In this document: one piece after another, positions 1 through 64,000 of the stretch
How positions within the stretch are numbered: position 1 is the first letter of the stretch
How the letters are laid out: every line of letters begins with the position of its first letter
NCBI GenBank assembly: GCA_017640725.1
Contig: JAEPQB010000001.1
Location: 868,001-932,000, forward strand
Length of the DNA: 64,000 nucleotides
Direction of reading: 5' to 3'
DNA from: Kordiimonadaceae bacterium
GTDB taxonomy: Bacteria; Pseudomonadota; Alphaproteobacteria; Sphingomonadales; Kordiimonadaceae
Notes under the pieces: model-generated
Database searches by the model: none
What the model was told of the DNA's origin: nothing
The model's input: the letters and a program-made list of their open reading frames with translations, nothing else
Translations under genes and position numbers: made by a program

Positions 1-1
1 G

Positions 2-199
2 GCGGATTTGACGCTCGACCAGATGCAATCTATTGAGCCAAAAATCACCTCGGCGATTTTTGACGTATTGAGCGTTGAAGCATCGGTCGCGAGCCGGACA
101 TCGTTTGGCGGCACAGCACCTGAAAATGTGCGCGCGCAAATTTCAGCTGCCAGAAAAAAATTGGATGATTTGGAGAAATTATCCGTTACGGAGTCGTAA
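2..199 (+). CDS. argH: Argininosuccinate lyase, C-terminal end (partial)
   Basis: The last 65 codons of argininosuccinate lyase, the final enzyme of arginine synthesis (argininosuccinate to arginine plus fumarate, cytosolic). The reading frame is open from the left edge. The tail shows the family's conserved C-terminal stretch [16 protein letters not shown] followed by a helix ending in a basic/acidic mix. The start lies outside the window. Its stop overlaps the ATG of the next small lipoprotein gene, and lysA follows; the order argH, small lipoprotein, lysA is common in proteobacteria. Identification rests on a short but highly characteristic segment. Confidence 0.9.
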
Positions 200-327
200 T
201 GATGAACATGACAAAAATTTTGCTTGGGTTTTCGCTTCTTTTCGCCGTCGCGGCGTGCGGAAAAAAAGGTGACGTGAAGCCACCAAGCCGAGCCGCCCTT
301 TTTTCGTCCGTTTCCGTAAATTTTTAG
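199..327 (+). CDS. lptM: LptM-like small lipoprotein (42 aa)
   Basis: A 42-residue predicted lipoprotein. The ATG at 199 shares its A with the argH stop; a second ATG follows at 202. The N-terminus has one Lys (position 6), a hydrophobic stretch and a lipobox VAAC with the acceptor Cys at 20, followed by GKKGD and then PP. This matches the LptM (YifL) pattern of a Cys followed by G-x-K-G and prolines. In Escherichia coli LptM helps the outer-membrane LPS translocon LptDE to mature; that role is taken from the family. Position between argH and lysA is the usual one. Too short for many gene finders. Confidence 0.8.
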   Translation: MMNMTKILLGFSLLFAVAACGKKGDVKPPSRAALFSSVSVNF

Positions 328-344
328 ACCGTTAGGCACCTTTT

Positions 345-1622
345 ATGGATCATTTTTCATACAAAAACGGCGAGATGCACGCTGAAGACGTACCTTTGTC
401 GCGCATTGCCACCGAAGTGGGCACGCCGGTTTATGTTTATTCAACCGCCACACTGCAGCGCCATTTCCGTGTGTTTTCAGACGCGTTCTCCGGCCTGAAT
501 GCGCTGGTGTGTTTTGCAGTGAAAGCCAACAGCAATCAGGCGGTTCTATCAACCCTCGCCCGCGAAGGCGCAGGCGCCGATGTGGTGTCTGTCGGTGAGC
601 TGGAGCGTGCGCTCAGGGCCGGCATTCCAGCCGACCGCATTGTTTTTTCAGGGGTTGGCAAGAAACCGTCTGAAATGCGCCGGGCACTGGAGGCTGGCAT
701 CAAACAGTTCAACGTTGAAAGCGAACCAGAGCTTGAGGCGCTTGATTTGGTTGCCGGCAAAATGGGCGTTATTGCGCCCGTGTCCCTGCGGGTTAATCCG
801 GACGTTGACGCGAAGACCCACCACAAGATCGCGACCGGAAAGTCGGAAAACAAATTCGGCATCGCATGGGACCATGCACCCGAGGTTTATAATAAAATCA
901 AAGAGTTACCAAATGTGCGCGCCACCGGCGTGGATGTGCATATCGGCTCTCAGCTAACTGATCTGGCGCCCTTCAAACTGGCGTTTGAGAAGGTGGTTGG
1001 GCTTGTAAAATCCCTGCGCTCGGCTGGCCACGACATCGAACATATCGACCTGGGTGGCGGCCTTGGTATTCCTTATGACCCGGACGCCGAAACGCCGCCG
1101 CACCCGCTGGCTTACGGCGATATGATCAAATCTGTGCTGGGCGACCTGCCCTGCTCTATCATCCTGGAGCCCGGCCGCCTGATTGCTGGCAATGCGGGCA
1201 TTCTCTTGTCGGAAATGCTCTATGTAAAACAAGGGGAAGACCGCTTGTTTTATATCGTTGATGCGGCCATGAATGACTTGCTTCGCCCCGCCATGTACGA
1301 GGCTTTCCACCATATCAGCCCGGTGACAGAACCGGGCGACAACGCCCAAAACGCGCAGGTTTCTGCCGATTTTGTTGGCCCGGTATGTGAGACGGGTGAC
1401 ACGTTCGCCAAGGCGCGCAAAACTGTGCCCATGTCCCCTGGCGACCTGGTCGCCTTCAAGTCCGCTGGCGCTTATGGTGCCGTGATGGCCTCCACCTACA
1501 ACAGCCGGGAGCTGGTGCCGGAGGTGCTTGTCAAAGGTGCAGAATACGCCGTTGTTCGCGCCCGGCCATCGCTCGATGACATGATTGGGCTGGACAGCGT
1601 GCCTGACTGGCTGTCCGACTAA
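345..1622 (+). CDS. lysA: Diaminopimelate decarboxylase
   Basis: Converts meso-diaminopimelate to L-lysine and CO2 with PLP, the last step of lysine synthesis. The 425-residue length is normal for the family. Fold-type III signatures are in order: the PLP-binding Lys at K60 in AVKAN, HIGSQ at 199-203, a glycine-rich phosphate loop GGGLG near 238, EPGR at 275-278, and CETGD with the catalytic Cys at about 348. The start ATG at 345 comes 17 nt after the lptM-like gene, so the three genes probably form one transcript. Later genes in this window (dapD, dapE) supply its precursor pathway. Confidence 0.97.
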   Translation: MDHFSYKNGEMHAEDVPLSRIATEVGTPVYVYSTATLQRHFRVFSDAFSGLNALVCFAVKANSNQAVLSTLAREGAGADVVSVGELERALRAGIPADRIVFSGVGKKPSEMRRALEAGIKQFNVESEPELEALDLVAGKMGVIAPVSLRVNPDVDAKTHHKIATGKSENKFGIAWDHAPEVYNKIKELPNVRATGVDVHIGSQLTDLAPFKLAFEKVVGLVKSLRSAGHDIEHIDLGGGLGIPYDPDAETPPHPLAYGDMIKSVLGDLPCSIILEPGRLIAGNAGILLSEMLYVKQGEDRLFYIVDAAMNDLLRPAMYEAFHHISPVTEPGDNAQNAQVSADFVGPVCETGDTFAKARKTVPMSPGDLVAFKSAGAYGAVMASTYNSRELVPEVLVKGAEYAVVRARPSLDDMIGLDSVPDWLSD

Positions 1623-1623
1623 A

Positions 1624-2007
1624 CTACTTGAGAGCAGCGCTGGTCGCCGTGCCGTGCAATGCTTTGTTCACGGCAGCTACGAGCTCGTCTTTATTGAACG
1701 GCTTCGAGAGTAATTCTTCAATCAAAACAGAGAGGTTATGGGCACGCTGGCTCTCGTTAGCATAGCCAGTCATAAGGATGATGGGAACGTCCGGCCGCTG
1801 CGAACGCACTTTCAGCGCCAGCGAAATGCCGTCCATAATAGGCATGACAATATCGGTCAGCAAAAGATCGAAATGGTGCTGGTTCATCAGCTCAACCGCC
1901 TGCGCGCCGTCCTTTGCTTCAAGCACGCTGTGCCCTTGCATGGTTAGCACGCGCGAGACGAACTCGCGCACCGTATCTTCATCCTCGGCCAATAAAACCT
2001 GTGCCAC
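1624..2007 (-). CDS. cpdR: CpdR-like single-domain response regulator
   Basis: A 127-residue receiver domain with no output domain. Acidic pocket AEDED at 7-11, phospho-acceptor D52 in TDIVMP, conserved Thr at 80 in LMTGYA, and Lys at 102 in LSKPF. This layout matches CpdR, which in Caulobacter and relatives controls ClpXP-dependent proteolysis of cell-cycle proteins when unphosphorylated. I place the start at the GTG at 2007 because a GGGGGAAG ribosome site sits about 5 nt upstream and the protein then begins MAQVLLAEDE; another GTG at 2031 would add eight residues. It ends one base from the lysA stop on the other strand. Confidence 0.85.
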   Translation of the reverse strand: MAQVLLAEDEDTVREFVSRVLTMQGHSVLEAKDGAQAVELMNQHHFDLLLTDIVMPIMDGISLALKVRSQRPDVPIILMTGYANESQRAHNLSVLIEELLSKPFNKDELVAAVNKALHGTATSAALK

Positions 2008-2096
2008 GGTCACTTCCCCCGGAAAGCCCACTGCACATCAATCATCGACAAGACCCCATATTGCGGGCCCAGCGTAAGAACAGAAAATTTTCAGAC

Positions 2097-2651
2097 TTAT
2101 GCTCGGCCCATTTTGCCGATGAAGGGCAGTTCTCTGTATCGGTAAGCAACATCCATTCCATAACCGATAACAAAGATATCTGGGCACTCAAAACCAACGA
2201 AATCAGGCTTTATTTTAGTGTCACGGCCACCTGATTTGTCAAGCAATACTACGCTGGTGACCGATTGGGCACCAAGCGCCGTGAAATGTTCGTAAGCGAA
2301 TGAGAGCGATCCGCCGTCATCATAAATGTCGTCAATCAACAGAACATCGCGCCCTTTCACATCCAAATTGGAAGCCGCAATCAGCTTCACATCGCCAGAC
2401 GCTTTGTTCTTTTCGGTTTGGATGAAGTCCATTTCCATCACACAGCCACGGATGGACATCGCACGCGATAGGTCAGCTGCGAACATCATGGCGCCGTTCA
2501 TCAAGACCTGGGCAACAGGTTCTTCATCAAACCAGCGCACCAGGCGGGCCGCCAAATCATCTACTTTCGCGACAATTTCGTCGGCGGTGAAAACTGGCTC
2601 CACACCATGGTGGGCGTCACCTGCTTTATTCCAATCGAAAAAGGGGTTCAT
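2097..2651 (-). CDS. hpt: Hypoxanthine phosphoribosyltransferase family protein
   Basis: Purine salvage enzyme: transfers the phosphoribosyl group of PRPP to hypoxanthine or guanine. The protein has 184 residues, typical length. The type I phosphoribosyltransferase PRPP loop is seen at 103-116 as VLLIDDIYDDGGSL, a slight variant of the usual VED-x-x-D-(T/S)-G form. A downstream Lys in LLDKSGG and the DFVGFECPD segment fit purine-ring binding. Its ATG overlaps the stop of the upstream zinc-ribbon gene as ATGA, so the two are translationally coupled. Substrate preference among purines cannot be told from the sequence. Confidence 0.88.
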   Translation of the reverse strand: MNPFFDWNKAGDAHHGVEPVFTADEIVAKVDDLAARLVRWFDEEPVAQVLMNGAMMFAADLSRAMSIRGCVMEMDFIQTEKNKASGDVKLIAASNLDVKGRDVLLIDDIYDDGGSLSFAYEHFTALGAQSVTSVVLLDKSGGRDTKIKPDFVGFECPDIFVIGYGMDVAYRYRELPFIGKMGRA

Positions 2652-3751
2652 ATTTGCGGCGCCCTGTTTTCTGACTGAGTGCCCTCAAGCGGCTTAACTT
2701 CCACGCTGGCCATGCCAGCGGGCGCTGGCCGGGTGGTTTCAAACCTTAATGTGCTGGCGCGTCTCAGCACCAATCCCGGTGGGTCAAAAACCCACTGGTC
2801 AAGTACGCGTCCCCGGGTATCTTTAATGCTGATTTCCACCTTCGGCACGCTGGCGGCCCGTGTACCGGTGTTTTCCAAACGACCTACAATCATCACATGA
2901 TTGACGCCGTCGATGGTTTCTATCCGCATTTGATCCTGAAACAGCCCGGCGCGAACATAAACCTCTGTCTCGGTAATGGGCCTTGTGAGGGGTTCTGCGG
3001 TATCTGGCTGATAAATACTGTCTTCACGCGCTTCAGCAAAAAAATCATAAAGCTGATTGGTTCCTGGATAGGCGCTGGTGACCATCTCCTTCATGAAAAA
3101 CAGTGAAAACAGCACAAAAACGATAAAGGCCAACAATGCTATCCAGCCCGCCGCCAGCAGTTTGCGCTTAAGGGACTGAATTTTGCGCTCTGCCTCACGT
3201 CGCAAATCCCCGCGGCGGCGCGCCAGAATATCATCTTCATCGAAGTCGCCAAAGTCTTCGTCGTCATCAAAGTCTTCGTCTGTGTTCGCGTCGACATCAT
3301 CAGCAGTTGCAAGGTCATCATCTTCGGAAACGCTGTAGCCTTCGCCGCCATCCAGATCATCATCGAAATCATCATCAGAAGCGGGTTCAGGGCCCTCACT
3401 GAAAAGATTGTCTTCAGGGGGTGCTGGGGCAGTGGCGCTTTCTTCTTCGGCAACCGAACGGCGCAGCGCCGCAGCTTGTGCCGCGGCACCCGCATCCATG
3501 TCAACCACTGGCGGTGTGAAGTTTTCTGGGCCTGTTGCAGGCTTTGGCGCAGCGGTTACCGGTGCAGCCGCCCGAGGCGCAGGTTTGGGCGCTGCCGCCG
3601 TTGCAGCGCGCGGCGGTGCTTTCAGTTCGTCCGCCTTCGTAGCATGCCATGCGTTTCCACAGTTGGCACAGCGCACCTTCCGCCCTTCTGGCGGAATAGC
3701 ATTGTCCGGCACTTTGAACTTCGCATCACAAGAAGGACATACCAGGATCAT
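2648..3751 (-). CDS. Zinc-ribbon membrane protein with acidic linker (MJ0042/DUF3426 type)
   Basis: A 367-residue protein of unknown role. It begins with an MJ0042-type zinc ribbon: C5-x2-C8 and C28-x2-C31 in the first 31 residues. A Pro/Ala-rich stretch follows (about 45-110), then an extremely acidic segment (about 114-176) and a basic patch just before one membrane helix (about 199-220). The C-terminal part resembles DUF3426 and should lie in the periplasm. I chose the ATG at 3751 over an upstream GTG at 3772 because it puts the zinc ribbon at the N-terminus. Coupled by ATGA overlap to hpt. Genes of this family often sit next to ftsE in alphaproteobacteria, as here (divergent). Confidence 0.8.
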   Translation of the reverse strand: MILVCPSCDAKFKVPDNAIPPEGRKVRCANCGNAWHATKADELKAPPRAATAAAPKPAPRAAAPVTAAPKPATGPENFTPPVVDMDAGAAAQAAALRRSVAEEESATAPAPPEDNLFSEGPEPASDDDFDDDLDGGEGYSVSEDDDLATADDVDANTDEDFDDDEDFGDFDEDDILARRRGDLRREAERKIQSLKRKLLAAGWIALLAFIVFVLFSLFFMKEMVTSAYPGTNQLYDFFAEAREDSIYQPDTAEPLTRPITETEVYVRAGLFQDQMRIETIDGVNHVMIVGRLENTGTRAASVPKVEISIKDTRGRVLDQWVFDPPGLVLRRASTLRFETTRPAPAGMASVEVKPLEGTQSENRAPQI

Positions 3752-3954
3752 AAGAGGCCCACTCGCTTCCACCGACGTGTTTTATCGCCCATAAAATAGG
3801 GCCCAAAGGTTAACATCGTCTTCACAGCTAACTCTATAAGAGATAGAGGGAAAAATACAAGTGGAGGCTTCACCTTGCCCACAAACTTTGCATTGGCTGG
3901 ACGTGATGACCGGCTTATGTAAAGGTGCGTTGATTATTAGTCAGGCCAGCCAGT

Positions 3955-4629
3955 ATGATCACTTTTGAAAATGTCGGCATGCGATACGGCATGGGCGCCG
4001 AAATTCTGCAAGATGTGTCGTTTACGCTTGAAAAAGGCTCATTTCATTTTTTGGTGGGACCGTCTGGCGCGGGCAAAACAACGCTTTTGAAACTTCTGTA
4101 TCTGGCGCACCGCCCCTCAAGGGGGCTCGTGGATTTCTTCGGGAAAGACCTGTCCAGCCTGGGGCGCGATGACCTGCCGCGCCTGCGGCGTCGCATTGGG
4201 GTTGTTTTCCAGGATTTTCGCCTTTTTGATCATCTGACCGCATTCGAGAATGTAGCCCTGCCCCTGCGTATCAAAGGCGCCACCAAAAAACAGGTGCAGG
4301 ACCATGTTGAAGAACTGCTTGCCTGGGTGGGGCTGGAAGAAAGACTGCACGCGAAGCCGGCCACATTGTCCGGTGGTGAAAAACAACGTGTGGCGATTGC
4401 CCGCGCTGTCATTAACAAACCTGACCTGTTGGTCGCGGATGAGCCAACGGGGAACGTGGACCCAGAAATGTCACAGCGGCTGATGCATTTGTTTGTTGAG
4501 CTTAACAAACTCGGCACAACGACGGTTGTGGCAACCCATGACGAAAATCTTGTGTCTGCCATCGGCGCGCCTGTATTTAGCCTGGACAAAGGACAATTGT
4601 CGGTCCGCCCGGACAGAGGACAAAGCTAA
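3955..4629 (+). CDS. ftsE: Cell-division ABC transporter ATP-binding protein FtsE
   Basis: ATPase subunit of the FtsEX complex, which couples the cytosolic division ring to periplasmic peptidoglycan hydrolases. 224 residues. Walker A GPSGAGKT at 35-42, Q-loop near FQDFRL at 86-90, signature LSGGEKQR at 138-145, Walker B ending ADEP at 161-164, and a switch His in ATHD near the C-terminus. The A of ftsX overlaps the last base of the stop codon (TAATG). The roughly 200 nt upstream hold a short 6-bp inverted repeat (CTCTAT/ATAGAG, 3832-3848) that could be a regulatory site, but I cannot assign it. Confidence 0.96.
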   Translation: MITFENVGMRYGMGAEILQDVSFTLEKGSFHFLVGPSGAGKTTLLKLLYLAHRPSRGLVDFFGKDLSSLGRDDLPRLRRRIGVVFQDFRLFDHLTAFENVALPLRIKGATKKQVQDHVEELLAWVGLEERLHAKPATLSGGEKQRVAIARAVINKPDLLVADEPTGNVDPEMSQRLMHLFVELNKLGTTTVVATHDENLVSAIGAPVFSLDKGQLSVRPDRGQS

Positions 4630-5507
4630 TGTGGGGCCGCACGCTTCAGTTTTTGCCTAAATCCAAAGACCGCGAGGGTCTGCTGCCTTGGGTCATCGGC
4701 GTGATGCTGTTTTTGTGTGCGCTCGCGATTGCAAGCGCGGCCGCAATTGGCACCGGCATTGAAAGCTGGAGCCGGGATCTCGCTTCCAACATAACGGTTC
4801 AAGTCGTGGTAGCGGATGCCACAGAGCGGCAAGCTCAAACGGATGCCGCGCTTACGCTATTGCGGGCAACACCCGGCGTTCAGTCAGCCACTGTGCTCGC
4901 GAGCTCGGAAGTTATGGCTCTGGTTTCTCCCTGGCTGGGAGACCTTCCCATCGACGCCAATCTGCCTGTTCCTGCCTTGATTGACGTGGCGCTTGATGGT
5001 GTTACACCTGTTAATACGACGGCTCTTTCAGAACGCTTGGCAATCGCCGCGCCCGGCGCTCAGCTTGACGACCATCAGGCTTGGCTCAGTCAAATTCTGG
5101 ACCTCGCTGCTGTTGTTCAGATTGTGCTGATATCTGTCGTGGGCATGGTGGTGCTGTCCACCGTCGCTATCGTTATCTTCGGTTGCCGGGCCGGGCTTGC
5201 GACCCACGCAGAACCGATCGCCATCATGCACCTGATGGGAGCCGAAGACAGCATGATATGCCGCGCGTTTGACCTGCGCTATCTTGCGCATGGCATCAAG
5301 GGTGGCCTTGTGGGTATTGCCTTTGCGCTTTTGACGTTATGGCTGATCTCGCGCATGGCGACAGAGCTTGGCGAAGGGCTGGTTTCGGCGTTTGCTCCGT
5401 CAACAGATTTCAGTGCCTGGCTCCTGCTGATGCCGGTTTTTGCGGCCCTTCTGACCATGGCAACAGCTCGCATTACTGTGCGCCGAGCCCTCAAGGAAAT
5501 GATGTAG
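4629..5507 (+). CDS. ftsX: Cell-division protein FtsX
   Basis: Inner-membrane partner of FtsE, 292 residues. One membrane helix near residues 20-40, a periplasmic extracellular domain (about 45-155) that in the family contacts hydrolase activators such as EnvC or NlpD, then three more helices in the C-terminal half typical of FtsX-type permeases. It overlaps ftsE by one base, which is the standard coupled arrangement. The identification follows from this pairing and from the four-helix layout; sequence conservation in FtsX itself is low. Confidence 0.93.
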   Translation: MWGRTLQFLPKSKDREGLLPWVIGVMLFLCALAIASAAAIGTGIESWSRDLASNITVQVVVADATERQAQTDAALTLLRATPGVQSATVLASSEVMALVSPWLGDLPIDANLPVPALIDVALDGVTPVNTTALSERLAIAAPGAQLDDHQAWLSQILDLAAVVQIVLISVVGMVVLSTVAIVIFGCRAGLATHAEPIAIMHLMGAEDSMICRAFDLRYLAHGIKGGLVGIAFALLTLWLISRMATELGEGLVSAFAPSTDFSAWLLLMPVFAALLTMATARITVRRALKEMM

Positions 5508-5517
5508 GCAACGGGAT

Positions 5518-6084
5518 ATGGCGAACCAAAGGCCAAAATTCGTTTCCATTGCAGCAAAGATAAGTTTTGTTGTGGTGTCAGTTTGGGTCCTTGGATTTGC
5601 GGTTTTTGCCGGGACAATGCCAGAAGCCCCCGCTGTCGATACCTTGCCTGAAGCGGACGGCATTGTGGTTTTAACTGGCGGCGGTGGTCGGTTGGATGCC
5701 GCTGTTGATTTATTGCAAGCTCAGAAAGGCAAACGGTTGCTGATTTCAGGCGTACATCAAACGGTGCCTGAATCAGATATCGCGAACCTGGTGCAGGCGC
5801 CGCAAACCTTGTTTTCCTGCTGTGTCGACCTGGACCGAAACTCCAGCAACACCATCGACAATGCACTCACAACCGCTGAGTGGGTTGAAAAACATCAATA
5901 TAATTCGATTTATCTGGTCACAGCGGACTATCATATGCAGCGCAGTCAGCTGCTGATTGAAGAAGCGCTGCCAGACTGCGAAATATTGCCGTTCCCGGTT
6001 CACTCGAACCTGTCTGTTCAGGGTCTGGTGATGGAATATGCTAAACTATCCGTCACTTGGTTGCGTTCAATGACCCAGCTATAA
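5518..6084 (+). CDS. YdcF-like (DUF218) protein
   Basis: A 188-residue DUF218 protein with one N-terminal membrane helix (about 13-33) and a soluble domain probably facing the periplasm. Family signatures: ADGIVVLTGGGGR after the helix, KRLLISGVH, a central SSNTIDNA segment, and TADYHMQRS with the conserved Tyr-His-Met-x-Arg. Members include E. coli YdcF, ElyC and SanA, some of which affect peptidoglycan or polyprenyl-lipid balance. No precise function is assigned. It follows ftsX by 10 nt and probably belongs to the same transcript, which fits an envelope role. Confidence 0.85.
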   Translation: MANQRPKFVSIAAKISFVVVSVWVLGFAVFAGTMPEAPAVDTLPEADGIVVLTGGGGRLDAAVDLLQAQKGKRLLISGVHQTVPESDIANLVQAPQTLFSCCVDLDRNSSNTIDNALTTAEWVEKHQYNSIYLVTADYHMQRSQLLIEEALPDCEILPFPVHSNLSVQGLVMEYAKLSVTWLRSMTQL

Positions 6085-6118
6085 CCAGCTTATGTTTTGA
6101 GTTTAAAAGGAAGCCTGC

Positions 6119-7051
6119 ATGTCCCCTATTTTTAAGCTTCGAACCGTAGTGACGACGCTTGTTTTACTGGCGCTCGGCTACGTCGCGCTTTGGTACACAG
6201 TCGGGTTTCGCACGCAAAAAGAGGTGACTGCCACGCTTGCACAGTGGCTGGATAGCGGGATGCAGGTCCGCCATGGTGACATTCGCCTCTCCGGGTTTCC
6301 CTATCGCATTGTCATTGAAATCGAGAACCTGGACGTCAGCACTCGCGCGCGCGGCCTTGCGGTAGAAACCGACCAAATTACTCTTATCTCTCACGTCTGG
6401 ACACCCGATCATTGGGTCGTGCAGTCGGCGGGAAACGATATCTCGCTCGCTGACGGTGCCATTGTTCTTTTTGAAGAATTTTTGCAGGCAAGCTACCGCA
6501 TGCATGACGGCGATAAGTTGGTGGTTAAAATTGACTCTGCTGGGGCCGCGGATGCGCGCATTCGCAGGCCAACCGGTCTGCCGCCGCTAACACAATGGAG
6601 TCTTTTGCTCGGGAAAGATTTTGCCGAAGTGGTTGAAAACGCGGGACTCTATGAAAAGCGCACCTTGGAATTCCGCTTTTTCGCGGACGCTGGCGACAGC
6701 ACATTGGAGTTTACTGGGGGCGTAAGCGGCCCGGGATTGCGTGACTGGACAGTTAGTGAACTTGCCAACTGGCGGGACGAAGGCGGCTTGTTGGCTGTCG
6801 ATGAACTGTCTTGGTCAACAGGGTCCCTGCAACTCAAGGCCGATGGTGACTTAACACTCGACGAAAACTACCGCCCGCTAGGAAGCGCCAACCTGTCAGC
6901 AACAGACTGGCAAACTGCAGCACGCCTGCTATCACAGTTTGGCCTGCGCATATCGCCGAACAGTAGCGCGGAAACGTCCCTGATGCTGCAAAGTGGTCTG
7001 GCGCTGATTGATGGTGCAGAGGTCGCTGAATTAGGCCCTGTTATCAGGTAA
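6119..7051 (+). CDS. DUF2125 domain protein
   Basis: A 310-residue protein with an N-terminal signal anchor (about 7-27) and a large beta-rich region exposed to the periplasm. The stretch VRHGDIRLSGFPYRI near residue 50 is typical of DUF2125, a family found in alphaproteobacteria and of unknown function. ATG at 6119 is preceded by AAGGAAG. The gene follows the YdcF-like gene by 34 nt and ends 13 nt from the tyrA stop on the other strand. Beta-strand repeats of the AsmA/TAM kind suggest contact with lipids, but that is only inference. Confidence 0.78.
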   Translation: MSPIFKLRTVVTTLVLLALGYVALWYTVGFRTQKEVTATLAQWLDSGMQVRHGDIRLSGFPYRIVIEIENLDVSTRARGLAVETDQITLISHVWTPDHWVVQSAGNDISLADGAIVLFEEFLQASYRMHDGDKLVVKIDSAGAADARIRRPTGLPPLTQWSLLLGKDFAEVVENAGLYEKRTLEFRFFADAGDSTLEFTGGVSGPGLRDWTVSELANWRDEGGLLAVDELSWSTGSLQLKADGDLTLDENYRPLGSANLSATDWQTAARLLSQFGLRISPNSSAETSLMLQSGLALIDGAEVAELGPVIR

Positions 7052-7064
7052 AGGCCACCGCCGG

Positions 7065-7991
7065 CTACTCCTCGTGGGGGCGGCCAAAATCAACTTCGTC
7101 TTCATCCTGACCAGCATCGATGATGCGGCGACGGATATCCCGTGTGCGGGTGAAGAGGTCAAACAAAGCGTCCCCATCGCCCCAGCGAATGGCGCGCTGC
7201 AGCGCGGTCAGGTCTTCGTTAAAGCGACCGAGCATCTCGAGCACGGCTTCTTTGTTGTTCAAGAACACGTCCCGCCACATGGTGGGGTCAGACGCTGCGA
7301 TCCGCGTAAAGTCCCTGAAACCACCCGCTGAATATTTGATCACTTCTGAGCGCGTAACCGTCTCCAGATCGTTGGCAGTGCCAACGATATTGTAGGCGAT
7401 CAGGTGAGGCACGTGCGACGTGATGGCCAGTACAAGGTCGTGATGGTCGGCTGTCATCTGCTCGACCGTGCTGCCCAGTCTAGACCAAAAAGCGGCAAGG
7501 GCATTAAGCGCTTCCGGGTCTGCATCCTCGGGCGGCGTTAATATGCACCAACGGCCATCAAACAGTGTTGCAAAACCGGCAGCCGGTCCTGATTGCTCCG
7601 TCCCTGCTACAGGGTGGCCCGGGATGAGATGAATGGTGTCCGGCAAGATTGGCTTTACCGCTGACAGTACACTGGACTTCACAGAGCCAACGTCGGACAC
7701 CGTGGCTCCGGGCTTGAGCGCAGGGGCTGCTGCCGCTGCGACCGACGCCATCGCCCCAACCGGCACGGCCATCAAAACCATATCGGCGTCAGCAACAGCA
7801 ACTGGAATTGAGGGGCTGTAGCTGTCAGCAATGCCCAGGCTCTTTGCTTCGGCGAGCACGTCTTCGTTGGCGTCAGCTATGGCGATATGGTCAGCTGCGC
7901 CATAGTGCCGCGCGGCACGCGCAACAGATGACCCAATCAGTCCTGCCCCGACAATCGTTATTTTCGTATATATCGGGGCAGTGTCACTCAT
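7065..7991 (-). CDS. tyrA: Prephenate/arogenate dehydrogenase
   Basis: Oxidative decarboxylation step of tyrosine synthesis. 308 residues. Rossmann glycine motif VGAGLIGSS at 14-22, an acidic residue D40 at the end of the second strand (favours NAD+ over NADP+), and HPVAGTEQSG at 126-135, the signature of TyrA proteins. No fused chorismate mutase or ACT domain is seen. The start ATG overlaps the hisC stop as ATGA, so the two are coupled. Whether the substrate is prephenate, arogenate or both cannot be decided here; the pairing with an aminotransferase of broad aromatic range fits either route. Confidence 0.92.
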   Translation of the reverse strand: MSDTAPIYTKITIVGAGLIGSSVARAARHYGAADHIAIADANEDVLAEAKSLGIADSYSPSIPVAVADADMVLMAVPVGAMASVAAAAAPALKPGATVSDVGSVKSSVLSAVKPILPDTIHLIPGHPVAGTEQSGPAAGFATLFDGRWCILTPPEDADPEALNALAAFWSRLGSTVEQMTADHHDLVLAITSHVPHLIAYNIVGTANDLETVTRSEVIKYSAGGFRDFTRIAASDPTMWRDVFLNNKEAVLEMLGRFNEDLTALQRAIRWGDGDALFDLFTRTRDIRRRIIDAGQDEDEVDFGRPHEE

Positions 7992-9082
7992 TCAGGCGAT
8001 CCGTTCATAAACTCAGTCAACAGCGCAATAACGGCACGGTTCTGCTCTTCCGTGCCAATGGAAATACGCAGGTGATGCGGCAAGGGCGGCAGGGCGCGGA
8101 CAATAAAGCCAGCTTCCATCAGAAACTTGTTTGCGGATGCGGCATCATTTGACCCGTCTTCCGGGAAACCAACAAGCACGAAATTTGTTTGGCTTGGCAC
8201 CACATCAAGGCCCAGTGCAGACAGGCTTGCTGTCAGCTCATCGCGCCAAACGCGGTTGAACTCAACCGACGCGTCAAGGTGCGCCGTGTCGCGCACTGCT
8301 TCAATGGCGGCGGGCTGTCCGGGAAGGCATACGTTAAATGGCATGCGCACACGGTTGAGGATATCAATCACTTCAGCTGGACCATACGCCCAACCAACGC
8401 GCAAACCGGCCAGTGCATACATTTTGGAGAAAGTGCGGGTCATAATGACATTGCTTGCGCTTTCCACCATTTTTTCACCGGCCTGATAGTCGTCTGCGGT
8501 GACGCATTCGGCGTATGCTGCGTCCAGAACCAGTAGGACATTTTCCGGCAAGCCAGCATGCAGGCGCTCAATTTCCGACCATGGTAGGTAAGCACCCGTT
8601 GGGTTATTGGGGTTGTCAATGAACACAAGTTTTGTGTTCTCGGTCACCGCATTCAAAATACCGTCGACGTCCGCCGCCCAGTTTTTATTGGGCACCACTA
8701 CACCGGTTGCGCCAACCGCCTTGGTTTGCACCGGGTAAACCATGAAGCCATAGCGCGAATAAATCACCTCGTCTCCGGGGCCCGCGTAAGCGTGGATCAG
8801 AAGCGTGAGAATGTCGTCAGAGCCTGCACCGCAAACAATGCGGTCTACGTCCAGGCTGTATACCTCAGCGATGGCAGCGCGGAGCTGTGCCGAATCTGCT
8901 TCGGGGTACCTGAGCATACTGGCCGAAGATTGCTCAAAAGCGGCAATCGCTTTTGGGCTTGGGCCAAACACACATTCATTTGAAGACAGCTTCACTGGCT
9001 CTTTGATGCCATCAACTTTTGCTTTGCCAGGCACATAGGGTGCCATACCTGCAATCCAACTGTGGGCCTTAGGTCCCGACAT
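7988..9082 (-). CDS. hisC: Histidinol-phosphate aminotransferase family
   Basis: PLP aminotransferase of fold type I, 364 residues from the chosen start. DNPNNPTG at 156-163, an Asp/Ala/Tyr segment LDAAYAE near 187-192, and the Schiff-base Lys at 220 in TRTFSK followed by AGLRVGW. Start ATG at 9082 has GGAGAG about 6 nt upstream; an in-frame start further up (9145) lacks one and would add 21 unconserved residues. Coupled to tyrA, so besides histidinol phosphate it probably transaminates aromatic keto acids (phenylpyruvate, hydroxyphenylpyruvate or prephenate), as known for several such HisC proteins. Confidence 0.92.
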   Translation of the reverse strand: MSGPKAHSWIAGMAPYVPGKAKVDGIKEPVKLSSNECVFGPSPKAIAAFEQSSASMLRYPEADSAQLRAAIAEVYSLDVDRIVCGAGSDDILTLLIHAYAGPGDEVIYSRYGFMVYPVQTKAVGATGVVVPNKNWAADVDGILNAVTENTKLVFIDNPNNPTGAYLPWSEIERLHAGLPENVLLVLDAAYAECVTADDYQAGEKMVESASNVIMTRTFSKMYALAGLRVGWAYGPAEVIDILNRVRMPFNVCLPGQPAAIEAVRDTAHLDASVEFNRVWRDELTASLSALGLDVVPSQTNFVLVGFPEDGSNDAASANKFLMEAGFIVRALPPLPHHLRISIGTEEQNRAVIALLTEFMNGSPE

Positions 9083-9235
9083 TTTGCTCTCCGATGTTTT
9101 GCGCTCGATATCGCGATCAAAATTCTGGATAGCCTTAGACCTCAATCACGCTAAAGGCAAAGGAAAGTTTGTCTCAGTTGACAATGGCGTCTGGCGCGGC
9201 TTTTCTGTCGGCCAGATTTGTGCAGGAGAGCCACC

Positions 9236-10378
9236 GTGCAGGCCAGCCCATTCAACAGTATTCGACTATTTGAAAGCGAGCCACTTTGCCTTGATGGTGG
9301 CGCCGAGCTATCGCCTGTTGACGTTGCGTATGAAACATATGGCACGCTGGCGGCAGACGGCAGCAATGCGGTCCTGATTTGTCATGCCCTCACCGGCGAC
9401 CAATATGTGGCGAGCCCGCACCCAACCACCGGCAAACCAGGCTGGTGGTCACGCATCGTTGGCCCGGGCAAGCTCATAGACACCAACAAATATTTCGTCA
9501 TCTGCTCCAACGTGCTTGGCAGTTGCCTTGGTACCACCGGCCCAGCAACCATTGAGCCTGAAACCGGTGAACCATGGGGCACCCGCTTCCCCGTGATCAC
9601 CATTCGCGACATGGTCCGGGTTCAGAATGCGCTCATCGGTGCACTGGGCGTTAAAAAGCTGTTGATGGTTCTTGGCGGATCCATGGGCGGCATGCAGGTT
9701 CTTGAATGGCTTGCCACCTACCCGGAGAAACTGCATAGCGCCTGCGTGCTGGCATCAGCAGCAAAACACACGGCGCAAAATATCGCTTTCCACGAGGTGG
9801 GCCGCCAAGCTGTAATGGCAGACCCCAATTGGCAGCACGGCCGTTACTACAGCGACGAAACGGCACCCTCAAAAGGGCTGGCTGTGGCCCGCATGACGGC
9901 ACATATCACTTACCTATCCGAAGATGCCCTGACGCAGAAGTTTGGCCGCAACCTGCAGGAACGTGATGCGGTTACTTTCGGCTTTGATGCCGATTTTCAG
10001 GTAGAAAGTTATTTGCGCCACCAAGGCTCAACGTTTGTCGACCGGTTCGACGCCAATAGTTATCTCTATATCACCCGTGCCATGGATTACCTTGATATAC
10101 CCGGCCGCCATGAGGGCCGGTTGGCGGACGCATTCCTCGACGCGCGCCATGTGCGGTGCTGTGTGATCAGCTTCACTTCAGACTGGCTTTACCCAACGAT
10201 TGAGAACAAGCGGGTGGTTCACGCCCTGAACGCGGCCGGCGTACCGGTGAGTTTCGCCGAAATTGAAACCCGTTTTGGCCATGACAGTTTCCTGCTGGAT
10301 GTGCCGGAAATGGACCGCATGCTGGAGGGTTTCCTTGCAACTGCAGCCGAGACCTATGAGGCGGAGCAAAGCCCATGA
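9236..10378 (+). CDS. metX: Homoserine O-acetyltransferase
   Basis: Acetylates L-homoserine with acetyl-CoA, committing it to methionine. 380 residues, alpha/beta-hydrolase fold. Nucleophile Ser149 in GGSMGG (147-152); the Asp and His of the triad fall in TSDWLYP and FGHDSFLLD near the C-terminus. I start at the GTG at 9236, which has CAGGAGAG about 5 nt upstream. Its last bases overlap metW as ATGA. Some MetX-fold proteins use succinyl-CoA instead; the linked metW fits the acetyl or succinyl alphaproteobacterial type, so the acyl donor is not certain. Confidence 0.94.
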
Positions 10379-10983
10379 CGAGCAATTCCATCATTCGCCC
10401 GGACCTTAAGCTGATTGCAGACCTGATCGAGCCCAATACCCGCGTTTTGGACATTGGCTGCGCAGACGGTGAGCTGCTTGCTTACCTTGTCGCCAACAAA
10501 CAGGTGGACGGCCGCGGTATCGAGATCAGCCAGGACGGCGTGAACCAATGTGTGGCCCGGGGCTTGTCGGTCATTCAGGGAGACGCCGATAACGACTTGG
10601 CTGAGTATCCGGACCAGAGCTTTAACACGGTTGTCTTGTCGCGAACCTTGCAGGCCGTTCACCAGCCGCGGAATGTGCTTGTTGAGCTTTTGCGCATCGG
10701 CAAGCGTGTGATTGTTACCATCCCTAATTTCGGGCAGTGGCATGTGCGCTTGAGCTTGCTGACCCGGGGCCGCATGCCGGTCACTAAGGCACTCAATCGC
10801 ACCTGGTACAACACGGACAATATTCACTTTTGCACCATTCTGGACCTGCATGATTTGATTGAGGCAGAGAATATTCAGCTTCTGGATTTTGTACCGCATC
10901 AGAAAAATGGCAAACGCCTCAATATGGGCGTTACGCGCGCCAACCTGTTCGCGGACCAAGCCCTGTTTATGCTGGAAAAATAG
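10375..10983 (+). CDS. metW: Methionine biosynthesis protein MetW
   Basis: A 202-residue class I methyltransferase-fold protein. The SAM-binding glycine loop is seen as [12 protein letters not shown] at 24-35, followed by an acidic residue in GRGIEIS. A conserved [10 protein letters not shown] segment lies in the C-terminal half. MetW is coupled to MetX in many proteobacteria and is reported to work with it in methionine synthesis. The ATGA overlap with metX shows the coupling directly. No methylation substrate is assigned. Confidence 0.94.
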
Positions 10984-11018
10984 CTGCTGTGCATTGAACG
11001 GTTTTTAGTCTATAAAAG

Positions 11019-11648
11019 ATGAAACATTTTCACTTTATGGGCATTCCGATGGATTCTGCTATCCAGAGATTACAGCGTGATGAGGCTGGTCTAATTGGCA
11101 AAATCATTGCTGAGGGCTTCAGCGACGATCCTGTCAATAATTGGGCCTTCAACGGTACATCAGCCATGCAGCCAGTGTTTACTACAATGGCCGAGCACCT
11201 TTACCTGCCAAACGGTTTTGGTCACAAAACACCAGATGGCAAAGCCGGCACCATGTGGCTACCACCCCTTGCGGCAAAGGAATATGGCCCGGCAGCGACG
11301 CTGAAAATGGCTCTTTCAATCGCGTGGCACGGAGGTCCGAAGGCCATTGCCAACACATTAAGGCTGGATGGCTTCCTCAAGCAAAAACGACCTGCAGAAC
11401 CACACTATTATCTGTTTGCTATTTCAGTTCATCCGAACCTTCAGGGAACAGGTGTCGGCGGCAGGCTCATGCGGGCGGCACTGGAAGACGTTGATCAGGC
11501 GCACATGCCGGCGTACCTGGAAAGCTCAAAGGACACCAACATCGGTTTCTACCAGTCTCACGGCTTCACTGTAATTGACAAAGTCAAACCCACGCCTGAC
11601 TGCCCACCACTCTGGTTAATGTGGCGGGACGCCCAGCAGCAAAACTGA
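11019..11648 (+). CDS. GNAT-family N-acetyltransferase
   Basis: A 209-residue GNAT protein. The acetyl-CoA binding motif A is Q-x-x-G-x-G, seen as QGTGVGGRL at 142-150 after the strand LFAISVHP; motif B contains NIGFYQSHGF, the usual ending of the fold. The N-terminal half is longer than the minimal GNAT core, with a helical insertion around 90-125. The start at 11019 is uncertain, since ATGs at 11037 and 11049 would also work. Substrate unknown. It follows metW by 35 nt and stops 12 nt from the facing RraA gene. Confidence 0.83.
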   Translation: MKHFHFMGIPMDSAIQRLQRDEAGLIGKIIAEGFSDDPVNNWAFNGTSAMQPVFTTMAEHLYLPNGFGHKTPDGKAGTMWLPPLAAKEYGPAATLKMALSIAWHGGPKAIANTLRLDGFLKQKRPAEPHYYLFAISVHPNLQGTGVGGRLMRAALEDVDQAHMPAYLESSKDTNIGFYQSHGFTVIDKVKPTPDCPPLWLMWRDAQQQN

Positions 11649-11660
11649 TGAAGGGTTGTT

Positions 11661-12161
11661 TTATAAGGACGGCAATTCGTGGGAAACCACAACGCCGTCC
11701 TGGTCTGCAATCACCCAGTAGCCCGGCTTGATCACAACCCCACCGATGGCAAGCTCAGCGTCCAGCGCACCGCGGCCCTGCTTGACGCTTTTGCGCGGAC
11801 AAGTGCCAAGCGCCATAATGCCGACGTCTTCGACAGCGAGTTCGTGAAGATCTCTGACACAGCCATAGATCAGGATGCCAGCCCAACCATTTGCTGCTGC
11901 ATCCGCAGCCAGGTTGCCGCCCAACAGGGCTGTGCGCGTGCTACCACCCCCGTCAACGACTATCACTCGGTCTTCCCCGGCTGTTTTTACCAGGTCTTTG
12001 AGAACTGAATTGTCATCAAGAGTTTTGAGTGTGATAGCCGGGCCCGCAAAATCAGCCCGACCACCATAGCTATTGAAAGCCACAGGAATTGGCTGCACAT
12101 CGTCCCCGAGCGCATCGCACACGTCAGCAGTCGCGAGTTTCGGGGTTGGAATTGCCGCCAC
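11661..12161 (-). CDS. RraA-like protein
   Basis: A 166-residue member of the RraA family. Conserved signatures: STRTALLGGNLA around residue 75, and GCVRDLHEL with the metal/substrate Arg-Asp pair near 103-104, then ALGTCPRKSVKQGRG. In E. coli RraA binds and slows RNase E; related proteins with the same fold are 4-hydroxy-4-methyl-2-oxoglutarate or oxaloacetate-type aldolases/decarboxylases that use the Arg-Asp pair. The motif is intact here, so an aldolase activity is possible. It lies 27 nt downstream of a small gene on the same strand and probably shares its transcript. Confidence 0.86.
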   Translation of the reverse strand: MAAIPTPKLATADVCDALGDDVQPIPVAFNSYGGRADFAGPAITLKTLDDNSVLKDLVKTAGEDRVIVVDGGGSTRTALLGGNLAADAAANGWAGILIYGCVRDLHELAVEDVGIMALGTCPRKSVKQGRGALDAELAIGGVVIKPGYWVIADQDGVVVSHELPSL

Positions 12162-12188
12162 CTGTCGCCTTTCTCGGTTGGCTTTCGC

Positions 12189-12398
12189 CTAATCCTGTTT
12201 GTGAATAATCGGCACCAGCATGTCGCCCCAGGCACCTTCTTCATTGTGGTACCTTGAAGCCCTCATAAGCTCGACGGTCACACCTTTGCTCACCGCACCA
12301 ATCACAGCATCATTCAGCCGGTGCAAAGCATTGGCTACCTGCCGGATCGCCATTTCCTGGCTTTCTTCCATCGATGAATCGCCTTTTCCGTCACTCAT
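12189..12398 (-). CDS. Small hypothetical protein (69 aa)
   Basis: A 69-residue cytosolic protein I do not recognise. The ATG at 12398 is preceded by GGAGAG with good spacing, which argues for a real gene; another ATG 12 nt further upstream has no such site. The composition is mixed, with a Ser/Glu-rich N-terminus (about 1-18), a predicted helix with MAIRQVANALHRL, and a C-terminus ending in PIIHKQD. No membrane segment or cysteine. It is 27 nt upstream of the RraA-like gene and likely co-transcribed. An AT-rich stretch of about 150 nt upstream (12411-12557) probably holds the promoter. Confidence 0.6.
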   Translation of the reverse strand: MSDGKGDSSMEESQEMAIRQVANALHRLNDAVIGAVSKGVTVELMRASRYHNEEGAWGDMLVPIIHKQD

Positions 12399-12557
12399 AG
12401 GTCTCTCCATTGGCTCATGAGTCGTGGTCCCGATGGGCCCATCATTGAAATTTTATGTTACAAAAAATATAGTCCGCGAAATAATAATACAACGGTAATT
12501 TGGCGGGTAATGATACATAAAGTCGATTTTTAGTTAGCTGTTGCCAGATAACCTCGC

Positions 12558-13322
12558 CTACTCATCCCTTTTGTGAGCCCGACGCACGGAGTCTCTGGGC
12601 AATCCAGTAAACACAGGTTGTGCTTTTGGTTTGGCCTTAGTTTCCAAAAGCGTTCCGTATACTTGTTTGCGGGCTGAAACAACCAGCACACCGCCCATAT
12701 TTTTACCAAGCGAATGCAGGCTGCTTTCCATGCCCCTCATCAATTTTGCAGTTCCCGGCCAAAACAGCGGCGGTACCATTAGCGCCGTGTCCCACCGTTC
12801 GGCAGGCAGCATTTGGTCCGCCATCAGGCGCGACAGCTGGTTTCTTGAATAGGGCTGGCCATGACCAAAAGGGGTTGTATCAAGCGCGGACCACGTACGC
12901 CGCCTGTTGGGCGCAACCACGATAACCTGGCCACCCGGCGCAAGGGTTCGCCATATTTCCCGAAACAGGTGGGCGGGGCGGTCCGAGTGTTCAACAGCAT
13001 GCACCACAAGCATGCGCTCAAGGCTCGAATCGGCAATCGGCAGATGATACTCGTCCACCAAAACGGTTGAACTTGCACTCAATGACGGCCAATGAAAAAC
13101 ACCCTGCGCCGCGGGCATCAACGCGAACTGGTTTTGGCCTGTGCGCGCTTCGCCGTCATTAGCTTCCTCAAGCTCCAAATACGGCAAAGCATATCCCAGC
13201 CCATAAATGGGCGTGCTTTTGTTGGACCAAAGCGGATCCAAGCACCGGTGAATGAGCTGGCTTGCCGCTGCCCCCATCGGAGTTTGATAAAATTTGTGCA
13301 TGGCAAGCACGTCTGGGCGCAC
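12558..13322 (-). CDS. SAM-dependent methyltransferase (type 11-like)
   Basis: A 254-residue class I methyltransferase. The region VHAVEHSDRPAHLFREIW near 108-125 followed by APGGQVIVVAPNR is motif post-I to III of the methyltransferase 11 family. The N-terminal glycine loop is weak (around IYGLGYALPYL, 39-49), which is usual for this alphaproteobacterial group. GTG start at 13322 with GGGAG about 7 nt upstream; an ATG at 13301 is the alternative. Similar proteins are often found beside hydroxyacylglutathione hydrolase, which is not present here. Substrate unknown. Confidence 0.8.
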   Translation of the reverse strand: MRPDVLAMHKFYQTPMGAAASQLIHRCLDPLWSNKSTPIYGLGYALPYLELEEANDGEARTGQNQFALMPAAQGVFHWPSLSASSTVLVDEYHLPIADSSLERMLVVHAVEHSDRPAHLFREIWRTLAPGGQVIVVAPNRRRTWSALDTTPFGHGQPYSRNQLSRLMADQMLPAERWDTALMVPPLFWPGTAKLMRGMESSLHSLGKNMGGVLVVSARKQVYGTLLETKAKPKAQPVFTGLPRDSVRRAHKRDE

Positions 13323-13416
13323 TGTATCACTCCCGCCGCCGAATGAAGTTCAAGCTGTTATTCCGATCATTTAACACTATAACCAATGCACCGACCAGAG
13401 CCCTGAGGACAAATTC

Positions 13417-14619
13417 ATGCCCGTAATATTGCTGGCCATTTTTATCGACCTAGTTGGCTTTGGCATAATTGTTCCTCTGTTGCCATTCCTGACCTTGACG
13501 TACGGCGCCGATACCTTCACCGGCACGGCCCTGATCTCCGTTTACGCCTTTGCCGCCTTTGCGATTGGACCAATTTGGGGACGCATATCAGACCGCATTG
13601 GGCGCAAGCCAACGCTCGCCATTACGTTTTTGGGGGCGGCACTTGCGTACCTGATGCTGGCGCTGTCCAGCAGCCTTTTGATGGTTTTTGTGGCGCGCGC
13701 CATATCGGGCGCCATGACAGGCAATATCGGTGTTGTTATGGCGGTTATGGCTGACCTGACTGACGAAGAAAACCGAGGCAAAGCCATGGGCAGAATTGGC
13801 GGCGCCTTTGGTCTGGGCTTTGCGTTTGGGCCAGGCATCGGCGGCTATCTCAGTGGATTGGGCGGTGACAATATCATATTTTTGCCTGCTATCGTTGCCT
13901 GCGGCTTGTCGCTTTTTGCCATGATCCTCACGGCGATTTATGTGCCTGAAACCAATCCATCCTCGCTTGAAGAAACAGCGACGGCCCTTGACCCCAAAGC
14001 TGATGCACCCAGCAACGGCTGGCGCGACATTATTTTGGCACCATCGCGAATCTCTTTGTTCGTGATGTTTGTGGTTACAGCTGTTGCGCAAAGTATCAGT
14101 TTCTCCATCGCACCATTTTGGATGGAGGAGGTTTTAAGCTGGGGCCCGGTTGATGTTGGCCTCATCCTGATGGGTGTCGGTGTCCTGGTCTTCTTTTTCC
14201 AGGTTTGGTTAATCGGTCCGCTGTTTAAGGCGATCGGTGAAATCCGTTCGCTACAGTTTTGCGCCGTTTTTCATGTCATCGGATGCCTTGTCCTAATCTT
14301 TGGGCCAGAAGAACCCATCACAGCTGCCATCAGTTTCCCGCTTGTGCTGGGCGCGCTTTCCGTGAGTTACCCTGCACTCAACAGCCTGCTGTCCAGGCGC
14401 ACGGACAGGCGCATCCAGGGCGCGGCGCTCGGCCTTTCAAATGGGGTTTCGTCGCTTGGCCGGATTGCCGGCCCACTGGCGGCTGGCCAGTTGTTTTCAG
14501 CCCAGTCGCCCGGTGCGCCCTTCATGATCGTGAGCGTAATTGGTGTGGCAATCTTCGCATGGGCCTGGTTCGAGCATTTCAGACGGCCCTATCGCAGGGC
14601 ACCCGCACCGCCCGAATAG
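13417..14619 (+). CDS. MFS transporter, DHA1/TetA type
   Basis: A 400-residue inner-membrane transporter with 12 predicted helices. Motif A between helices 2 and 3 is GRISDRIGRKP (about 50-60). The antiporter motif C appears as GPGIGGYL near 138-145. Both mark proton-driven drug efflux proteins of the DHA1 family (TetA, BcrA relatives). The central cytoplasmic loop lies near residues 180-205. The gene is divergent from the methyltransferase and ends 3 nt from the stop of the facing lipoprotein gene. The exported substrate cannot be told. Confidence 0.87.
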   Translation: MPVILLAIFIDLVGFGIIVPLLPFLTLTYGADTFTGTALISVYAFAAFAIGPIWGRISDRIGRKPTLAITFLGAALAYLMLALSSSLLMVFVARAISGAMTGNIGVVMAVMADLTDEENRGKAMGRIGGAFGLGFAFGPGIGGYLSGLGGDNIIFLPAIVACGLSLFAMILTAIYVPETNPSSLEETATALDPKADAPSNGWRDIILAPSRISLFVMFVVTAVAQSISFSIAPFWMEEVLSWGPVDVGLILMGVGVLVFFFQVWLIGPLFKAIGEIRSLQFCAVFHVIGCLVLIFGPEEPITAAISFPLVLGALSVSYPALNSLLSRRTDRRIQGAALGLSNGVSSLGRIAGPLAAGQLFSAQSPGAPFMIVSVIGVAIFAWAWFEHFRRPYRRAPAPPE

Positions 14620-14622
14620 CAA

Positions 14623-15273
14623 CTATAGTTGGCAGGCTTCGCGGTTTTGTCCAATCCAGTCGCCAGCGTCACGGCTGATCGATGCCATCGCGCGGTTAAA
14701 ACCGTCAACAACATCAACACCATCAGATCCGCTGACAGCCTCGCTTGCGGCAAAAGTCGGCTGTCCGAGCAAGGCGTTATCAATGTAGCGAACCAAAATA
14801 AGCTCGATTTCGACATCGACCCGGTCGTCACTGATACTGTTGCCCGGAACATACTCATAATCCCACACTTTGACACCCAGCCTGCACCCGGCTTTCACGT
14901 CCAGTGCACCTTCACCCAGCATCAAGGCGCCCGACTGCGCGGACAGTCCCCGCACCAGATAGTCCCGCACCATGTCCGTGGTGTTCGCGTTCCAGCGCAC
15001 ACCCATGAGACTTGTTCGCTGGTTGTCATCAAGCACAACAGAAACCTGGGTGCCGCTCAGACCGCCACTCATCAGAGGTTCAGCCACATAGATCACAGAT
15101 GCGGCACTGCTGTGGTCCCCTGCCACTGGATAGTCGAGGCTGAAGATCTGGTCGGCAGGCCCATCATCACCGAAAGAAATGAGCGGTCCACACCCCGCGA
15201 CGAGCATAAGCGAGGACACAGCAACCGCCTTGGAAACCATATTGAAGGTTTTTTTCACTGAAAAATCTGACAT
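14623..15273 (-). CDS. ABC-type transport auxiliary lipoprotein (PqiC/MlaC-position)
   Basis: A 216-residue lipoprotein. Signal peptide about 8-27 with lipobox LMLVAGC, the acceptor Cys at 28. The body fits the ABC-type transport auxiliary lipoprotein family (PqiC/YmbA-like, DUF330 group), which goes with MCE transporters. The ATG overlaps the MlaD stop by one base (TGATG), so it is the last gene of the MlaE-MlaF-MlaD operon. It likely sits in the outer membrane or the outer leaflet of the inner membrane and receives or delivers lipid. No MlaC homologue is seen in the operon. Confidence 0.82.
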   Translation of the reverse strand: MSDFSVKKTFNMVSKAVAVSSLMLVAGCGPLISFGDDGPADQIFSLDYPVAGDHSSAASVIYVAEPLMSGGLSGTQVSVVLDDNQRTSLMGVRWNANTTDMVRDYLVRGLSAQSGALMLGEGALDVKAGCRLGVKVWDYEYVPGNSISDDRVDVEIELILVRYIDNALLGQPTFAASEAVSGSDGVDVVDGFNRAMASISRDAGDWIGQNREACQL

Positions 15274-16247
15274 CAGTTGTCCTCCTCAACAGTTTTGCGG
15301 CTCTTCAAGTCATACTCCGCTTCTTTTGTGCCGAAAATGACTTCAGCCGGGTTTTGTTCGATGCGGCTCATTAACCGCGACAGGTTGCGGGCCGTCACGC
15401 GCAAATCAAGGATCATTCGCGATACCTCGGGCAAGCTTGTGTTCACAAACTGCGTGACCGTACCTTCGTTCGCGGCGACCATGTTGTCTACCCGCTCCAG
15501 AAGGGCTGTTGCTGTTTGCATGGTTTTAGCTGTTTCAGCGATCAACTGACGCGCATCCTCGCCGATGACCGTATTGCTGGTTTCGACAAGTGTTGTGATC
15601 CGCTCTGCTGCTGTTTGTGCCTGCGCCAAAATACCCCGGACTTCAGCCACCATTACTTCAAGGTCTTCTGTGCCATCGGCAAGGTTGCCTGTTAGCCGCT
15701 CAGTATTGGCGATAATACCAGCCACATTTTCCAGGTTGTCGTCATTCAACAGTTTTTGGATCTGACCTGTGAGCAGAATTGCCTGATTGACGAGATTTGG
15801 TGCACTTTCAAAAAATTCCGCGAGTGGCGATGGCTCGGATTTTATGATCGGTCGCTCCTGCCCCGGGTGCGGCACCAGCGCAGGCGCATCCCGGTTATGA
15901 CCACCATAAAGTACGATGAAAGCAACACCCGTGAAGCCCTGAAACTCAAGCTTTGCGATCGACTCTTCGTTCACCGGCACTTCTGCGCGAACCCTGACCC
16001 ACACCAGAACCTGGCTGGGGTCTTCGGGATTCAACGAAATGTCGCGCACTTCACCCACGGGAATGCCTTGGAAATAGACAATGGAACGGTTCAAAAGACC
16101 GCTGACCGACCCCTCAAAGTAAATGTCATAGTCATTATACTCTGCGTCCAGGTCCACCTTGGCGAGCCAGATCGCAAACGCCACCAGTCCGGCAAGGAAC
16201 GTGAGGACGAACCCGCCGACCAACATGTATGAAGCTCTGGTTTCCAT
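15273..16247 (-). CDS. mlaD: MCE-domain lipid transport protein (MlaD family)
   Basis: A 324-residue membrane-anchored protein with one N-terminal helix (about 7-29) and one MCE domain (about 38-120, including YFQGIPVGEVRDI and the Gly-Val-Ala segment TGVAFIVLYGG). A long helical tail (about 145-300) follows; it could form the needle-like coiled coil seen in other MCE proteins. The ATG at 16247 has AGGAAG 7 nt upstream; an open frame reaching 16313 is not needed. It is 11 nt downstream of mlaF and one base overlaps the lipoprotein gene. Confidence 0.9.
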   Translation of the reverse strand: METRASYMLVGGFVLTFLAGLVAFAIWLAKVDLDAEYNDYDIYFEGSVSGLLNRSIVYFQGIPVGEVRDISLNPEDPSQVLVWVRVRAEVPVNEESIAKLEFQGFTGVAFIVLYGGHNRDAPALVPHPGQERPIIKSEPSPLAEFFESAPNLVNQAILLTGQIQKLLNDDNLENVAGIIANTERLTGNLADGTEDLEVMVAEVRGILAQAQTAAERITTLVETSNTVIGEDARQLIAETAKTMQTATALLERVDNMVAANEGTVTQFVNTSLPEVSRMILDLRVTARNLSRLMSRIEQNPAEVIFGTKEAEYDLKSRKTVEEDN

Positions 16248-16258
16248 TGTATTCTTCC

Positions 16259-17065
16259 TTAGCTCAGTCCAGCAGCACGCGCGCGCGGACCGCCAAAATA
16301 TTCCTGCACCCAATGATGCTTGAATTTCACCACCTCAGTGAGAGGTGCGTTGATGAGGATTTTTTGATCCCCCAATACTGCAACTCGGTCACACACACGG
16401 AACAAAGTGTCCAGGTCATGGGTGACCAAAAACACCGTTAACCCCAGCGACCTGCTTAGCTCCTGCACCAGCCCGTCAAAGGCAGATGCACCAATAGGGT
16501 CAAGCCCCGCTGTTGGCTCATCCAAGAACAGAATTTTGGGATCAAGCGCCAGCGACCGTGCCAGCGCGGCCCGTTTGCGCATACCGCCTGACAAATCAGA
16601 CGGGAACTTCTTGCCAGCGTCGCCCGGCAGACCCGCCATCTCGATTTTACTGCGCGCAAGATCGTCCAGCATGTCTTGTGGGAATTCGTAAAATTCCCTC
16701 AGCGGCACCTGGATATTTTGCGCGACCGTCAGGGAACTGAATAAAGCGCCGTCCTGGAACAAGACACCCCAGTCCTGGCGCGACATACGCTCTTCTTCGC
16801 CCGACAAGTTCGCCTGGTCAAAACCATTGATCTCAATCGAGCCTTCGATCTGCTTGTTGAGGCCTACGATAGTTTTGAGAAGAACTGACTTGCCGGTACC
16901 AGATCCACCAACGATGCCGAGAATTTCACCGCGATGCACGTCGAGGTCCAGGTTGTTATGGATCACATGCGGGCCAAAAGCGGTCCTTAGGCCACGAATC
17001 TTTATGATCGAATCGACCTGTTCTGGTGCGCCGTCCGGCTTGGGAGCATTTTGTAAATCGTCCAT
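16259..17065 (-). CDS. mlaF: Mla ABC transporter ATP-binding protein (MlaF-like)
   Basis: ATPase of the phospholipid transporter, 268 residues. Walker A GGSGTGKS at 53-60, signature LSGGMRKR, Walker B ILFLDEP followed by TAGLDP, and a switch His in VTHDLD. The LSGGMRKRAALAR signature and the DPIGASAFD stretch are typical of MlaF. I start at the ATG at 17065, which has AAGGGGGG about 4 nt upstream. The same frame stays open to 17389, but that part only mirrors the permease gene. The stop of mlaE is 10 nt upstream. Confidence 0.93.
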   Translation of the reverse strand: MDDLQNAPKPDGAPEQVDSIIKIRGLRTAFGPHVIHNNLDLDVHRGEILGIVGGSGTGKSVLLKTIVGLNKQIEGSIEINGFDQANLSGEEERMSRQDWGVLFQDGALFSSLTVAQNIQVPLREFYEFPQDMLDDLARSKIEMAGLPGDAGKKFPSDLSGGMRKRAALARSLALDPKILFLDEPTAGLDPIGASAFDGLVQELSRSLGLTVFLVTHDLDTLFRVCDRVAVLGDQKILINAPLTEVVKFKHHWVQEYFGGPRARAAGLS

Positions 17066-17075
17066 GCGCCCCCCC

Positions 17076-18224
17076 TTAAAGCCCAATTGCCGAGAAAAAG
17101 ACGGCAAACATCGCGTCGAACGCAATGACCAGGAAAATAGACTGCACCACGCTTTGCGTTGTGCGCGCACCGAGCGAGTCTGCGCTGCCTTCAACACGAA
17201 GGCCTTGGTAACACCCACTTGTTGCAATGATTGCAGCAAAAAATGGAGCTTTGATGATGCCGACCCAGAAGTGATCGATGACCACCACTTCACGGAAATA
17301 AACGATGAAGTTGCCGGGGGAGATACCAAGCTGCGCCCACGCCATAAGCATACCGCCAGCGATGCCAACAATGTCTGAATAAAAGGCAAGTAACGGCAGG
17401 CAGATCAATAAGGCCACCAGCCTGGGCAGCACTAGAACGTCAATGGGGTCCATGCCGAGCGTTTTCATGGCATCGACTTCTTCATTGAGCTTCATGGAGC
17501 CGATTTGCGCGGTGAACGCACTACCCGATCGGCCAGCAATGATGATGGCTGTCAGCAAAATGCCAAGCTCTCGCAGGTGGGTAATACCCAGCATATCGAT
17601 GACAAAAATATCTGCGCCAAATTTAGCGAGCTGAATGGCGCCCTGATTGACCATAACAGCGCCTATCAGGAACGAAATCAGCCCGACGATGCCCATGGAC
17701 CGCAAGCCAACCACATCCATCTGGTGCACGATGGGTGCAAACCTGAAATGTGTGGCGCCAGCACCGCGAACGAGCACACGCCCAAGAAAACTAAGCAATC
17801 GCGCAAGTGACCGGAGCGCAAGCCATGTTGCCTGCCCTGTGCCAAGAAGAGGCACCACATACCAGGGTGGCATGTCCGGCATTGTGGGTGTCGGAAGGGG
17901 GCACGTATGAATAACTTCAAGCAACGCTTTGTGCTGGTCCGGCACGCCAATAAGGGTGGCTTCACAATGTTCGCCCACCTGGTCAGCAAATCTGCGAACT
18001 AGCACAGCGCCTGTGGTATCAAGTTTGTCGATACCGCGGCAGTCAAGCATGGGTAAGGCCGCTGGCTTTTTACCACCAGGAAACAATTTGCGCATCGTGG
18101 CGTTGATTGCGTTTGCGTTTTCGATGGTCCAGTCACCGGTTAATACCATGTGATTGGTGCCTTCGACGTTTTCAAACATCACGAATTCGCTGTCGATGAC
18201 GGCAGTGGCCACACTGATCCTCAT
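17076..18224 (-). CDS. mlaE: STAS-MlaE fusion permease
   Basis: A 382-residue protein with two parts. Residues about 18-105 look like a STAS domain (LDCRGIDKLDTTGAVLV around the conserved Asp-x-Ser/Thr switch position). Residues about 125-380 are the MlaE permease: five or six helices, the conserved GLRSMGIVGLISFLIGAV, ELGILLTAIIIAGRSGSA and EEVDAMKTLGMDP segments. In E. coli the STAS protein MlaB is separate; here it is fused, a layout known in many alphaproteobacteria. Start ATG at 18224 has a weak ribosome site; an ATG at 18179 is the other option. Confidence 0.93.
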   Translation of the reverse strand: MRISVATAVIDSEFVMFENVEGTNHMVLTGDWTIENANAINATMRKLFPGGKKPAALPMLDCRGIDKLDTTGAVLVRRFADQVGEHCEATLIGVPDQHKALLEVIHTCPLPTPTMPDMPPWYVVPLLGTGQATWLALRSLARLLSFLGRVLVRGAGATHFRFAPIVHQMDVVGLRSMGIVGLISFLIGAVMVNQGAIQLAKFGADIFVIDMLGITHLRELGILLTAIIIAGRSGSAFTAQIGSMKLNEEVDAMKTLGMDPIDVLVLPRLVALLICLPLLAFYSDIVGIAGGMLMAWAQLGISPGNFIVYFREVVVIDHFWVGIIKAPFFAAIIATSGCYQGLRVEGSADSLGARTTQSVVQSIFLVIAFDAMFAVFFSAIGL

Positions 18225-18347
18225 TCATCAATTGATGCACGAACTACAAAACACACACCCTGCTACCCTTGCGAAAGTTGGATGCCCTTGCAAGTAGAAT
18301 ACGCCAAAAGCAGAAGTTGGCTCGAAATTGTGATCAAATACAGTTGC

Positions 18348-19142
18348 TTAGACACTGACGCGCCGCGACTGCAAAATCTCGTTCGCCAGTTTTTTGGACC
18401 GGAAGTTGTCCACGTCAATGGGCGCTTCCGGAAACGGCATTCTTATGGCCACAAGGTTGGTATTGAATTTTTTCGACAACCGACTCATGCCCTTGTCCAG
18501 GCTATAAAGCGCAAACCTGTAGGCTATGGCGTTCCATAGTCCAAAAGCTTTCAATACACGCGCGAGACTTTTTGCGAACTGACCGCCAGTTTGGAAAACA
18601 CGCGCTATGTCACTGGTTTCCTTGTCGCACACTGCATACAGATTGCAGTTGGAATATTCATTGTCCGCAAACTTGTGGAAACGACGCTGACCGTCCGGAT
18701 AAACGTCGAGCAACACAGCCTTTTCCGTGACCGCAATAGCGGCCCGCGCCTGCCTGGCACGAATTTCCCCACAAAAATGCCCCAGCATGGCGGGGGTCAG
18801 CAGAACATTGTCAGCCGTTGTAATGATCGACGGGTAACGGTCTTCACCTTCAACCGCACCCAAAAAACTTGAAAACAAGTCAGTTGCAGCTTCAACAGCC
18901 CGCGCCTTGCCTTCGTCACGAAGCCGTACAAATGTCTCCACTTCCTCAAGCACGGAAACACTGTCAATTGATACTGTGATGCGATCCACATCAGGACTGG
19001 CATTCAAGCAATCAAGCACATGCTCGATCAGTTTTTTGCCATCCATCTCAATCAAGCATTTGTGGCTGACGCCTGCATCTGCTGCAAGCTCATTCACCAC
19101 GCCGACGCGCTGCGCCGCCATAACTACCGCGTGAAACTTCAT
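18348..19142 (-). CDS. Nucleotidyltransferase-like protein (GT-A fold)
   Basis: A 264-residue protein resembling MobA-type or sugar-nucleotide NTP transferases. The N-terminus FHAVVMAAQRVG fits strand 1, but the usual G-x-G-x-R-(M/L) loop is degenerate. K28 in SHKCLIEMDGKKLIEHVL matches the conserved Lys and the G-x-P/K-L-I step. TTADNVLLTP at 108-117 holds the metal-binding Asp (D111). A C-terminal IDVDNF segment matches the second metal-binding Asp site. Substrate unknown. It begins 13 nt after the ATP-grasp gene with AAGGG upstream of the ATG, so the two are probably co-transcribed, and it lies 123 nt ahead of the Mla operon. Confidence 0.72.
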   Translation of the reverse strand: MKFHAVVMAAQRVGVVNELAADAGVSHKCLIEMDGKKLIEHVLDCLNASPDVDRITVSIDSVSVLEEVETFVRLRDEGKARAVEAATDLFSSFLGAVEGEDRYPSIITTADNVLLTPAMLGHFCGEIRARQARAAIAVTEKAVLLDVYPDGQRRFHKFADNEYSNCNLYAVCDKETSDIARVFQTGGQFAKSLARVLKAFGLWNAIAYRFALYSLDKGMSRLSKKFNTNLVAIRMPFPEAPIDVDNFRSKKLANEILQSRRVSV

Positions 19143-19155
19143 CGCGCTTTGACCC

Positions 19156-20169
19156 TTAAATAATGTCTTCCTGCGTGATCAGGCCCTGCCGCAGCATACT
19201 GTGTGCGAGAATTGTTTCAATCAATTCCGGATATTCAACCCCGGCACATTTAGCGGAAAATGGCACCGCCTTCTTTGACCACAAATTACAGCTCAGGTTT
19301 ATTTCTAGGAAATTGAGCGCATCTGTGGCTGGATCATATTTGAATTCCATGCGCGCATAATCGCACGGCCAGATTTCAGGCAAAATGTCGTGCGCGTGTT
19401 TGTGCAAGCGCTCAACAATTGGCTGCTCATCATAAACCGTAAGCACCACTTCGTCGCTGGGTGCCAGATGACGTTTTTGTTCGTAGGAGCGAATAGCCAG
19501 TGGGTCGTCCACTTCAAACCGAATAATTGGCAAAATCCATGGACCACGGCCACCTACAATTGGCACGGCCAATTCGTAACCATCCACAAAGGCTTCCACG
19601 ATGGCGTCGTGCCCTCGTTCATGTAAATAGTGAATATGAGTTAGCGCATCGTCCCAGCGCTCCACCGCTTTGATGCCCCAAGAGGCTGAGCTGGCATTTG
19701 GTTTCACAACCATGCGCCCGTCACTGAAAGGCGGGGGTGTTATCTCATGGCAGCCGCGGCGAAAAATTTCCCAGTCCGGCGTCGATAGACCCCGACTTTT
19801 TGCTGCGAGTTTCATCAGGTGTTTATCGTCGCCAAGCCCACGCAGGATGGGGCTTGCGCCCAAAAATGGAACGTTCCTGTAGGTGGCCAGCAACGGGGCC
19901 AGCATTTCGCTATTCAGGAAACCACCCCGGTTGAAAAGGGTGAACAGGAAATCATAGTTTGGCACTTCGAACAGGCGCTCATAGCGTCCGCAGGCTTCGA
20001 TATTCAAGCCGATGCCTTTGAGCGTTTCCCGCAACTCATAATGATAGGTGGCGTGGGTACCGTCTTCTTTGTCGGGTGTTCCATCCCCCTCAGCCCATTT
20101 GGCCAGGAATAGAACTCGCAGTCTGTCTTTGGCCTTCTCGCCCAGGCGAAGACACTGTTCGTGCGGCAT
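19156..20169 (-). CDS. ATP-grasp ligase, D-Ala-D-Ala ligase-like
   Basis: A 337-residue protein of the ATP-grasp fold. VVKPN at 154-158 carries the ATP-binding Lys, VEAFVDGYE at 191-199 the central-domain acidic step, and ARMEFKYDP then FLEIN at 287-291 the metal-binding Glu and Asn. The residues after it (LSCNLWSKK) differ from the N-T-x-P-G-(M/F)-T ending of true D-alanine ligases. So I expect a ligase for a different carboxylate and amine. Ribosome site GAGG 5 nt before the ATG at 20169. First gene of the run that continues into the nucleotidyltransferase. Confidence 0.75.
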   Translation of the reverse strand: MPHEQCLRLGEKAKDRLRVLFLAKWAEGDGTPDKEDGTHATYHYELRETLKGIGLNIEACGRYERLFEVPNYDFLFTLFNRGGFLNSEMLAPLLATYRNVPFLGASPILRGLGDDKHLMKLAAKSRGLSTPDWEIFRRGCHEITPPPFSDGRMVVKPNASSASWGIKAVERWDDALTHIHYLHERGHDAIVEAFVDGYELAVPIVGGRGPWILPIIRFEVDDPLAIRSYEQKRHLAPSDEVVLTVYDEQPIVERLHKHAHDILPEIWPCDYARMEFKYDPATDALNFLEINLSCNLWSKKAVPFSAKCAGVEYPELIETILAHSMLRQGLITQEDII

Positions 20170-20379
20170 AACTACCTCGTAATCTCGATGCTTCCCAAGC
20201 TAGACCATCTTGACGAATTGGTTTGCGCTCTCCACACGCGCATCTCGGCGATCCCCAGCATGCCAACCATCTACATTGTTTTTTTATGGATGCCAAATTG
20301 TTTCGAATGAAACGAGTGTCGTTCGTGGTCTTGTCATGGGCCAAAGCCAAGGCTAAGGTTAAAAAAAAGGAAAAATTTT

Positions 20380-21345
20380 TTGCGGGCGGACGGAACTACA
20401 TCTCTGAGAACACTCTACCCGGCAATTCAGCCATATCGAAAAGAATGGCTGTCGGTTGGTGATGGGCACAAAATCTATGTAGAGCAATCCGGAAACCCGA
20501 ACGGCTTGCCGGTTCTGTTTGTTCACGGTGGCCCCGGGGGTGGCACGAGCCCCATTCAACGGCGATTCTTCAATCCCAGCAAATATCGGATCATCCTGTT
20601 TGACCAACGCGGGTGCGGGCAATCTAAGCCCCATGCGTCTCTTGAGCACAACACGTCCCATCATCTGGTCAGCGACATGGAACGCATCCGCAGCCATCTC
20701 GCCATAGAAAAATGGATGCTGTTTGGTGGGTCATGGGGCAGCACGCTCGCGCTTCTTTATGCGCAAGCCCACCCCGAGCGGGTGCAAAGCCTGGTTCTGC
20801 GCGGCATCTTCCTGATGCGGCAAAAAGAACTGGACTGGTTTTACCGGGACGGTACAGGACGCATTTTCCCTGAGGCCTGGTCCCGGTTTGTGGGCATGGT
20901 TCCGGAGGGCGAACGCGAGGATATTATCGCCGCCTATTATCACCGACTGACAGACCCGGCATTTGAAGACACGCGGCTGCGGTTCGCGAAAGAATGGAGT
21001 TTGTGGGAAGGCAGCACTGTGACACTGGTACCCGACGAAGAGCAGCGTGCGCATTCGGTGGACCCCATATTTGCACTCGCCTTCGCGCGCATTGAGGCTC
21101 ACTATTTCCATCATAAAGGCTTTTTGGACACAGATGATCAACTCCTGCGCGACGCAGGCAAACTGATCGGTATTCCAACCACTATCATCCAGGGCCGCTA
21201 TGACAGCATTTGCCCGCCAAGCTCCGCATGGGAGTTATCAAAAGCCATGCCTTGGGCGAAACTGAAGATGGTACCGGTGGCCGGCCATTCCGCTTTTGAA
21301 CCTGCAATTCAGCATGAACTGATTTGCGCCACAGATGCGGCATAG
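20380..21345 (+). CDS. pip: Prolyl aminopeptidase
   Basis: Cytosolic serine peptidase of family S33 that removes N-terminal proline. 321 residues. Oxyanion motif HGGPGGG at 49-55, DQRGCGQS at 75-82, nucleophile Ser118 in GGSWGS, and a C-terminal His in AGHSAFEP. The LYPAIQPY start segment and DGHKIYVEQSGNPNG are standard for the family. I use the TTG at 20380, which has AAGGA about 8 nt before it; no ATG lies close enough upstream in this frame. The roughly 210 nt upstream hold nothing I can support. Confidence 0.9.
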   Translation: MRADGTTSLRTLYPAIQPYRKEWLSVGDGHKIYVEQSGNPNGLPVLFVHGGPGGGTSPIQRRFFNPSKYRIILFDQRGCGQSKPHASLEHNTSHHLVSDMERIRSHLAIEKWMLFGGSWGSTLALLYAQAHPERVQSLVLRGIFLMRQKELDWFYRDGTGRIFPEAWSRFVGMVPEGEREDIIAAYYHRLTDPAFEDTRLRFAKEWSLWEGSTVTLVPDEEQRAHSVDPIFALAFARIEAHYFHHKGFLDTDDQLLRDAGKLIGIPTTIIQGRYDSICPPSSAWELSKAMPWAKLKMVPVAGHSAFEPAIQHELICATDAA

Positions 21346-21422
21346 TGACCTGAGGACTTGACCCATCGGCACGCGGAAGGGCATTTAAGGCCCAGTTCAA
21401 TTCCGCTGGAGCGACGATTCCC

Positions 21423-21881
21423 ATGAAAGCTGCCGTATTCGCCCTATTTTCCATGCTGGTCATAATGCCCACCACAGCAAAGGGCCATGACACAAACGCT
21501 GATCATACTTTGGATATTTCGGACGTCTGGGCTCGCAAGACCCGCCGCACCACATCTGCCGCGGTGTATCTGAAAATTCACAACGGCACAGAAACGGTCG
21601 AGTCTATTACAGACGTGTCCAGTCCAATTGCCAATATGGCAACGCTTCATCTTTCTCAGGAAGTGGACGGCGTCATGCGCATGGACATGCAGGACAGCGT
21701 GCCTGTGCCAGTCGGTGCCACAGTGGCATTTGAACCTGGTGGCCTGCACATCATGCTCATGGGGCTTAGCAAACCTCTGGCCGAAGGCGATGTTTTTCCA
21801 GTAACGCTCAGCTTTGAACAAGCGGGTGACATCACAGTTTATGTGGACGTTACCGGACTTTCAGGCCCGCAGACGAAGTAG
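21423..21881 (+). CDS. PCu(A)C copper chaperone
   Basis: A 152-residue secreted protein. Signal peptide about 1-20. The periplasmic domain has the copper motif H-x-M...H-x-M in loose form: LHLSQEVDGVMRMDMQ near 77-92 and PGGLHIMLMGL near 114-124. PCu(A)C proteins carry Cu(I) to the CuA site of cytochrome c oxidase in alpha- and betaproteobacteria. No SCO1/SenC partner is adjacent here. It ends 11 nt from the stop of the facing cysteine-containing secreted protein. Confidence 0.87.
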   Translation: MKAAVFALFSMLVIMPTTAKGHDTNADHTLDISDVWARKTRRTTSAAVYLKIHNGTETVESITDVSSPIANMATLHLSQEVDGVMRMDMQDSVPVPVGATVAFEPGGLHIMLMGLSKPLAEGDVFPVTLSFEQAGDITVYVDVTGLSGPQTK

Positions 21882-21892
21882 GCAATGCCGCA

Positions 21893-22309
21893 CTATTGCC
21901 CCTTCAGTGGCCAGTGCCGCCAGGGTGCGTCTTCAAGGATCTTTTCAACGTCCTTTTCACCGAGCTTATTGGCTTTCCGGCAGTCCGGTTGGTAGTTTTC
22001 GTCACTGCCATCTTGCTGCTTGAATTTGGTGGTCATGGTGCCGGCAGCGTGCAAGGCGCAGTAGTATTTCTTTGCGACCAAAAACCGCTGCGGATCGCCG
22101 TTCAAATACACAACACACAAGTTGTGCGCCGCATTGGGCTTGGAAATTTGATGATCTCGTGTGCGAGCGATATCACCGCAGAACGTGGTGATAATAGTAA
22201 GGCGTTCCATGATGGGACTAGAGGCCAAAGCAGCCGGCGCGTGAAGCATGAGCATGCCGGTCGCCAGAGAAATCGCTACACCGCGCCGAAGCCTGTTACC
22301 ATTCAACAT
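21893..22309 (-). CDS. Secreted cysteine-containing protein of unknown function
   Basis: A 138-residue protein with a signal peptide (about 1-29, cleavage likely after ALA) and a mature part with four cysteines at 44, 65, 84 and 110. An even count suggests two disulfides in the periplasm. The mature part carries no motif I recognise. The ATG at 22309 has GGGGGA about 5 nt before it; a TTG at 22321 is the longer choice. It faces the copper chaperone gene and lies downstream of hemH in the same direction (hemH start is at 23355), separated by 23 nt on its 5-prime side from the hemH stop... the hemH stop is at 22333, so both could share a transcript. Confidence 0.65.
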   Translation of the reverse strand: MLNGNRLRRGVAISLATGMLMLHAPAALASSPIMERLTIITTFCGDIARTRDHQISKPNAAHNLCVVYLNGDPQRFLVAKKYYCALHAAGTMTTKFKQQDGSDENYQPDCRKANKLGEKDVEKILEDAPWRHWPLKGQ

Positions 22310-22332
22310 ATTATCCCCCAAAATTGTTTGCT

Positions 22333-23355
22333 CTACAACCAGCCTGCGGCATCATCCCGCACGACCTTTTCAAGCACATCCATGCCAAGCTCCGTGTCGT
22401 TCAGGCATGGAATATAGTGAAAGTGCGTGCCCCCGGCTTCCAGAAACTGCTCCCTAAGCTCCATATTCAGCTCTTCGAGGGTTTCCAGGCAATCTGCTGA
22501 AAAAGCGGGCGCCATGACCGCCAGCTTTTTCACGCCTGATGCTGCCAGCTCATCTACGGTTTTGTCGGTGTATGGCCCCACCCACTGCGCAGGGCCAACC
22601 CGTGACTGAAAACTGGTGACAATGTTTACCGGGTCAAACCCGCCGGCTTCACCAAACAGGCGTGAAGTTTTTTTACAGTAGCAGGCGTAGGGGTCACCTT
22701 TGTCATAGTATGCCTGCGGAATAGAATGGTAGCTCATCAACAGCTTTTCAGGTTGCCAGTCCAGTCCCTGAAGAGACTGTTTGGCCGACTGCGCGAGCGC
22801 ATCAACAAACACCGGGTGGTCGCAGTAACGTGACACCGTATGAACAGCTGGCTGCCAGCGCATTTCCGCAAGCGTTTCAAAGACTTTATCGAATGAAGAA
22901 GCGGTGGTCGTGGCACTATATTGCGGGTAAAGGGCAAACAGAATTATGCGCTCACAGCCCTGGGCGCGCAATTCCTCCAGCCCATCAGGAATGGAGGGGC
23001 TGCCATATCTGAATGCCCATGCGACGGGAACATCCTCTCCCATGCGAACTGCCAGTTTTTCTGCCTGTGACCGCGCATAGGTTCTCAGCGGCGACTCGCC
23101 CCGCTCATAATCCCAAATTTTCGCGTAGGCACGGGCTGACTTGGCCGGGCGGAATGTCAGGATAGGGCCATACAGAATGGGCAACCAGATCAATCGCGGC
23201 GTCTCAATAACGCGGGGATCCGACAGGAATTCGGCCAGATAACGCCGCACAGCACTATAAGTCGGCGCGTCGGGCGTGCCCAAACTCATGAGCAAGACAC
23301 CGGTCTTGCCAAATTTCACAGTTGGGTGGTCCTTGGGAAGGTTTTCTTCAGACAT
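22333..23355 (-). CDS. hemH: Ferrochelatase
   Basis: Inserts Fe2+ into protoporphyrin IX, the last step of protoheme synthesis, at the membrane face. 340 residues. Conserved active-site His in SYHSIP and Glu in FSADCLETLEELNMELRE; the N-terminus TGVLLMSLGTPD and SPLRTYARSQAEKL are family hallmarks. Two Cys in DPYACYCKKT match the segment seen near the active site in many bacterial forms. It precedes the small secreted cysteine protein by 23 nt on the same strand and follows the AstE/AspA-like gene by 21 nt. Confidence 0.95.
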   Translation of the reverse strand: MSEENLPKDHPTVKFGKTGVLLMSLGTPDAPTYSAVRRYLAEFLSDPRVIETPRLIWLPILYGPILTFRPAKSARAYAKIWDYERGESPLRTYARSQAEKLAVRMGEDVPVAWAFRYGSPSIPDGLEELRAQGCERIILFALYPQYSATTTASSFDKVFETLAEMRWQPAVHTVSRYCDHPVFVDALAQSAKQSLQGLDWQPEKLLMSYHSIPQAYYDKGDPYACYCKKTSRLFGEAGGFDPVNIVTSFQSRVGPAQWVGPYTDKTVDELAASGVKKLAVMAPAFSADCLETLEELNMELREQFLEAGGTHFHYIPCLNDTELGMDVLEKVVRDDAAGWL

Positions 23356-23376
23356 GGGGAGCTCTGATTCCTGGAT

Positions 23377-24453
23377 TTAGTGCAGTATACGCACCAACAT
23401 GGCACCCGGTTCTCGCAAAGGGTCCGTCGCGACAGAAAGCACAATCCCGTCGTACGGCGACACATAATCCGCAATTTTTCGGCCATAGGCGTCAACAATT
23501 GTGGCAACCAGCTGGCCTTTGCGAACCGGGTCTTTCAGCTTCACATGGATGTAAGCAAACCCGCCATAGTCGGTGAAAATATTGGTGGAGTTGGCGCCCA
23601 CAATCGGCTCAACGGGTGGTTCGGTGCGCTCACCCTCCAGCATCTCAAGACCGCGCATAACATTTTCAATGCCATCCACGGCGCGTTCAATCAGGTCCGG
23701 TTGCCATTTTTTTGGTCCGCCAATTTCAAACGTCACTGCCGGCACGCCTATTTCCATCATGGTCGTCTCAAGGCTTCCTGACTGACCCGGGTCGTTTTTA
23801 ATAACGTCTGGGCCCAGATCAAACGCGATCTGACGAGACATGGAGTTTCGAAAATCGGAAAAAACGAACAGCGGATAATCAGACCCGCGGGTTTGGGTAT
23901 GAAGGTCGATGGCATAAGTCGCATTGTCCTTCAAGACATTGCGCCAAAGCTGGGCTACATACCGCTCTGCCACGCTACCGTTTAACAGACGACCTGGAAA
24001 AATTCGATTGAGGTCCGTCATCGAACCGCCACCTCCCGCCCCCACAAAGTGACGGTTATTGGCATTCATGCCTGGCTGATTGAAACCGGGAATTAACACC
24101 AATGTTCCAGTAAGGGGCTGGCCCTCGATACGCTGCAAGAGCCCATGGATTGTTGCAATTCCATTGAGTTCGTCGCCGTGGACACCCGCTGTTATCATCA
24201 AACTTGGGCCGCTTTGCTCGCCTTTCACAACCACAATTGGCACCCAAATGCGCTCACCGGTATTGCGGCTGCCTGCATTGAAACGCAGCCGGTGCAGGCC
24301 CGGTGCCAAATCGGCAACTTCCAGCCTTTGCACAGCAGAAGAATCGCTCGTAGGATTTGCATTGAGAGCAAGGGCTGATTGCGCGGTCAGCAGCAAGAGC
24401 GCGACCCAGCCGACTCTACAAATAGCGGTTAGCGACGATATAAATGTGCCCAT
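23377..24453 (-). CDS. Secreted succinylglutamate desuccinylase/aspartoacylase family protein
   Basis: A 358-residue zinc carboxypeptidase-like protein of the AstE/AspA group. Signal peptide about 1-29. Zinc ligands H92 and E95 in AGVHGDELNG and a third His in YAIDLHTQTRG near residue 180. A C-terminal beta-barrel-like domain (about 270-358: VRKGQLVATI, YGRKIADYV) resembles a biotinyl/lipoyl fold seen in this group. Unlike AstE it is exported, so a role in cutting small amide or peptide compounds in the periplasm is likely, but the substrate is unknown. ATG at 24453 has AGGA 7 nt upstream; an ATG at 24474 is less likely. Confidence 0.8.
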   Translation of the reverse strand: MGTFISSLTAICRVGWVALLLLTAQSALALNANPTSDSSAVQRLEVADLAPGLHRLRFNAGSRNTGERIWVPIVVVKGEQSGPSLMITAGVHGDELNGIATIHGLLQRIEGQPLTGTLVLIPGFNQPGMNANNRHFVGAGGGGSMTDLNRIFPGRLLNGSVAERYVAQLWRNVLKDNATYAIDLHTQTRGSDYPLFVFSDFRNSMSRQIAFDLGPDVIKNDPGQSGSLETTMMEIGVPAVTFEIGGPKKWQPDLIERAVDGIENVMRGLEMLEGERTEPPVEPIVGANSTNIFTDYGGFAYIHVKLKDPVRKGQLVATIVDAYGRKIADYVSPYDGIVLSVATDPLREPGAMLVRILH

Positions 24454-24609
24454 GATTAAGTCCTGCGATGGCATCTTCTCGTTCGTGGTCGCACACTTTG
24501 AGCCCTTGATAAACCTTAAATACCAGTGCCAACAGTATTTTACCTTGCACGCCCATGGTGTGATGGGACTATTATGGACCTATCACAAAACCCTCTGTGG
24601 AGCTCTGAC

Positions 24610-25239
24610 ATGGGCGCACATTGTTGCGACGATGTAAAATTTGATGGCCTCGACCCAGCCTATCGGCGGGTGTTACTGGTTGTCATCGCCATCAATGCCA
24701 TCATGTTTCTTGTTGAAATGCCCATGGGCTTCATTGGTCAGTCACAGGCTCTGAAGGCGGACGCGCTGGACTTTTTGGGCGACACACTCACCTACACAAT
24801 ATCGCTCGCGGTTATCGGCAAAAGCTTGTCACTGAGGGCAAAAGTCGCCATGGCAAAGGGCATAAGCCTGGCTGCTATGGGTCTGTGGGTGTTGGGCTCA
24901 ACAATATACAGCGTATTTTATATGCAGGAACCAATGCCGATGGTCATGGGGTACGTTGGCGCGGCAGCGCTGCTCGCCAATTTAGCAAGCGTTCTATTGC
25001 TGGTGCGCTTCAAAGACGGCGACGCCAACGTGCGGTCTGTGTGGCTGTGCAGTCGCAATGACGCCATCGGCAATGTGCTGGTTATGATAGCGGCGTCAGG
25101 TGTTTGGTTCTCGGGTACCGGTTGGCCCGACCTCATTGTGGCGGCCTTTATGGCAAGCTTGTTCCTTTCCGGCTCTTTCACCATAATCCGGCAGGCCCGG
25201 CACGAGTTGAGCCACACTCATCACGCACCAGCAGAATAG
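24610..25239 (+). CDS. Cation efflux (CDF-type) family protein
   Basis: A 209-residue inner-membrane protein with five or six helices. The KADALDFLGD segment at 49-58 is the helix 2 metal site of CDF-like proteins with Asp at 51, 54 and 58, where classical members have His-x3-Asp. SRNDAIGNVLVM near residue 140 is the matching site on helix 5. The N-terminal HCCDD is a possible metal-binding patch. ATG at 24610 with GGAG 7 nt upstream gives this form; two upstream ATGs would add 12 or 28 residues. No long C-terminal domain. Metal unknown. Confidence 0.78.
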   Translation: MGAHCCDDVKFDGLDPAYRRVLLVVIAINAIMFLVEMPMGFIGQSQALKADALDFLGDTLTYTISLAVIGKSLSLRAKVAMAKGISLAAMGLWVLGSTIYSVFYMQEPMPMVMGYVGAAALLANLASVLLLVRFKDGDANVRSVWLCSRNDAIGNVLVMIAASGVWFSGTGWPDLIVAAFMASLFLSGSFTIIRQARHELSHTHHAPAE

Positions 25240-25248
25240 CGAGTTTTT

Positions 25249-26541
25249 GTGACGGAACCAAAATCCAGCTTCATTTTCACCCGACGCTTTTTGCCTATTT
25301 TTCTGACGCAATTTTTCGGGGCCTTTAACGACAATCTGTTCCGTCAGGCGGTGATCATTTTGATCACATTCAAGTTTGCTACCGAACTGGATATGGCCCC
25401 GGCGATTTTGACCAACCTGGCGGTTGGGCTGTTTATCCTGCCGTACTTTTTATTCTCTGCATTGGCGGGCCAGCTTGCGGACAAATTTGAAAAAGCACGC
25501 CAAATCGTTTGGATCAAGGTTTGGGAAATTGGCCTGATGATATTGGGTGGAATTGCTTTTTATCTCGAAAGCCTGCCGATCATGATTGCTGTTCTGGCCG
25601 GGCTCGGTCTGCAGTCCACATTTTTTGGCCCCATTAAGTATGGCATTTTGCCCGACTTGATGGACCGGGACGAGCTTTTGTCTACCAACGCGCTGGTGGA
25701 AGCTGGCACCTTCATTGCCATTCTGCTTGGCACCATCATTGGCGGCATTCTGGTTTTAAGTGACGGTGGCATATTTCAGGTATCTGCCTTCATGGTGTTG
25801 ATTGCCGCGGTTGGCACGTTTACCGGCTGGTTGGTTCCCAAAACCGGGCAAGCCGCCCCTGACCTGACTATTCAGTTCAATATTTTCGCCTCCACACGCC
25901 AGCTGATGAAAGCGAGCTGGGCAAACAATGTCAGCCGCCGGGCAATCATCGGGATTAGTTGGATTTGGCTTCTGGGCACCATTTTTATTGCGCAAATTCC
26001 GGACATCGTGAAAAACCGCCTGGGTGGCAACGAAGATATGGTGACCTTGTTCATGGCCTGTTTCTCAGTTGGCATTGGCGTCGGCTCGATGCTGTGCAGC
26101 AAGTTGTTGAAGGGCGAGATCACGGCGCGCCTTGCCGTGCCAGGGCTGTGGGCGCTTGCGGTCGTTACAACTACATTGTTCCTGATATTGCCCGGCCCAC
26201 TGCCCGCAGAAACAGCGCCGCCCTTTACATCAGTTGCCGATTTTCTCATCGACCCCGTGAACCTGCTCATCACAGTGATATTGATCCTCATTTCCATGGG
26301 CGCTGGTATGGTGATAGTGCCGCTTTACGCCATTTTGCAGGACCGCACGGAGCGTGCTGAACGATCAAGGACGATCGCCGCAACCAATGTGGTGAACAGT
26401 GGTTTCATGGCTGGCGGCTCGCTGCTGGCAGCTGCCTTGATTGGGTTCGGTTTTAGTTCCCCGCAAGTTTTGCTGCTGACTGGATTTGCTAATCTTTTGT
26501 TTGTGCCTGTGATGATGCGATTGCACGGCGACCTATCCTGA
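25249..26541 (+). CDS. MFS transporter, LplT-like (lysophospholipid)
   Basis: A 430-residue inner-membrane protein with about 12 helices. The N-terminal FGAFNDNLFRQAVI, then LAGQLADKFEKARQI (motif A form) and GPIKYGILPDLM are hallmark segments of the LplT group, which flips lysophospholipids inward for reacylation. In E. coli LplT works with the acyltransferase Aas; no aas gene is in this window, though some homologues carry it fused. GTG start at 25249, nine nt after the CDF gene. The YhhN lysoplasmalogenase downstream fits a shared job in lysolipid turnover. Confidence 0.84.
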   Translation: MTEPKSSFIFTRRFLPIFLTQFFGAFNDNLFRQAVIILITFKFATELDMAPAILTNLAVGLFILPYFLFSALAGQLADKFEKARQIVWIKVWEIGLMILGGIAFYLESLPIMIAVLAGLGLQSTFFGPIKYGILPDLMDRDELLSTNALVEAGTFIAILLGTIIGGILVLSDGGIFQVSAFMVLIAAVGTFTGWLVPKTGQAAPDLTIQFNIFASTRQLMKASWANNVSRRAIIGISWIWLLGTIFIAQIPDIVKNRLGGNEDMVTLFMACFSVGIGVGSMLCSKLLKGEITARLAVPGLWALAVVTTTLFLILPGPLPAETAPPFTSVADFLIDPVNLLITVILILISMGAGMVIVPLYAILQDRTERAERSRTIAATNVVNSGFMAGGSLLAAALIGFGFSSPQVLLLTGFANLLFVPVMMRLHGDLS

Positions 26542-26588
26542 CAACCGGCACGCATCCAAACCAAAATAGATACATTTGAATCAAAGAC

Positions 26589-26618
26589 TTGTGACCTCCG
26601 ACGAACCGCGATTATAGT
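26589..26618 (+). promoter_or_regulatory. Candidate promoter for the YhhN gene
   Basis: TTGTGA at 26589-26594 and TATAGT at 26613-26618, 18 nt apart, about 20 nt ahead of the GTG start. Four of six and five of six bases match the sigma-70 consensus. Supported only by position and match. Confidence 0.35.
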
Positions 26619-26638
26619 TAACGCGAAGGGGAAGCGAC

Positions 26639-27355
26639 GTGACACGTATTTTCAACCGGCGAAAAAGGCCCATCATTGAGGGCATTGGCCAGACAATGGT
26701 CTTTTTTTCGCTAGTTGGTGCCGTGCTTTATGGCGGCGGCTGGTACCCTGAAGGATTGATGTGGCAAGTGCTGGCGAAATCCAGCGCCGTCGGGTTCCTT
26801 GTCCTTTTTGTTCTGGTTACCGCACAGTCCGTAAACCATATGATTTTGCTGCTTGCGCTTTTGGCTTCGGTCGCCGGGGATGCCTTGCTTGCGATCCCAG
26901 CTGAAAACAGTTTTATGCAGGGCCTGCTAGCCTTTTTTGTGGCGCACATTTTCTACATCGGTTTGTTTTTGAAAAACCGACTTCCCTTCGAGGATATTAC
27001 GAGTGCCCGAATGCGCATCAGCACCTTCTGCTGGGCAGGCGCCGGGCTCGGTGGTTATTTTCTCTACCCTGGGCTTGGCAGCATGATGCTGCCGGTTTTT
27101 GCCTACATCGTCATTCTTGCCACCATGGCAACAACTGCGATGATGAGCCGGTTTCCCATTCGCCTGGTTGGCGGTGGTGCGATCCTCTTCCTGGCATCTG
27201 ATGCAGCGCTCGGTGTGCGTACTTTCCTTGATATGGAATTACTGGGGCCGCTGACAGTTTGGGTACCCTATTATCTGGGTCAGCTATTCTTAGCCCTAGG
27301 CATAATGCTGCATGACGAACGTCCAACCAATTTTGGTGGCTATCGATTTGACTAA
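26639..27355 (+). CDS. Lysoplasmalogenase (YhhN/TMEM86 family)
   Basis: A 238-residue membrane protein with about eight helices. Conserved acidic step SVAGDALLAIP near 78-88 and FLASDAALGVR near 186-196 are the paired Asp sites of the YhhN family. These proteins hydrolyse the vinyl-ether bond of lysoplasmalogens, or in bacteria act on other lysolipids. GTG start at 26639 with AAGGGG upstream. It follows the LplT-like gene by 97 nt with its own possible promoter. Whether this organism makes plasmalogens is not shown by the window. Confidence 0.82.
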   Translation: MTRIFNRRKRPIIEGIGQTMVFFSLVGAVLYGGGWYPEGLMWQVLAKSSAVGFLVLFVLVTAQSVNHMILLLALLASVAGDALLAIPAENSFMQGLLAFFVAHIFYIGLFLKNRLPFEDITSARMRISTFCWAGAGLGGYFLYPGLGSMMLPVFAYIVILATMATTAMMSRFPIRLVGGGAILFLASDAALGVRTFLDMELLGPLTVWVPYYLGQLFLALGIMLHDERPTNFGGYRFD

Positions 27356-27413
27356 TCGGCGCGAGTAGCGCAATTCTTCATCTCAGCATTTCAGGCTTTG
27401 GGACTCCTAGATC

Positions 27414-28319
27414 GTGGATAAACAGCAGAAAAAACTACAACGTAAAGCCGCGACCCTTGTTGAAGGGTTGCCCTACATGCGCAAATACAGCGGGGAGACC
27501 TTTGTTATTAAGTATGGCGGTCACGCCATGGGCAGCAAAAAACTGGCCCGGCAATTTGCACAGGACATCACCCTGCTGAGACAGGTTGGCATCTTCCCGG
27601 TGATTGTGCACGGCGGGGGCCCGCAAATCGGCGAAATGCTGTCCCGGCTTTCGATCAAAAGCGAATTCATAGACGGTTTGCGCGTGACCACCAAGGCCAC
27701 TGTTGAAGTGGCTGAGATGGTGCTGTGCGGTTCGGTTTGCAAATCTATCGTCGCAGACATCAACGCCGTTGGCGGTCGTGCGATTGGCCTTTCGGGTAAA
27801 GACAGCAATCTGGTTACCGCCCGCAAGGTTCAGCGTACAAAACCTGATCCGGACTCGAACCTTGAGCAAGTCATAGATTTGGGGTTTGTCGGCGAACCCG
27901 CGGTCGTGGATGCCACCATTTTGCGCCAGAGTATTGACAACGGGATCATTCCCGTTGTGTCCCCGATCGCCATGGGCGACGACGGCAACACCTACAACAT
28001 CAATGCGGACACAATGGCGGGTGCCATTGCCGGTGCCCTGAAGGCCCGCCGTTTTGTTCTGCTAACAGACGTGCCGGGTGTTCTGGACGGCGAGGGTGAG
28101 ATGATCGCCGAACTGACCGAAACCGAAATTAATGACCTGAAGCAAAAGGGCGTTATCAGCGGAGGCATGATCCCAAAAGTTGAGACATGCCTGAATGCAC
28201 TGCACGAAGGTGTGCGCGGTGCTGTTATTTTGGATGGGCGCGTAAAGCACGCCATTTTGCTCGAGATATTTACCGAGAGCGGTGCAGGCACACTAATCCG
28301 AGGCAGCGCACCTGCATAA
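27414..28319 (+). CDS. argB: Acetylglutamate kinase
   Basis: Second step of arginine synthesis: N-acetylglutamate plus ATP to the 5-phosphate. 301 residues, usual for the family. Substrate loop [12 protein letters not shown] near 65-76, FIDGLRVT near 84-91, and [13 protein letters not shown] near 250-262 match the amino-acid kinase fold. GTG start at 27414. In many alphaproteobacteria it is followed by the HAD nucleotidase and dapD-dapE; here three minus-strand genes sit in between. Its stop is 13 nt from the facing DUF2059 stop. Feedback by arginine is likely from family but not visible. Confidence 0.95.
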
Positions 28320-28332
28320 ACCAGATCGCCAA

Positions 28333-28839
28333 TTACTCGGTCATCGCAAGCACGGCCTGCATGTTTCTGGAAAACTTCTGAGCGACAGGGATAATATGCG
28401 ACTGGGCCCAGGTCTGGCTTTTAAGCGCCACTTCTGCGCCAAGTTCAATGCCGCCCTGAGCAAACCGTTGGCCCAGGTCAGACTCGTAAAACTCGATCAA
28501 TCCTTGCAGGTCTTCTTTACTGAACTTTTGCGCATACAGAACCGTCATTTCCTCAAGCAATGGTTCAAAAGCAACGGTAAAATCTGCGGTAAACTGATCA
28601 ATGGCCTTCTTGAGTGCAACTTGTTGCGCGTCTGACAAGTCACCAATTTTTCCTGAAGACCGCATGCCGGCCATCTGTTGTTCCATCATGGCCGGCATCA
28701 TTTTTTCAATGGCCTCGGTGGCGCGGGTCAGTTCAATGATGCGTTTGGCAAGGGCCAGCTTGTTTTCATCAACTTCTTGAGAAGTGGCAGGTTGCACAAA
28801 GAAAACAAAAAAGGAAAAAACAACCGCTAGATATTTCAT
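28333..28839 (-). CDS. DUF2059 domain protein, secreted
   Basis: A 168-residue protein with a cleaved signal peptide (about 1-20, ending ATSQE). The rest is helical, with the family core LYAQKFSKEDLQGLIEFYESDLGQRF near 107-132. DUF2059 proteins are common in proteobacteria and lack a known role. The gene lies 74 nt downstream of the DUF2336 gene on the same strand, so co-transcription is possible but not required. It converges with argB, 13 nt between stops. Confidence 0.82.
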   Translation of the reverse strand: MKYLAVVFSFFVFFVQPATSQEVDENKLALAKRIIELTRATEAIEKMMPAMMEQQMAGMRSSGKIGDLSDAQQVALKKAIDQFTADFTVAFEPLLEEMTVLYAQKFSKEDLQGLIEFYESDLGQRFAQGGIELGAEVALKSQTWAQSHIIPVAQKFSRNMQAVLAMTE

Positions 28840-28913
28840 CGATAGGCTCCAAACTAAATCGTATTAAATTAGTATTCAGCCTACAATAAGCAGTCTATGC
28901 GCGCAAAGTAGTC

Positions 28914-30182
28914 TTAGTCTTTTTCTGTGAAATAGCTGAGATGCCACTCCAGCTCATCTTCCTTGATCGGATATTTGGTGCCATGCTTTGCGTGCAGCAG
29001 CTGCGCCGTGGGAACAAGCGCAAACTTGGTCTGAACCTCGTAAGCTGTGCGCATGGAAAGCTCAGCTTTCCAGCACAATGCAGTTACAGCGCGACCACTT
29101 TTTGACAGGATGACCTGACGCACGGTTTCCGCAGGCAGGTCAGACATCACAGCCAGGCATTGCATCAACAGTTCGCGCCGGTTTTTGGTAATTTGCTCAA
29201 CAACAAACGCATCATCCAACATACCGCGCTCAAAGAAATCCTGCGCTTTGAGGGCGAGCTTTTTGGCCTCATCGTCACCAACTTTTTCAGCAGCCAACCG
29301 GTCTCGCACCTTCTCCAGCAGTTCCTCCGCCTGATCTTCCGAAAGCTCGCTCTGCTCCATCATCGCATGCACCAGGGCTGAAGCCACAAATCCGGCGATG
29401 CGTTTCATCGCCCGCACAGAAAGTTGTGGCTTGAGGGCGAGCGGTTTGTGAAGGTCTTCAACCGATTCAGCCTGCGAGATAATTTGATCGAGCGTGTCTT
29501 CGCGAATTTGCGCATTGGAGTTGGTCAAAAGGGCGGAGATCGCTGGCACATCAAGCGTGCCTGCGATATCGGATGAAACATCCTCGCTCACAAGTTCCCG
29601 GCGCGCGATAGCCTCTAGCGCTTTTGAGCTCGTGCCGGCCGCTATAATCTCGCGGAGGTCATCATCGTTCAAAAGGGGCGAGTATTGGAGGATAGGCCCA
29701 CAAACAATATCTTCGATATCGCGCGCCAGCCGATCAACCAGGCTTTTGGGAACAAACTCAGTTTTCTTGATCTCTTCCGCGACCATCGCCCGAACTTTGG
29801 GTAGTTGGTCTTGAGCCAGTTCTTCCAGAAGCTTGATCGACTTGTCCCGCAGCGATTTTTGTTCGGCCGAAGACATATCCGGCACCAGCCGGCCAATTTT
29901 ACGGGCGAGCTCGGCGCGAACCTCATCGTCCTGGTCATTTTTCAGGATTTCGTCAGCCTGTATGGGCGTTGACGGGTTCGCAGCGATGGCCCGGCGAACA
30001 GAAACGGCTTCGTCTTCCGCCAAATAATAAAGAACTTCCGGGCGCGCGTCCTTGCGGCTCGCAAGCTGGCGCTTTTGTCGCTCTGACCCCGCTTTCAGAA
30101 TGGACTGTTCGTCCTCCACACTTAACGTCTTGGGCAGATCCTTTTCGCCCGCAAACATGGACTTCAGCTTTTTGAGCATCAA
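28914..30182 (-). CDS. DUF2336 domain protein
   Basis: A 422-residue soluble protein made of helix repeats. The stretch AVSVRRAIAANPSTP near residue 60 is the core repeat of DUF2336, a family common in alphaproteobacteria with HEAT-like character. DUF2336 proteins often occur beside signalling genes, but no function is assigned. The ATG overlaps the stop of the diguanylate cyclase as ATGA, so the cyclase is translated first and this protein is coupled to it. No membrane segment is seen. A role as partner or effector in c-di-GMP signalling is inference. Confidence 0.8.
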   Translation of the reverse strand: MMLKKLKSMFAGEKDLPKTLSVEDEQSILKAGSERQKRQLASRKDARPEVLYYLAEDEAVSVRRAIAANPSTPIQADEILKNDQDDEVRAELARKIGRLVPDMSSAEQKSLRDKSIKLLEELAQDQLPKVRAMVAEEIKKTEFVPKSLVDRLARDIEDIVCGPILQYSPLLNDDDLREIIAAGTSSKALEAIARRELVSEDVSSDIAGTLDVPAISALLTNSNAQIREDTLDQIISQAESVEDLHKPLALKPQLSVRAMKRIAGFVASALVHAMMEQSELSEDQAEELLEKVRDRLAAEKVGDDEAKKLALKAQDFFERGMLDDAFVVEQITKNRRELLMQCLAVMSDLPAETVRQVILSKSGRAVTALCWKAELSMRTAYEVQTKFALVPTAQLLHAKHGTKYPIKEDELEWHLSYFTEKD

Positions 30183-31837
30183 ACAGTACTCCCTGCCGAA
30201 ACTTTGTCGGATGTTGGTGTTGCGGCAAGGGCCACATTACTGCGACCGGCTTTTTTCACCTCATAGAGCGCGGCGTCAGCGCGCTCCGACATTTCGATGA
30301 AGGAGAGATCAATCCCTGGCAAGGACGGACACACTCCAACGGACGCAGACAGCCTGAGGTCGCCCGCACCAATTTTTTCCCGAATGCCTGGCATCGCATC
30401 AATCAGCGCGCGCGCCTTCAGCGCCGCATCGGCTGGCGCAATGTCTTCAATCCACAAAACAAACTCGTCACCGCCGTAACGACCAACCACGTCGCACGCC
30501 CGCACCAGAGTTTGCATGGTGTCGGCCACCAGCTTGATCGCTTGGTCTCCTGCCTTATGGCCCAAGGTGTCGTTGACTTCCTTGAAGTGGTCAAGGTCAA
30601 CAAACAACAAACACCCAGACTGACCAGAACGGCACTGGTGGCGCAGGCGCCGCTCGACCGCGTCAACAAAAGCACGCCTGTTCATAATGCCAGTGAGCTC
30701 ATCAATGGATGACAACCGCTCCAACCGGTCAATCAGTTGCGCCTTACCGAACGCCGCAGCAAGAGACGTCATGACATCGGTGAGTAGCGCACGCTCCTGA
30801 TTGGACCATGGGAAATTCTCGGCATCCCTGCACATCACAAGCATGCCAATACCTTTTTCATTTTCCTCAAGCCTGACAGCAAGGTGCGTCATTTCGGCAT
30901 CCTTGATCTCGGCAATAGGCTCTCCAAGCTCTTCCAGGTCGCGCCATATCTGGTCTATGTTCGGCAAAAACGTGCTGTCGCCACAGACGGCCGCAGGCAC
31001 AAGGCCTTCCGGGTATTTGACAATGGCCCAAACCTGCTCAGCGCGCAAAACCTCCAATAATTCATTGGACGCGCTGCCAAGCAGCTCTTCTGCAGTATGG
31101 GCCGTATTCAACAATCCAACGATGCGCTGCTGCAGCGCAAGGCGCAGGTTATCCATGCGGGTTTGTCTGCCGTCTTCCACTTGGTCTGACACATCGCGGC
31201 AAACACCCCTCACGCCGATGAATTTGTCGCCGTCAAACCTGGGCTCCATGGAGAAACTGACCCAGCCCGTGGAACCATCCGGCAGCGTCACAGCCACGTC
31301 TTCAAATGTGCTTTCCGTACGCACAGAAAATGGATTGCGCGCCGGCGCCCGCCCATTGCTCCAAAAAAAGCTGTCAGAATTTCGACCAAGCCAGCCTTCT
31401 ACAGTTTGGCCGAATGCTTCCGCAGGTGAAAGGAATACAAAATTCCTGTCAGCATCAACTTCGAAACTCAAATCCACTGCTCGGTCGAGAAGGCCCTTAA
31501 AGAGCGATCGACTGTCCAAAAGCGCTTGTGTCATTTTGTCAGCAACTGTGGTGTCGCGTGCGACAACCAGAACATCCTTGTCGCGCACCACGACGGTTAC
31601 GCTATATCGGGCGCCGCCGGCTCGCACCCAGCGGGTCTCTACAACCGCACCTCCAGCACGCGCTGCCTTAACCGCAGCCTGAATATCAGGTTGCTTGTCG
31701 AGCCAAGCGTTTACCAGTGGGTCGGCGCTTCCGCTGCGATCAATGATCTGATCATTTTCGCCTATCGTCATCGCACACGACGACGAGTCGGCAAGGGATG
31801 CCGCCGAAGCGTTTTGGCTTTTTAAGAACTTTAACAT
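30179..31837 (-). CDS. PAS-GAF-GGDEF diguanylate cyclase
   Basis: A 552-residue soluble protein expected to make c-di-GMP from two GTP. Domains in order: N-terminal PAS-like region (about 1-100), a PAS domain (about 115-215), a GAF-like domain (about 235-370), and GGDEF (about 375-535). The active site is intact GGDEF at 455-459. The product-inhibition site R-x-x-D is present five residues before it (RACD at 446-449). No EAL domain. ATGA overlap with the DUF2336 gene. A perfect TTAA-N7-TTAA site lies about 80 nt upstream of its start. Confidence 0.92.
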   Translation of the reverse strand: MLKFLKSQNASAASLADSSSCAMTIGENDQIIDRSGSADPLVNAWLDKQPDIQAAVKAARAGGAVVETRWVRAGGARYSVTVVVRDKDVLVVARDTTVADKMTQALLDSRSLFKGLLDRAVDLSFEVDADRNFVFLSPAEAFGQTVEGWLGRNSDSFFWSNGRAPARNPFSVRTESTFEDVAVTLPDGSTGWVSFSMEPRFDGDKFIGVRGVCRDVSDQVEDGRQTRMDNLRLALQQRIVGLLNTAHTAEELLGSASNELLEVLRAEQVWAIVKYPEGLVPAAVCGDSTFLPNIDQIWRDLEELGEPIAEIKDAEMTHLAVRLEENEKGIGMLVMCRDAENFPWSNQERALLTDVMTSLAAAFGKAQLIDRLERLSSIDELTGIMNRRAFVDAVERRLRHQCRSGQSGCLLFVDLDHFKEVNDTLGHKAGDQAIKLVADTMQTLVRACDVVGRYGGDEFVLWIEDIAPADAALKARALIDAMPGIREKIGAGDLRLSASVGVCPSLPGIDLSFIEMSERADAALYEVKKAGRSNVALAATPTSDKVSAGSTV

Positions 31838-31915
31838 GCCGCCCCAAACTTGGTGTCCCAGAACCGCAACTGTTCGGCCTAGAATCTAATGCTCTCGTAA
31901 GGTAAGAGGACAGGG

Positions 31916-31930
31916 TTAAAGTTGTTTTAA
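31916..31930. promoter_or_regulatory. CtrA-type site TTAA-N7-TTAA
   Basis: Two TTAA half-sites, 31916-31919 and 31927-31930, separated by exactly 7 nt; a third TTAA is at 31940-31943. This is the consensus spacing for CtrA, the cell-cycle regulator of alphaproteobacteria. It lies in the 130-nt divergent gap between the cyclase start at 31837 and the HAD gene start at 31968. CtrA could act on either gene. Only sequence match supports this. Confidence 0.5.
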
Positions 31931-31967
31931 CGCCAATCGTTAAATGCATGACCAGAATGGAGTAATT

Positions 31968-32657
31968 GTGACCCAGCAACCGCACCTGGCTGAAGAATTC
32001 CGCGATCGGGACATCTATGTCTTCGATTTGGACAACACTTTGTACCCGGCAGAAAGCAACTTGTTCGCACAAGTTGACGTTAAAATTGGGGAATATGTCC
32101 AAAATCTGCTGTCGCTGGGCCCTGTTGAGGCGCGCACCCTGCAAAAGCAGTATTTGGTCAATCACGGCACCACGCTGAAGGGTCTGATGGAGAACCATGA
32201 CGTGGACCCGCAGCACTATCTGGATGCTGTGCACGATATTGATATGGCACCCATCAAATCAGACCCAGCCCTGCGCAAGTCGCTTGAAGCGCTTGAAGGC
32301 CGCCGCATCGTCTTCACCAATGCAGATGAAACCTACGCAAAACGGGTGCTGGAGCGCCTCGGTGTCGCAGACCTGATGGAAGGTATCTTCGATATTCATG
32401 CTGCAAATCTGGACCCAAAGCCGAAACCCGCAGTTTATGACAAGTTCCTGAGCGACCACGATGTGGACCCGGCACGCGCCATCATGTTTGAAGATATGGC
32501 CCGCAACTTGGTGCCTGCGCATTCGCTTGGCATGGCCACTGTTTGGATCAACACAGGTTCACCCTGGGGCGAGCAAGGTCATGACCCGGAAACAGTGCAT
32601 GCGGAAACCGATTTGCTGAACAATTGGCTCAAAGGATATTTATCCAACAAAGCCTGA
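31968..32657 (+). CDS. Pyrimidine 5-prime-nucleotidase, HAD family
   Basis: A 229-residue HAD phosphatase. Motif I YVFDLDNTLYP has the nucleophile D20 and acid D22; motif II is IVFTNAD; motif III/IV is PKPKP with FEDMARN. The set matches the SDT1/pyrimidine 5-prime-nucleotidase group. I use GTG at 31968 because GGAG lies 5 nt upstream; the ATG at 31944 has none. In alphaproteobacteria this gene is usually just before dapD, as here (136 nt upstream). Substrate specificity within nucleotides is inferred from family. Confidence 0.86.
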   Translation: MTQQPHLAEEFRDRDIYVFDLDNTLYPAESNLFAQVDVKIGEYVQNLLSLGPVEARTLQKQYLVNHGTTLKGLMENHDVDPQHYLDAVHDIDMAPIKSDPALRKSLEALEGRRIVFTNADETYAKRVLERLGVADLMEGIFDIHAANLDPKPKPAVYDKFLSDHDVDPARAIMFEDMARNLVPAHSLGMATVWINTGSPWGEQGHDPETVHAETDLLNNWLKGYLSNKA

Positions 32658-32703
32658 ATTTCTCTTGGCTGGCACTCTGTCGTTTTCGTGAAGCAGCACT
32701 GGA

Positions 32704-32731
32704 TTGACTTGAAGCCAAGGAACGCTATTGT
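32704..32731 (+). promoter_or_regulatory. Candidate dapD promoter
   Basis: TTGACT at 32704-32709 and TATTGT at 32726-32731, 16 nt apart, ending about 62 nt ahead of the dapD ATG. Five of six and four of six consensus bases. Positional support only. Confidence 0.4.
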
Positions 32732-32793
32732 TTGCGCGCTTTTTGGAAGCCACAAAAACAAGCAGCCCGAAGAAGAATTAGAAAGAGCCGACC

Positions 32794-33639
32794 ATGGACA
32801 CCGCCGCCCTAGAACAAACCATCAATGACGCCTTTGAAGCCCGCGACACTATCGACAGCCGCACTTCAGGGGCCGTGCGCGATGCAGTGAAAGAAGCCCT
32901 TGCCCTTCTGGATGACGGTACCCTGCGTGTTGCCAGCAAAAATGATGATGGCTGGCAAGTTCATCAGTGGCTGAAAAAGGCGGTATTGCTCTCTTTCCGC
33001 TTGAACGAAATGGAAACCATCGCTGGCGGTCCTGGCGAAAACACCAACTGGTGGGACAAGGTGCCAAGCAAATTCGAAGGTTGGGGCGCTCAACAGTTTG
33101 CTGCCGCAGGCTTTCGCGCGGTACCTGGCGCCATCGTGCGCCGGTCTGCTTTCATCGGCAAAGGTGCCGTGCTCATGCCATCATTCGTAAATTTGGGTGC
33201 TTTTGTCGATGAAGGCACCATGGTGGACACATGGGCGACCGTCGGCAGCTGCGCGCAAATTGGCAAGAATGTGCACATCTCAGGCGGCGCGGGCATTGGC
33301 GGCGTTCTGGAGCCTTTGCAGGCGGGCCCCGTCATTATTGAAGACAACTGCTTTGTTGGTGCACGCGCAGAAGTCGCTGAAGGCGTTGTTGTTGAAGAAG
33401 GGTCCGTGCTTTCCATGGGCGTATTCCTGGGCGCTTCCACCAAAATCATTGACCGCGCCACTGGCGAAACATTCATTGGCCGCGTACCAGCCTACAGCGT
33501 GGTTGTGCCCGGTTCACTGCCAGGCAAACCGCTACCTGACGGCTCGATGGGGCCAAGCCTTTACTGCGCCGTAATTGTGAAACGAGTTGATGAGCGCACG
33601 CGTTCAAAAACCTCCATCAACGACCTGCTGAGAGACTAA
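32794..33639 (+). CDS. dapD: Tetrahydrodipicolinate N-succinyltransferase
   Basis: Succinylates tetrahydrodipicolinate from succinyl-CoA in the lysine and diaminopimelate pathway. 281 residues. The central part is a left-handed parallel beta-helix with hexapeptide steps ([39 protein letters not shown], about 128-165, read in six-residue turns) and the conserved GGVLEPLQA. The start ATG at 32794 has GAAAGAG upstream. The next gene, dapE, starts one base after its stop, so they form an operon; its product goes through DapC to DapE. Confidence 0.96.
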
Positions 33640-33640
33640 C

Positions 33641-34783
33641 GTGGCGCTCGTTGACCCCATTAAACTGTCGCAGGACCTTATCCGTCACCCCAGTGTAACA
33701 CCCGACAATGGTGACACGCTCGACTTACTGGCTTCAGAGCTTGCGGCCCTAGGCTTCAAGTGTGAGAAGCTCACGTTTGAGGAAGAAGGCACAGACCCAG
33801 TGCCAAACCTGTATGCACGTCGCGGGTCGGCAGAACCCAATGTCTGTTTTGCCGGTCACACAGACGTTGTGCCAGTGGGTGCCCTGAAAAACTGGAGCGT
33901 TGATCCTTTCGCCGCTGAAATCAGAGACGGCAACCTGTTTGGGCGCGGCGCCTCGGACATGAAATCAGCCATCGCAGCATTTGTAGCTGCCGTCAGCCGG
34001 TTTTTAGAAACCGGCAATCCAAATGGTTCCATCTCGCTTCTGATTACCGGCGACGAAGAAGGCCCGGCGATCAATGGCACCAAAAAGGTGCTCGATTGGA
34101 TGGTCGAAAACGGCGAAAAAATCGATATGTGCGTGGTGGGGGAACCCACCAACCCAATGGAACTCGGGCAAATGGTCAAAGTAGGCCGCCGGGGCAGCTT
34201 GCACGGCATGTTGACCATTGAGGGCATTCAGGGCCATGTGGCCTACCCTGACCGGGCTAAGAACCCGATCCCGGCACTGGTTGCAGTTCTTGCGGAACTT
34301 GAAAAAGAGCCGCTTGATAACGGCAACGACCTGTTCCAGCCATCAAATCTGGAAATTGTGAATGTTGAGGTTGGAAATGACAGCCACAATGTGATCCCCG
34401 CCGAAGCCCATGCCCGCTTCAATGTGCGCTTCAATAACGAGTTTTCACCAGAAAGCCTGCAAGCGGAGTTGATCCGCCGCATGGACCGTGCTGGCGAAGA
34501 CTATAAAATTGATTGGTGGGTATCAGGCGACAGCTTCCTGACCGAAAAAGGTCCACTGTCGGATGCGGTTGCGCGAGCGGTCACGTCTGTCACAGGACAA
34601 ACGCCAGAACTTTCCACAACCGGCGGCACATCAGACGCGCGCTTCATCAAAGATATGTGCCCTGTTGTGGAGTTTGGACTTGTTGGTGCCACGATGCACA
34701 AAATTGACGAGCATGTTGCCGTGTCGGATATCGAGTCGTTGACACAAATCTATGAACTGATCCTGGCGGAGCTATTGCCATAA
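33641..34783 (+). CDS. dapE: Succinyl-diaminopimelate desuccinylase
   Basis: Hydrolyses N-succinyl-LL-diaminopimelate to LL-diaminopimelate and succinate. 380 residues, M20 zinc peptidase fold. Metal motifs: HTDVVPVG near 68-75, GRGASDMKS near 103-111, and the catalytic Glu pair in TGDEEGPA near 135. The dimerisation domain lies about 180-290 (IEGIQGHVAYPDRAKNP). The GTG start at 33641 follows the dapD stop by one base. Downstream the convergent gap carries two perfect hairpins. Confidence 0.96.
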   Translation: MALVDPIKLSQDLIRHPSVTPDNGDTLDLLASELAALGFKCEKLTFEEEGTDPVPNLYARRGSAEPNVCFAGHTDVVPVGALKNWSVDPFAAEIRDGNLFGRGASDMKSAIAAFVAAVSRFLETGNPNGSISLLITGDEEGPAINGTKKVLDWMVENGEKIDMCVVGEPTNPMELGQMVKVGRRGSLHGMLTIEGIQGHVAYPDRAKNPIPALVAVLAELEKEPLDNGNDLFQPSNLEIVNVEVGNDSHNVIPAEAHARFNVRFNNEFSPESLQAELIRRMDRAGEDYKIDWWVSGDSFLTEKGPLSDAVARAVTSVTGQTPELSTTGGTSDARFIKDMCPVVEFGLVGATMHKIDEHVAVSDIESLTQIYELILAELLP

Positions 34784-34804
34784 GCCACGGCTTTACACAA
34801 CCAA

Positions 34805-34828
34805 AAGTAAAATTATTCGATTTTACTT
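34805..34828 (+). terminator. AT-rich hairpin after dapE
   Basis: AAGTAAAAT at 34805-34813 pairs with ATTTTACTT at 34820-34828; six-base loop, followed by CTCCTTTT. It starts 21 nt after the dapE stop. The stem is AT-rich and so a weak terminator at best. Confidence 0.35.
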
Positions 34829-34989
34829 CTCCTTTTGCGTGTATTTGGTATGATGGAGAAGTTGAAGCGACTTGGTGCACCCCCACTGGGCGTTCTTGGA
34901 AAGCTGGTTGGCTTTTTGAAAGCGCCCTCGCCGTCGAGCCCACACACCCCTGCTCGTGACGGTTGTGCGATAGTTGAACCAACATTGGT

Positions 34990-35032
34990 AGCGACCGCCT
35001 CACCCCCCAGATGCATAAGCACGGCGGTCGCT
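34990..35032. repeat. GC-rich inverted repeat in the dapE/GFA gap
   Basis: AGCGACCGCC at 34990-34999 and GGCGGTCGCT at 35023-35032 are perfect reverse complements with a 23-nt loop. It ends 13 nt before the stop of the minus-strand GFA gene, so it could act as that gene's terminator or in both directions. No T-run follows on either side. An open frame over 34835-35062 has no other support. Confidence 0.45.
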
Positions 35033-35045
35033 GCCACTCCCCACT

Positions 35046-35426
35046 TCAGCGAATTGAGTTGATATTGTCTTCCCAATTTGCGCCATCAAACTCCGAAACA
35101 TTCATATTTTTGACCGTGCTTTTGTCCAAACAGTTGGCATTGACTGACCAACCGTCAGGGTGGCTTCTGGGCACATAAAATGGTTTGATCCCGCAGGTTT
35201 TGCAGAACAGGTGACGCGCCGTACCGGTGTTAAACCGATAGTCTGTGAGATTATCGGCCCCAGACGTTATCTCGAAGTCTTCGTCTTCAAGAATAAGATG
35301 CAGAAACCCGGTCATGGCACACATGGAACATGTGCAGGAAAGCACATCAATTTCAGCTGGCGCCTGAACCTCGAACGTGACTGCACCGCAGTGGCACGCA
35401 CCTGAATGTTTGATTTTGTCACTCAT
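35046..35426 (-). CDS. GFA-domain zinc protein (S-(hydroxymethyl)glutathione synthase-like)
   Basis: A 126-residue protein of the GFA/CENP-V family. Zinc cysteines: GACHCGAV near 9-16, SCTCSMC near 30-36, and CKTCGI near 74-79. These zinc sites are typical and intact. True Gfa condenses formaldehyde with glutathione, but most family members have unknown substrates. ATG at 35426 overlaps the glycosyltransferase stop as ATGA, so translation is coupled to it; AGGA lies about 8 nt before the start. Substrate not assigned. Confidence 0.85.
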   Translation of the reverse strand: MSDKIKHSGACHCGAVTFEVQAPAEIDVLSCTCSMCAMTGFLHLILEDEDFEITSGADNLTDYRFNTGTARHLFCKTCGIKPFYVPRSHPDGWSVNANCLDKSTVKNMNVSEFDGANWEDNINSIR

Positions 35427-36406
35427 GTCACGGTCCTGGATGTGGCAGCTTTTTCGCCAAATATGCCAACTAGGAGGCTGCGAAGAGGACTGGGCAAGCC
35501 GGCAATTAACCGCTTTATCTTCAGGGATGCAGGCGAACGCGCCCATGAGACATGGTGCGCAGCGACGTGGAACGCTTCGAAATCCCTGAAAGAGAAAGCC
35601 CCCTCCATTGCCCTGATCGCCGTTATCTCGATGGTCTTTTCAAACTCTGCGCGGTAGTCCGTGAACGGTTCACCGTGCTCAATGCATTCCCGCAATATGC
35701 GGATGCGACCCAAACCGTTGGCGACACTGTTGCCGGAGATGTTTTCCCCATCTTTCCTCACCCTAACGGTTATTTCCTTGTTGCAGGCCGTTTGATGGCG
35801 AACGCCAAAACGACGCGTGAGGTCCGCATCGCTCGACAAGATCCGGTTGAAGGATAGTTCAATGCCGCCCAACTCCTCATAGGCAGCCATGCGAAACATG
35901 GTTGCCGACGGGAAAACCGGGTTAAATTCCAAGAACTTTGCAACAATCCCTGTGCCCATATCGATAAAACTGTCGTCTATCGCTGTGAAGCTTTCCCAAT
36001 AGGCGCTGCCTGCTGCGGCAAACTTGTCTTTGGAAACTGCAGCCGATCCAAACTCCTCAAAATTGCTGAAGAGCATATCAGCCTCTGGCAAGGCAGCGTG
36101 TAGGTCACACAGGCGCTCCAGATGATTTTCGACCCAAAGGTCATCACTGTCACAAAGCGCAATCCAGTCACCCGATGCGTGATCGATTGCGCGCTTTCTG
36201 GCCGCCAAGCAACCAGAGTTTTCATGGGCCACAAGCTTGATTTTGTCGCCGTAGCGTTCTTTCAGTAGGTCAAGCGTGCCATCTTTTGAGCCATCATCCA
36301 GCACCACAATCTCATCTGCCGGGCGTGTTTGCGCCATCACTGCATCAATGGTTTCGGTGATCAAATGTTCCCTGTTGTAGGTATGGATCACAGCGGAAAT
36401 ACGCAT
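35423..36406 (-). CDS. Glycosyltransferase family 2
   Basis: A 327-residue soluble GT-A glycosyltransferase. It begins ISAVIHTYNREHLI, has the VVLDDGSKDGT sugar-nucleotide segment near 33-43, and ALCDSDDLW near 84-92, whose Asp-x-Asp binds the metal. No membrane helix. Start ATG at 36406 opens directly on the fold; a frame extending to 36454 adds residues not expected. It is the upstream partner of the GFA gene. Acceptor and sugar unknown; no other sugar genes are nearby, so it may act alone on a surface glycan. Confidence 0.85.
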   Translation of the reverse strand: MRISAVIHTYNREHLITETIDAVMAQTRPADEIVVLDDGSKDGTLDLLKERYGDKIKLVAHENSGCLAARKRAIDHASGDWIALCDSDDLWVENHLERLCDLHAALPEADMLFSNFEEFGSAAVSKDKFAAAGSAYWESFTAIDDSFIDMGTGIVAKFLEFNPVFPSATMFRMAAYEELGGIELSFNRILSSDADLTRRFGVRHQTACNKEITVRVRKDGENISGNSVANGLGRIRILRECIEHGEPFTDYRAEFEKTIEITAIRAMEGAFSFRDFEAFHVAAHHVSWARSPASLKIKRLIAGLPSPLRSLLVGIFGEKAATSRTVT

Positions 36407-36502
36407 GGTGTTGCTCGGTATTGCTTTTAGCTCTTTATGGTTAATGCAAACCATAGCGCAACTGACAGCGCTTACAATAGGCTTGGGAGATCGCTTCGCC
36501 GG

Positions 36503-37108
36503 TTAGGAAACTGTTCCACGTGCCCGAAGCGCAGCCGCGAGCGTACCGTCATCCAAGTAATCAAGCTCACCGCCAACCGGTACACCGTGCGCAAGGGCGG
36601 TGACTTTCACGTCACAGTCCGACAAGCGCTCAGCGATATAGTGGCTGGTGGTCTGACCATCGACCGTTGCGTTCAAAGCCAGAATGATTTCCTGCACGCC
36701 CTCATCGGACGCCCGCTCTATCAAGCCCGCGATATTCAGGTCATCCGGACCGACACCATCAAGCGCGGATAACGTGCCGCCGAGCACATGATAGCGGCCT
36801 TTGAAGGTTTCTGAGCGATCAAGTGCCCAGAGGTCTGCGACTTCCTCGACCACGCAAATCACCGTCTGGTCGCGGCGTGGGTCTTCGCACACATGGCAGG
36901 GGTTATGGGTATCCACATTGCCGCAAATGGTGCATACCTGCACCCGGTCCGCCACGTCCCTGAGCGCGGCAGCCAGTGGCACCATCACGCTGTCTTTTTT
37001 CTTCAGCATTTGCAGCGCAGACCGCCGGGCCGAGCGCGGCCCAAGGCCGGGCAGCTTGGCCAAGAGCTGAATGAGTTTGTCGATATCGGCACCGTGGGAA
37101 CGCGGCAT
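36503..37108 (-). CDS. recR: Recombination protein RecR
   Basis: DNA-repair protein of the RecFOR pathway, 201 residues. Helix-hairpin-helix LPGLGPRSA at 19-27, zinc finger C59-x2-C62 and C71-x2-C74, and a Toprim domain with [10 protein letters not shown] then [13 protein letters not shown]. The ATG at 37108 shares one base with the stop of the GIY-YIG gene (TGATG) and has AAGGAT upstream. In most bacteria recR follows ybaB directly; here three small genes intervene but the coupling still reaches recR. Confidence 0.96.
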
Positions 37109-37377
37109 CAGGCATCCTTTTTCAGAAAGTCTTCCAGCAACTGTTTGCGGAATTTCCGGTCCCGTTTCAAGTGCCATTCCCGGCTCATGGCATCTGAGCG
37201 GTTTTTAAATTCTTCAGTGTGCAGGATAACCCACTGCCGACCCCGCGTGTATTTGGCACCTGTGCCTGCGTTATGCGCCGCAAGACGCTTCTCCAAATCG
37301 TTGGTCCAACCCACATAGGTACGGCCAACGCCGTCCTTCACGCTGCCAAGAACATAGGTGAAGCAAGCGTCAGGCAT
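37108..37377 (-). CDS. GIY-YIG nuclease family protein
   Basis: An 89-residue GIY-YIG domain of the UPF0213/SLX1-like type. YVL at 8-10, TYVG at 20-23 (the GIY-YIG pair), Arg31, His35-Asn36 and Glu67 in SREWHLKR are the catalytic set, all present. It could cut branched DNA, but small stand-alone members have no settled role. ATG at 37377 has GAGGG about 5 nt upstream. Overlaps 8 nt with the gene before it and one base with recR. Confidence 0.85.
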
Positions 37378-37822
37378 ATTCCCTCAAAAAATCGCAAACC
37401 AGTTTCACTAATTCGGGATCGGTATAGTCGTCCGTTTGATCAATGTACTGATATGCCTTTTGGCATACGGCAACCAACTGTGGGACAAAGCTGGCGTCTG
37501 TCTTCACGGCCTTCAGGCAACTACTGAGCAAATCTCCCTCAAAGTTATCCCCTTCTACCATCGGATCGACTTGTAACCTCTCAAGTGCCAGCGGCATCAG
37601 CCATTCAAGGCTGAACTTCTGGCCGATCATCATACGCAGGTTCTCAACAGAGAATTCGCCAATAGGCTTCTGACGCAATTTATGACAGCTGACCGCGAGA
37701 TGAGAACCAATAGTTGGCGCGCCCCAATTCTCACCGTCCAACTGCTCCAGAGTTTTTTTGCGCTCAGATTTTCCAACACACTGAGATTTCCGGCTACTGC
37801 TATTTGATCGCCGTTCAGCCAT
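37370..37822 (-). CDS. CdiI-like (contact-dependent inhibition immunity family) protein
   Basis: A 150-residue protein. The core from about 23-104 (KTLEQLDGENWG, SVENLRMMIGQ, LMPLALERL, EGDLL) resembles the immunity family described for contact-dependent growth inhibition systems. Family recognition is from memory and should be tested. The first 22 residues are Ser/Arg/Lys-rich and look like an added tail. No CdiA or CdiB gene is in the window, so it would be an orphan. Overlaps both neighbours by 8 nt, so it belongs to the recR operon. Confidence 0.6.
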   Translation of the reverse strand: MAERRSNSSSRKSQCVGKSERKKTLEQLDGENWGAPTIGSHLAVSCHKLRQKPIGEFSVENLRMMIGQKFSLEWLMPLALERLQVDPMVEGDNFEGDLLSSCLKAVKTDASFVPQLVAVCQKAYQYIDQTDDYTDPELVKLVCDFLREYA

Positions 37823-38069
37823 CGATGTCGAGAAACGTCATGATGGTGTGCAGCTCTTCGACGCCGTATTTTGGGTCTTCGGCGCGGTTGTCCGCGTCCG
37901 AGAGAAAATGCCAGACTTCGGGCGGAATTTCTGCACCGCTTGGGTCACTCTGCAGTGTTTCAATCATCTCCTGCGCGCGGGCATACCAGTCTTCAACACT
38001 CGCGCCCTCCATCTCCAGCGAGATCAGTTCTTCAACCCATTCTTTGAGCGATTTGGTTTTTTGCGACAC
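37815..38069 (-). CDS. Small acidic protein of unknown function (84 aa)
   Basis: An 84-residue acidic, mostly helical protein that I do not recognise. Segments SLKEWVEELISLEMEG, EDWYARAQEMIETL and VWHFLSDADNRAEDP are visible; Trp and acidic residues are frequent. GTG start at 38069, 12 nt after ybaB. No Cys, no membrane segment. It overlaps the CdiI-like gene by 8 nt. It could itself be a small immunity or antitoxin-like protein, but that is inference from its setting. Confidence 0.62.
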   Translation of the reverse strand: MSQKTKSLKEWVEELISLEMEGASVEDWYARAQEMIETLQSDPSGAEIPPEVWHFLSDADNRAEDPKYGVEELHTIMTFLDIDG

Positions 38070-38081
38070 CCCAGCGGGACC

Positions 38082-38405
38082 CTAAAACGGCATCTTGAAA
38101 CCTGGCGGCAGACCGAGGCCACCGGCAAGGTCTTTCATCTGCTCGGCGGCAGCATCAGCAACTTTGGCTTTTGCCTGATTGTGGGCGGCCAGAATGAGGT
38201 CTTCTAGTACCTCACGGTCTTCAGAATTGAACAGGCTGTCGTCGATCGAAACACCCTTCATGTCACCTTTGCCATTCAAGGTCACTTTTACCATGCCGGC
38301 ACCGGCAACACCTTCAACAGTCAGATCTTCGAGACCCGACTGCATGTCGCCCATTTTTGCCTGCATTTCCTGCGCTTTTTTGAGCATTTCCGTAAGGTTT
38401 TTCAT
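38082..38405 (-). CDS. ybaB: YbaB/EbfC nucleoid-associated protein
   Basis: A 107-residue DNA-binding protein of the YbaB/EbfC family, usually a tweezer-like dimer. MLKKAQEMQAKMGDMQ near 8-23, GAGMVKVTLNGKGDMKGV near 36-53, and EDREVLEDLILAAHNQA near 62-78 are family segments. The order dnaX, ybaB, recR is a well-known proteobacterial operon. It starts 21 nt after the dnaX stop. A Pro/Gly-rich C-terminal tail ends the protein. Confidence 0.95.
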   Translation of the reverse strand: MKNLTEMLKKAQEMQAKMGDMQSGLEDLTVEGVAGAGMVKVTLNGKGDMKGVSIDDSLFNSEDREVLEDLILAAHNQAKAKVADAAAEQMKDLAGGLGLPPGFKMPF

Positions 38406-38426
38406 CAGAATCGTCCTTTTTTTGCT

Positions 38427-40202
38427 CTAGAAGTCAAACTCGCTTTTGTCGTCAGCATCTTCACTGAAATCAAGCGCAGCGTCGTCAGCTTCAGCAGCTT
38501 CGATCTGTTCATCCAGCGTGCGCCGGTCGCGAACGGCCAGCAACCTCGCCTCTGGAAACACCTCCATGAGAGCCTTCACATTGGGGTCTTCCATGGTCTC
38601 GTCACGACGCTTTTTATCGCGCGCTTCATGCTGCTCCTTAAGCGTCGTTGACCCTTCCGCCCCCTTGTTGATGCTGATCATCCAATCAGTGCCGGTCCAG
38701 GCCTTCAGGCATTGTTTCGCCCGCATAACAAAATCATTTGGCGTGCGGCCAGTGGTTGTGATTGTGAAGCTGCCTGGCTTATAGTCGACAAGCCGCACAT
38801 GGTCTGTCAGCACGGTGGCGAGGATGCCTTCTTTCTCAGTTTGAAACAGCGCGACCATTTTCTCGAAGCTCACCGGCATCGGGTGTTTTGGGTGGTCGCC
38901 TGGCGGCTCTGCGCGCAGGGCCACCACATCGGCAGATCGCTGCGCGGTGGGCGCCATCGTGGGCGCGGTGGCCGTTGGCCCCGCAGGTGCACCGTTCGGT
39001 GCCGCCTGCATAGGCGCTGCGGCACTCGCTGGTGCATTTTGCAGCTTTTTTACCAGGTCACCGGGGTTTGGCAGGCCGGAGGCGTACGCCATGCGAATGA
39101 GAACCATCTCTGCCGCGGCAATCGCGCTGGGTGCAACCCGCACTTCGCTGAGACCCTTCATCAACATCTGCCAGGCACGCGTGAGGTGCGGCATCGAAAG
39201 CTCGGCAGCCATCTTGCCGCCTTGCTCTTTCTCTGCTTCCGAAACAAGCGTATCGATACCCGTGTCGGGCGTCACCTTCAGGCGGGTCAGCCAATGGGCG
39301 ACTTCAAGGAGGTCATTGATTACCACCACCGGGTCTGCGCCCGAATCATACTGGCTACGTAATGTTTTCAGCGCTTCCGCGATCTCGCCCTTCATGATTT
39401 GCTGGAACAAATCCAGGACCTGCGCCCGGTCAGCCAGGCCCAGCATGTCGCGCACTTGGGCTTCGGTCACTGACCCGGCACCGTGCGCAATGGCTTGGTC
39501 GAGAAGCGAAAGACTATCCCGCACCGAGCCCTCAGCCGCGCGCGCGATCAGGGCCAAAGCACCTTCTTCTGCGCTGCAATTCTCAGCCTTAACAAGTTTA
39601 TCAAGGTGGGCGACCAGAACGTCTGATTCGACCCGCTTCAGGTCAAACCGCTGACAGCGCGACAGCACCGTGACCGGTAGCTTTCTGACCTCGGTCGTCG
39701 CGAAAATAAACTTCACATGCTCCGGCGGTTCCTCAAGCGTCTTCAAGAGCGCGTTGAACGCCGACTTGGAGAGCATGTGCACTTCGTCGATGATGTAAAT
39801 TTTGAACCGCGCGGAAACGGGCGCATAGCGCACGCTTTCAATGATCTCTCGAATGTCATCGACCCCGGTGCGCGACGCAGCATCCATTTCGAGAATATCA
39901 ACATGCCGGCTTTCAGCGATCGATTTGCAATTGTCGCACTCACCGCACGGGGTGATTGTCGGGCCGTCTGAATTGGTACAGTTCAGCGCCTTTGCGATAA
40001 TGCGCGCCGTCGTGGTTTTTCCCACACCGCGAACACCGGTCAGGATAAATGCATGCGCCAACCGGCCGGTATCAATCGCGTTCGAAAGCGTGCGCACCAT
40101 GGCTTCCTGACCGATCAGATTATCAAAATCAGCAGGACGATATTTGCGGGCAAGTACCCGATAGTTTTCTGGCCCAGATGCTGGAACTGGCGCGTCACTC
40201 AT
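38427..40202 (-). CDS. dnaX: DNA polymerase III subunits gamma and tau
   Basis: Clamp-loader subunit, 591 residues. Walker A GVRGVGKT at 56-63; zinc cysteines C75, C86, C89 and C92; DExx box IIDEVHML; sensor 1 FIFATTEVRKLP; SRC arginine finger in VLSRCQRFDLKR. After the AAA+ core and the three-helix collar domain (to about 370) a Pro/Ala-rich linker leads to the tau-specific part (about 440-591) for DnaB and alpha contacts. I see no obvious A-rich slippery heptamer, so a short gamma form is not predicted. The 4.5S RNA gene lies just upstream. Confidence 0.96.
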   Translation of the reverse strand: MSDAPVPASGPENYRVLARKYRPADFDNLIGQEAMVRTLSNAIDTGRLAHAFILTGVRGVGKTTTARIIAKALNCTNSDGPTITPCGECDNCKSIAESRHVDILEMDAASRTGVDDIREIIESVRYAPVSARFKIYIIDEVHMLSKSAFNALLKTLEEPPEHVKFIFATTEVRKLPVTVLSRCQRFDLKRVESDVLVAHLDKLVKAENCSAEEGALALIARAAEGSVRDSLSLLDQAIAHGAGSVTEAQVRDMLGLADRAQVLDLFQQIMKGEIAEALKTLRSQYDSGADPVVVINDLLEVAHWLTRLKVTPDTGIDTLVSEAEKEQGGKMAAELSMPHLTRAWQMLMKGLSEVRVAPSAIAAAEMVLIRMAYASGLPNPGDLVKKLQNAPASAAAPMQAAPNGAPAGPTATAPTMAPTAQRSADVVALRAEPPGDHPKHPMPVSFEKMVALFQTEKEGILATVLTDHVRLVDYKPGSFTITTTGRTPNDFVMRAKQCLKAWTGTDWMISINKGAEGSTTLKEQHEARDKKRRDETMEDPNVKALMEVFPEARLLAVRDRRTLDEQIEAAEADDAALDFSEDADDKSEFDF

Positions 40203-40309
40203 TCGTCAATCACTCCGGTTGGGAATGATCCATGACTAGCAGGATTACGCGTCCCATGAAAGCGTATTGAGGCGCTAAAAGTGGATAAATTTATGTGGGA
40301 GTTTGAAAG

Positions 40310-40405
40310 GTGGGAAAGCCTGCACGACCCAGGCCATTACTCGTTACGGCTGCTTCCTCTCGGACCTGACCGGATTGGCGAGCGGCATGTCCGCCGGCTC
40401 TCCCG
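40310..40405 (-). ncRNA. ffs: 4.5S SRP RNA (small bacterial type)
   Basis: Read on the minus strand, the apical hairpin core has GGTCAGGTCC then GAGA then GGAAGCAGCC, the conserved Ffh-binding region. The ends pair: GGGAGAGCC (40396-40404) with GGCTTTCCC (40312-40320), including one G-U. The total of about 96 nt suits the small form that lacks the Alu domain. The tetraloop is GAGA, where GGAA is most familiar. Ends are set from the pairing and could shift by a few bases. It sits upstream of dnaX with its own likely promoter. Confidence 0.92.
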
Positions 40406-40408
40406 CGG

Positions 40409-40439
40409 CTTATATGGCGTGTGATTATTCCACTTGCAA
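40409..40439 (-). promoter_or_regulatory. Candidate ffs promoter
   Basis: On the minus strand TTGCAA (40434-40439) and TATAAG (40409-40414), spacer 19 nt. The -10 box ends about 5-6 nt before the predicted 5-prime end of the SRP RNA, which fits a start there. Confidence 0.45.
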
Positions 40440-40490
40440 GCGGATTCGCATGCGCTAAGTAACTTTTATCGCGGGGCACAAGGGTTAGGC

Positions 40491-41402
40491 ATGGCACTTC
40501 AAGACATTCAAACATTCTTCTCTGGCAATCCGCTGGACCGGGCAGACCAGCTGCGCAAACTCGATGAAACCATGAATGACATGATGCATCAGTCGGATGC
40601 ACGCATCATGGTTTTGGTCGGCGGACAGATACTGAGCGATCCGGTTGGCGCGATAAAATGGCTGACCCAGCGGCAGTGCGCCTTTCTGCCACTCGACACC
40701 ACTATTTTCTTAGGCCTGGAAGACGGCGAGCCCAGATATGCCGCCAGTCTGAACGGCGAAGAAGCAGATTTTGATGGCCTGTTTCCTGACGCCAAGTTTC
40801 GTGACGCGCGCGCGCTTGCCATGAAAATTGGCTCGGCGCACCCGGAACTGGGCATTGTTGCACAAGCCAAGTCTATGCTCAGCTGGCACGAGACGCACAA
40901 GTTTTGCGCCAAATGCGGTGCTGAATCCAACCTTTCAAAGGCCGGTTACGAAAGAGCCTGCCCAAACTGCGGTGCCAGCCATTTTCCGCGCACCGACCCG
41001 GTTGTTATTATGCTGGCAACGCACGGCGACAAAGCTCTCGTTGGCCGCGGCCCACAGTTGCCGCCAGGGTTTTATTCTGCCCTCGCCGGGTTCATGGAAC
41101 CGGGCGAAACTATCGAGGAAGCCGTTGCGCGAGAGCTGATGGAAGAAGCTGGCATCAGCGTTTCCAACGTTCGCATCATTGCCAACCAGCCCTGGCCCTG
41201 GCCATCCAGTTTGATGATTGGCTGCACTGCCGAAGCTGAAAACATGGAACTAACGCTGGACGAAACCGAAATCGATGATGCGCGCTGGGTCACCAGGGAA
41301 GAGATCCAGGCTGCCATGCGCGGCGAAACACCGGATTTCTTTGTGCCGCCGCCTCTCGCCATAGCGCACGATTTGCTGCGCCACTGGCTGCAGGATACCT
41401 GA
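40491..41402 (+). CDS. nudC: NAD+ diphosphatase / RNA decapping hydrolase
   Basis: A 303-residue Nudix hydrolase that splits NADH/NAD+ and removes NAD caps from RNA. Zinc ribbon C139-x2-C142 and C157-x2-C160; Nudix box from 200-221 with the glycines and REL-x-EE core intact; the QPWPWPSS segment after it is the NudC signature. I start at ATG 40491, since AAGGG lies upstream; an in-frame TTG at 40434 falls inside the ffs promoter. Divergent from ffs and dnaX. Confidence 0.94.
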   Translation: MALQDIQTFFSGNPLDRADQLRKLDETMNDMMHQSDARIMVLVGGQILSDPVGAIKWLTQRQCAFLPLDTTIFLGLEDGEPRYAASLNGEEADFDGLFPDAKFRDARALAMKIGSAHPELGIVAQAKSMLSWHETHKFCAKCGAESNLSKAGYERACPNCGASHFPRTDPVVIMLATHGDKALVGRGPQLPPGFYSALAGFMEPGETIEEAVARELMEEAGISVSNVRIIANQPWPWPSSLMIGCTAEAENMELTLDETEIDDARWVTREEIQAAMRGETPDFFVPPPLAIAHDLLRHWLQDT

Positions 41403-41489
41403 TCGATCACGTTTGGGCGTTGTTAAGAGGGGTCAAATAGACTAACTAGTATCTCACTGCTGCACGAAGGGGGGCGCAGGAGCCGTCTC

Positions 41490-42005
41490 ATGAAAATGAG
41501 CACTACTCAAGAATTCGTGCTCAGGTATTGGCTTGAAGCCTGCCCCAACGACGGTAGAACATTTCCCGCACGAGCCGATATCAAAGTCACAGACTTGCGC
41601 AACCGCATGTCTCATATCGGCGTTGTTGAAGTTGAGCAGAACCCATTAGACTTTCGATACCGTCTGATTGGCACATGGCTACGCGGATTTCTCTATGAAG
41701 ACTATACCGGTCGCAGTTTGCGTGAACTCGAAGGCAAGGGGCCAGGGAGCGGACTTTGGTCTATTCTCGAAAACGTCTACCACGACAGAGACCCTTTATA
41801 CTGCGCGGTGCCTTACGTCGGACCAAAGGCCGACTACAAGCAAGCCAGCACTTTATATTTGCCGCTCGCTGACGATCACGAAACCATGAATAAGATTATG
41901 CTTGTTTCTAATTTTGAACTGATTGAAGGCACAGCTTTTCCAAGTGAGCACGATCCTATGGCCTCTCGCTTTGTGCCGCCTGAATGGCGCGACCGAAACG
42001 CTTAG
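41490..42005 (+). CDS. PAS_5-type sensory domain protein
   Basis: A 171-residue stand-alone protein. The arrangement [19 protein letters not shown] then a short strand series with [26 protein letters not shown] is the PAS_5 (DUF1371-like) pattern frequent in Rhodospirillales and relatives. No kinase, GGDEF or HTH part is fused, so it may sense a ligand or redox state and pass it to a partner. ATG at 41490 after CAGGAGC. Overlaps the pterin dehydratase gene end-to-end by 4 nt on the other strand. Confidence 0.78.
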
Positions 42006-42301
42006 CCTGCGAAACCATCCATCGCAGTCGCCATATCAATGTCCCAGCTGGTCACGCCGTCAGCATCATGGGTTGTCATCTTAACTTCTACACGATTGTA
42101 AACATTGAACCATTCCGGATGATGGTCCATTTTTTCCGCAAGGAGCGCGGCGCGGTTCATAAAGCCCCAAGCTTCGCTGAAATCCTTGAATGTGAAGGTT
42201 TTGGTGATGGCTTTGGCGTTCGGGTCATAAGTCCATCCGTCAATGGTTGCCAATGCCGCGTCACGTTCTGCGTCAGTCATTTCTGTTGGGCGATCACTCA
42301 T
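42002..42301 (-). CDS. phhB: 4a-hydroxytetrahydrobiopterin dehydratase
   Basis: Recycles the pterin cofactor by dehydrating 4a-hydroxy-tetrahydropterin; DCoH/PCD fold. 99 residues. The active-site His-His pair in [12 protein letters not shown] and the C-terminal [12 protein letters not shown] fit. Usually paired with phenylalanine hydroxylase, which is not in this window; PCD proteins also occur in molybdopterin-related settings. The two convergent genes share a 4-nt overlap at the stops. It is 11 nt downstream of the sirtuin gene. Confidence 0.93.
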
Positions 42302-42312
42302 TATACGTTCCT

Positions 42313-43017
42313 TCAGTCCAAAATTTCATTCACAAGGCCGGGCAGCAATTCACCAGCCAACCCGTGGCGCGTTTCGGCGAAATACGTGGCGCCTTCGCTT
42401 GGCTCCAGGTTCACTTCAATTGTGTGCGCCTTGCCATAAGACCTAACCGCTGACACAAACCCGGCGGCCGGATACACATTGCCACTTGTGCCCACCGACA
42501 CAAACAGGTCGCATTCATAAAGCAGGTTTTCGATCCGGTCCATGTCAAAGGGCATTTCGCCGAACCAGACAATATGCGGCCTCAGCGCAGGGGCGCTGCC
42601 ACAGGTGGGGCATACGGTTTCTTGGGTACAGTCGTCGAGCCATTCAAAAACGGAAGAACACTGCGTACAGCGCACTTTGGCTAGTTCCCCATGCATATGG
42701 ATGATATTTTTGCTGCCGCCGCGCTCGTGCAAGTTGTCAACATTTTGCGTGACAATGGTGACGTTGCCGTCGTGCAGTTCCTCCAGTTTTCCAAGCGCTG
42801 TGTGGGCGCTGTGGGGTTCAACAGAAAACAACTGCGCCCGTCGCTGGTTATAAAAATCTTGCACCAAATCCGGATTACGGGCGAACGCCTCTGGGGTTGC
42901 AACATCTTCGATCCGATGTTTTTCCCACAAACCACCTGCGTCACGAAACGTGGACACACCGGACTCAGCGGAAATGCCTGCGCCTGTAAGAACGACGATA
43001 TTTTTATATCTGGCCAG
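42313..43017 (-). CDS. cobB: Sir2-family NAD-dependent protein deacylase (class III)
   Basis: A sirtuin of 234 residues from the chosen start. [15 protein letters not shown] near 11-25, [12 protein letters not shown] with the NAD-binding Asn-Asp, and the catalytic His in HMHGELA. Zinc cysteines occur as C-x2-C twice (CTQC, CPTC). Tyr-x-x-Arg in the FYNQRR segment marks class III members able to remove succinyl or malonyl groups. No ATG, GTG or TTG fits near the fold start; a CTG at 43015-43017 with AAGGAG 6 nt ahead gives [14 protein letters not shown]-like beginning. A remote ATG at 43122 is the alternative but has no ribosome site and overlaps the next gene. Confidence 0.88.
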
Positions 43018-43096
43018 CCTTCGCTCCTTTTGGCACAGTCTGTATTCAGCTAAAGCCAGCCTACTGCGCTGATGCGTAATCACAAGGGGGATATGG

Positions 43097-43570
43097 GTGG
43101 TCTCAGTACTTTTTGTTTGCATGGGCAATATTTGTCGCTCCCCGATGGCGGAGGGTTTATTTGAGTCCGAAGTGAAAGCCGCCGGACTGTTAGACCGTAT
43201 CAACATCGATAGTGCAGGCACCATTGGATACCATGCTGGATCGCCACCTGACCGGCGCGCTCAGGAAACGGCTCGCAAGCATGGCATTGATATTTCTGGA
43301 CAGCGATCCCGCAAAGTGGCTGCCAATGATTTCACTGCCTTTGACCATATCCTTGTGATGGACCATGACAATTTGGCTGACATGAAAGCCAGATGCCCGG
43401 CAGGTTATGAGGATCGCATTCAGCTTTTTCTCTCGTTTGCGCCAGAGTTATTAGGGGAAGAAATGCCCGACCCCTACTATGGTTCGGATGACGGATTTGA
43501 CCGCTGTTTTGAAGCGGGGTCTGCCGCAGCAAAACGGCTCATGAACCATATTAAAGAACGGCATTTTTAA
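43097..43570 (+). CDS. Low-molecular-weight protein tyrosine phosphatase
   Basis: A 157-residue phosphatase. P-loop CMGNICRS with the nucleophile Cys and the closing Arg near residues 8-15, and the general acid Asp in DPYYG near 132. GTG start at 43097 with AAGGGGG upstream. It lies 4 nt before the fructosamine-kinase-like gene. In that pairing LMW-PTP family enzymes have been shown to remove the 5-phosphate of ribulosamine-5-phosphate on proteins, so the natural substrate may be a sugar phosphate and not phosphotyrosine. Confidence 0.92.
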   Translation: MVSVLFVCMGNICRSPMAEGLFESEVKAAGLLDRINIDSAGTIGYHAGSPPDRRAQETARKHGIDISGQRSRKVAANDFTAFDHILVMDHDNLADMKARCPAGYEDRIQLFLSFAPELLGEEMPDPYYGSDDGFDRCFEAGSAAAKRLMNHIKERHF

Positions 43571-43574
43571 AAAA

Positions 43575-44447
43575 ATGGCTGGCTCGATCTCCTCAAAACT
43601 TGAAGCTGCACTCGGGGCCAAGATCGTAAAATCCCGACCCTTGAGTGGCGGGGATATCGCCGACGTTTCCTTGCTTTCGCTCGATGATGAACGCAGCGTC
43701 GTTGCAAAGCGCCCGCGCATGGACCAGCCCGACACAACCGCTGTTGAAAAAATGATGCTGAAACATCTTGGATCGAAATCCAAGTTGCCAGTGCCTGATG
43801 TGTTGTTCCAAACCAAGGGCCTGTTGGTGATCAGTCACATCGCACACGACGGCGCAACCGACCTCAAAAGCGCTTCCGCGGATGCGGCACGTCATATTGC
43901 GGGGTTACATTCTGTGCGCCCAAAAGGCAGCAGACCCTTCTTCGGCTTTGACAAAGACACCTATATCGGTCCGCTGCCCCAGCAAAACAAAGCATGCGGG
44001 AACTGGGTTGAGTTTTTCACTGAGCACAGGCTTCTCGCAATGGCGGGTAGCGCGACACGCACTGGGAAAATGCCGACTGAACTGATGGCGCGTGTAGAAG
44101 GGCTGGCTGAAAAACTGCCCGACCTGTTGCCCGCTGCACCAGCGTCAAGTTTGTTGCATGGGGACCTGTGGTCCGGCAACATGCTGCTGGATGGAAACCA
44201 GGCAGCTGGATTTATTGATCCGGCAATTTCATACGGCCACGCGGAAATGGACCTCGCCTTCATTGAAATGATGGGCGGACTGGCCCCAGAGTTTTTTGAC
44301 GCTTACGCAGAGATCAACCCGATAGAGCCCGAATTCCACACGATCAGAAAACACATCTACAAACTGTGGCCATTGCTGGTGCATGTCAGGCTTTTTGGCG
44401 GTGGCTATGTGCAACAAGTCGACGCAATTTTGGCTCAGTTCGAGTAA
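43575..44447 (+). CDS. Fructosamine/ribulosamine kinase family protein
   Basis: A 290-residue kinase of the fructosamine-3-kinase family. Catalytic loop HGDLWSGN at 195-202 with Asp197; metal Asp in FIDPAISYGHAEMDLA near 213-228. Known bacterial members phosphorylate ribulosamine and erythrulosamine adducts on lysines at O-3, so that they fall off spontaneously: a protein repair reaction. The start ATG at 43575 lies 4 nt after the phosphatase. The stop is 12 nt from the facing phoD stop. Confidence 0.9.
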   Translation: MAGSISSKLEAALGAKIVKSRPLSGGDIADVSLLSLDDERSVVAKRPRMDQPDTTAVEKMMLKHLGSKSKLPVPDVLFQTKGLLVISHIAHDGATDLKSASADAARHIAGLHSVRPKGSRPFFGFDKDTYIGPLPQQNKACGNWVEFFTEHRLLAMAGSATRTGKMPTELMARVEGLAEKLPDLLPAAPASSLLHGDLWSGNMLLDGNQAAGFIDPAISYGHAEMDLAFIEMMGGLAPEFFDAYAEINPIEPEFHTIRKHIYKLWPLLVHVRLFGGGYVQQVDAILAQFE

Positions 44448-44459
44448 CGCCCGCCGGTA

Positions 44460-46025
44460 TTAACCCGAGGCAAGCTGCGGCCCCGGATGTCCATCCTCAA
44501 TCACATATGACTTGAGTGTCTGGGCTTCCAGATCAGGACTACGAACATCATTGATCGCCCGCAAATCCATCGTCATCTGGTTTTGGGTCAGGGTGCACAA
44601 ATTGTACCCCCGGTAGCGGCCTTCGTAGAGTTTGATGTGTGGATTGTCGGCCAATGTCGCCGTGTTGCGATCATGGTTCCAGTTGTTGCTTGTGATTGAG
44701 GTGCAAACAAACTCGCTGGCGAGCGTGGCGGACGCGGGATCATCAAAATCCTTTTTGACGTCACAAACATAGGAGGCATGCACATCGCCGCCAATGATGA
44801 CAGGATTGGCAACTTCGCGTTCTTCGATGGTCTGCAGGACCCGGTCCCGAGACCCGGTGTAACCATCCCAATATTCACTGCCGTACAGCTGGCCTTGACC
44901 AACGTCATAGTCATGCTTTGAAAAGAGCATGCCCTGTGCCATCACATTCCATTTTGCGCGAGAGCGCCTAAGCCCCCACGTCAGCCAACGCTCCTGATCG
45001 TGGCCCAAAATGGACCTCGCAGAATCCAGTCGTTCTTCGCATGTATCGGGAATTAGGCGCCAGCCGCCGTCGTCGGGCAGCTGACAGGGCTGATCATCAC
45101 GGTATTGGCGCGTGTCCAGCATGTGCACTTGCATGATATCGCCGATCGTAACGCGTTGAAAAAGCTGCGCATGTGGCCCCTTTGGCTTCGCCGCTGCCCG
45201 GATTGGCAGATGTTCGAAATAAGCTTTGTAACCGGCTGCCCGTCGTTTTAGGAAAGTTTCAACCGGTTCAAAATCCTCGTCCTGGTCGCCAGCATAATCG
45301 TTGGCCACTTCATGGTCATCCCAAGTGAACATCCAGCTGGTGTGCGCATGACCAAGCTGCAGGTCTTTGTCTAGCTTGCTGATTGCATGCAGTTGGCGAT
45401 AGTCGTTTAATGAGCGTGCATTACGCACTGGCGAGCGTCTGAATCCGTCGCCGTAACTTTCTTCATAAATGTAATCACCAAGGTGAATAATCAGGCTAGG
45501 GTCCTGCGCCACCATATCGCGGTATGCTTTAAAATAGCCTTCTTCATAATTCTGACAGGATGCAAAAGCGAATCTGTAACTGTCTACGGTCGCTCCTTGC
45601 ACGGGTGTTGTCATGGCACGCCCGGTTGGGCTGATATCACTGCCCGCCTTGAAACGGTAATAATACGGTCGGCCTGGTGCGAGACCCTCTACGTCAACAT
45701 GAACGGCATGGGCATTTTCTGGATAGGCAACAACAGTTCCAGTTTGCACTGGCTGCTTGAATTGCTCGTCGAAGGCGATTTCATAGCCCACTGGAATAGG
45801 GTCTGAGCCAGTCGCGCCAGCGTCCAAAGGTGACGGCGCCAATCGCGTCCAGATCACAAACCCTGTAGGCAAGGGGTCGCCAGACGCAACGCCCAGTTTG
45901 AAAGGATAATCGATGAACTTGGCACTGCCCGTAATCCAGGGTGTTGCCGCCAGCAAGGGTCGCGAAAAAGCGGCAACGCCGAGCAAGCTTGCACTGCGCA
46001 GCAAATGGCGACGTGAAAGGTTCAT
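44460..46025 (-). CDS. phoD: Alkaline phosphatase D, Tat-exported
   Basis: A 521-residue PhoD phosphatase. N-terminus MNLSRRHLLR carries the twin Arg, followed by a hydrophobic stretch and LLA as cleavage site, so it is exported folded by the Tat route. Metal motifs in order: GDYIYEE, WDDHEVANDYAGD, MLDTRQYRD and GGDVHASYV. Substrates are phosphodiesters or phosphomonoesters; the enzyme uses Ca2+ and Fe3+ in characterised members. ATG at 46025 has GGAGGAGGG upstream; the frame extends to 46142 but without a ribosome site. No Pho box recognised upstream. Confidence 0.92.
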   Translation of the reverse strand: MNLSRRHLLRSASLLGVAAFSRPLLAATPWITGSAKFIDYPFKLGVASGDPLPTGFVIWTRLAPSPLDAGATGSDPIPVGYEIAFDEQFKQPVQTGTVVAYPENAHAVHVDVEGLAPGRPYYYRFKAGSDISPTGRAMTTPVQGATVDSYRFAFASCQNYEEGYFKAYRDMVAQDPSLIIHLGDYIYEESYGDGFRRSPVRNARSLNDYRQLHAISKLDKDLQLGHAHTSWMFTWDDHEVANDYAGDQDEDFEPVETFLKRRAAGYKAYFEHLPIRAAAKPKGPHAQLFQRVTIGDIMQVHMLDTRQYRDDQPCQLPDDGGWRLIPDTCEERLDSARSILGHDQERWLTWGLRRSRAKWNVMAQGMLFSKHDYDVGQGQLYGSEYWDGYTGSRDRVLQTIEEREVANPVIIGGDVHASYVCDVKKDFDDPASATLASEFVCTSITSNNWNHDRNTATLADNPHIKLYEGRYRGYNLCTLTQNQMTMDLRAINDVRSPDLEAQTLKSYVIEDGHPGPQLASG

Positions 46026-46219
46026 CAATCCCTCCTCCAGAGTTTCACTCTTGTAACGCGGGGCAGCAAAAATGCAAATCGACTGTTTCAATTCATTGCT
46101 GTGGTTACGAGCCACCTTGAAATCCGGATAGCCGGGCCTCAAGTCAATGTGAAATGAAAGTCCATGTGTGTTTCGGTAAACTGCCGGAACTCATAGCAGC
46201 GAAATAGAAGCATACGCCC

Positions 46220-47119
46220 GTGTCACGACTGAAAAAAATACTCACATCCCTGCGGTTTTGGGTCGCGATTTTCATCCTGCCCTTTGCCTTGATAGGATGT
46301 GCAGGCCTTCTGATTGACAGCGACCCAGACTTTGTCAGCGACGAGTTTATTGCGCGCGAAACCATTACGGTTGCACTTGAGGAAGAAACCACGGTCAGCT
46401 ACCTGCGCGCAGGCGACCCCAATGGTCAGCGTGTCATTTTTGTGCACGGCACGCCCGGTGACGCTGCAAGCAACTGGAACGGTTTGCTGCGCAATGTGCC
46501 AGACGGGTTTGAGTTTGTGGCGGTAGATCGACCGGGCTTTGGATTTACACGGCCCAAAGGGGATGTAGTTGAACTCGATGCGCAAGCGGCGGCGCTGGCG
46601 CCCCTGTTTGAAACCCGCAATGGCAGGAAAACTATTCTCGCCGGGCATTCGCTTGGCGGACCAGTGGTTGCGGCTGCAGCAGCAAATTATCCCAATGACG
46701 TGGGCGGTATACTGGTTTTGGCGGGGGCACTCGACCCCGATCTGGAGGACGTGCGCTTCATTCAATATGTCGGTAACGTGCCACCAATCAGTTGGCTATT
46801 ACCCCGCATGTTCAGGAACGCCAACCGGGAGCTGATCGCGCTAGAGGATGAACTTCGCCTGTTGCAGCCGAGGCTTTCGAGCATCACTCAGCCGGTCACA
46901 ATTGTGCACGGCACCGAGGACAAATTGGTGCCCTATGCCAACGTGCCGTTCATGGAACGCACCATGACAAACAGTGCCAAGTTGGAAGTTATCAAGCTTG
47001 AAGGCATGAACCATTTCCTGCAGTGGCAACGCCAGCAGGAAGTCATGGATGCTGTGGTGGGCATGGCAGAAACGCTCGCCAGTTTGCAAGCTTCCTCTTC
47101 GCCGGTAGCCGCAGAATAG
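46220..47119 (+). CDS. Alpha/beta-hydrolase lipoprotein
   Basis: A 299-residue serine hydrolase with an N-terminal signal helix and lipobox ALIGC, so it is a lipoprotein. HGTPGDAASNW is the oxyanion region, nucleophile Ser in AGHSLGG near 142-148, Asp in HGTEDKLVPY, and a His in GMNHFLQW. Substrate unknown. Start GTG at 46220 with GAAG upstream but weak spacing. Divergent from phoD and 2 nt from the facing thpR stop. Confidence 0.83.
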   Translation: MSRLKKILTSLRFWVAIFILPFALIGCAGLLIDSDPDFVSDEFIARETITVALEEETTVSYLRAGDPNGQRVIFVHGTPGDAASNWNGLLRNVPDGFEFVAVDRPGFGFTRPKGDVVELDAQAAALAPLFETRNGRKTILAGHSLGGPVVAAAAANYPNDVGGILVLAGALDPDLEDVRFIQYVGNVPPISWLLPRMFRNANRELIALEDELRLLQPRLSSITQPVTIVHGTEDKLVPYANVPFMERTMTNSAKLEVIKLEGMNHFLQWQRQQEVMDAVVGMAETLASLQASSSPVAAE

Positions 47120-47121
47120 TG

Positions 47122-47730
47122 TTATGCAGCGCCGGCTGAAGGCCAACCAAACTGGCCGATTTCATCCATCATGTCGTCTGACAGTATGTCCAAGCCACTG
47201 GCCTGAAACTCGGCTTCATGCCGGTAAAAGGACCCTTCGGACGTGCGTTCGCTGGAGAACAGAACAAACCTGTCCACTAACATCGGACGGGATAACAGCC
47301 GCTCATTGTATGTGAGCCAGTCGCCTACACGGGCTGGCGCACCGCGCCGAAACCGCGCGAGTGTTACATGTGGCTTGAAGCGCCTGCGGTCGATCTCAAC
47401 ATCGATTTGCGACAAAGCAGCTGCGATTTTGTCATGCAGATGCACAAGGGGCTGCTTGTTCTCAACACCCGCCCACAGCACTTTGGGCTGCTTGGGTTTG
47501 CCGAACATGCCAACGCCGGCAAGTTGGAGGTCAAAGGGGTCGAACCGAATACACGACAATGTATCTTCGATTTCGCGTTTCACTTTTCGGGATGCATCCC
47601 CAATGAAAGCGAGCGTTAGATGAAGTTGATTGTCCCGCTGCCAGTGGGCGCTTTCAACGCCGCCGCGGGCTTCATCCAAGTCTCCAATCAATAGGGGATC
47701 CAGCTCTAAGGCGACAAAAAGACGGGCCAT
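47122..47730 (-). CDS. thpR: RNA 2-prime,3-prime-cyclic phosphodiesterase
   Basis: A 202-residue 2H phosphoesterase. The two HxTx motifs are HLTL at 37-40 and HVTL at 121-124, spaced as in ThpR/LigT. The enzyme opens 2-prime,3-prime-cyclic phosphates and can ligate tRNA halves in vitro. ATG at 47730 has GGAGG 6 nt upstream; the frame reaches 47757 but that start is worse. 48 nt from the tesA stop. Confidence 0.92.
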   Translation of the reverse strand: MARLFVALELDPLLIGDLDEARGGVESAHWQRDNQLHLTLAFIGDASRKVKREIEDTLSCIRFDPFDLQLAGVGMFGKPKQPKVLWAGVENKQPLVHLHDKIAAALSQIDVEIDRRRFKPHVTLARFRRGAPARVGDWLTYNERLLSRPMLVDRFVLFSSERTSEGSFYRHEAEFQASGLDILSDDMMDEIGQFGWPSAGAA

Positions 47731-47777
47731 AACGCACCTCCAATGCTGGTGATGCAAAGATTTTAACCCGAATTGAA

Positions 47778-48455
47778 TCAGCGTGAAAGGGCTTGTTTCA
47801 CAACGGGGCCAATTTTGCCAATGATGATGGCCACACCCTCTTTGGTCGGGTGGATTCCATCCGCTTGATTAAGCTCAGGAATTGTCGCTACGCCGTCCAA
47901 AAAGAAGGGGTACAAAGGCATACCATATTTTTCGGCCAAATCCGGGAAAATGCCGTTGAATGAGGCTTCATAGTCGGGCCCCCAACTCGGTGACGCCAGC
48001 ATCCCGGCTACCAATGTTGGAATGCCGCGCTCATTAAGCGTGCCCAGCATCGCGTCCATATTTTGTCGTGTTACGTCCGGCGCAACGCCGCGAAGCGCAT
48101 CATTGGCACCCAGTTCCATGATAACAAGGTCCGGCTTCCCGGACTTGATGGGCGCCAATGCCCAATCCAGTCTTGAGCGACCGCCAGTTGACGTATCACC
48201 AGATACGCCGCCATTGACCACCTGCACTGGCTCGCCAAGTTCGTTTGTAAGCCACGCCTGAAGCTGATCTACAAAACCGTCGCCAGCAGGCAATCCATAG
48301 CCAGCCGTCAGGCTGTCACCAAAGGCCAAAATCGCGATTGGCTCCCCGCTGTTTGCGTCATCCGCCGCAAAACTGGTGCTTCCCACCGCAAAAACCAGCG
48401 TGAAAGCGGCAAGGAGCTTCATAAATAATATTTTGGTGAGGCGATTGACCTTCAT
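47778..48455 (-). CDS. tesA: SGNH arylesterase / lysophospholipase (TesA-like)
   Basis: A 225-residue secreted GDSL esterase. Signal peptide about 1-30. Block I FGDSLTAGYG with Ser48, block II NGGVSGDT, block III LGANDALRG, block V DGIHPTKEG with the Asp-His pair, so the SGNH set is complete. Family members hydrolyse acyl-CoA, aryl esters or lysolipids in the periplasm. A second ATG at 48422 would shorten the signal peptide. It is divergent from ybbA-ybbP, which is the conserved arrangement in proteobacteria. Confidence 0.9.
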   Translation of the reverse strand: MKVNRLTKILFMKLLAAFTLVFAVGSTSFAADDANSGEPIAILAFGDSLTAGYGLPAGDGFVDQLQAWLTNELGEPVQVVNGGVSGDTSTGGRSRLDWALAPIKSGKPDLVIMELGANDALRGVAPDVTRQNMDAMLGTLNERGIPTLVAGMLASPSWGPDYEASFNGIFPDLAEKYGMPLYPFFLDGVATIPELNQADGIHPTKEGVAIIIGKIGPVVKQALSR

Positions 48456-48528
48456 GATCCGAGTCCCTAGCTATGGACGTAATTAAATACAAGAAACTAC
48501 ATATTTGGCAGTGAGGAAAAAAAATACA

Positions 48529-49269
48529 ATGACAAAGCCACATCCTGTTATCCAACTCACGAATGTTTCATTGACGCTGGAGTCTGGCGCAGGCCCCGTC
48601 AACATTCTCAAAGAAATCAATTTTGCCATCGAGGCTGGAGAGACTGTGGGTGTTGTTGGCCCATCTGGTTCCGGCAAGTCATCGCTCATGAGCTTGATGA
48701 CTGGCCTTGAGCAGGCAACGACCGGCAGTGTCATGGTTGATGGCATGGCATTTGAGGGCGCGGACGAGGATGACCTTGCGCGTCACCGCCGCAGCAATAT
48801 CGGCATTGTAATGCAGGCCTTTCACCTAATCCCGACCATGACAGCGCTAGAGAATGTGGCAGTTCCACTTGAGCTCAAGGGCGTGAATGATGCGTTTGAT
48901 ATCGCGTCTAAAGAGCTTGAGCTTGTCGGCCTTGCGCACCGCATGGACCACTATCCAGCGCAGATGTCAGGCGGCGAGCAGCAGCGCGTCGCCCTTGCCC
49001 GCGCGTTGGCGCCTCAGCCGTCCATCCTGTTCGGTGACGAACCAACCGGCAACCTGGACGGCAAAACAGGCCGCGACGTGATCGACCTGATTTTTGACCT
49101 TTCGAAAAGCCGCGGGTCAACACTCATTCTGGTTACGCACGACCCAGCGCTGGCTGACCGCTGCGACCGGGTGATCTCGATGGCCGATGGGCGCATTGTG
49201 GACGACACCGGCGACACGCAGTCTGTCAGCATCGACACTGATCTGTTGCCGAAAGCGGCCCAATCATGA
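48529..49269 (+). CDS. ybbA: ABC transporter ATP-binding protein YbbA-like
   Basis: A 246-residue ATPase. Walker A GPSGSGKSS, Q-loop MQAFHLIPTM, signature MSGGEQQR, Walker B ILFGDEP followed by TGNLDG, and VTHDPAL switch His. The sequence is of the LolD/YbbA type. Start ATG at 48529 with GAGG about 12 nt upstream; a GTG at 48511 is possible. It overlaps ybbP as ATGA. The pair with tesA suggests export of a lipid or an exported hydrolase substrate, but no substrate is proved for YbbAP. Confidence 0.92.
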   Translation: MTKPHPVIQLTNVSLTLESGAGPVNILKEINFAIEAGETVGVVGPSGSGKSSLMSLMTGLEQATTGSVMVDGMAFEGADEDDLARHRRSNIGIVMQAFHLIPTMTALENVAVPLELKGVNDAFDIASKELELVGLAHRMDHYPAQMSGGEQQRVALARALAPQPSILFGDEPTGNLDGKTGRDVIDLIFDLSKSRGSTLILVTHDPALADRCDRVISMADGRIVDDTGDTQSVSIDTDLLPKAAQS

Positions 49270-51800
49270 TTACCCGTCATGCCAATACCCCGATTGCGCT
49301 CAAGTTTGCGTTGCGGGAACTTCGCGCAGGCCTAAACGGCTTCAAAGTCTTCATGGCGTGCCTGATTTTGGGCGTGACCGCCATTGCAGCCATCGGTTCA
49401 CTAACGCGTGCGATCCAGGAAGGCCTTGAGCGCGAGGGTCAGTCCATTCTTGGCGGTGACGTGGAAATCAACATTTTCCAGGCACAGCTTGAGCCTGACG
49501 CCCGCGCCTGGCTTGAAACCCAAAGTGAAATTTCAGATTCAGCCCGCTTGCGCACCATGGCACGCGTCGACGGTGTGCCGTCATCAACGCTTGTGGAACT
49601 GCGCGCTGTTGACAATCTGTATCCGCTATACGGCTCCTTCGAAACGTCCCCCACTCTCGATAACGAGGCTTTGTTTTCGGAAGTGAACGGCTATTGGGGT
49701 GTGGCAATCGACCCTCTGCTTGCCGACAAAATGAATGTCGCCGTGGGCGACCGGCTCGTCTTCGGCCGTATCAAAGCCGACATTCGCGCGATGATCGACC
49801 GTGAGCCAGACAAAGCAAATCTGGGCTTCCAGCTTGGACCAACCGTGATGATCAGCCGCGGCGCGCTAGAGCAAACCGGTCTTGTGACAACCGGCAGCCT
49901 GGTGAACTTCTATTATAAACTTCGCCTTCCTGCAGACGCCAATGTGGACCTATTCCGCGATGAATTGAAAGAACAGTTCCCGGATGCCAATTGGCGGGTA
50001 CGCGACCGGGGCACCAGTGCGCCGGGCTTGCGCCGCTTCATTGAGCAAATGGGCATGTTCCTGACGCTCGTTGGTATTTCTGCGCTGGTTGTCGGCGGTG
50101 TCGGTGTTGGGAATGCGGTGCGTGGGTACATGGACCGCAAGACAAAAACAATTGCCACCATGAAGATACTGGGGGCGGACGGCTCAACCGTTTTCCAAAC
50201 CTATTTTCTGCAGATCGTGCTTATTGGCCTGATCGCCATTATGGCTGGCCTTGCCCTTGGTGCGATGCTTCCGGGTACGCTGGCGCAGTTCCTGCCAGAC
50301 ACATTGCCGGTTCAGCCTGACGGCGGCGTATACCCGTTTGCCCTGTTTTTGGCAGCAGTTTACGGCTTGATGATCACTGTGGCATTCGCTGTGTGGCCGC
50401 TGGGTAAAGCACGTGACCTGCCGGCGGTTCGGTTGTTCCGTGCGATCGTTGCGCCAGAAACGCGTTGGCCACGGCTGATATACACATCTGCGATCTTCGG
50501 TGCCGCAACCATTGTTGTTTTGCTGGCCGTGGGCATGTCGGAAAATAGAGGCCTTGCAGCTGGTTTCATGATTGGCTCTGGTGCGGCGTTTGTGTTGCTG
50601 CGTTTCACCAGTTGGGTGATTGAAAAAGCAGCTGCGGCGGCGCCTCGGTCCAAAAATACGCTTGTGCGGATGGCCGTTGCAAACCTGCACAGACCCGGCT
50701 CAGCCACGGGGGCTGTTGTGCTGTCCTTAGGCTTGGGTCTGACACTGTTTGCGGGCCTTGCGCTTATTGAAGGAAACCTTGGCAAACGCCTGGGCGAACA
50801 AGTACCAACTGAAGCCCCTGCCTTTTTCATGCTGGATATCCAGCCCTACCAGGTCGACGAGTTCCGAGAGACGGCAATGTCTGTCGAGGGTGTGCAGGAC
50901 GTGGTGACAATACCAAACCTTCGGGGGCGTGTAACACACCTGAACGGCACGCCAGCGGCTGATGTCGAAGTAAACCAGGAAGTGCGCTGGGTGCTGCGCG
51001 GCGACCGTGGCCTAAGCTATATGGATGAACTTGGCAAAGGCAGTACCGTTGTAGACGGTGAGTGGTGGCCTGCTGACTATTCCGGGGAGCCGGAAGTAAG
51101 CCTTGGCAAAGAAGTGGCAGACGGCCTTGGCCTCGCAATTGGTGACACGCTGACAGTCAATGTCCTCGGCCGGGACATCACAGCGACAGTTCGGTCATTG
51201 CGCACCATCGACTGGGGCACGTTTGGCTTCAACTTTGTGATCCTGTTTGACCCCTATACGCTCGCACAGGCGCCGCACACTTTCATGGCGACCATGAAGG
51301 CAACCGGCGAAGCAGAGCAGCAGGCACACTCTGCAATTACCAGCAAATATCCGAACATCACTGCAGTTCGCATGAAAGATGTTCTGTCTTCTGTGAACAC
51401 GATGGTTGAGCAAGTGGGCACAGCCGTTGAGGCCACCGCCATGGTTGCGATCATTGCAGGCATTTTGGTGCTGGCCGGGGCCATTGCAGCCGGCTTCCAG
51501 CAGCGCGTGTATGAAAGTGTGATCCTGAAAGTTGTGGGCGCGGTGCGCAGCCAGATCTTGCGGGCTTATTTGCTTGAATATGCCCTGATTGGGCTCGTGA
51601 CGGCAGCCATTGCGCTTGGACTTGGCACATTAACAGGTTGGGTCGTGGTTTCCTTCGTTATGGAAATGGAATTCGCTTTCTTGCCCGTACCGATGTTAAT
51701 TACGGTTTCCGTAAGTTTGTTCGTGACGGTTTTGTTTGGGCTTGCTTCCAGCTACCGGGCACTGTCAGTGAAACCAAACGCGGTGTTACGCACCGAGTAA
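49266..51800 (+). CDS. ybbP: ABC transporter permease YbbP-like
   Basis: An 844-residue permease with two FtsX-type four-helix modules: helices near 25-45, 260-285, 310-335 and 360-385, then 415-435, 440-460, 720-745, 770-795 and 805-830, with two large periplasmic domains between. The GVGVGNAVRGYMDRKTKTIATMKILGADGSTVFQTYFLQ pattern (read in short pieces near 280-318) is the coupling region seen in this family. Overlaps ybbA by 4 nt. Role by analogy: release or export of a lipid-linked product with a TesA-like partner. Confidence 0.91.
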   Translation: MITRHANTPIALKFALRELRAGLNGFKVFMACLILGVTAIAAIGSLTRAIQEGLEREGQSILGGDVEINIFQAQLEPDARAWLETQSEISDSARLRTMARVDGVPSSTLVELRAVDNLYPLYGSFETSPTLDNEALFSEVNGYWGVAIDPLLADKMNVAVGDRLVFGRIKADIRAMIDREPDKANLGFQLGPTVMISRGALEQTGLVTTGSLVNFYYKLRLPADANVDLFRDELKEQFPDANWRVRDRGTSAPGLRRFIEQMGMFLTLVGISALVVGGVGVGNAVRGYMDRKTKTIATMKILGADGSTVFQTYFLQIVLIGLIAIMAGLALGAMLPGTLAQFLPDTLPVQPDGGVYPFALFLAAVYGLMITVAFAVWPLGKARDLPAVRLFRAIVAPETRWPRLIYTSAIFGAATIVVLLAVGMSENRGLAAGFMIGSGAAFVLLRFTSWVIEKAAAAAPRSKNTLVRMAVANLHRPGSATGAVVLSLGLGLTLFAGLALIEGNLGKRLGEQVPTEAPAFFMLDIQPYQVDEFRETAMSVEGVQDVVTIPNLRGRVTHLNGTPAADVEVNQEVRWVLRGDRGLSYMDELGKGSTVVDGEWWPADYSGEPEVSLGKEVADGLGLAIGDTLTVNVLGRDITATVRSLRTIDWGTFGFNFVILFDPYTLAQAPHTFMATMKATGEAEQQAHSAITSKYPNITAVRMKDVLSSVNTMVEQVGTAVEATAMVAIIAGILVLAGAIAAGFQQRVYESVILKVVGAVRSQILRAYLLEYALIGLVTAAIALGLGTLTGWVVVSFVMEMEFAFLPVPMLITVSVSLFVTVLFGLASSYRALSVKPNAVLRTE

Positions 51801-51916
51801 AGTGAATGGGCGAGAGCAAAAAAGCGACAAGCCGAATTCCGGTTCCGGTTGCATTGCCTCGCCTGAATCACCATATTAGCTGCAACGAGTTTGATTAACT
51901 TCCAAGGGGAGTAACT

Positions 51917-52633
51917 ATGGTTGAAAGATATGGCACCGCTTACCGCGCGGGGACTGCGCAGCAAGCTGCTGAATTTGATGAGGGCCTGCGCTCTTACATG
52001 CTAAAGGTCTATAACTACATGACCTCCGGCATTTTGCTGACAGGCATTGTGGCGTTGTTTGTGGGCAGCAGTCCTGAGCTTCTGAACGCAATTTTTGGCA
52101 GTGGCCTTCACTGGCTGGTGGCGTTGTCACCGCTTGCCTTCATCATGGTGATGAGTTTTGGCGTCCATAAAATGAGTTCTGGAACGCTTCAGATAATTTT
52201 CTGGGCGTTTGCTGCCGTCATGGGTGTTTCCATGGCCTGGATTTTTGCCGCCTACACCGGCACAAGTATCGCCCGAACCTTCTTTATTACAGCAGCGTCC
52301 TTTGGTGCACTTAGCCTCTACGGCTATACCACCAAGAAAAGCCTGTCTGGGTTTGGAACGTTCCTGTTTATGGGACTTATTGGCCTTATTATCGCGAGCG
52401 TGGTGAACATTTTCCTCGGCTCGAGCATGCTTCAGTTCATTATCTCTGTTGCTGGCGTGCTGATTTTTGCCGGTCTTACCGCATATGATACGCAGCGCAT
52501 CAAAGAGAGCTATTACATGATGGCTACCGGCGAAGCTGTTGCCAAAGGTGCTATTATGGGTGCTGTAAACTTGTACCTGGATTTCGTGAATCTGTTCATG
52601 TTCCTGCTTCAGTTCCTTGGTAACCGCGAATAG
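51917..52633 (+). CDS. Bax inhibitor-1/YccA family membrane protein
   Basis: A 238-residue protein with about seven helices and little extramembrane sequence. FAGLTAYDTQRIKESY near 193-208 holds the conserved Asp and Arg of the BI-1 core. Members affect calcium leak or FtsH proteolysis in some bacteria. ATG at 51917 with AAGGGGAG upstream. Followed by a strong terminator; the gap to the next gene is 327 nt. Confidence 0.93.
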   Translation: MVERYGTAYRAGTAQQAAEFDEGLRSYMLKVYNYMTSGILLTGIVALFVGSSPELLNAIFGSGLHWLVALSPLAFIMVMSFGVHKMSSGTLQIIFWAFAAVMGVSMAWIFAAYTGTSIARTFFITAASFGALSLYGYTTKKSLSGFGTFLFMGLIGLIIASVVNIFLGSSMLQFIISVAGVLIFAGLTAYDTQRIKESYYMMATGEAVAKGAIMGAVNLYLDFVNLFMFLLQFLGNRE

Positions 52634-52655
52634 ACGCTACCATAACCAATTGACG

Positions 52656-52684
52656 AAGCCCGGCTGTTAGCCGGGCTTTTTTTT
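52656..52684 (+). terminator. Rho-independent terminator after the BI-1 gene
   Basis: AAGCCCGGC (52656-52664), five-base loop TGTTA, GCCGGGCTT (52670-52678), then a run of T to 52684. Nine perfect base pairs, GC-rich, classic form. Confidence 0.92.
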
Positions 52685-52960
52685 ATGCTTTTTTGGTCAT
52701 TTTGTTGCAAAAACGCAATCTTGATCCCATATAAGGGTTTGGGCGCAAAAAAGCCCACGAGGGGCGCAGTCTGTCGCACATTTTGAGCAACTGGACGCGT
52801 TTTATTTGAAAATCATCCCAAGGCGCAGAATATGGGGTCGCTATTGGGAGGTTTGTTAAATCTGATTGTTCTGCCGGGTTCGCAGCAATTCCCTCAAGCA
52901 AAAATATAAAAACGTTTTTTAAAAAAACGATCGTAACGACGCGAGAAACAGGAGTGAAAC
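52685..52960. other. Intergenic region before the DUF547 gene
   Basis: About 276 nt with no supported gene. A 72-codon frame on the minus strand (52683-52901) has no recognisable product. The last part is AT-rich and holds a long symmetric element: CG-T6 joined to A7-CG at 52913-52929. CAGGAGTG precedes the DUF547 ATG as its ribosome site. The region likely holds the DUF547 promoter. Confidence 0.5.
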
Positions 52961-54028
52961 ATGTTCAAAAAATTGGGCGTAGTGTGCCTATGCCTTAGCA
53001 TGGTGCCAGCAGCATTTGCCGCTGAGTTGCCAACCGAATTTGACGCGAAATCCAAATACAGACTTGACTATAGTGACCTGAATGCCGTGCTTGGCAGCGC
53101 GGTGCTTGATATGGGCCCATCGACGCACAAACGCGCAAAGAAGCCACGAAGCAGCACATCCTCAAGGATGGTCCTGGCCAACCCACTGCCATCAAGGCTT
53201 GAAGGCAACCGGGTGATGTACGACAAATTCCAGGATGCGCAGGTTCAGTATCTTGCAGGCATGCGAGACGATTTGCTGGCAATCCCGTCTCAGCTTCCTA
53301 TCGAAAAGCTTTCGAAGAATGCACAACTCGCATATTGGTTTAACCTTCATAATGCGATTGTCTTGGCCAAGTTGGCGGACGAATATCCGATTACCCGCCT
53401 TGGTCCACTGTTTGATGTTGATGACGAAGATGCATTTTATCGTCAGCGTATTTTTGATCTCAGTGGTACGATGATTTCGCTGGAAGACATCCAAAATCAT
53501 GTGATGGAAAACTGGGACGACCCACTGGTGATTTATGGCTTCTATATGGGTGCCATCGGAACACCAAATGTTCGCAAAACGGCCTACACGGCACGCACTG
53601 TTTATGACGACCTGAAAGCAAATGCGGTTGACTATGTTAACAGCGTGCGCGGCACCCAGGTTTGGAAAAAGAAAGAGCTTCGCGTATCCAAATATTACGA
53701 GCGGATGGCAGGCAAGTTCCCGAACTTTGAGGACGATGTGCTGAAGCACGTGCGCCGCTACTCCAAGCCGTCATTCTTGTCAAAAATCGGTGGTATAGAC
53801 AAAGTATCGGCCCGGATTGAGGATTGGCACATCGCCGATTTGTACAACGGCAAGCTGGCACAAGTTGGCGGCTCATCAGCGAGCAACTCAACGGACGCGT
53901 TGGGCATCAACATTGTCTCAGACCTGCCCGATCATGTTGTGGAGCTGCTACGCTACCGCGACGAGAAAAACGCCGATATGCGGCGCGAGGGCATTGTTGA
54001 TGTTGAAGAGGTTGTCGACGGTCGGTAA
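52961..54028 (+). CDS. DUF547 domain protein, secreted
   Basis: A 355-residue protein with signal peptide about 1-20 (cleaved after AFA). The DUF547 core has LSKNAQLAYWFNLHNAIVL near 114-132, a conserved Asn-Ala-His type segment, followed by LAGLSTG-like strand changes typical of the family. A papain-like fold has been proposed for DUF547, but no activity is shown. A terminator lies 28 nt after its stop, shared with bioB in the other direction. Confidence 0.85.
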   Translation: MFKKLGVVCLCLSMVPAAFAAELPTEFDAKSKYRLDYSDLNAVLGSAVLDMGPSTHKRAKKPRSSTSSRMVLANPLPSRLEGNRVMYDKFQDAQVQYLAGMRDDLLAIPSQLPIEKLSKNAQLAYWFNLHNAIVLAKLADEYPITRLGPLFDVDDEDAFYRQRIFDLSGTMISLEDIQNHVMENWDDPLVIYGFYMGAIGTPNVRKTAYTARTVYDDLKANAVDYVNSVRGTQVWKKKELRVSKYYERMAGKFPNFEDDVLKHVRRYSKPSFLSKIGGIDKVSARIEDWHIADLYNGKLAQVGGSSASNSTDALGINIVSDLPDHVVELLRYRDEKNADMRREGIVDVEEVVDGR

Positions 54029-54055
54029 CACGTCTGCAAATTCCTGAGAAATAGA

Positions 54056-54083
54056 AAAGCCCGGTTTGCGCCGGGCTTTTTTT
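54056..54083. terminator. Bidirectional terminator between the DUF547 gene and bioB
   Basis: AAAGCCCGG (54056-54064), loop TTTGCG, CCGGGCTTT (54071-54079), T-run to 54083. Read from the other strand the stem is followed by TTTTC, so it can serve bioB too. Its core sequence matches that of the terminator at 52656. Confidence 0.9.
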
Positions 54084-54084
54084 G

Positions 54085-55089
54085 CTAAGCGGGTTGCAGG
54101 CCCAGTTTCTTGAAAAGCGCCAAGTCTTTGTTGTTCTCGGGGTTTGGCGTCGTGAGCAGCTGTTCACCATAAAAAATGGAGCTGGCCCCGGCAAAAAAGC
54201 ACATGGCTTGCAGTTCCTCACTCATGCTTTGCCGACCTGCAGAAAGCCGAACCTCTGAAAAGGGCATCATGATCCGGGCTACCGCAATGGTGCGCACAAA
54301 TTCAAACGGGTCGAGCTTTTCCACATTCTCAAGGGGCGTGCCGGGCACAGCGACCAGCATGTTAATCGGCACGCTTTCCGGATGGTGCGGCAGATTGGCC
54401 AGGGTTCTCAGCATGCCGGCGCGGTCCTCGCGGGCTTCACCCATGCCAACGATGCCGCCAGAGCACACATTAATGCCTGCGTCACGAACGCGAGCCAGGG
54501 TATCCAACCGCTCCTGGTAGGAACGCGTGGTGATAATTTGGCCGTAATATTCTTCTGATGTGTCCACATTGTGGTTGTAGTAGTCGAGACCAGCGTCTTT
54601 AAGCTGCGCAGTTTGCTCGTCTGTTAGCATGCCAAGTGTCATGCAGGTTTCCATGCCCAGGTCTTTAACGCCCTTTACCATTGCAAGCAGCGTGTCCATG
54701 TCGCGGTCCTTGGGGCTGGTCCACGCCGCGCCCATGCAATAGCGGGATGCGCCGCCTGCCTTGGCCCGTTCAGCTGCCTTTACCACCCGCTCTACTTCCA
54801 TCAGCTTGGTTGCGGTTAAGCCAGTTGTTTTCTGATGGCTTGCTGCCTGTGAACAGTAAGCACAGTCTTCTGCGCATCCACCGGTTTTTATCGAGATCAA
54901 TTGAGAGAGCTGAACACGATTCGGGTCATGGGCAATCCGGTGCACACGCTGCGCCTCAAAAAGAAGGTCCATTAAAGGGAGATCAAAGAGATCCAGTATC
55001 TCTGATTGCTGCCAATCGTGACGGGTTCCCATGGCAGCAGGAATAGGGTCAGCACCCGCCTTGGCGGCGGCATCAAGTGGTGCGGTCAT
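54085..55089 (-). CDS. bioB: Biotin synthase
   Basis: Radical-SAM enzyme that inserts sulfur into dethiobiotin. 334 residues from the chosen start. Cluster motif C72-x3-C76-x2-C79 in [10 protein letters not shown]; the auxiliary-cluster Cys falls in the RYCMGAAW segment, ETCMTLGML and [12 protein letters not shown] are other conserved pieces. The C-terminal [18 protein letters not shown] is typical. No start has a clear ribosome site; ATG at 55089 gives the usual length, while frames reaching 55227 or an ATG at 55029 are alternatives. No bioA, bioD or bioF nearby. Confidence 0.95.
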
Positions 55090-55374
55090 AAGGGGAAACT
55101 CACTTTGGACAGAGGGTAGGTTTGCTGCGCTCAACTTTGCTTTTGCCAGCTGTTCGGTCAAGTAAATTATCGTTGTTTTTGAATTCCTATCAGCGTTGGC
55201 AGGCAAAGCTTGCCACCCGGCAATCACGCCATGTTAAAAGCTGCCCATTCAGGCAACCATACAGTGGGGAAAAATCCAAAAGCGCAGGAGAATCAAAGGG
55301 TCGCCAACAATTAACAGTCTGGCACGGCGGTTGCTTTGTTTATGGCAGTTACGTTGAACAGCCGGAGATACATC

Positions 55375-55599
55375 ATGCCAGAGCAACTTTCTTTTGACCC
55401 AGATTTTTATTTTGGTCTGGTTGCAGACAACCTGCTCAAAAACTTTGGCCCGAGGGCTCTGGTATATGCAGACAATGCGCTCACAAAAATGCGGGCGATT
55501 GGCGACGATGAAGGATTTGACATCTGGATGGAAATTCATGCGCATCTGACCAACAAGGCAGCAAGCGATTTCCGCCCTGAAGGCGCTGTTATCCACTAA
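55375..55599 (+). CDS. Small conserved-looking protein (74 aa)
   Basis: A 74-residue soluble protein. Segments VADNLLKNFGPRALVYADNALTKM and DIWMEIHAHL are seen; short alphaproteobacterial proteins with this plan (helix, acidic/Ala-rich, W-x-x-I end) exist but have no function. ATG at 55375 has GGAG 7 nt upstream, which supports expression. A remote upstream start at 55336 is unlikely. The upstream gap (55090-55374) holds nothing else I can support. Three hairpins follow it directly. Confidence 0.68.
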   Translation: MPEQLSFDPDFYFGLVADNLLKNFGPRALVYADNALTKMRAIGDDEGFDIWMEIHAHLTNKAASDFRPEGAVIH

Positions 55600-55619
55600 A
55601 GCAGCGTAATTAAGGACCA

Positions 55620-55666
55620 GCGAGCAAGGTATCTCTCAGCACCCACACCCAACTGTCCTTGCTCGC
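55620..55666. repeat. Hairpin 1 of three (10-bp stem, 27-nt loop)
   Basis: GCGAGCAAGG (55620-55629) and CCTTGCTCGC (55657-55666) are perfect reverse complements. It starts about 20 nt after the stop of the 74-aa gene and ends where hairpin 2 begins. Confidence 0.7.
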
Positions 55667-55691
55667 GACCGGAACATACCCAATTCCGGTC
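55667..55691. repeat. Hairpin 2 of three (8-bp stem, 9-nt loop)
   Basis: GACCGGAA (55667-55674) and TTCCGGTC (55684-55691) pair perfectly. It abuts hairpin 1 with no gap and is 2 nt from hairpin 3, which points to one folded unit. Confidence 0.7.
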
Positions 55692-55693
55692 AT

Positions 55694-55722
55694 TGACCCG
55701 CCCCCTACCCAGGGGCGGGTCA
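55694..55722. terminator. Hairpin 3 of three (11-bp GC-rich stem)
   Basis: TGACCCGCCCC (55694-55704), loop CTACCCA, GGGGCGGGTCA (55712-55722), followed by TTTGATTCTG. The strong stem may stop transcription from the left, though the T-run is poor. It may also be the base of a larger folded RNA. Confidence 0.55.
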
Positions 55723-55815
55723 TTTGATTCTGGGCTGTTCACCCGCGTTAATATCCTATTGATATTTGCCACTTAGACTGTTGTTGTTGGAACAGGAAGA
55801 TGGGATTGAAGGGGT

Positions 55816-56049
55816 ATGTCAAACCATCACACAGAAGAACTGGACGCCAGCGGCATGTTATGCCCGCTGCCCGTGTTGCGGGCCCGGCGCAAACTGGACG
55901 GCCTGAATACCGGTGATACACTGATTGTCAAGGCAACCGACCCAGCTTCTGTTCATGACATGCCAGCTTTTTGCTCTATGGCTGGTCATAAGCTCATTAT
56001 CGCCCGCGAAGAAGCAGACCTGTTTATATTTGAGATCCAAAAGGGCTAG
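55816..56049 (+). CDS. TusA-like sulfur carrier protein
   Basis: A 77-residue protein of the TusA/SirA/YeeD family. The active Cys16 lies in CPLP, the C-P-x-P motif that forms a persulfide. The two-layer fold is suggested by LDASGMLCPLPVLRARRKL and DTLIVKATDP. Members carry sulfur to tRNA 2-thiolation, molybdenum cofactor or dissimilatory sulfur oxidation. ATG at 55816 with AAGGGG upstream. It converges 3 nt from a TIGR02186 gene that is linked to a TSUP transporter, which suits sulfur handling. Confidence 0.87.
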   Translation: MSNHHTEELDASGMLCPLPVLRARRKLDGLNTGDTLIVKATDPASVHDMPAFCSMAGHKLIIAREEADLFIFEIQKG

Positions 56050-56052
56050 CCG

Positions 56053-56808
56053 TTACTTTTTGCCAAGAACACCCGCCAGCCAACCCGCCGACAGCGCAAC
56101 CAGCACAGCTGTAAGACCATACCAAAATGGATAATTATGCGCGAAGTCGTATGCGGCTCTCTCAAAACCCTCTTTGTCGACGGCGAGTGGAATTCGGTTC
56201 CTGGCAACTATGCTGCCATCACGAAAAATGAAGGTTTCGACAATAAATTCACCAACCGGCACATTTGCGGGCAGGCGGATATCTGTTTTAAAAAGCCCCT
56301 CCCCAACATGGGTCACCTGATCTCTTTCCTGGCGGAACAAATCTTGCGACGCCTGCAATCTGAAGAGTGCAGCACGAAAATCTGGGTCAGGGGCGGCGAG
56401 CCCGCGGTCAGTGCGCGCAAGGAGTGGCAAATGGTCGAAGCCGATGCCATAACTCGCAAAAGCAGCGTCGCTCGCAATGTCCGAAAGTGGCCGCGATGCA
56501 GCAACAGCATAATAACCAGGCGCAGTCGGAAACGACAGGCTATTGGCGTTAATCCATATAGGACCGACTTTTTGCTTTTGCCGGATTACAGTTTCCGTTT
56601 CGGGGCCCCGGACAACAATCACCACATCGAACTCATCGCTGGTGGGGTCAACCGCAGATGATCCAACGGCCCCGAAAAGAATCAGGTCAGCGCCATCAAA
56701 ACTGTAACGGATTTCAATGCGTTTGTTCGATAGGTCGGTCACCAACGCAATAGCGCCAGAACCAAATACGAAGGCAAAGAGGCCTAATATGAACAGTTGG
56801 ACCCGCAT
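56053..56808 (-). CDS. TIGR02186 (Alph_Pro_TM) family protein
   Basis: A 251-residue protein with a signal peptide (about 1-22) and one C-terminal membrane helix (about 223-245) close to the end. The beta-rich middle and the SNKRIEIRYSFDGADLILFGAV start region are typical of TIGR02186, found almost only in alphaproteobacteria. Genes of this group sit next to TSUP transporters, as here: its ATG shares one base with the TSUP stop. Function unknown; likely a periplasmic partner of the transporter. Confidence 0.85.
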   Translation of the reverse strand: MRVQLFILGLFAFVFGSGAIALVTDLSNKRIEIRYSFDGADLILFGAVGSSAVDPTSDEFDVVIVVRGPETETVIRQKQKVGPIWINANSLSFPTAPGYYAVAASRPLSDIASDAAFASYGIGFDHLPLLARTDRGLAAPDPDFRAALFRLQASQDLFRQERDQVTHVGEGLFKTDIRLPANVPVGEFIVETFIFRDGSIVARNRIPLAVDKEGFERAAYDFAHNYPFWYGLTAVLVALSAGWLAGVLGKK

Positions 56809-57737
56809 CAGTGGCTCCCACCTTCACCAACACTGAACAGCTCGGTGGGTTCAACGACAAGGTCCACGCCCATCTTGAAGCACACTAGAAGAACCAGAAG
56901 GGCGAGCAACGCTCTGAGTTGTTCTGCCTTCAGCCGCAACCCCATGCGGGCGCCCATCTGCGCACCGATCACCGCGCCAAACAGAAGCAGGACCGCCAGA
57001 AAAATGTCTACCGTTTGCGTATTCACAGAGTGAAAAATAGTCGTCAGCGCAGTCACAAAAATGATCTGGAACAAGCTTGTGCCCACAACCACATTTGTCG
57101 GCATGCCAAGCAGGTAGATCATGGCGGGCACCATGACAAAGCCACCGCCGACCCCCATTATGGCAGCGAGAACACCCACAAACATGCCAATGCCAAGGGG
57201 CAGCAACGCAGAGATATAGAGCCGCGACTTCCTGAAGCGCATCTTGAACGGCAAAGCATGGATCCAGGCCTTGTGCCTGTCCTCGCGCGATTTAGGCTTG
57301 GGCACAATGCCCTGGCGCTGGCGCAGAATTGCGCGCACGCTTTCCCAGAACATAAGCCCGCCCACAGAACCGAGGAAAAGCACATACGCAAGCGAGATCA
57401 TGAGGTCCACTTGCCCAAGTGACCGCAAATAGGTGAACACCTGTGCCCCAATGAAAGACCCAACAGCGCCGCCTGCGATAAGCACAATGCCCATCTTTAC
57501 ATCGACACCCTGTCGCCGCCAGTGCGCGAGTGCACCGGACACAGACGCCGCGGTAATCTCATTGGATTCTGTTGCCACAGCCACAGCAGGTGGCACACCG
57601 GAAAAAATCAATAGCGGTGTCATAAGGAAGCCACCGCCGACACCAAACATGCCAGACAGGAAGCCAACAACCGCGCCCATACCGATGACCAAAAAGATGT
57701 TCATCGAAAGTTCGGCTATCGGCAGATAAAGTGGCAT
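56808..57737 (-). CDS. TSUP (TauE/SafE-like) membrane transporter
   Basis: A 309-residue transporter of the TSUP family with about eight helices. GFLSGMFGVGGGFLMTPLLI near 25-44 and AIMGVGGGFVMVPAMIYL near 203-220 are the paired repeat signatures with the GVGGGF motif. Family members export sulfite, sulfolactate or other organosulfur anions. It is translated before and overlaps the TIGR02186 gene by one base. Substrate is not shown, but the TusA-like gene close by hints at sulfur chemistry. Confidence 0.9.
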   Translation of the reverse strand: MPLYLPIAELSMNIFLVIGMGAVVGFLSGMFGVGGGFLMTPLLIFSGVPPAVAVATESNEITAASVSGALAHWRRQGVDVKMGIVLIAGGAVGSFIGAQVFTYLRSLGQVDLMISLAYVLFLGSVGGLMFWESVRAILRQRQGIVPKPKSREDRHKAWIHALPFKMRFRKSRLYISALLPLGIGMFVGVLAAIMGVGGGFVMVPAMIYLLGMPTNVVVGTSLFQIIFVTALTTIFHSVNTQTVDIFLAVLLLFGAVIGAQMGARMGLRLKAEQLRALLALLVLLVCFKMGVDLVVEPTELFSVGEGGSH

Positions 57738-57862
57738 ATGTGCGCCTTGTCCTGATCGGTCAGGTTAGCGGTTCGGCGCCAACGCGCCTTCCTATTCTGT
57801 CCTACTCAAATCGCGGCAGGATTGCAACGAACGCTGCAAACTAAAAACACGGTCGACCGTCC

Positions 57863-58228
57863 TTATGAGAGCTGAGCACCTTTGCTGTTTCTGCGGCCAT
57901 ATTTATCAAGGGCTTCGGCCATGGCAGGTCCAATACGGCCAGTGATCCACAGGCTGTACATTTTATAGTCCCCTAAAAGCGACCACCATGTGTAGTCAAA
58001 TGTCGCCGGTTTGTTTTTCTCAAAGACAAAATGACCAACCCAGGCAAATCCATATCCCACGACTGGATAGACAAGGAGCATCCACCAGGTTTGAGTGTAT
58101 AGCGCATAGGCAAGAATAAAGGTGGCGAGTGTAGTGCCAACGTAATGAAGGCTTCTGCATATCGGGTCCGAATGTTCGGCGAGATAGTAGGGAAAAAACT
58201 CTGAAAAACTCTCAAACTTCGGCGCCAT
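57863..58228 (-). CDS. DUF962/Mpo1-like membrane protein
   Basis: A 121-residue protein of the DUF962 (Mpo1-like) family. SFSEFFPYYLAEHSDP near 6-21 and SLHYVGTTLATFILAYAL near 24-41 hold conserved His residues; WVGHFVFEKNKPATF near 62-76 is another mark. Yeast Mpo1 is an Fe2+-dependent dioxygenase in fatty-acid alpha-oxidation. ATG at 58228 has AGGAAG upstream. It is divergent from the MerR gene of the beta-oxidation operon, so a lipid role fits, but its activity here is inferred. Confidence 0.84.
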   Translation of the reverse strand: MAPKFESFSEFFPYYLAEHSDPICRSLHYVGTTLATFILAYALYTQTWWMLLVYPVVGYGFAWVGHFVFEKNKPATFDYTWWSLLGDYKMYSLWITGRIGPAMAEALDKYGRRNSKGAQLS

Positions 58229-58369
58229 TACACACTTCCTGTCCTCTGATCCATTTTCAGCTAGCGCCGATTCCCCGTTGGTCCGGGCGTTCGAAATCCG
58301 TCTGATTGCGCCAACCAATGAAAAATATAGAGCTATTTCAGCGCCATAGCAAAAACAAACCCTAAATCC

Positions 58370-58400
58370 TTGACGTTGACGTTAACGTAAACTATCTAAT
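58370..58400 (+). promoter_or_regulatory. MerR-type promoter and operator
   Basis: TTGACG (58370-58375) as -35 and TCTAAT (58395-58400) as -10 are 19 nt apart, the long spacer typical of MerR promoters. In the spacer the near-perfect palindrome GTTGACGTT/AACGTAAAC lies at 58375-58392 with one mismatch. It matches the style of sites bound by MerR regulators of branched-chain or fatty-acid catabolism (LiuR-like). Confidence 0.6.
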
Positions 58401-58435
58401 GGTTCGCATTAAATCAGACCCTAACAGGATGTTTG

Positions 58436-58879
58436 ATGACAAACGAGAGAGCCCGCAGATACACGATCAAGCAATTGTCGTCAGAGTTTGACGTGACACC
58501 TCGCACGTTGCGTTACTACGAAGACCAAGGTCTATTGTCGCCCGAAAGGCGCGGCCAGCATCGCATTTATCACGCGACAGACCGCATCCGACTCGCATGG
58601 ATTTTACGCGGGCGTCGAGTTGGTTTCTCTCTCGCTGAAATCGGTGAAATGCTTGACCTGTATGATTTGGGCGATGGCCGCGAAACGCAGCGTGCTGTCA
58701 CCATTGAACGATGCAAAGAGCGCATCAAAGCGTTGGAAGCTCAGCGCGAAGACATAAACGCAACCCTGAATGAGCTCAAAGGGTTTGCTGACCTCATTAG
58801 CACCATGACCCGCGACAGTGACACGGGCCAATGGATTCACGCCGACACTGGTGAGCCAGTCGCCAGCTTTGGCCCCTAA
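58436..58879 (+). CDS. MerR-family regulator of acyl-CoA catabolism (LiuR-like)
   Basis: A 147-residue regulator. N-terminal winged HTH: YTIKQLSSEFDVTPRTLRYYEDQGLL near 9-34, wing RRGQHRIY near 38-45, then a dimerisation coiled coil near 85-115. No metal-binding cysteines. The ATG at 58436 has AGGA 7 nt upstream. It is first in the operon with acyl-CoA dehydrogenase, thiolase and fadB, and has a palindrome in its own promoter spacer. By family it should be released by an acyl-CoA, but the ligand is unknown. Confidence 0.86.
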   Translation: MTNERARRYTIKQLSSEFDVTPRTLRYYEDQGLLSPERRGQHRIYHATDRIRLAWILRGRRVGFSLAEIGEMLDLYDLGDGRETQRAVTIERCKERIKALEAQREDINATLNELKGFADLISTMTRDSDTGQWIHADTGEPVASFGP

Positions 58880-58905
58880 TTCTTGAGTAACGATAAGGAC
58901 CTATC

Positions 58906-60699
58906 ATGCCATCTTATACTGCCCCCGTAAAAGACATGCAGTTCGTGCTGAACGAAGTCTTGAACATCAGTAAATATTCCAACATGCCAGGATACTCTGA
59001 AGCGTCACCAGACCTTGTTGCCGCTATTCTGGAAGAAGGTGGCAAATTCTGTGAGAATGAAATCGCACCATTGAACCTTTCCGGTGACCATGAAGGCTGT
59101 GTGCGTCACGACGACGGCTCTGTTACGACCCCAAAAGGCTTTAAGGCGGCCTATGACCTATTTGTCGAAAGCGGCTGGACCGGCCTGACCTCACCAGAAG
59201 AATTTGGTGGGCAAGGCCTTCCTCATGTACTCGGTTTCTGCCTTGAAGAAATGATGGCATCATCAAACATGGCTTTCGCCATGTACCCTGGCCTTTCAGC
59301 CGGTGCGCGTGCGTCAATCGAACTTGAAGGCACTGACGAGCAAAAGAACCGTTGGCTACCCAAAATGGTTGAAGGTGTTTGGACGGGGACCATGAACCTG
59401 ACCGAGCCACACTGTGGCACAGACCTTGGCTTGTTGAGAACAAAAGCCGAGCCAAACGACGATGGTTCTTATGCCATCACCGGCACCAAGATCTTCATCT
59501 CTGCTGGTGAGCACGACATGAGTGAAAACATCGTTCACCTGGTTCTTGCACGCCTGCCCGATGCACCAAAGGGCGTGAAGGGTATCTCGCTTTTCATCGT
59601 GCCTAAATTTGACGTGAACGAAGACGGTAGCCTGGGCGACCGCAACTCTTTGGTCTGTGGGTCCATCGAAGAAAAAATGGGCATCCACGGCAATTCCACC
59701 TGTGTGATGAACTATGACGGTGCCAAAGGTTACCTTCTGGGAGAACCACACAAAGGCCTGCGCGCCATGTTCATTATGATGAACGCCGCGCGTATCGGGG
59801 TTGCCGTTCAGGGATATGCCCAATCGGAAGTCGCATACCAAAATGCGGTGGACTATGCCAACGACCGCATTCAAGGCCGTGCACTGACGGGCCCGAAAGC
59901 TGAAGACAAAGCTGCTGATCCAATTATCGTGCACCCGGATGTGCGCCGTATGCTCATGAATGCACGCTCATTCAACGAGGCCGCGCGGGCGTCAGCAATG
60001 TGGTGCGCCCTGCTGATCGATCTTTCTCACAATTCTGAAAGTGAAGAAGAGCGCGAGTGGGCAGCCGATATCGTCTCTGTTCTTACCCCTGTGATGAAAG
60101 GTGTGTTCACTGACCGTGGCTTTGAATATGCGGCATCAAGCCAGCAGGTGTTCGGCGGTCACGGTTACATCAGTGAATGGGGTATGGAACAATTCGTCCG
60201 TGATGCCCGGATTACTCAAATCTATGAAGGTGCGAACGGCATCCAGGCCCTCGATCTTGTTGGCCGTAAGTTGGGTGCCAATGGCGGACGCGCAATTCAG
60301 GCTTTCTTCAAGCTGGTAGGGCGCTTCCTGTCAGACAATAAAGACAATGAAAAGCTTGCTGACTTTGTCGCTCCACTCTCTGCGGCACTGAGTGACCTTC
60401 AAGGGGCCACCATGTGGCTGATGCAAAATGGCATGGCCAACCCGGACAACGCTGGTGCTGGTTCAACACCCTACATGCACATGATGGGGCACGTCCTGCT
60501 TGGCTATCAATGGGCCCAGATGGCGAAAATTGCACAGGATCAACTGGACGCCGGCACAAGTGACCCTACCTTCTACGAGAACAAAGTTATCACCGGGCGC
60601 TATTACATGAAGAAACGCCTGCCGGAAACCAAGGCTCTGCTTGCAGAACTTGAAGCTGGTGCAGACGACGTAATGGCTCTTGAAGCAGCAAATTTCTAA
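58906..60699 (+). CDS. Acyl-CoA dehydrogenase
   Basis: A 597-residue flavoprotein, longer than short-chain members; the C-terminal extension beyond about 460 is typical of the DmdC/FadE-like alphaproteobacterial branch. Catalytic Glu441 in QIYEGANGIQ; FAD/substrate segment MNLTEPHCGTDLGLLRTKAEP near 163-185. Catalyses the first oxidation of beta-oxidation, giving trans-2-enoyl-CoA; electrons go to ETF. ATG at 58906, after CAGGA-like site. 41 nt ahead of the thiolase start. Confidence 0.94.
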   Translation: MPSYTAPVKDMQFVLNEVLNISKYSNMPGYSEASPDLVAAILEEGGKFCENEIAPLNLSGDHEGCVRHDDGSVTTPKGFKAAYDLFVESGWTGLTSPEEFGGQGLPHVLGFCLEEMMASSNMAFAMYPGLSAGARASIELEGTDEQKNRWLPKMVEGVWTGTMNLTEPHCGTDLGLLRTKAEPNDDGSYAITGTKIFISAGEHDMSENIVHLVLARLPDAPKGVKGISLFIVPKFDVNEDGSLGDRNSLVCGSIEEKMGIHGNSTCVMNYDGAKGYLLGEPHKGLRAMFIMMNAARIGVAVQGYAQSEVAYQNAVDYANDRIQGRALTGPKAEDKAADPIIVHPDVRRMLMNARSFNEAARASAMWCALLIDLSHNSESEEEREWAADIVSVLTPVMKGVFTDRGFEYAASSQQVFGGHGYISEWGMEQFVRDARITQIYEGANGIQALDLVGRKLGANGGRAIQAFFKLVGRFLSDNKDNEKLADFVAPLSAALSDLQGATMWLMQNGMANPDNAGAGSTPYMHMMGHVLLGYQWAQMAKIAQDQLDAGTSDPTFYENKVITGRYYMKKRLPETKALLAELEAGADDVMALEAANF

Positions 60700-60739
60700 G
60701 CAAAACGGCCATCAAAAGCCAAAACATAGGAAGAGAAGT

Positions 60740-61945
60740 ATGACTGAAGCCTATATCTATGACGCGATCCGCACCCCACGCGGCCGTGGTCGCAAAGACG
60801 GCTCTTTGCATGAAATCACCCCCATTCAGCTGGCGACCCAGCAACTGGAAGCCATTCGTGACCGCAACGACATCGACACTGCAAACATTGATGACGTGAT
60901 CATGGGCTGTGTGGCCCCGGTTGGAGAGCAAGGCTCAAACGTTGCGCGCGTTGCAGCGATCAACGCTGGCTATGCCGAAACAACTGCCGGTTTCCAGATC
61001 AACCGCTTCTGCGCGTCTGGCCTGGAGGCAGTGAACCTTGCAGCAGCAAAAGTAATGTCCGGCGAAGCTGATATGGCAATCGGCGGCGGTGTTGAGAGCA
61101 TGAGCCGCGTACCTATGGGCTCTGACGGCGGCGCAATGGCGTCAGATCCAGCCGTTGCTTTTGGCAGCTACTTTGTGCCGCAAGGCATCTCGGCTGACCT
61201 GATCGCAACCAAATATGGCCATAGCCGTGATGATGTGGACGCATATGCAGTTGAAAGCCAGAAACGCGCGAAAGCCGCTTGGGACGACAATCGCTTCGCC
61301 AATTCAATCGTACCTGTGAAGGACGTGGTTGGCATGGACGTGCTGGACCATGACGAGTTCATGCGCCCTGAAACAACCATGCAGTCGCTCGGTGCTCTGA
61401 AGCCATCATTTGTTGAAATGGGTTCGTTCGGTTTCGATAATGTTGCCATCCAGAAATACCCTGAGATTGAGCGCATCAACCACGTTCACCACGCTGGCAA
61501 CAGCTCTGGTATCGTTGATGGTTCTGCAGCGGTCCTCGTCGGCACCAAGGAAATGGGTGAAAAGCTTGGCCTGAAGGCCCGCGCCAAAATCAAATCCATG
61601 GCGTCAATCGGTTCAGAGCCAACAATCATGCTGACTGGCCCAAGCTTCGCTGCTGAAAAAGCCCTTAAGCGCGCTGGCATGAGCAAATCAGACATTGACG
61701 TTTGGGAGCTCAACGAAGCCTTTGCATCTGTTGTGCTGCGCTTTATGGAAGCGCTGGACGTGGACCACAGCGACATCAACGTCAATGGCGGCGCGATCGC
61801 CATGGGTCACCCGCTGGGTGCCACTGGCGCCATGATCCTGGGTACGGTTCTTGATGAGCTGGAGCGTTCCGGCAAATCAACTGCCCTCGCGACCCTTTGC
61901 ATCGGTGCCGGCATGGGCACTGCCACTATCATCGAGCGCGTCTAA
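60740..61945 (+). CDS. fadA: Acetyl-CoA acyltransferase (thiolase)
   Basis: A 401-residue thiolase. Nucleophile Cys91 in [18 protein letters not shown] near 253-263; [15 protein letters not shown] with the catalytic His; and the second Cys in LCIGAGMGT. Start ATG at 60740 has AGGAAG 6 nt upstream; an upstream frame start at 60680 overlaps the dehydrogenase and is less likely. It performs the last beta-oxidation step or the reverse synthesis of acetoacetyl-CoA. Gap to fadB 24 nt. Confidence 0.93.
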
Positions 61946-61969
61946 GCGTCCCTGTTCTGGAGTAAAACC

Positions 61970-64000
61970 ATGACTGAAACAATTCGTTATGAAGTAGACG
62001 CAGACGGCGTTGCGCTTTTGACAATCGACCTGCCGAACACGGGCATGAATGTATTCAATGCTCAGCTAATTAAAGACCTGAACACATGCGTCGACAAAGT
62101 ATTGGCCGACGACAATGTGAAGGGTGCTGTGATCACGTCTGGCAAGCCTGCGTTCCTTGCGGGGGCGGACCTCAATATGCTAGGCGGCCAGGCTGGCGCA
62201 GAGCAAACACCACAGGAAGCTTTTGAGAGCGCCTTTGGCCTCAATAAACTGCTTCGTAAAATGGAAACTGGCGACAAGGACCGCAAGGCGCTCGCAAAAG
62301 AAGGCACAAAGCCTTTTGCTGCAGCCGTTAATGGCCTCGCGCTGGGTGGCGGTTTTGAGCTTGTGCTTGCGTGTCACTACCGCGTACTCGCGAACGTTCC
62401 GGGCATGCAGCTTGGCTTCCCCGAAGTGCAAGTTGGCCTGTTGCCAGGTGCTGGTGGCACACAGCGTCTGCCACGCCTTGTTGGCCTGCAGGCGGCGGCC
62501 CAAGCCATTACAACTGGCAAGCCATACAATGCGCAAATTGCGCAAGGCCTTGGCATCGTTCAGGCGGTTGTGCCGCTTGAAGAGGTTGTTGCAAACGCCA
62601 CTGAGTGGGTGAAAGCCAACGCAAGCGCGCTCGCGCCTTGGGACAAAAAAGGCTTCAAATACCCAGGTGGTGCTGGTGCCATGAACCCAAACGCCGTGCG
62701 TACCTTCATGGGCGCAAGCGCGATGGCTCAAAAGCAAACACAGCATAACTACCCAGCTGTGGAAGCGATCCTTTCCTGCCTCTATGAAGGCGGCGTTGTG
62801 GACTTTGATACGGCCATCCGTATCGAGAGCAAATACTTCATGAAGCTGCTGGCTGGTCCGGTTGCTGGCAACATGATCCGCAGCCTGTTCATCAACAAGC
62901 AAGCCGTGGAAAAAGGCTCGCTGCGTCCAGAAGGATTTGAGCGCAAAAAAGTGAAACGCCTCGGCATGCTGGGTGCTGGCCTGATGGGTGCTGGTGTTGC
63001 GTATGTGTCTGCAAAGGTGGGCATGGAAGTTGTGCTTCTGGACCGCGATGTAGCTGCTGCCGAAAAAGGCAAGGACTACAGCCGCAATCTGGTTAAAAAA
63101 GGCATGGAACGCGGCAAGGTTTCTCAGGAAAAAGGCGACGCGCTTCTGGAGCGTATCATCCCAACTGATAACTACGATGACCTCAAAGACTGCGACCTGA
63201 TCATCGAAGCCGTGTTTGAAGCGGAAGACATCAAGAAAGATGTGACCGAGAAAACCGAAGCGGTTATCGGCAAAGACGTTGTGTTTGCATCAAACACCTC
63301 AACGCTGCCAATCACCGGCCTCGCGAAAAACTTCACGCGCCCGCATCAGTTTATCGGCATTCACTTCTTCTCACCTGTGGACAAGATGCCACTGGTGGAA
63401 ATCATCATGGGTGAAAAAACCGACGACGAAACACTGGCACTGGCTCTCGACTACGTGAGCCAGATCAAGAAGACCCCGATTGTTGTAAATGACAGCCGCG
63501 GCTTCTACACCAGCCGTTGCTTTGGCACATACGTGCAAGAAGGTTATGCAATGGTCAAAGAAGGCGTGAACCCTGCCCTCATTGAAAATGCAGGCAAAAT
63601 GGCTGGCATGCCAGTTGGCCCGCTGGCTGTGGGTGACGAAGTGGCGCTTGACCTCTCGTACAAAGTTGGCATGGCGACCCGCAAAGCACTGGGCGACGCC
63701 TATGTCGAAAGCCCAGCGGACGGTTTTGTTGAGAAGATGGTTGTTGAGCTGGAGCGCTTTGGCCGCAAGAACGGCAAAGGCAACTATGTGTACCCAGAAG
63801 ACGGTGGCCGCAAATACCTGTGGCCTGGTCTTGCTGACCACTTCCCGGTTGCTGACGACCAGCCAAGCGTTGACGAAGTGAAGTCCCGCTTCATGGTGCG
63901 TCAGGCAATTGAAGCCGCGCGTTGCTTTGAAGAAGGTGTGCTGATTGACGCCTCTTCTGGCGACATTGGCGCCATCTTCGGTTGGGGCTTTGCACCGTTC
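61970..64000 (+). CDS. fadB: Fatty-acid oxidation multifunctional protein FadB-like (partial)
   Basis: 677 codons are present and the frame is open at the right edge. N-terminal enoyl-CoA hydratase with ALGGGFEL and the Glu pair E130 and E152 (22 apart, two more than in E. coli FadB), then a 3-hydroxyacyl-CoA dehydrogenase: Rossmann GAGLMG at 335-340, SNTSTLPI, and FIGIHFFSPVDKMPLVEII. ATG at 61970 with GGAG upstream. It hydrates enoyl-CoA and oxidises the 3-hydroxy product with NAD+, as part of a multienzyme complex with FadA. Confidence 0.95.
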   Translation, partial: MTETIRYEVDADGVALLTIDLPNTGMNVFNAQLIKDLNTCVDKVLADDNVKGAVITSGKPAFLAGADLNMLGGQAGAEQTPQEAFESAFGLNKLLRKMETGDKDRKALAKEGTKPFAAAVNGLALGGGFELVLACHYRVLANVPGMQLGFPEVQVGLLPGAGGTQRLPRLVGLQAAAQAITTGKPYNAQIAQGLGIVQAVVPLEEVVANATEWVKANASALAPWDKKGFKYPGGAGAMNPNAVRTFMGASAMAQKQTQHNYPAVEAILSCLYEGGVVDFDTAIRIESKYFMKLLAGPVAGNMIRSLFINKQAVEKGSLRPEGFERKKVKRLGMLGAGLMGAGVAYVSAKVGMEVVLLDRDVAAAEKGKDYSRNLVKKGMERGKVSQEKGDALLERIIPTDNYDDLKDCDLIIEAVFEAEDIKKDVTEKTEAVIGKDVVFASNTSTLPITGLAKNFTRPHQFIGIHFFSPVDKMPLVEIIMGEKTDDETLALALDYVSQIKKTPIVVNDSRGFYTSRCFGTYVQEGYAMVKEGVNPALIENAGKMAGMPVGPLAVGDEVALDLSYKVGMATRKALGDAYVESPADGFVEKMVVELERFGRKNGKGNYVYPEDGGRKYLWPGLADHFPVADDQPSVDEVKSRFMVRQAIEAARCFEEGVLIDASSGDIGAIFGWGFAPF

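Follow-up and report, generated by a model that had tools for sequence, protein, structure and literature searches.

The window, by which we mean the whole stretch of 64,000 nucleotides that was analysed, carries on its minus strand a gene for an ATP-grasp ligase (AG) and, directly behind it, a gene for a nucleotidyltransferase (NT), followed by an Mla operon (Table 1). Both genes had been called in a reading made from the sequence only, and both hold up as real ORFs with the spacing given there, ahead of the mlaE start at 18224. The closest named relatives of the window are uncultured Kordiimonas genomes, with AG at 86–89%. A consensus promoter scan of positions 14000–21500 gave chance-level results (7 found vs 5.0 expected); the terminator scan of the same region found 14 vs 9.0 expected, and none of these was used. 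Five proteins were compared with the PADLOC defence models and had no match at E ≤ 0.01, although a missing model is no proof. Neighbourhood genes were called by a codon model and tblastn; longest-ORF calling yielded antisense ORFs in GC-rich loci.

Table 1. Genes and features of the AG–NT locus and its borders (positions in the window).
Feature	Coordinates	Strand	Remarks
AG, ATP-grasp ligase, D-Ala-D-Ala-ligase fold	19156..20169	minus	ORF of 337 aa, ATG start
AG residues 291–295, N-L-S-C-N (N-T-x-P-G in D-Ala ligases)	19285..19299	minus	Coordinates computed from ORF
Gap from AG stop to NT start, 13 nt	19143..19155	minus	Fits one transcript
NT, MobA/CofC-like nucleotidyltransferase	18348..19142	minus	ORF of 264 aa, ATG start
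NT residues 9–28, alternative but conserved loop for nucleotide binding, containing Arg12 and Lys28	19059..19118	minus	Coordinates from ORF
NT residues 108–112, T-T-A-D-N, putative metal-binding Asp111	18807..18821	minus	Coordinates from ORF
Gap from NT to mlaE, 123 nt	18225..18347	minus	Weakly conserved CTTG...TTGGCGA-like block
mlaE, MlaE permease	17076..18224	minus	N-terminal STAS_2 match below cut-off; neighbour, outside the AG–NT system
mlaF, ATPase, 268 aa	16259..17065	minus	Gene caller; start from that length (raw ORF start 17389)
mlaD, MlaD domain, 317 aa	15273..16226	minus	Gene caller; start from that length
ABC-transport auxiliary lipoprotein, PF03886	14623..15273	minus	Last gene of the Mla operon
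Alpha/beta hydrolase	20380..21345	plus	Divergent; bounds the variable slot on its other side in relatives of the Kordiimonas group

AG matched the Pfam family Dala_Dala_lig_C at 5.5e-13, with the C-terminal ATP-grasp domain (PF07478) above its cut-off (49.3 bits vs 24). The AlphaFold model (mean pLDDT 87.1) showed a complete D-Ala-D-Ala ligase (Ddl) fold and matched Pseudomonas aeruginosa DdlB (PDB 8evy) with a Z score of 28.8 over 303 residues at 2.8 Å, confirming the D-Ala ligase-like assignment. AG shares with Ddl the whole fold and the ATP/Mg catalytic residues: the ATP/metal set of two Lys, Glu, Arg, Glu and Asn is present as K116, K156, E192, R273, E289 and N291, and these residues, together with K232, make up an ATP-grasp set that is invariant in 25/25 homologues. 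In other respects it departs from Ddl. Sequence identity to DdlB is 20%, no match to the N-terminal domain PF01820 was found in Pfam at E ≤ 1, and the NCBIfam Ddl cut-offs were not reached (best 72.6 bits vs 243). The replacement of the usual N-T-x-P-G ending, already noticed in the window, extends through the family, with N291, C294 and N295 invariant in all 25 homologues to give N-x-x-C-N. The Ser and Tyr of the Ddl first-substrate site, which we take to correspond in numbering and role to S150 and Y216 of E. coli Ddl, are replaced by Ala162 and Arg233, again without exception in the 25 homologues. The N-terminus of AG did not align reliably with Ddl, and the equivalent of Ddl Glu15 was left out of the comparison. 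Since the ATP-grasp residues are kept and the substrate sites are rewritten, AG reads as an active ligase with substrates other than those of Ddl, and Arg233 may point to a first substrate that is acidic or carries a phosphate.

The same genome carries a separate, canonical Ddl (L173:6596-7810), the reference for these replacements, with both PF01820 (9.7e-29) and PF07478, which, along with the replaced substrate residues, ruled out AG as the Ddl of the cell. Plasmid matches to AG (24 records, the best at 28.6% identity) led to remote proteins of the ATP-grasp or D-Ala-ligase-like kind and were uninformative.

NT matched NTP_transf_3 in Pfam at 4.1e-8, above the curated cut-off of the MobA-like NTP transferases of PF12804 (34 bits vs 27), in agreement with its having been read as nucleotidyltransferase-like. 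The best fold match to the predicted model (pLDDT 91.9) was Thermus TTHA0179, followed by GlmU and IspD. TTHA0179 (PDB 2dpw) is the closest solved structure by profile (E 1.3e-25) as well as by fold (Z 23.5, 230 residues, 2.8 Å), but it is only 18% identical to NT and is titled "hypothetical transferase"; a search of the open-licence literature turned up no paper on it. The fold and PF12804 are likewise shared with MobA, IspD and GlmU, but no NCBIfam model reached its cut-off for NT. The nucleotide loop, which had been described as degenerate, is instead a different but conserved family form: ten residues (A9, R12, K28, G35, P104, D111, N167, G201, D243 and D245) are invariant in 33/33 aligned NTs. 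(The L148 NT was left out of alignment A5 because of an in-frame stop in its span; the span L148:8792-9721, as extended by script, is either a possible pseudogene or wrongly drawn.) From the invariant Arg, Lys and Asp residues, NT looks catalytically competent, with a loop that is unusual but not decayed, and a degenerate, inactive protein could be ruled out.

A set of 396 genomes of the order was searched with a profile for AG and with one for NT. AG was found in 117 and NT in 149, with both in 114 and NT alone in 35. Homologues without each other had been named as evidence that would count against the pair, and this expectation was borne out in part. AG lacks NT in just three of its 117 genomes (G454, G455 and G472, with divergent AGs in the latter two), while NT occurs without AG in 35 of 396 genomes when counted at E ≤ 1e-60, a number to which the MmgE-linked type described below contributes; counting only AG-type NTs (E ≤ 1e-85) leaves 8. 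The wider NT family was present in 51 of 59 relatives, many of them without AG. A class-wide draw found AG in 5/385 genomes, three of the five being outside the order, where AG is rare, and divergent. Kinship between genomes inflates all co-occurrence counts of AG and NT.

AG neighbourhoods were read in 61 of the 117 AG genomes (window included), hand-picked for genus diversity and thus not a random sample, together with six further loci. The resulting 67 in-group AG loci exclude the plasmid locus L083, the divergent AGs (two each in L114 and L115, and those of L116, L152 and L153) and the loci L053 and L056, which duplicate L117 and L118. NT lay within 2.6 kb of AG in 43/67 loci, and in 27/67 it followed AG directly, on the same strand and no more than 100 bp away. 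This arrangement is not due to chance. Neither NT nor the PLP-like gene described below was nearby in 11/67. The association also extends beyond mere adjacency, since the 97 AG genomes of family f5 include 57 that carry the AG-type NT apart from AG; another 39 have it within 4 kb, making 96/97 in all. Inside one of the genera g308 and g19, 10 genomes had both genes, none AG only, two NT only and at least 14 neither (p 1e-5); the corresponding numbers in the other were 24, 0, 3 and at least 12 (p 1e-7). These p-values carry no correction for phylogeny, the counts were taken by hand from genome lists, and the "neither" counts are lower bounds, since the genus is not given for every genome and most of those counted were noticed through carrying a flippase. 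Such co-retention of unlinked genes inside genera would be hard to obtain without a shared function. The proposal that AG and NT belong together is therefore upheld, by 114 of 117 AG genomes and even when the two lie at a distance from each other. We found no literature on the pair in a search limited to open-licence PMC papers. The two enzymes of the locus, one with an ATP-grasp and one with an NTP-transferase fold, are intact, conserved and retained together.

The link to the Mla operon behaved differently. Within f1, the family of the window, mlaE was found within 3 kb of AG in 14/17 loci (one of the other three, L060, is on a contig that ends near AG, so that mlaE is outside the view), and the order AG–NT–mlaE was kept in all eight close Kordiimonas loci, including the window. 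Outside f1, mlaE, scored here for mlaFED, was within 3 kb of AG in 0/50 loci. In f1 genomes that lack AG, the slot before mlaE is occupied by an MmgE/PrpD gene and another NT, divergent from mlaE. The block that precedes mlaE (18225–18347) recurs in some sister genomes behind other upstream genes, although the conservation is weak (36% mean column identity), and mlaE may thus have a promoter of its own. With mlaE near AG in f1 only, the link looks positional, and the Mla operon seems to be a neighbour at a variable slot and not a partner of AG–NT. The sequence-only reading suggested that the pair could make an activated small molecule for use by the MCE/Mla transporter or the membrane. The enzyme classes fit the making and activating of such a molecule; the link to the transporter falls with the many AG loci that have no mlaE nearby.

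Two other gene families recur near AG or NT. At least 49 of the 65 f5 NTs (E ≤ 1e-85) that are unlinked to AG lie within 3.5 kb of a member of the polysaccharide-type flippase family PF01943. This is a lower bound, from a comparison of 72 flippase places in which each genome was represented by a single NT (E ≤ 1e-85), and G597 was scored as not linked though its NT and flippase sit at opposite ends of one contig. The flippase family was also present near AG in 9/67 loci, including both Parvularcula-type loci, and in 11 of 20 NT-centred regions (NT itself was called in 19 of these by the codon-model caller, which missed it in L190). With at least 185 of the 396 genomes, the family is more widespread than the AG–NT pair. 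The genome of the window has only weak matches to it, at 2e-12 (the flippase of the ceramide cluster discussed below) and 2e-4 elsewhere, so that the flippase fails as a third partner for Kordiimonas.

The second family is a protein of ~490 aa, encoded divergently to AG and within 300 bp of it in 16/67 loci. We read it as PLP-enzyme-like from its sequence; it had no Pfam match (in L067, L121 and L133), no NCBIfam match (one member) and no PDB profile match. An example is L121:5719-7191, with 15 homologues in alignment A6. An ATPgrasp_ST gene (PF14397) was near AG in 5/67 loci. Among the divergent AG homologues, those of L152:7474-14000 and L153 adjoin asparagine-synthase-like proteins, of which L152 has three in succession; the one that was tested matched GATase_7 above and Asn_synthase below cut-off. 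In L114:3524-6628 and L115:8107-11209, two divergent AG copies lie back to back with an ABC substrate-binding gene between them, and a protein that matches HAMP and MFS is found next to them.

In a tree, 63 NTs fell into clades of 54 and 9 rows with 100/100 support. The window NT is among the 54, which are AG-linked, MmgE/PrpD-linked or lone NTs, while the nine comprise NTs of plasmid sphingolipid operons and a second NT of the window genome (L078), a long branch whose placement is less sure. The AG and NT trees were midpoint-rooted, with long branches flagged, and draw mostly on AG-centred loci, so that the AG labels arise partly by construction. The split by context is imperfect, since three of the nine sphingolipid-type rows (L057_2479, L065_7320 and L069_6767) lie near AG or MmgE genes. 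A second type of NT, paired with an MmgE/PrpD-family protein (L071:7227-9482, L176:6046-8291 and L178:7659-10179), constitutes a separate, uncharacterised module; in other families, MmgE-linked or related NTs adjoin a GT2 gene and a protein with weak, below-cut-off sulfotransferase similarity (domains tested in L176 only). Elsewhere, NT relatives form fusion proteins with a HAD phosphatase domain (PF12710; L185:7347-9005 and L186:7597-9426), the former adjoining a protein that by eye resembles CDP-glycerol transferases and has no Pfam match.

LptF/LptG and metallophosphoesterase genes were nearby in all five of the plasmid loci that were read for NT, and three of the five also had a CDP-alcohol phosphatidyltransferase and a gene annotated as phosphocholine cytidylyltransferase, CpgD-like by position. 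Another NT relative lies near a CDP-alcohol transferase in L184. Several NT-relative contexts, though not all, thus point to activated envelope parts. The plasmid operons resemble, by analogy of gene order, the CC_1153 region of C. crescentus described in PMC11324152. According to that paper, a CC_1153 mutant has no detectable ceramide diphosphoglycerate, and the gene is genetically required for a sphingolipid that replaces LPS, its reaction being a proposal. CpgD is a CTP:phosphoglycerate cytidylyltransferase that makes CDP-glycerate and has the conserved active-site residues Arg16, Lys26 and Asp112 (PMC12275187). Reading the two papers together, we equate CC_1152 with CCNA_01210/CpgD. As judged through the plasmid homologues at the corresponding operon position, CC_1153-type NTs share superfamily, loop form and length with the window NT, but the latter belongs to the separate clade, is partnered with an ATP-grasp ligase and lies outside a sphingolipid operon. 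CpgD is likewise a nucleotidyltransferase, one that serves the envelope, and its three residues listed in PMC12275187 have counterparts in Arg12, Lys28 and Asp111 of NT; the CpgD-like plasmid genes (named by position), however, belong to a different subfamily, with PF00483 scoring best in the one tested.

The window genome itself has a cluster (L170:13208-19475, G000:C9) of a CerS-like gene, a desaturase, a flippase-like gene (no Pfam match) and two LptF/LptG genes. The CerS-like gene is on a contig other than that of the window, where NT adjoins AG and mlaE. No good match to a CpgD-like gene was found in this genome, the best (6.6e-5) covering the N-terminus only, and the CPG2 pathway via CpgD was accordingly ruled out for it. 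A CerS cluster without a good CpgD-like match possibly makes a different sphingolipid headgroup.

The joint retention of AG and NT in many related genomes makes it probable that they act in one pathway. The reading that we prefer, and to which we give an even chance, is that they catalyse two steps of a small pathway leading to a nucleotide-activated envelope precursor that contains an amide or peptide, with Mla a mere neighbour. AG, with its catalytic set placed by alignment, would use ATP to form an acyl-phosphate and join it to an amine, as in D-Ala-D-Ala ligase but with different substrates. NT, of known superfamily and with its residues in place, would transfer a nucleotide, probably CMP to judge from the context, to a phosphate carried by the AG product or by a precursor of it, the substrate and the order of the steps being our suggestion. 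In Sphingomonadaceae-like relatives, the flippase encoded beside NT might move the product or its carrier across the membrane, as the gene link suggests. Gene context also indicates that the role of the product is perhaps in the envelope. A more detailed version, which we put forward tentatively and consider rather doubtful as a whole, would be an envelope pathway of the Kordiimonas/Sphingomonas type in which the PLP-like protein (where present) and AG build an amide of an amino acid or a dipeptide, which a CC_1153-like cytidylyltransferase converts to a CDP-peptide-like donor, and the NT-side flippase (Sphingomonas type) exports a carrier lipid or glycan.

Other explanations have to be weighed against the envelope precursor. 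The pair could make a diffusible natural product resembling an amino acid or dipeptide (a siderophore, antibiotic or signal), for which an unusual amino acid would come from the PLP-like enzyme. The divergent PLP-like neighbour and the asparagine-synthase-like genes beside AG relatives in two genomes would fit this, as would the use of ATP-grasp ligases in predicted peptide-making operons elsewhere (PMC2922099), but no NRPS-sized gene, and no export gene besides the flippase, was noticed among the families that recur near AG or NT, and an AG found in as many as 117 of 396 genomes would suit a common function better than a specialised metabolite. We consider this explanation unlikely. Somewhat similarly, NT might work in a phosphosphingolipid pathway of the ceramide diphosphoglycerate type, like CC_1153, with AG decorating the lipid. 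NTs in the Roseomonas and Diaphorobacter plasmid operons do occupy what appears, from PMC11324152, to be the CC_1153 position, and the window genome has its own cluster of suitable genes. Against this, the window NT falls in the other, fully supported clade and it is L078, with the reservation about its placement, that groups with the sphingolipid-type NTs; the best CpgD-like match is poor; and AG–NT lies outside the ceramide cluster. A role of this kind appears improbable.

That AG and NT make a headgroup or modified lipid carried by MlaFED is suggested by their position, on the same strand as mlaE with NT 123 nt upstream, and by the constant gene order in close Kordiimonas relatives. Since this order is confined to f1, while AG-less f1 genomes have the divergent MmgE/PrpD and NT genes in the slot and the pre-mlaE block, albeit weak, recurs behind other genes, we rejected the coupling to Mla and regard such a lipid as very unlikely. 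Least credible is that AG serves peptidoglycan synthesis as a spare D-Ala-D-Ala (or D-Ala-D-X) ligase, with NT an unrelated neighbour. AG has the full Ddl fold, but it lacks the PF01820 match that the genome's own Ddl has, its substrate residues are replaced, and it co-occurs with NT; we would be most surprised if this proved correct.

The NT clade described here is sister to the CC_1153-like NTs and is linked to a ligase and partly also to a flippase. It thereby constitutes a second, genetically tractable entry to the question of what such NTs activate. Sphingomonads have sphingolipids in place of LPS, and an activated envelope precursor in these bacteria would therefore be directly testable by lipidomics.
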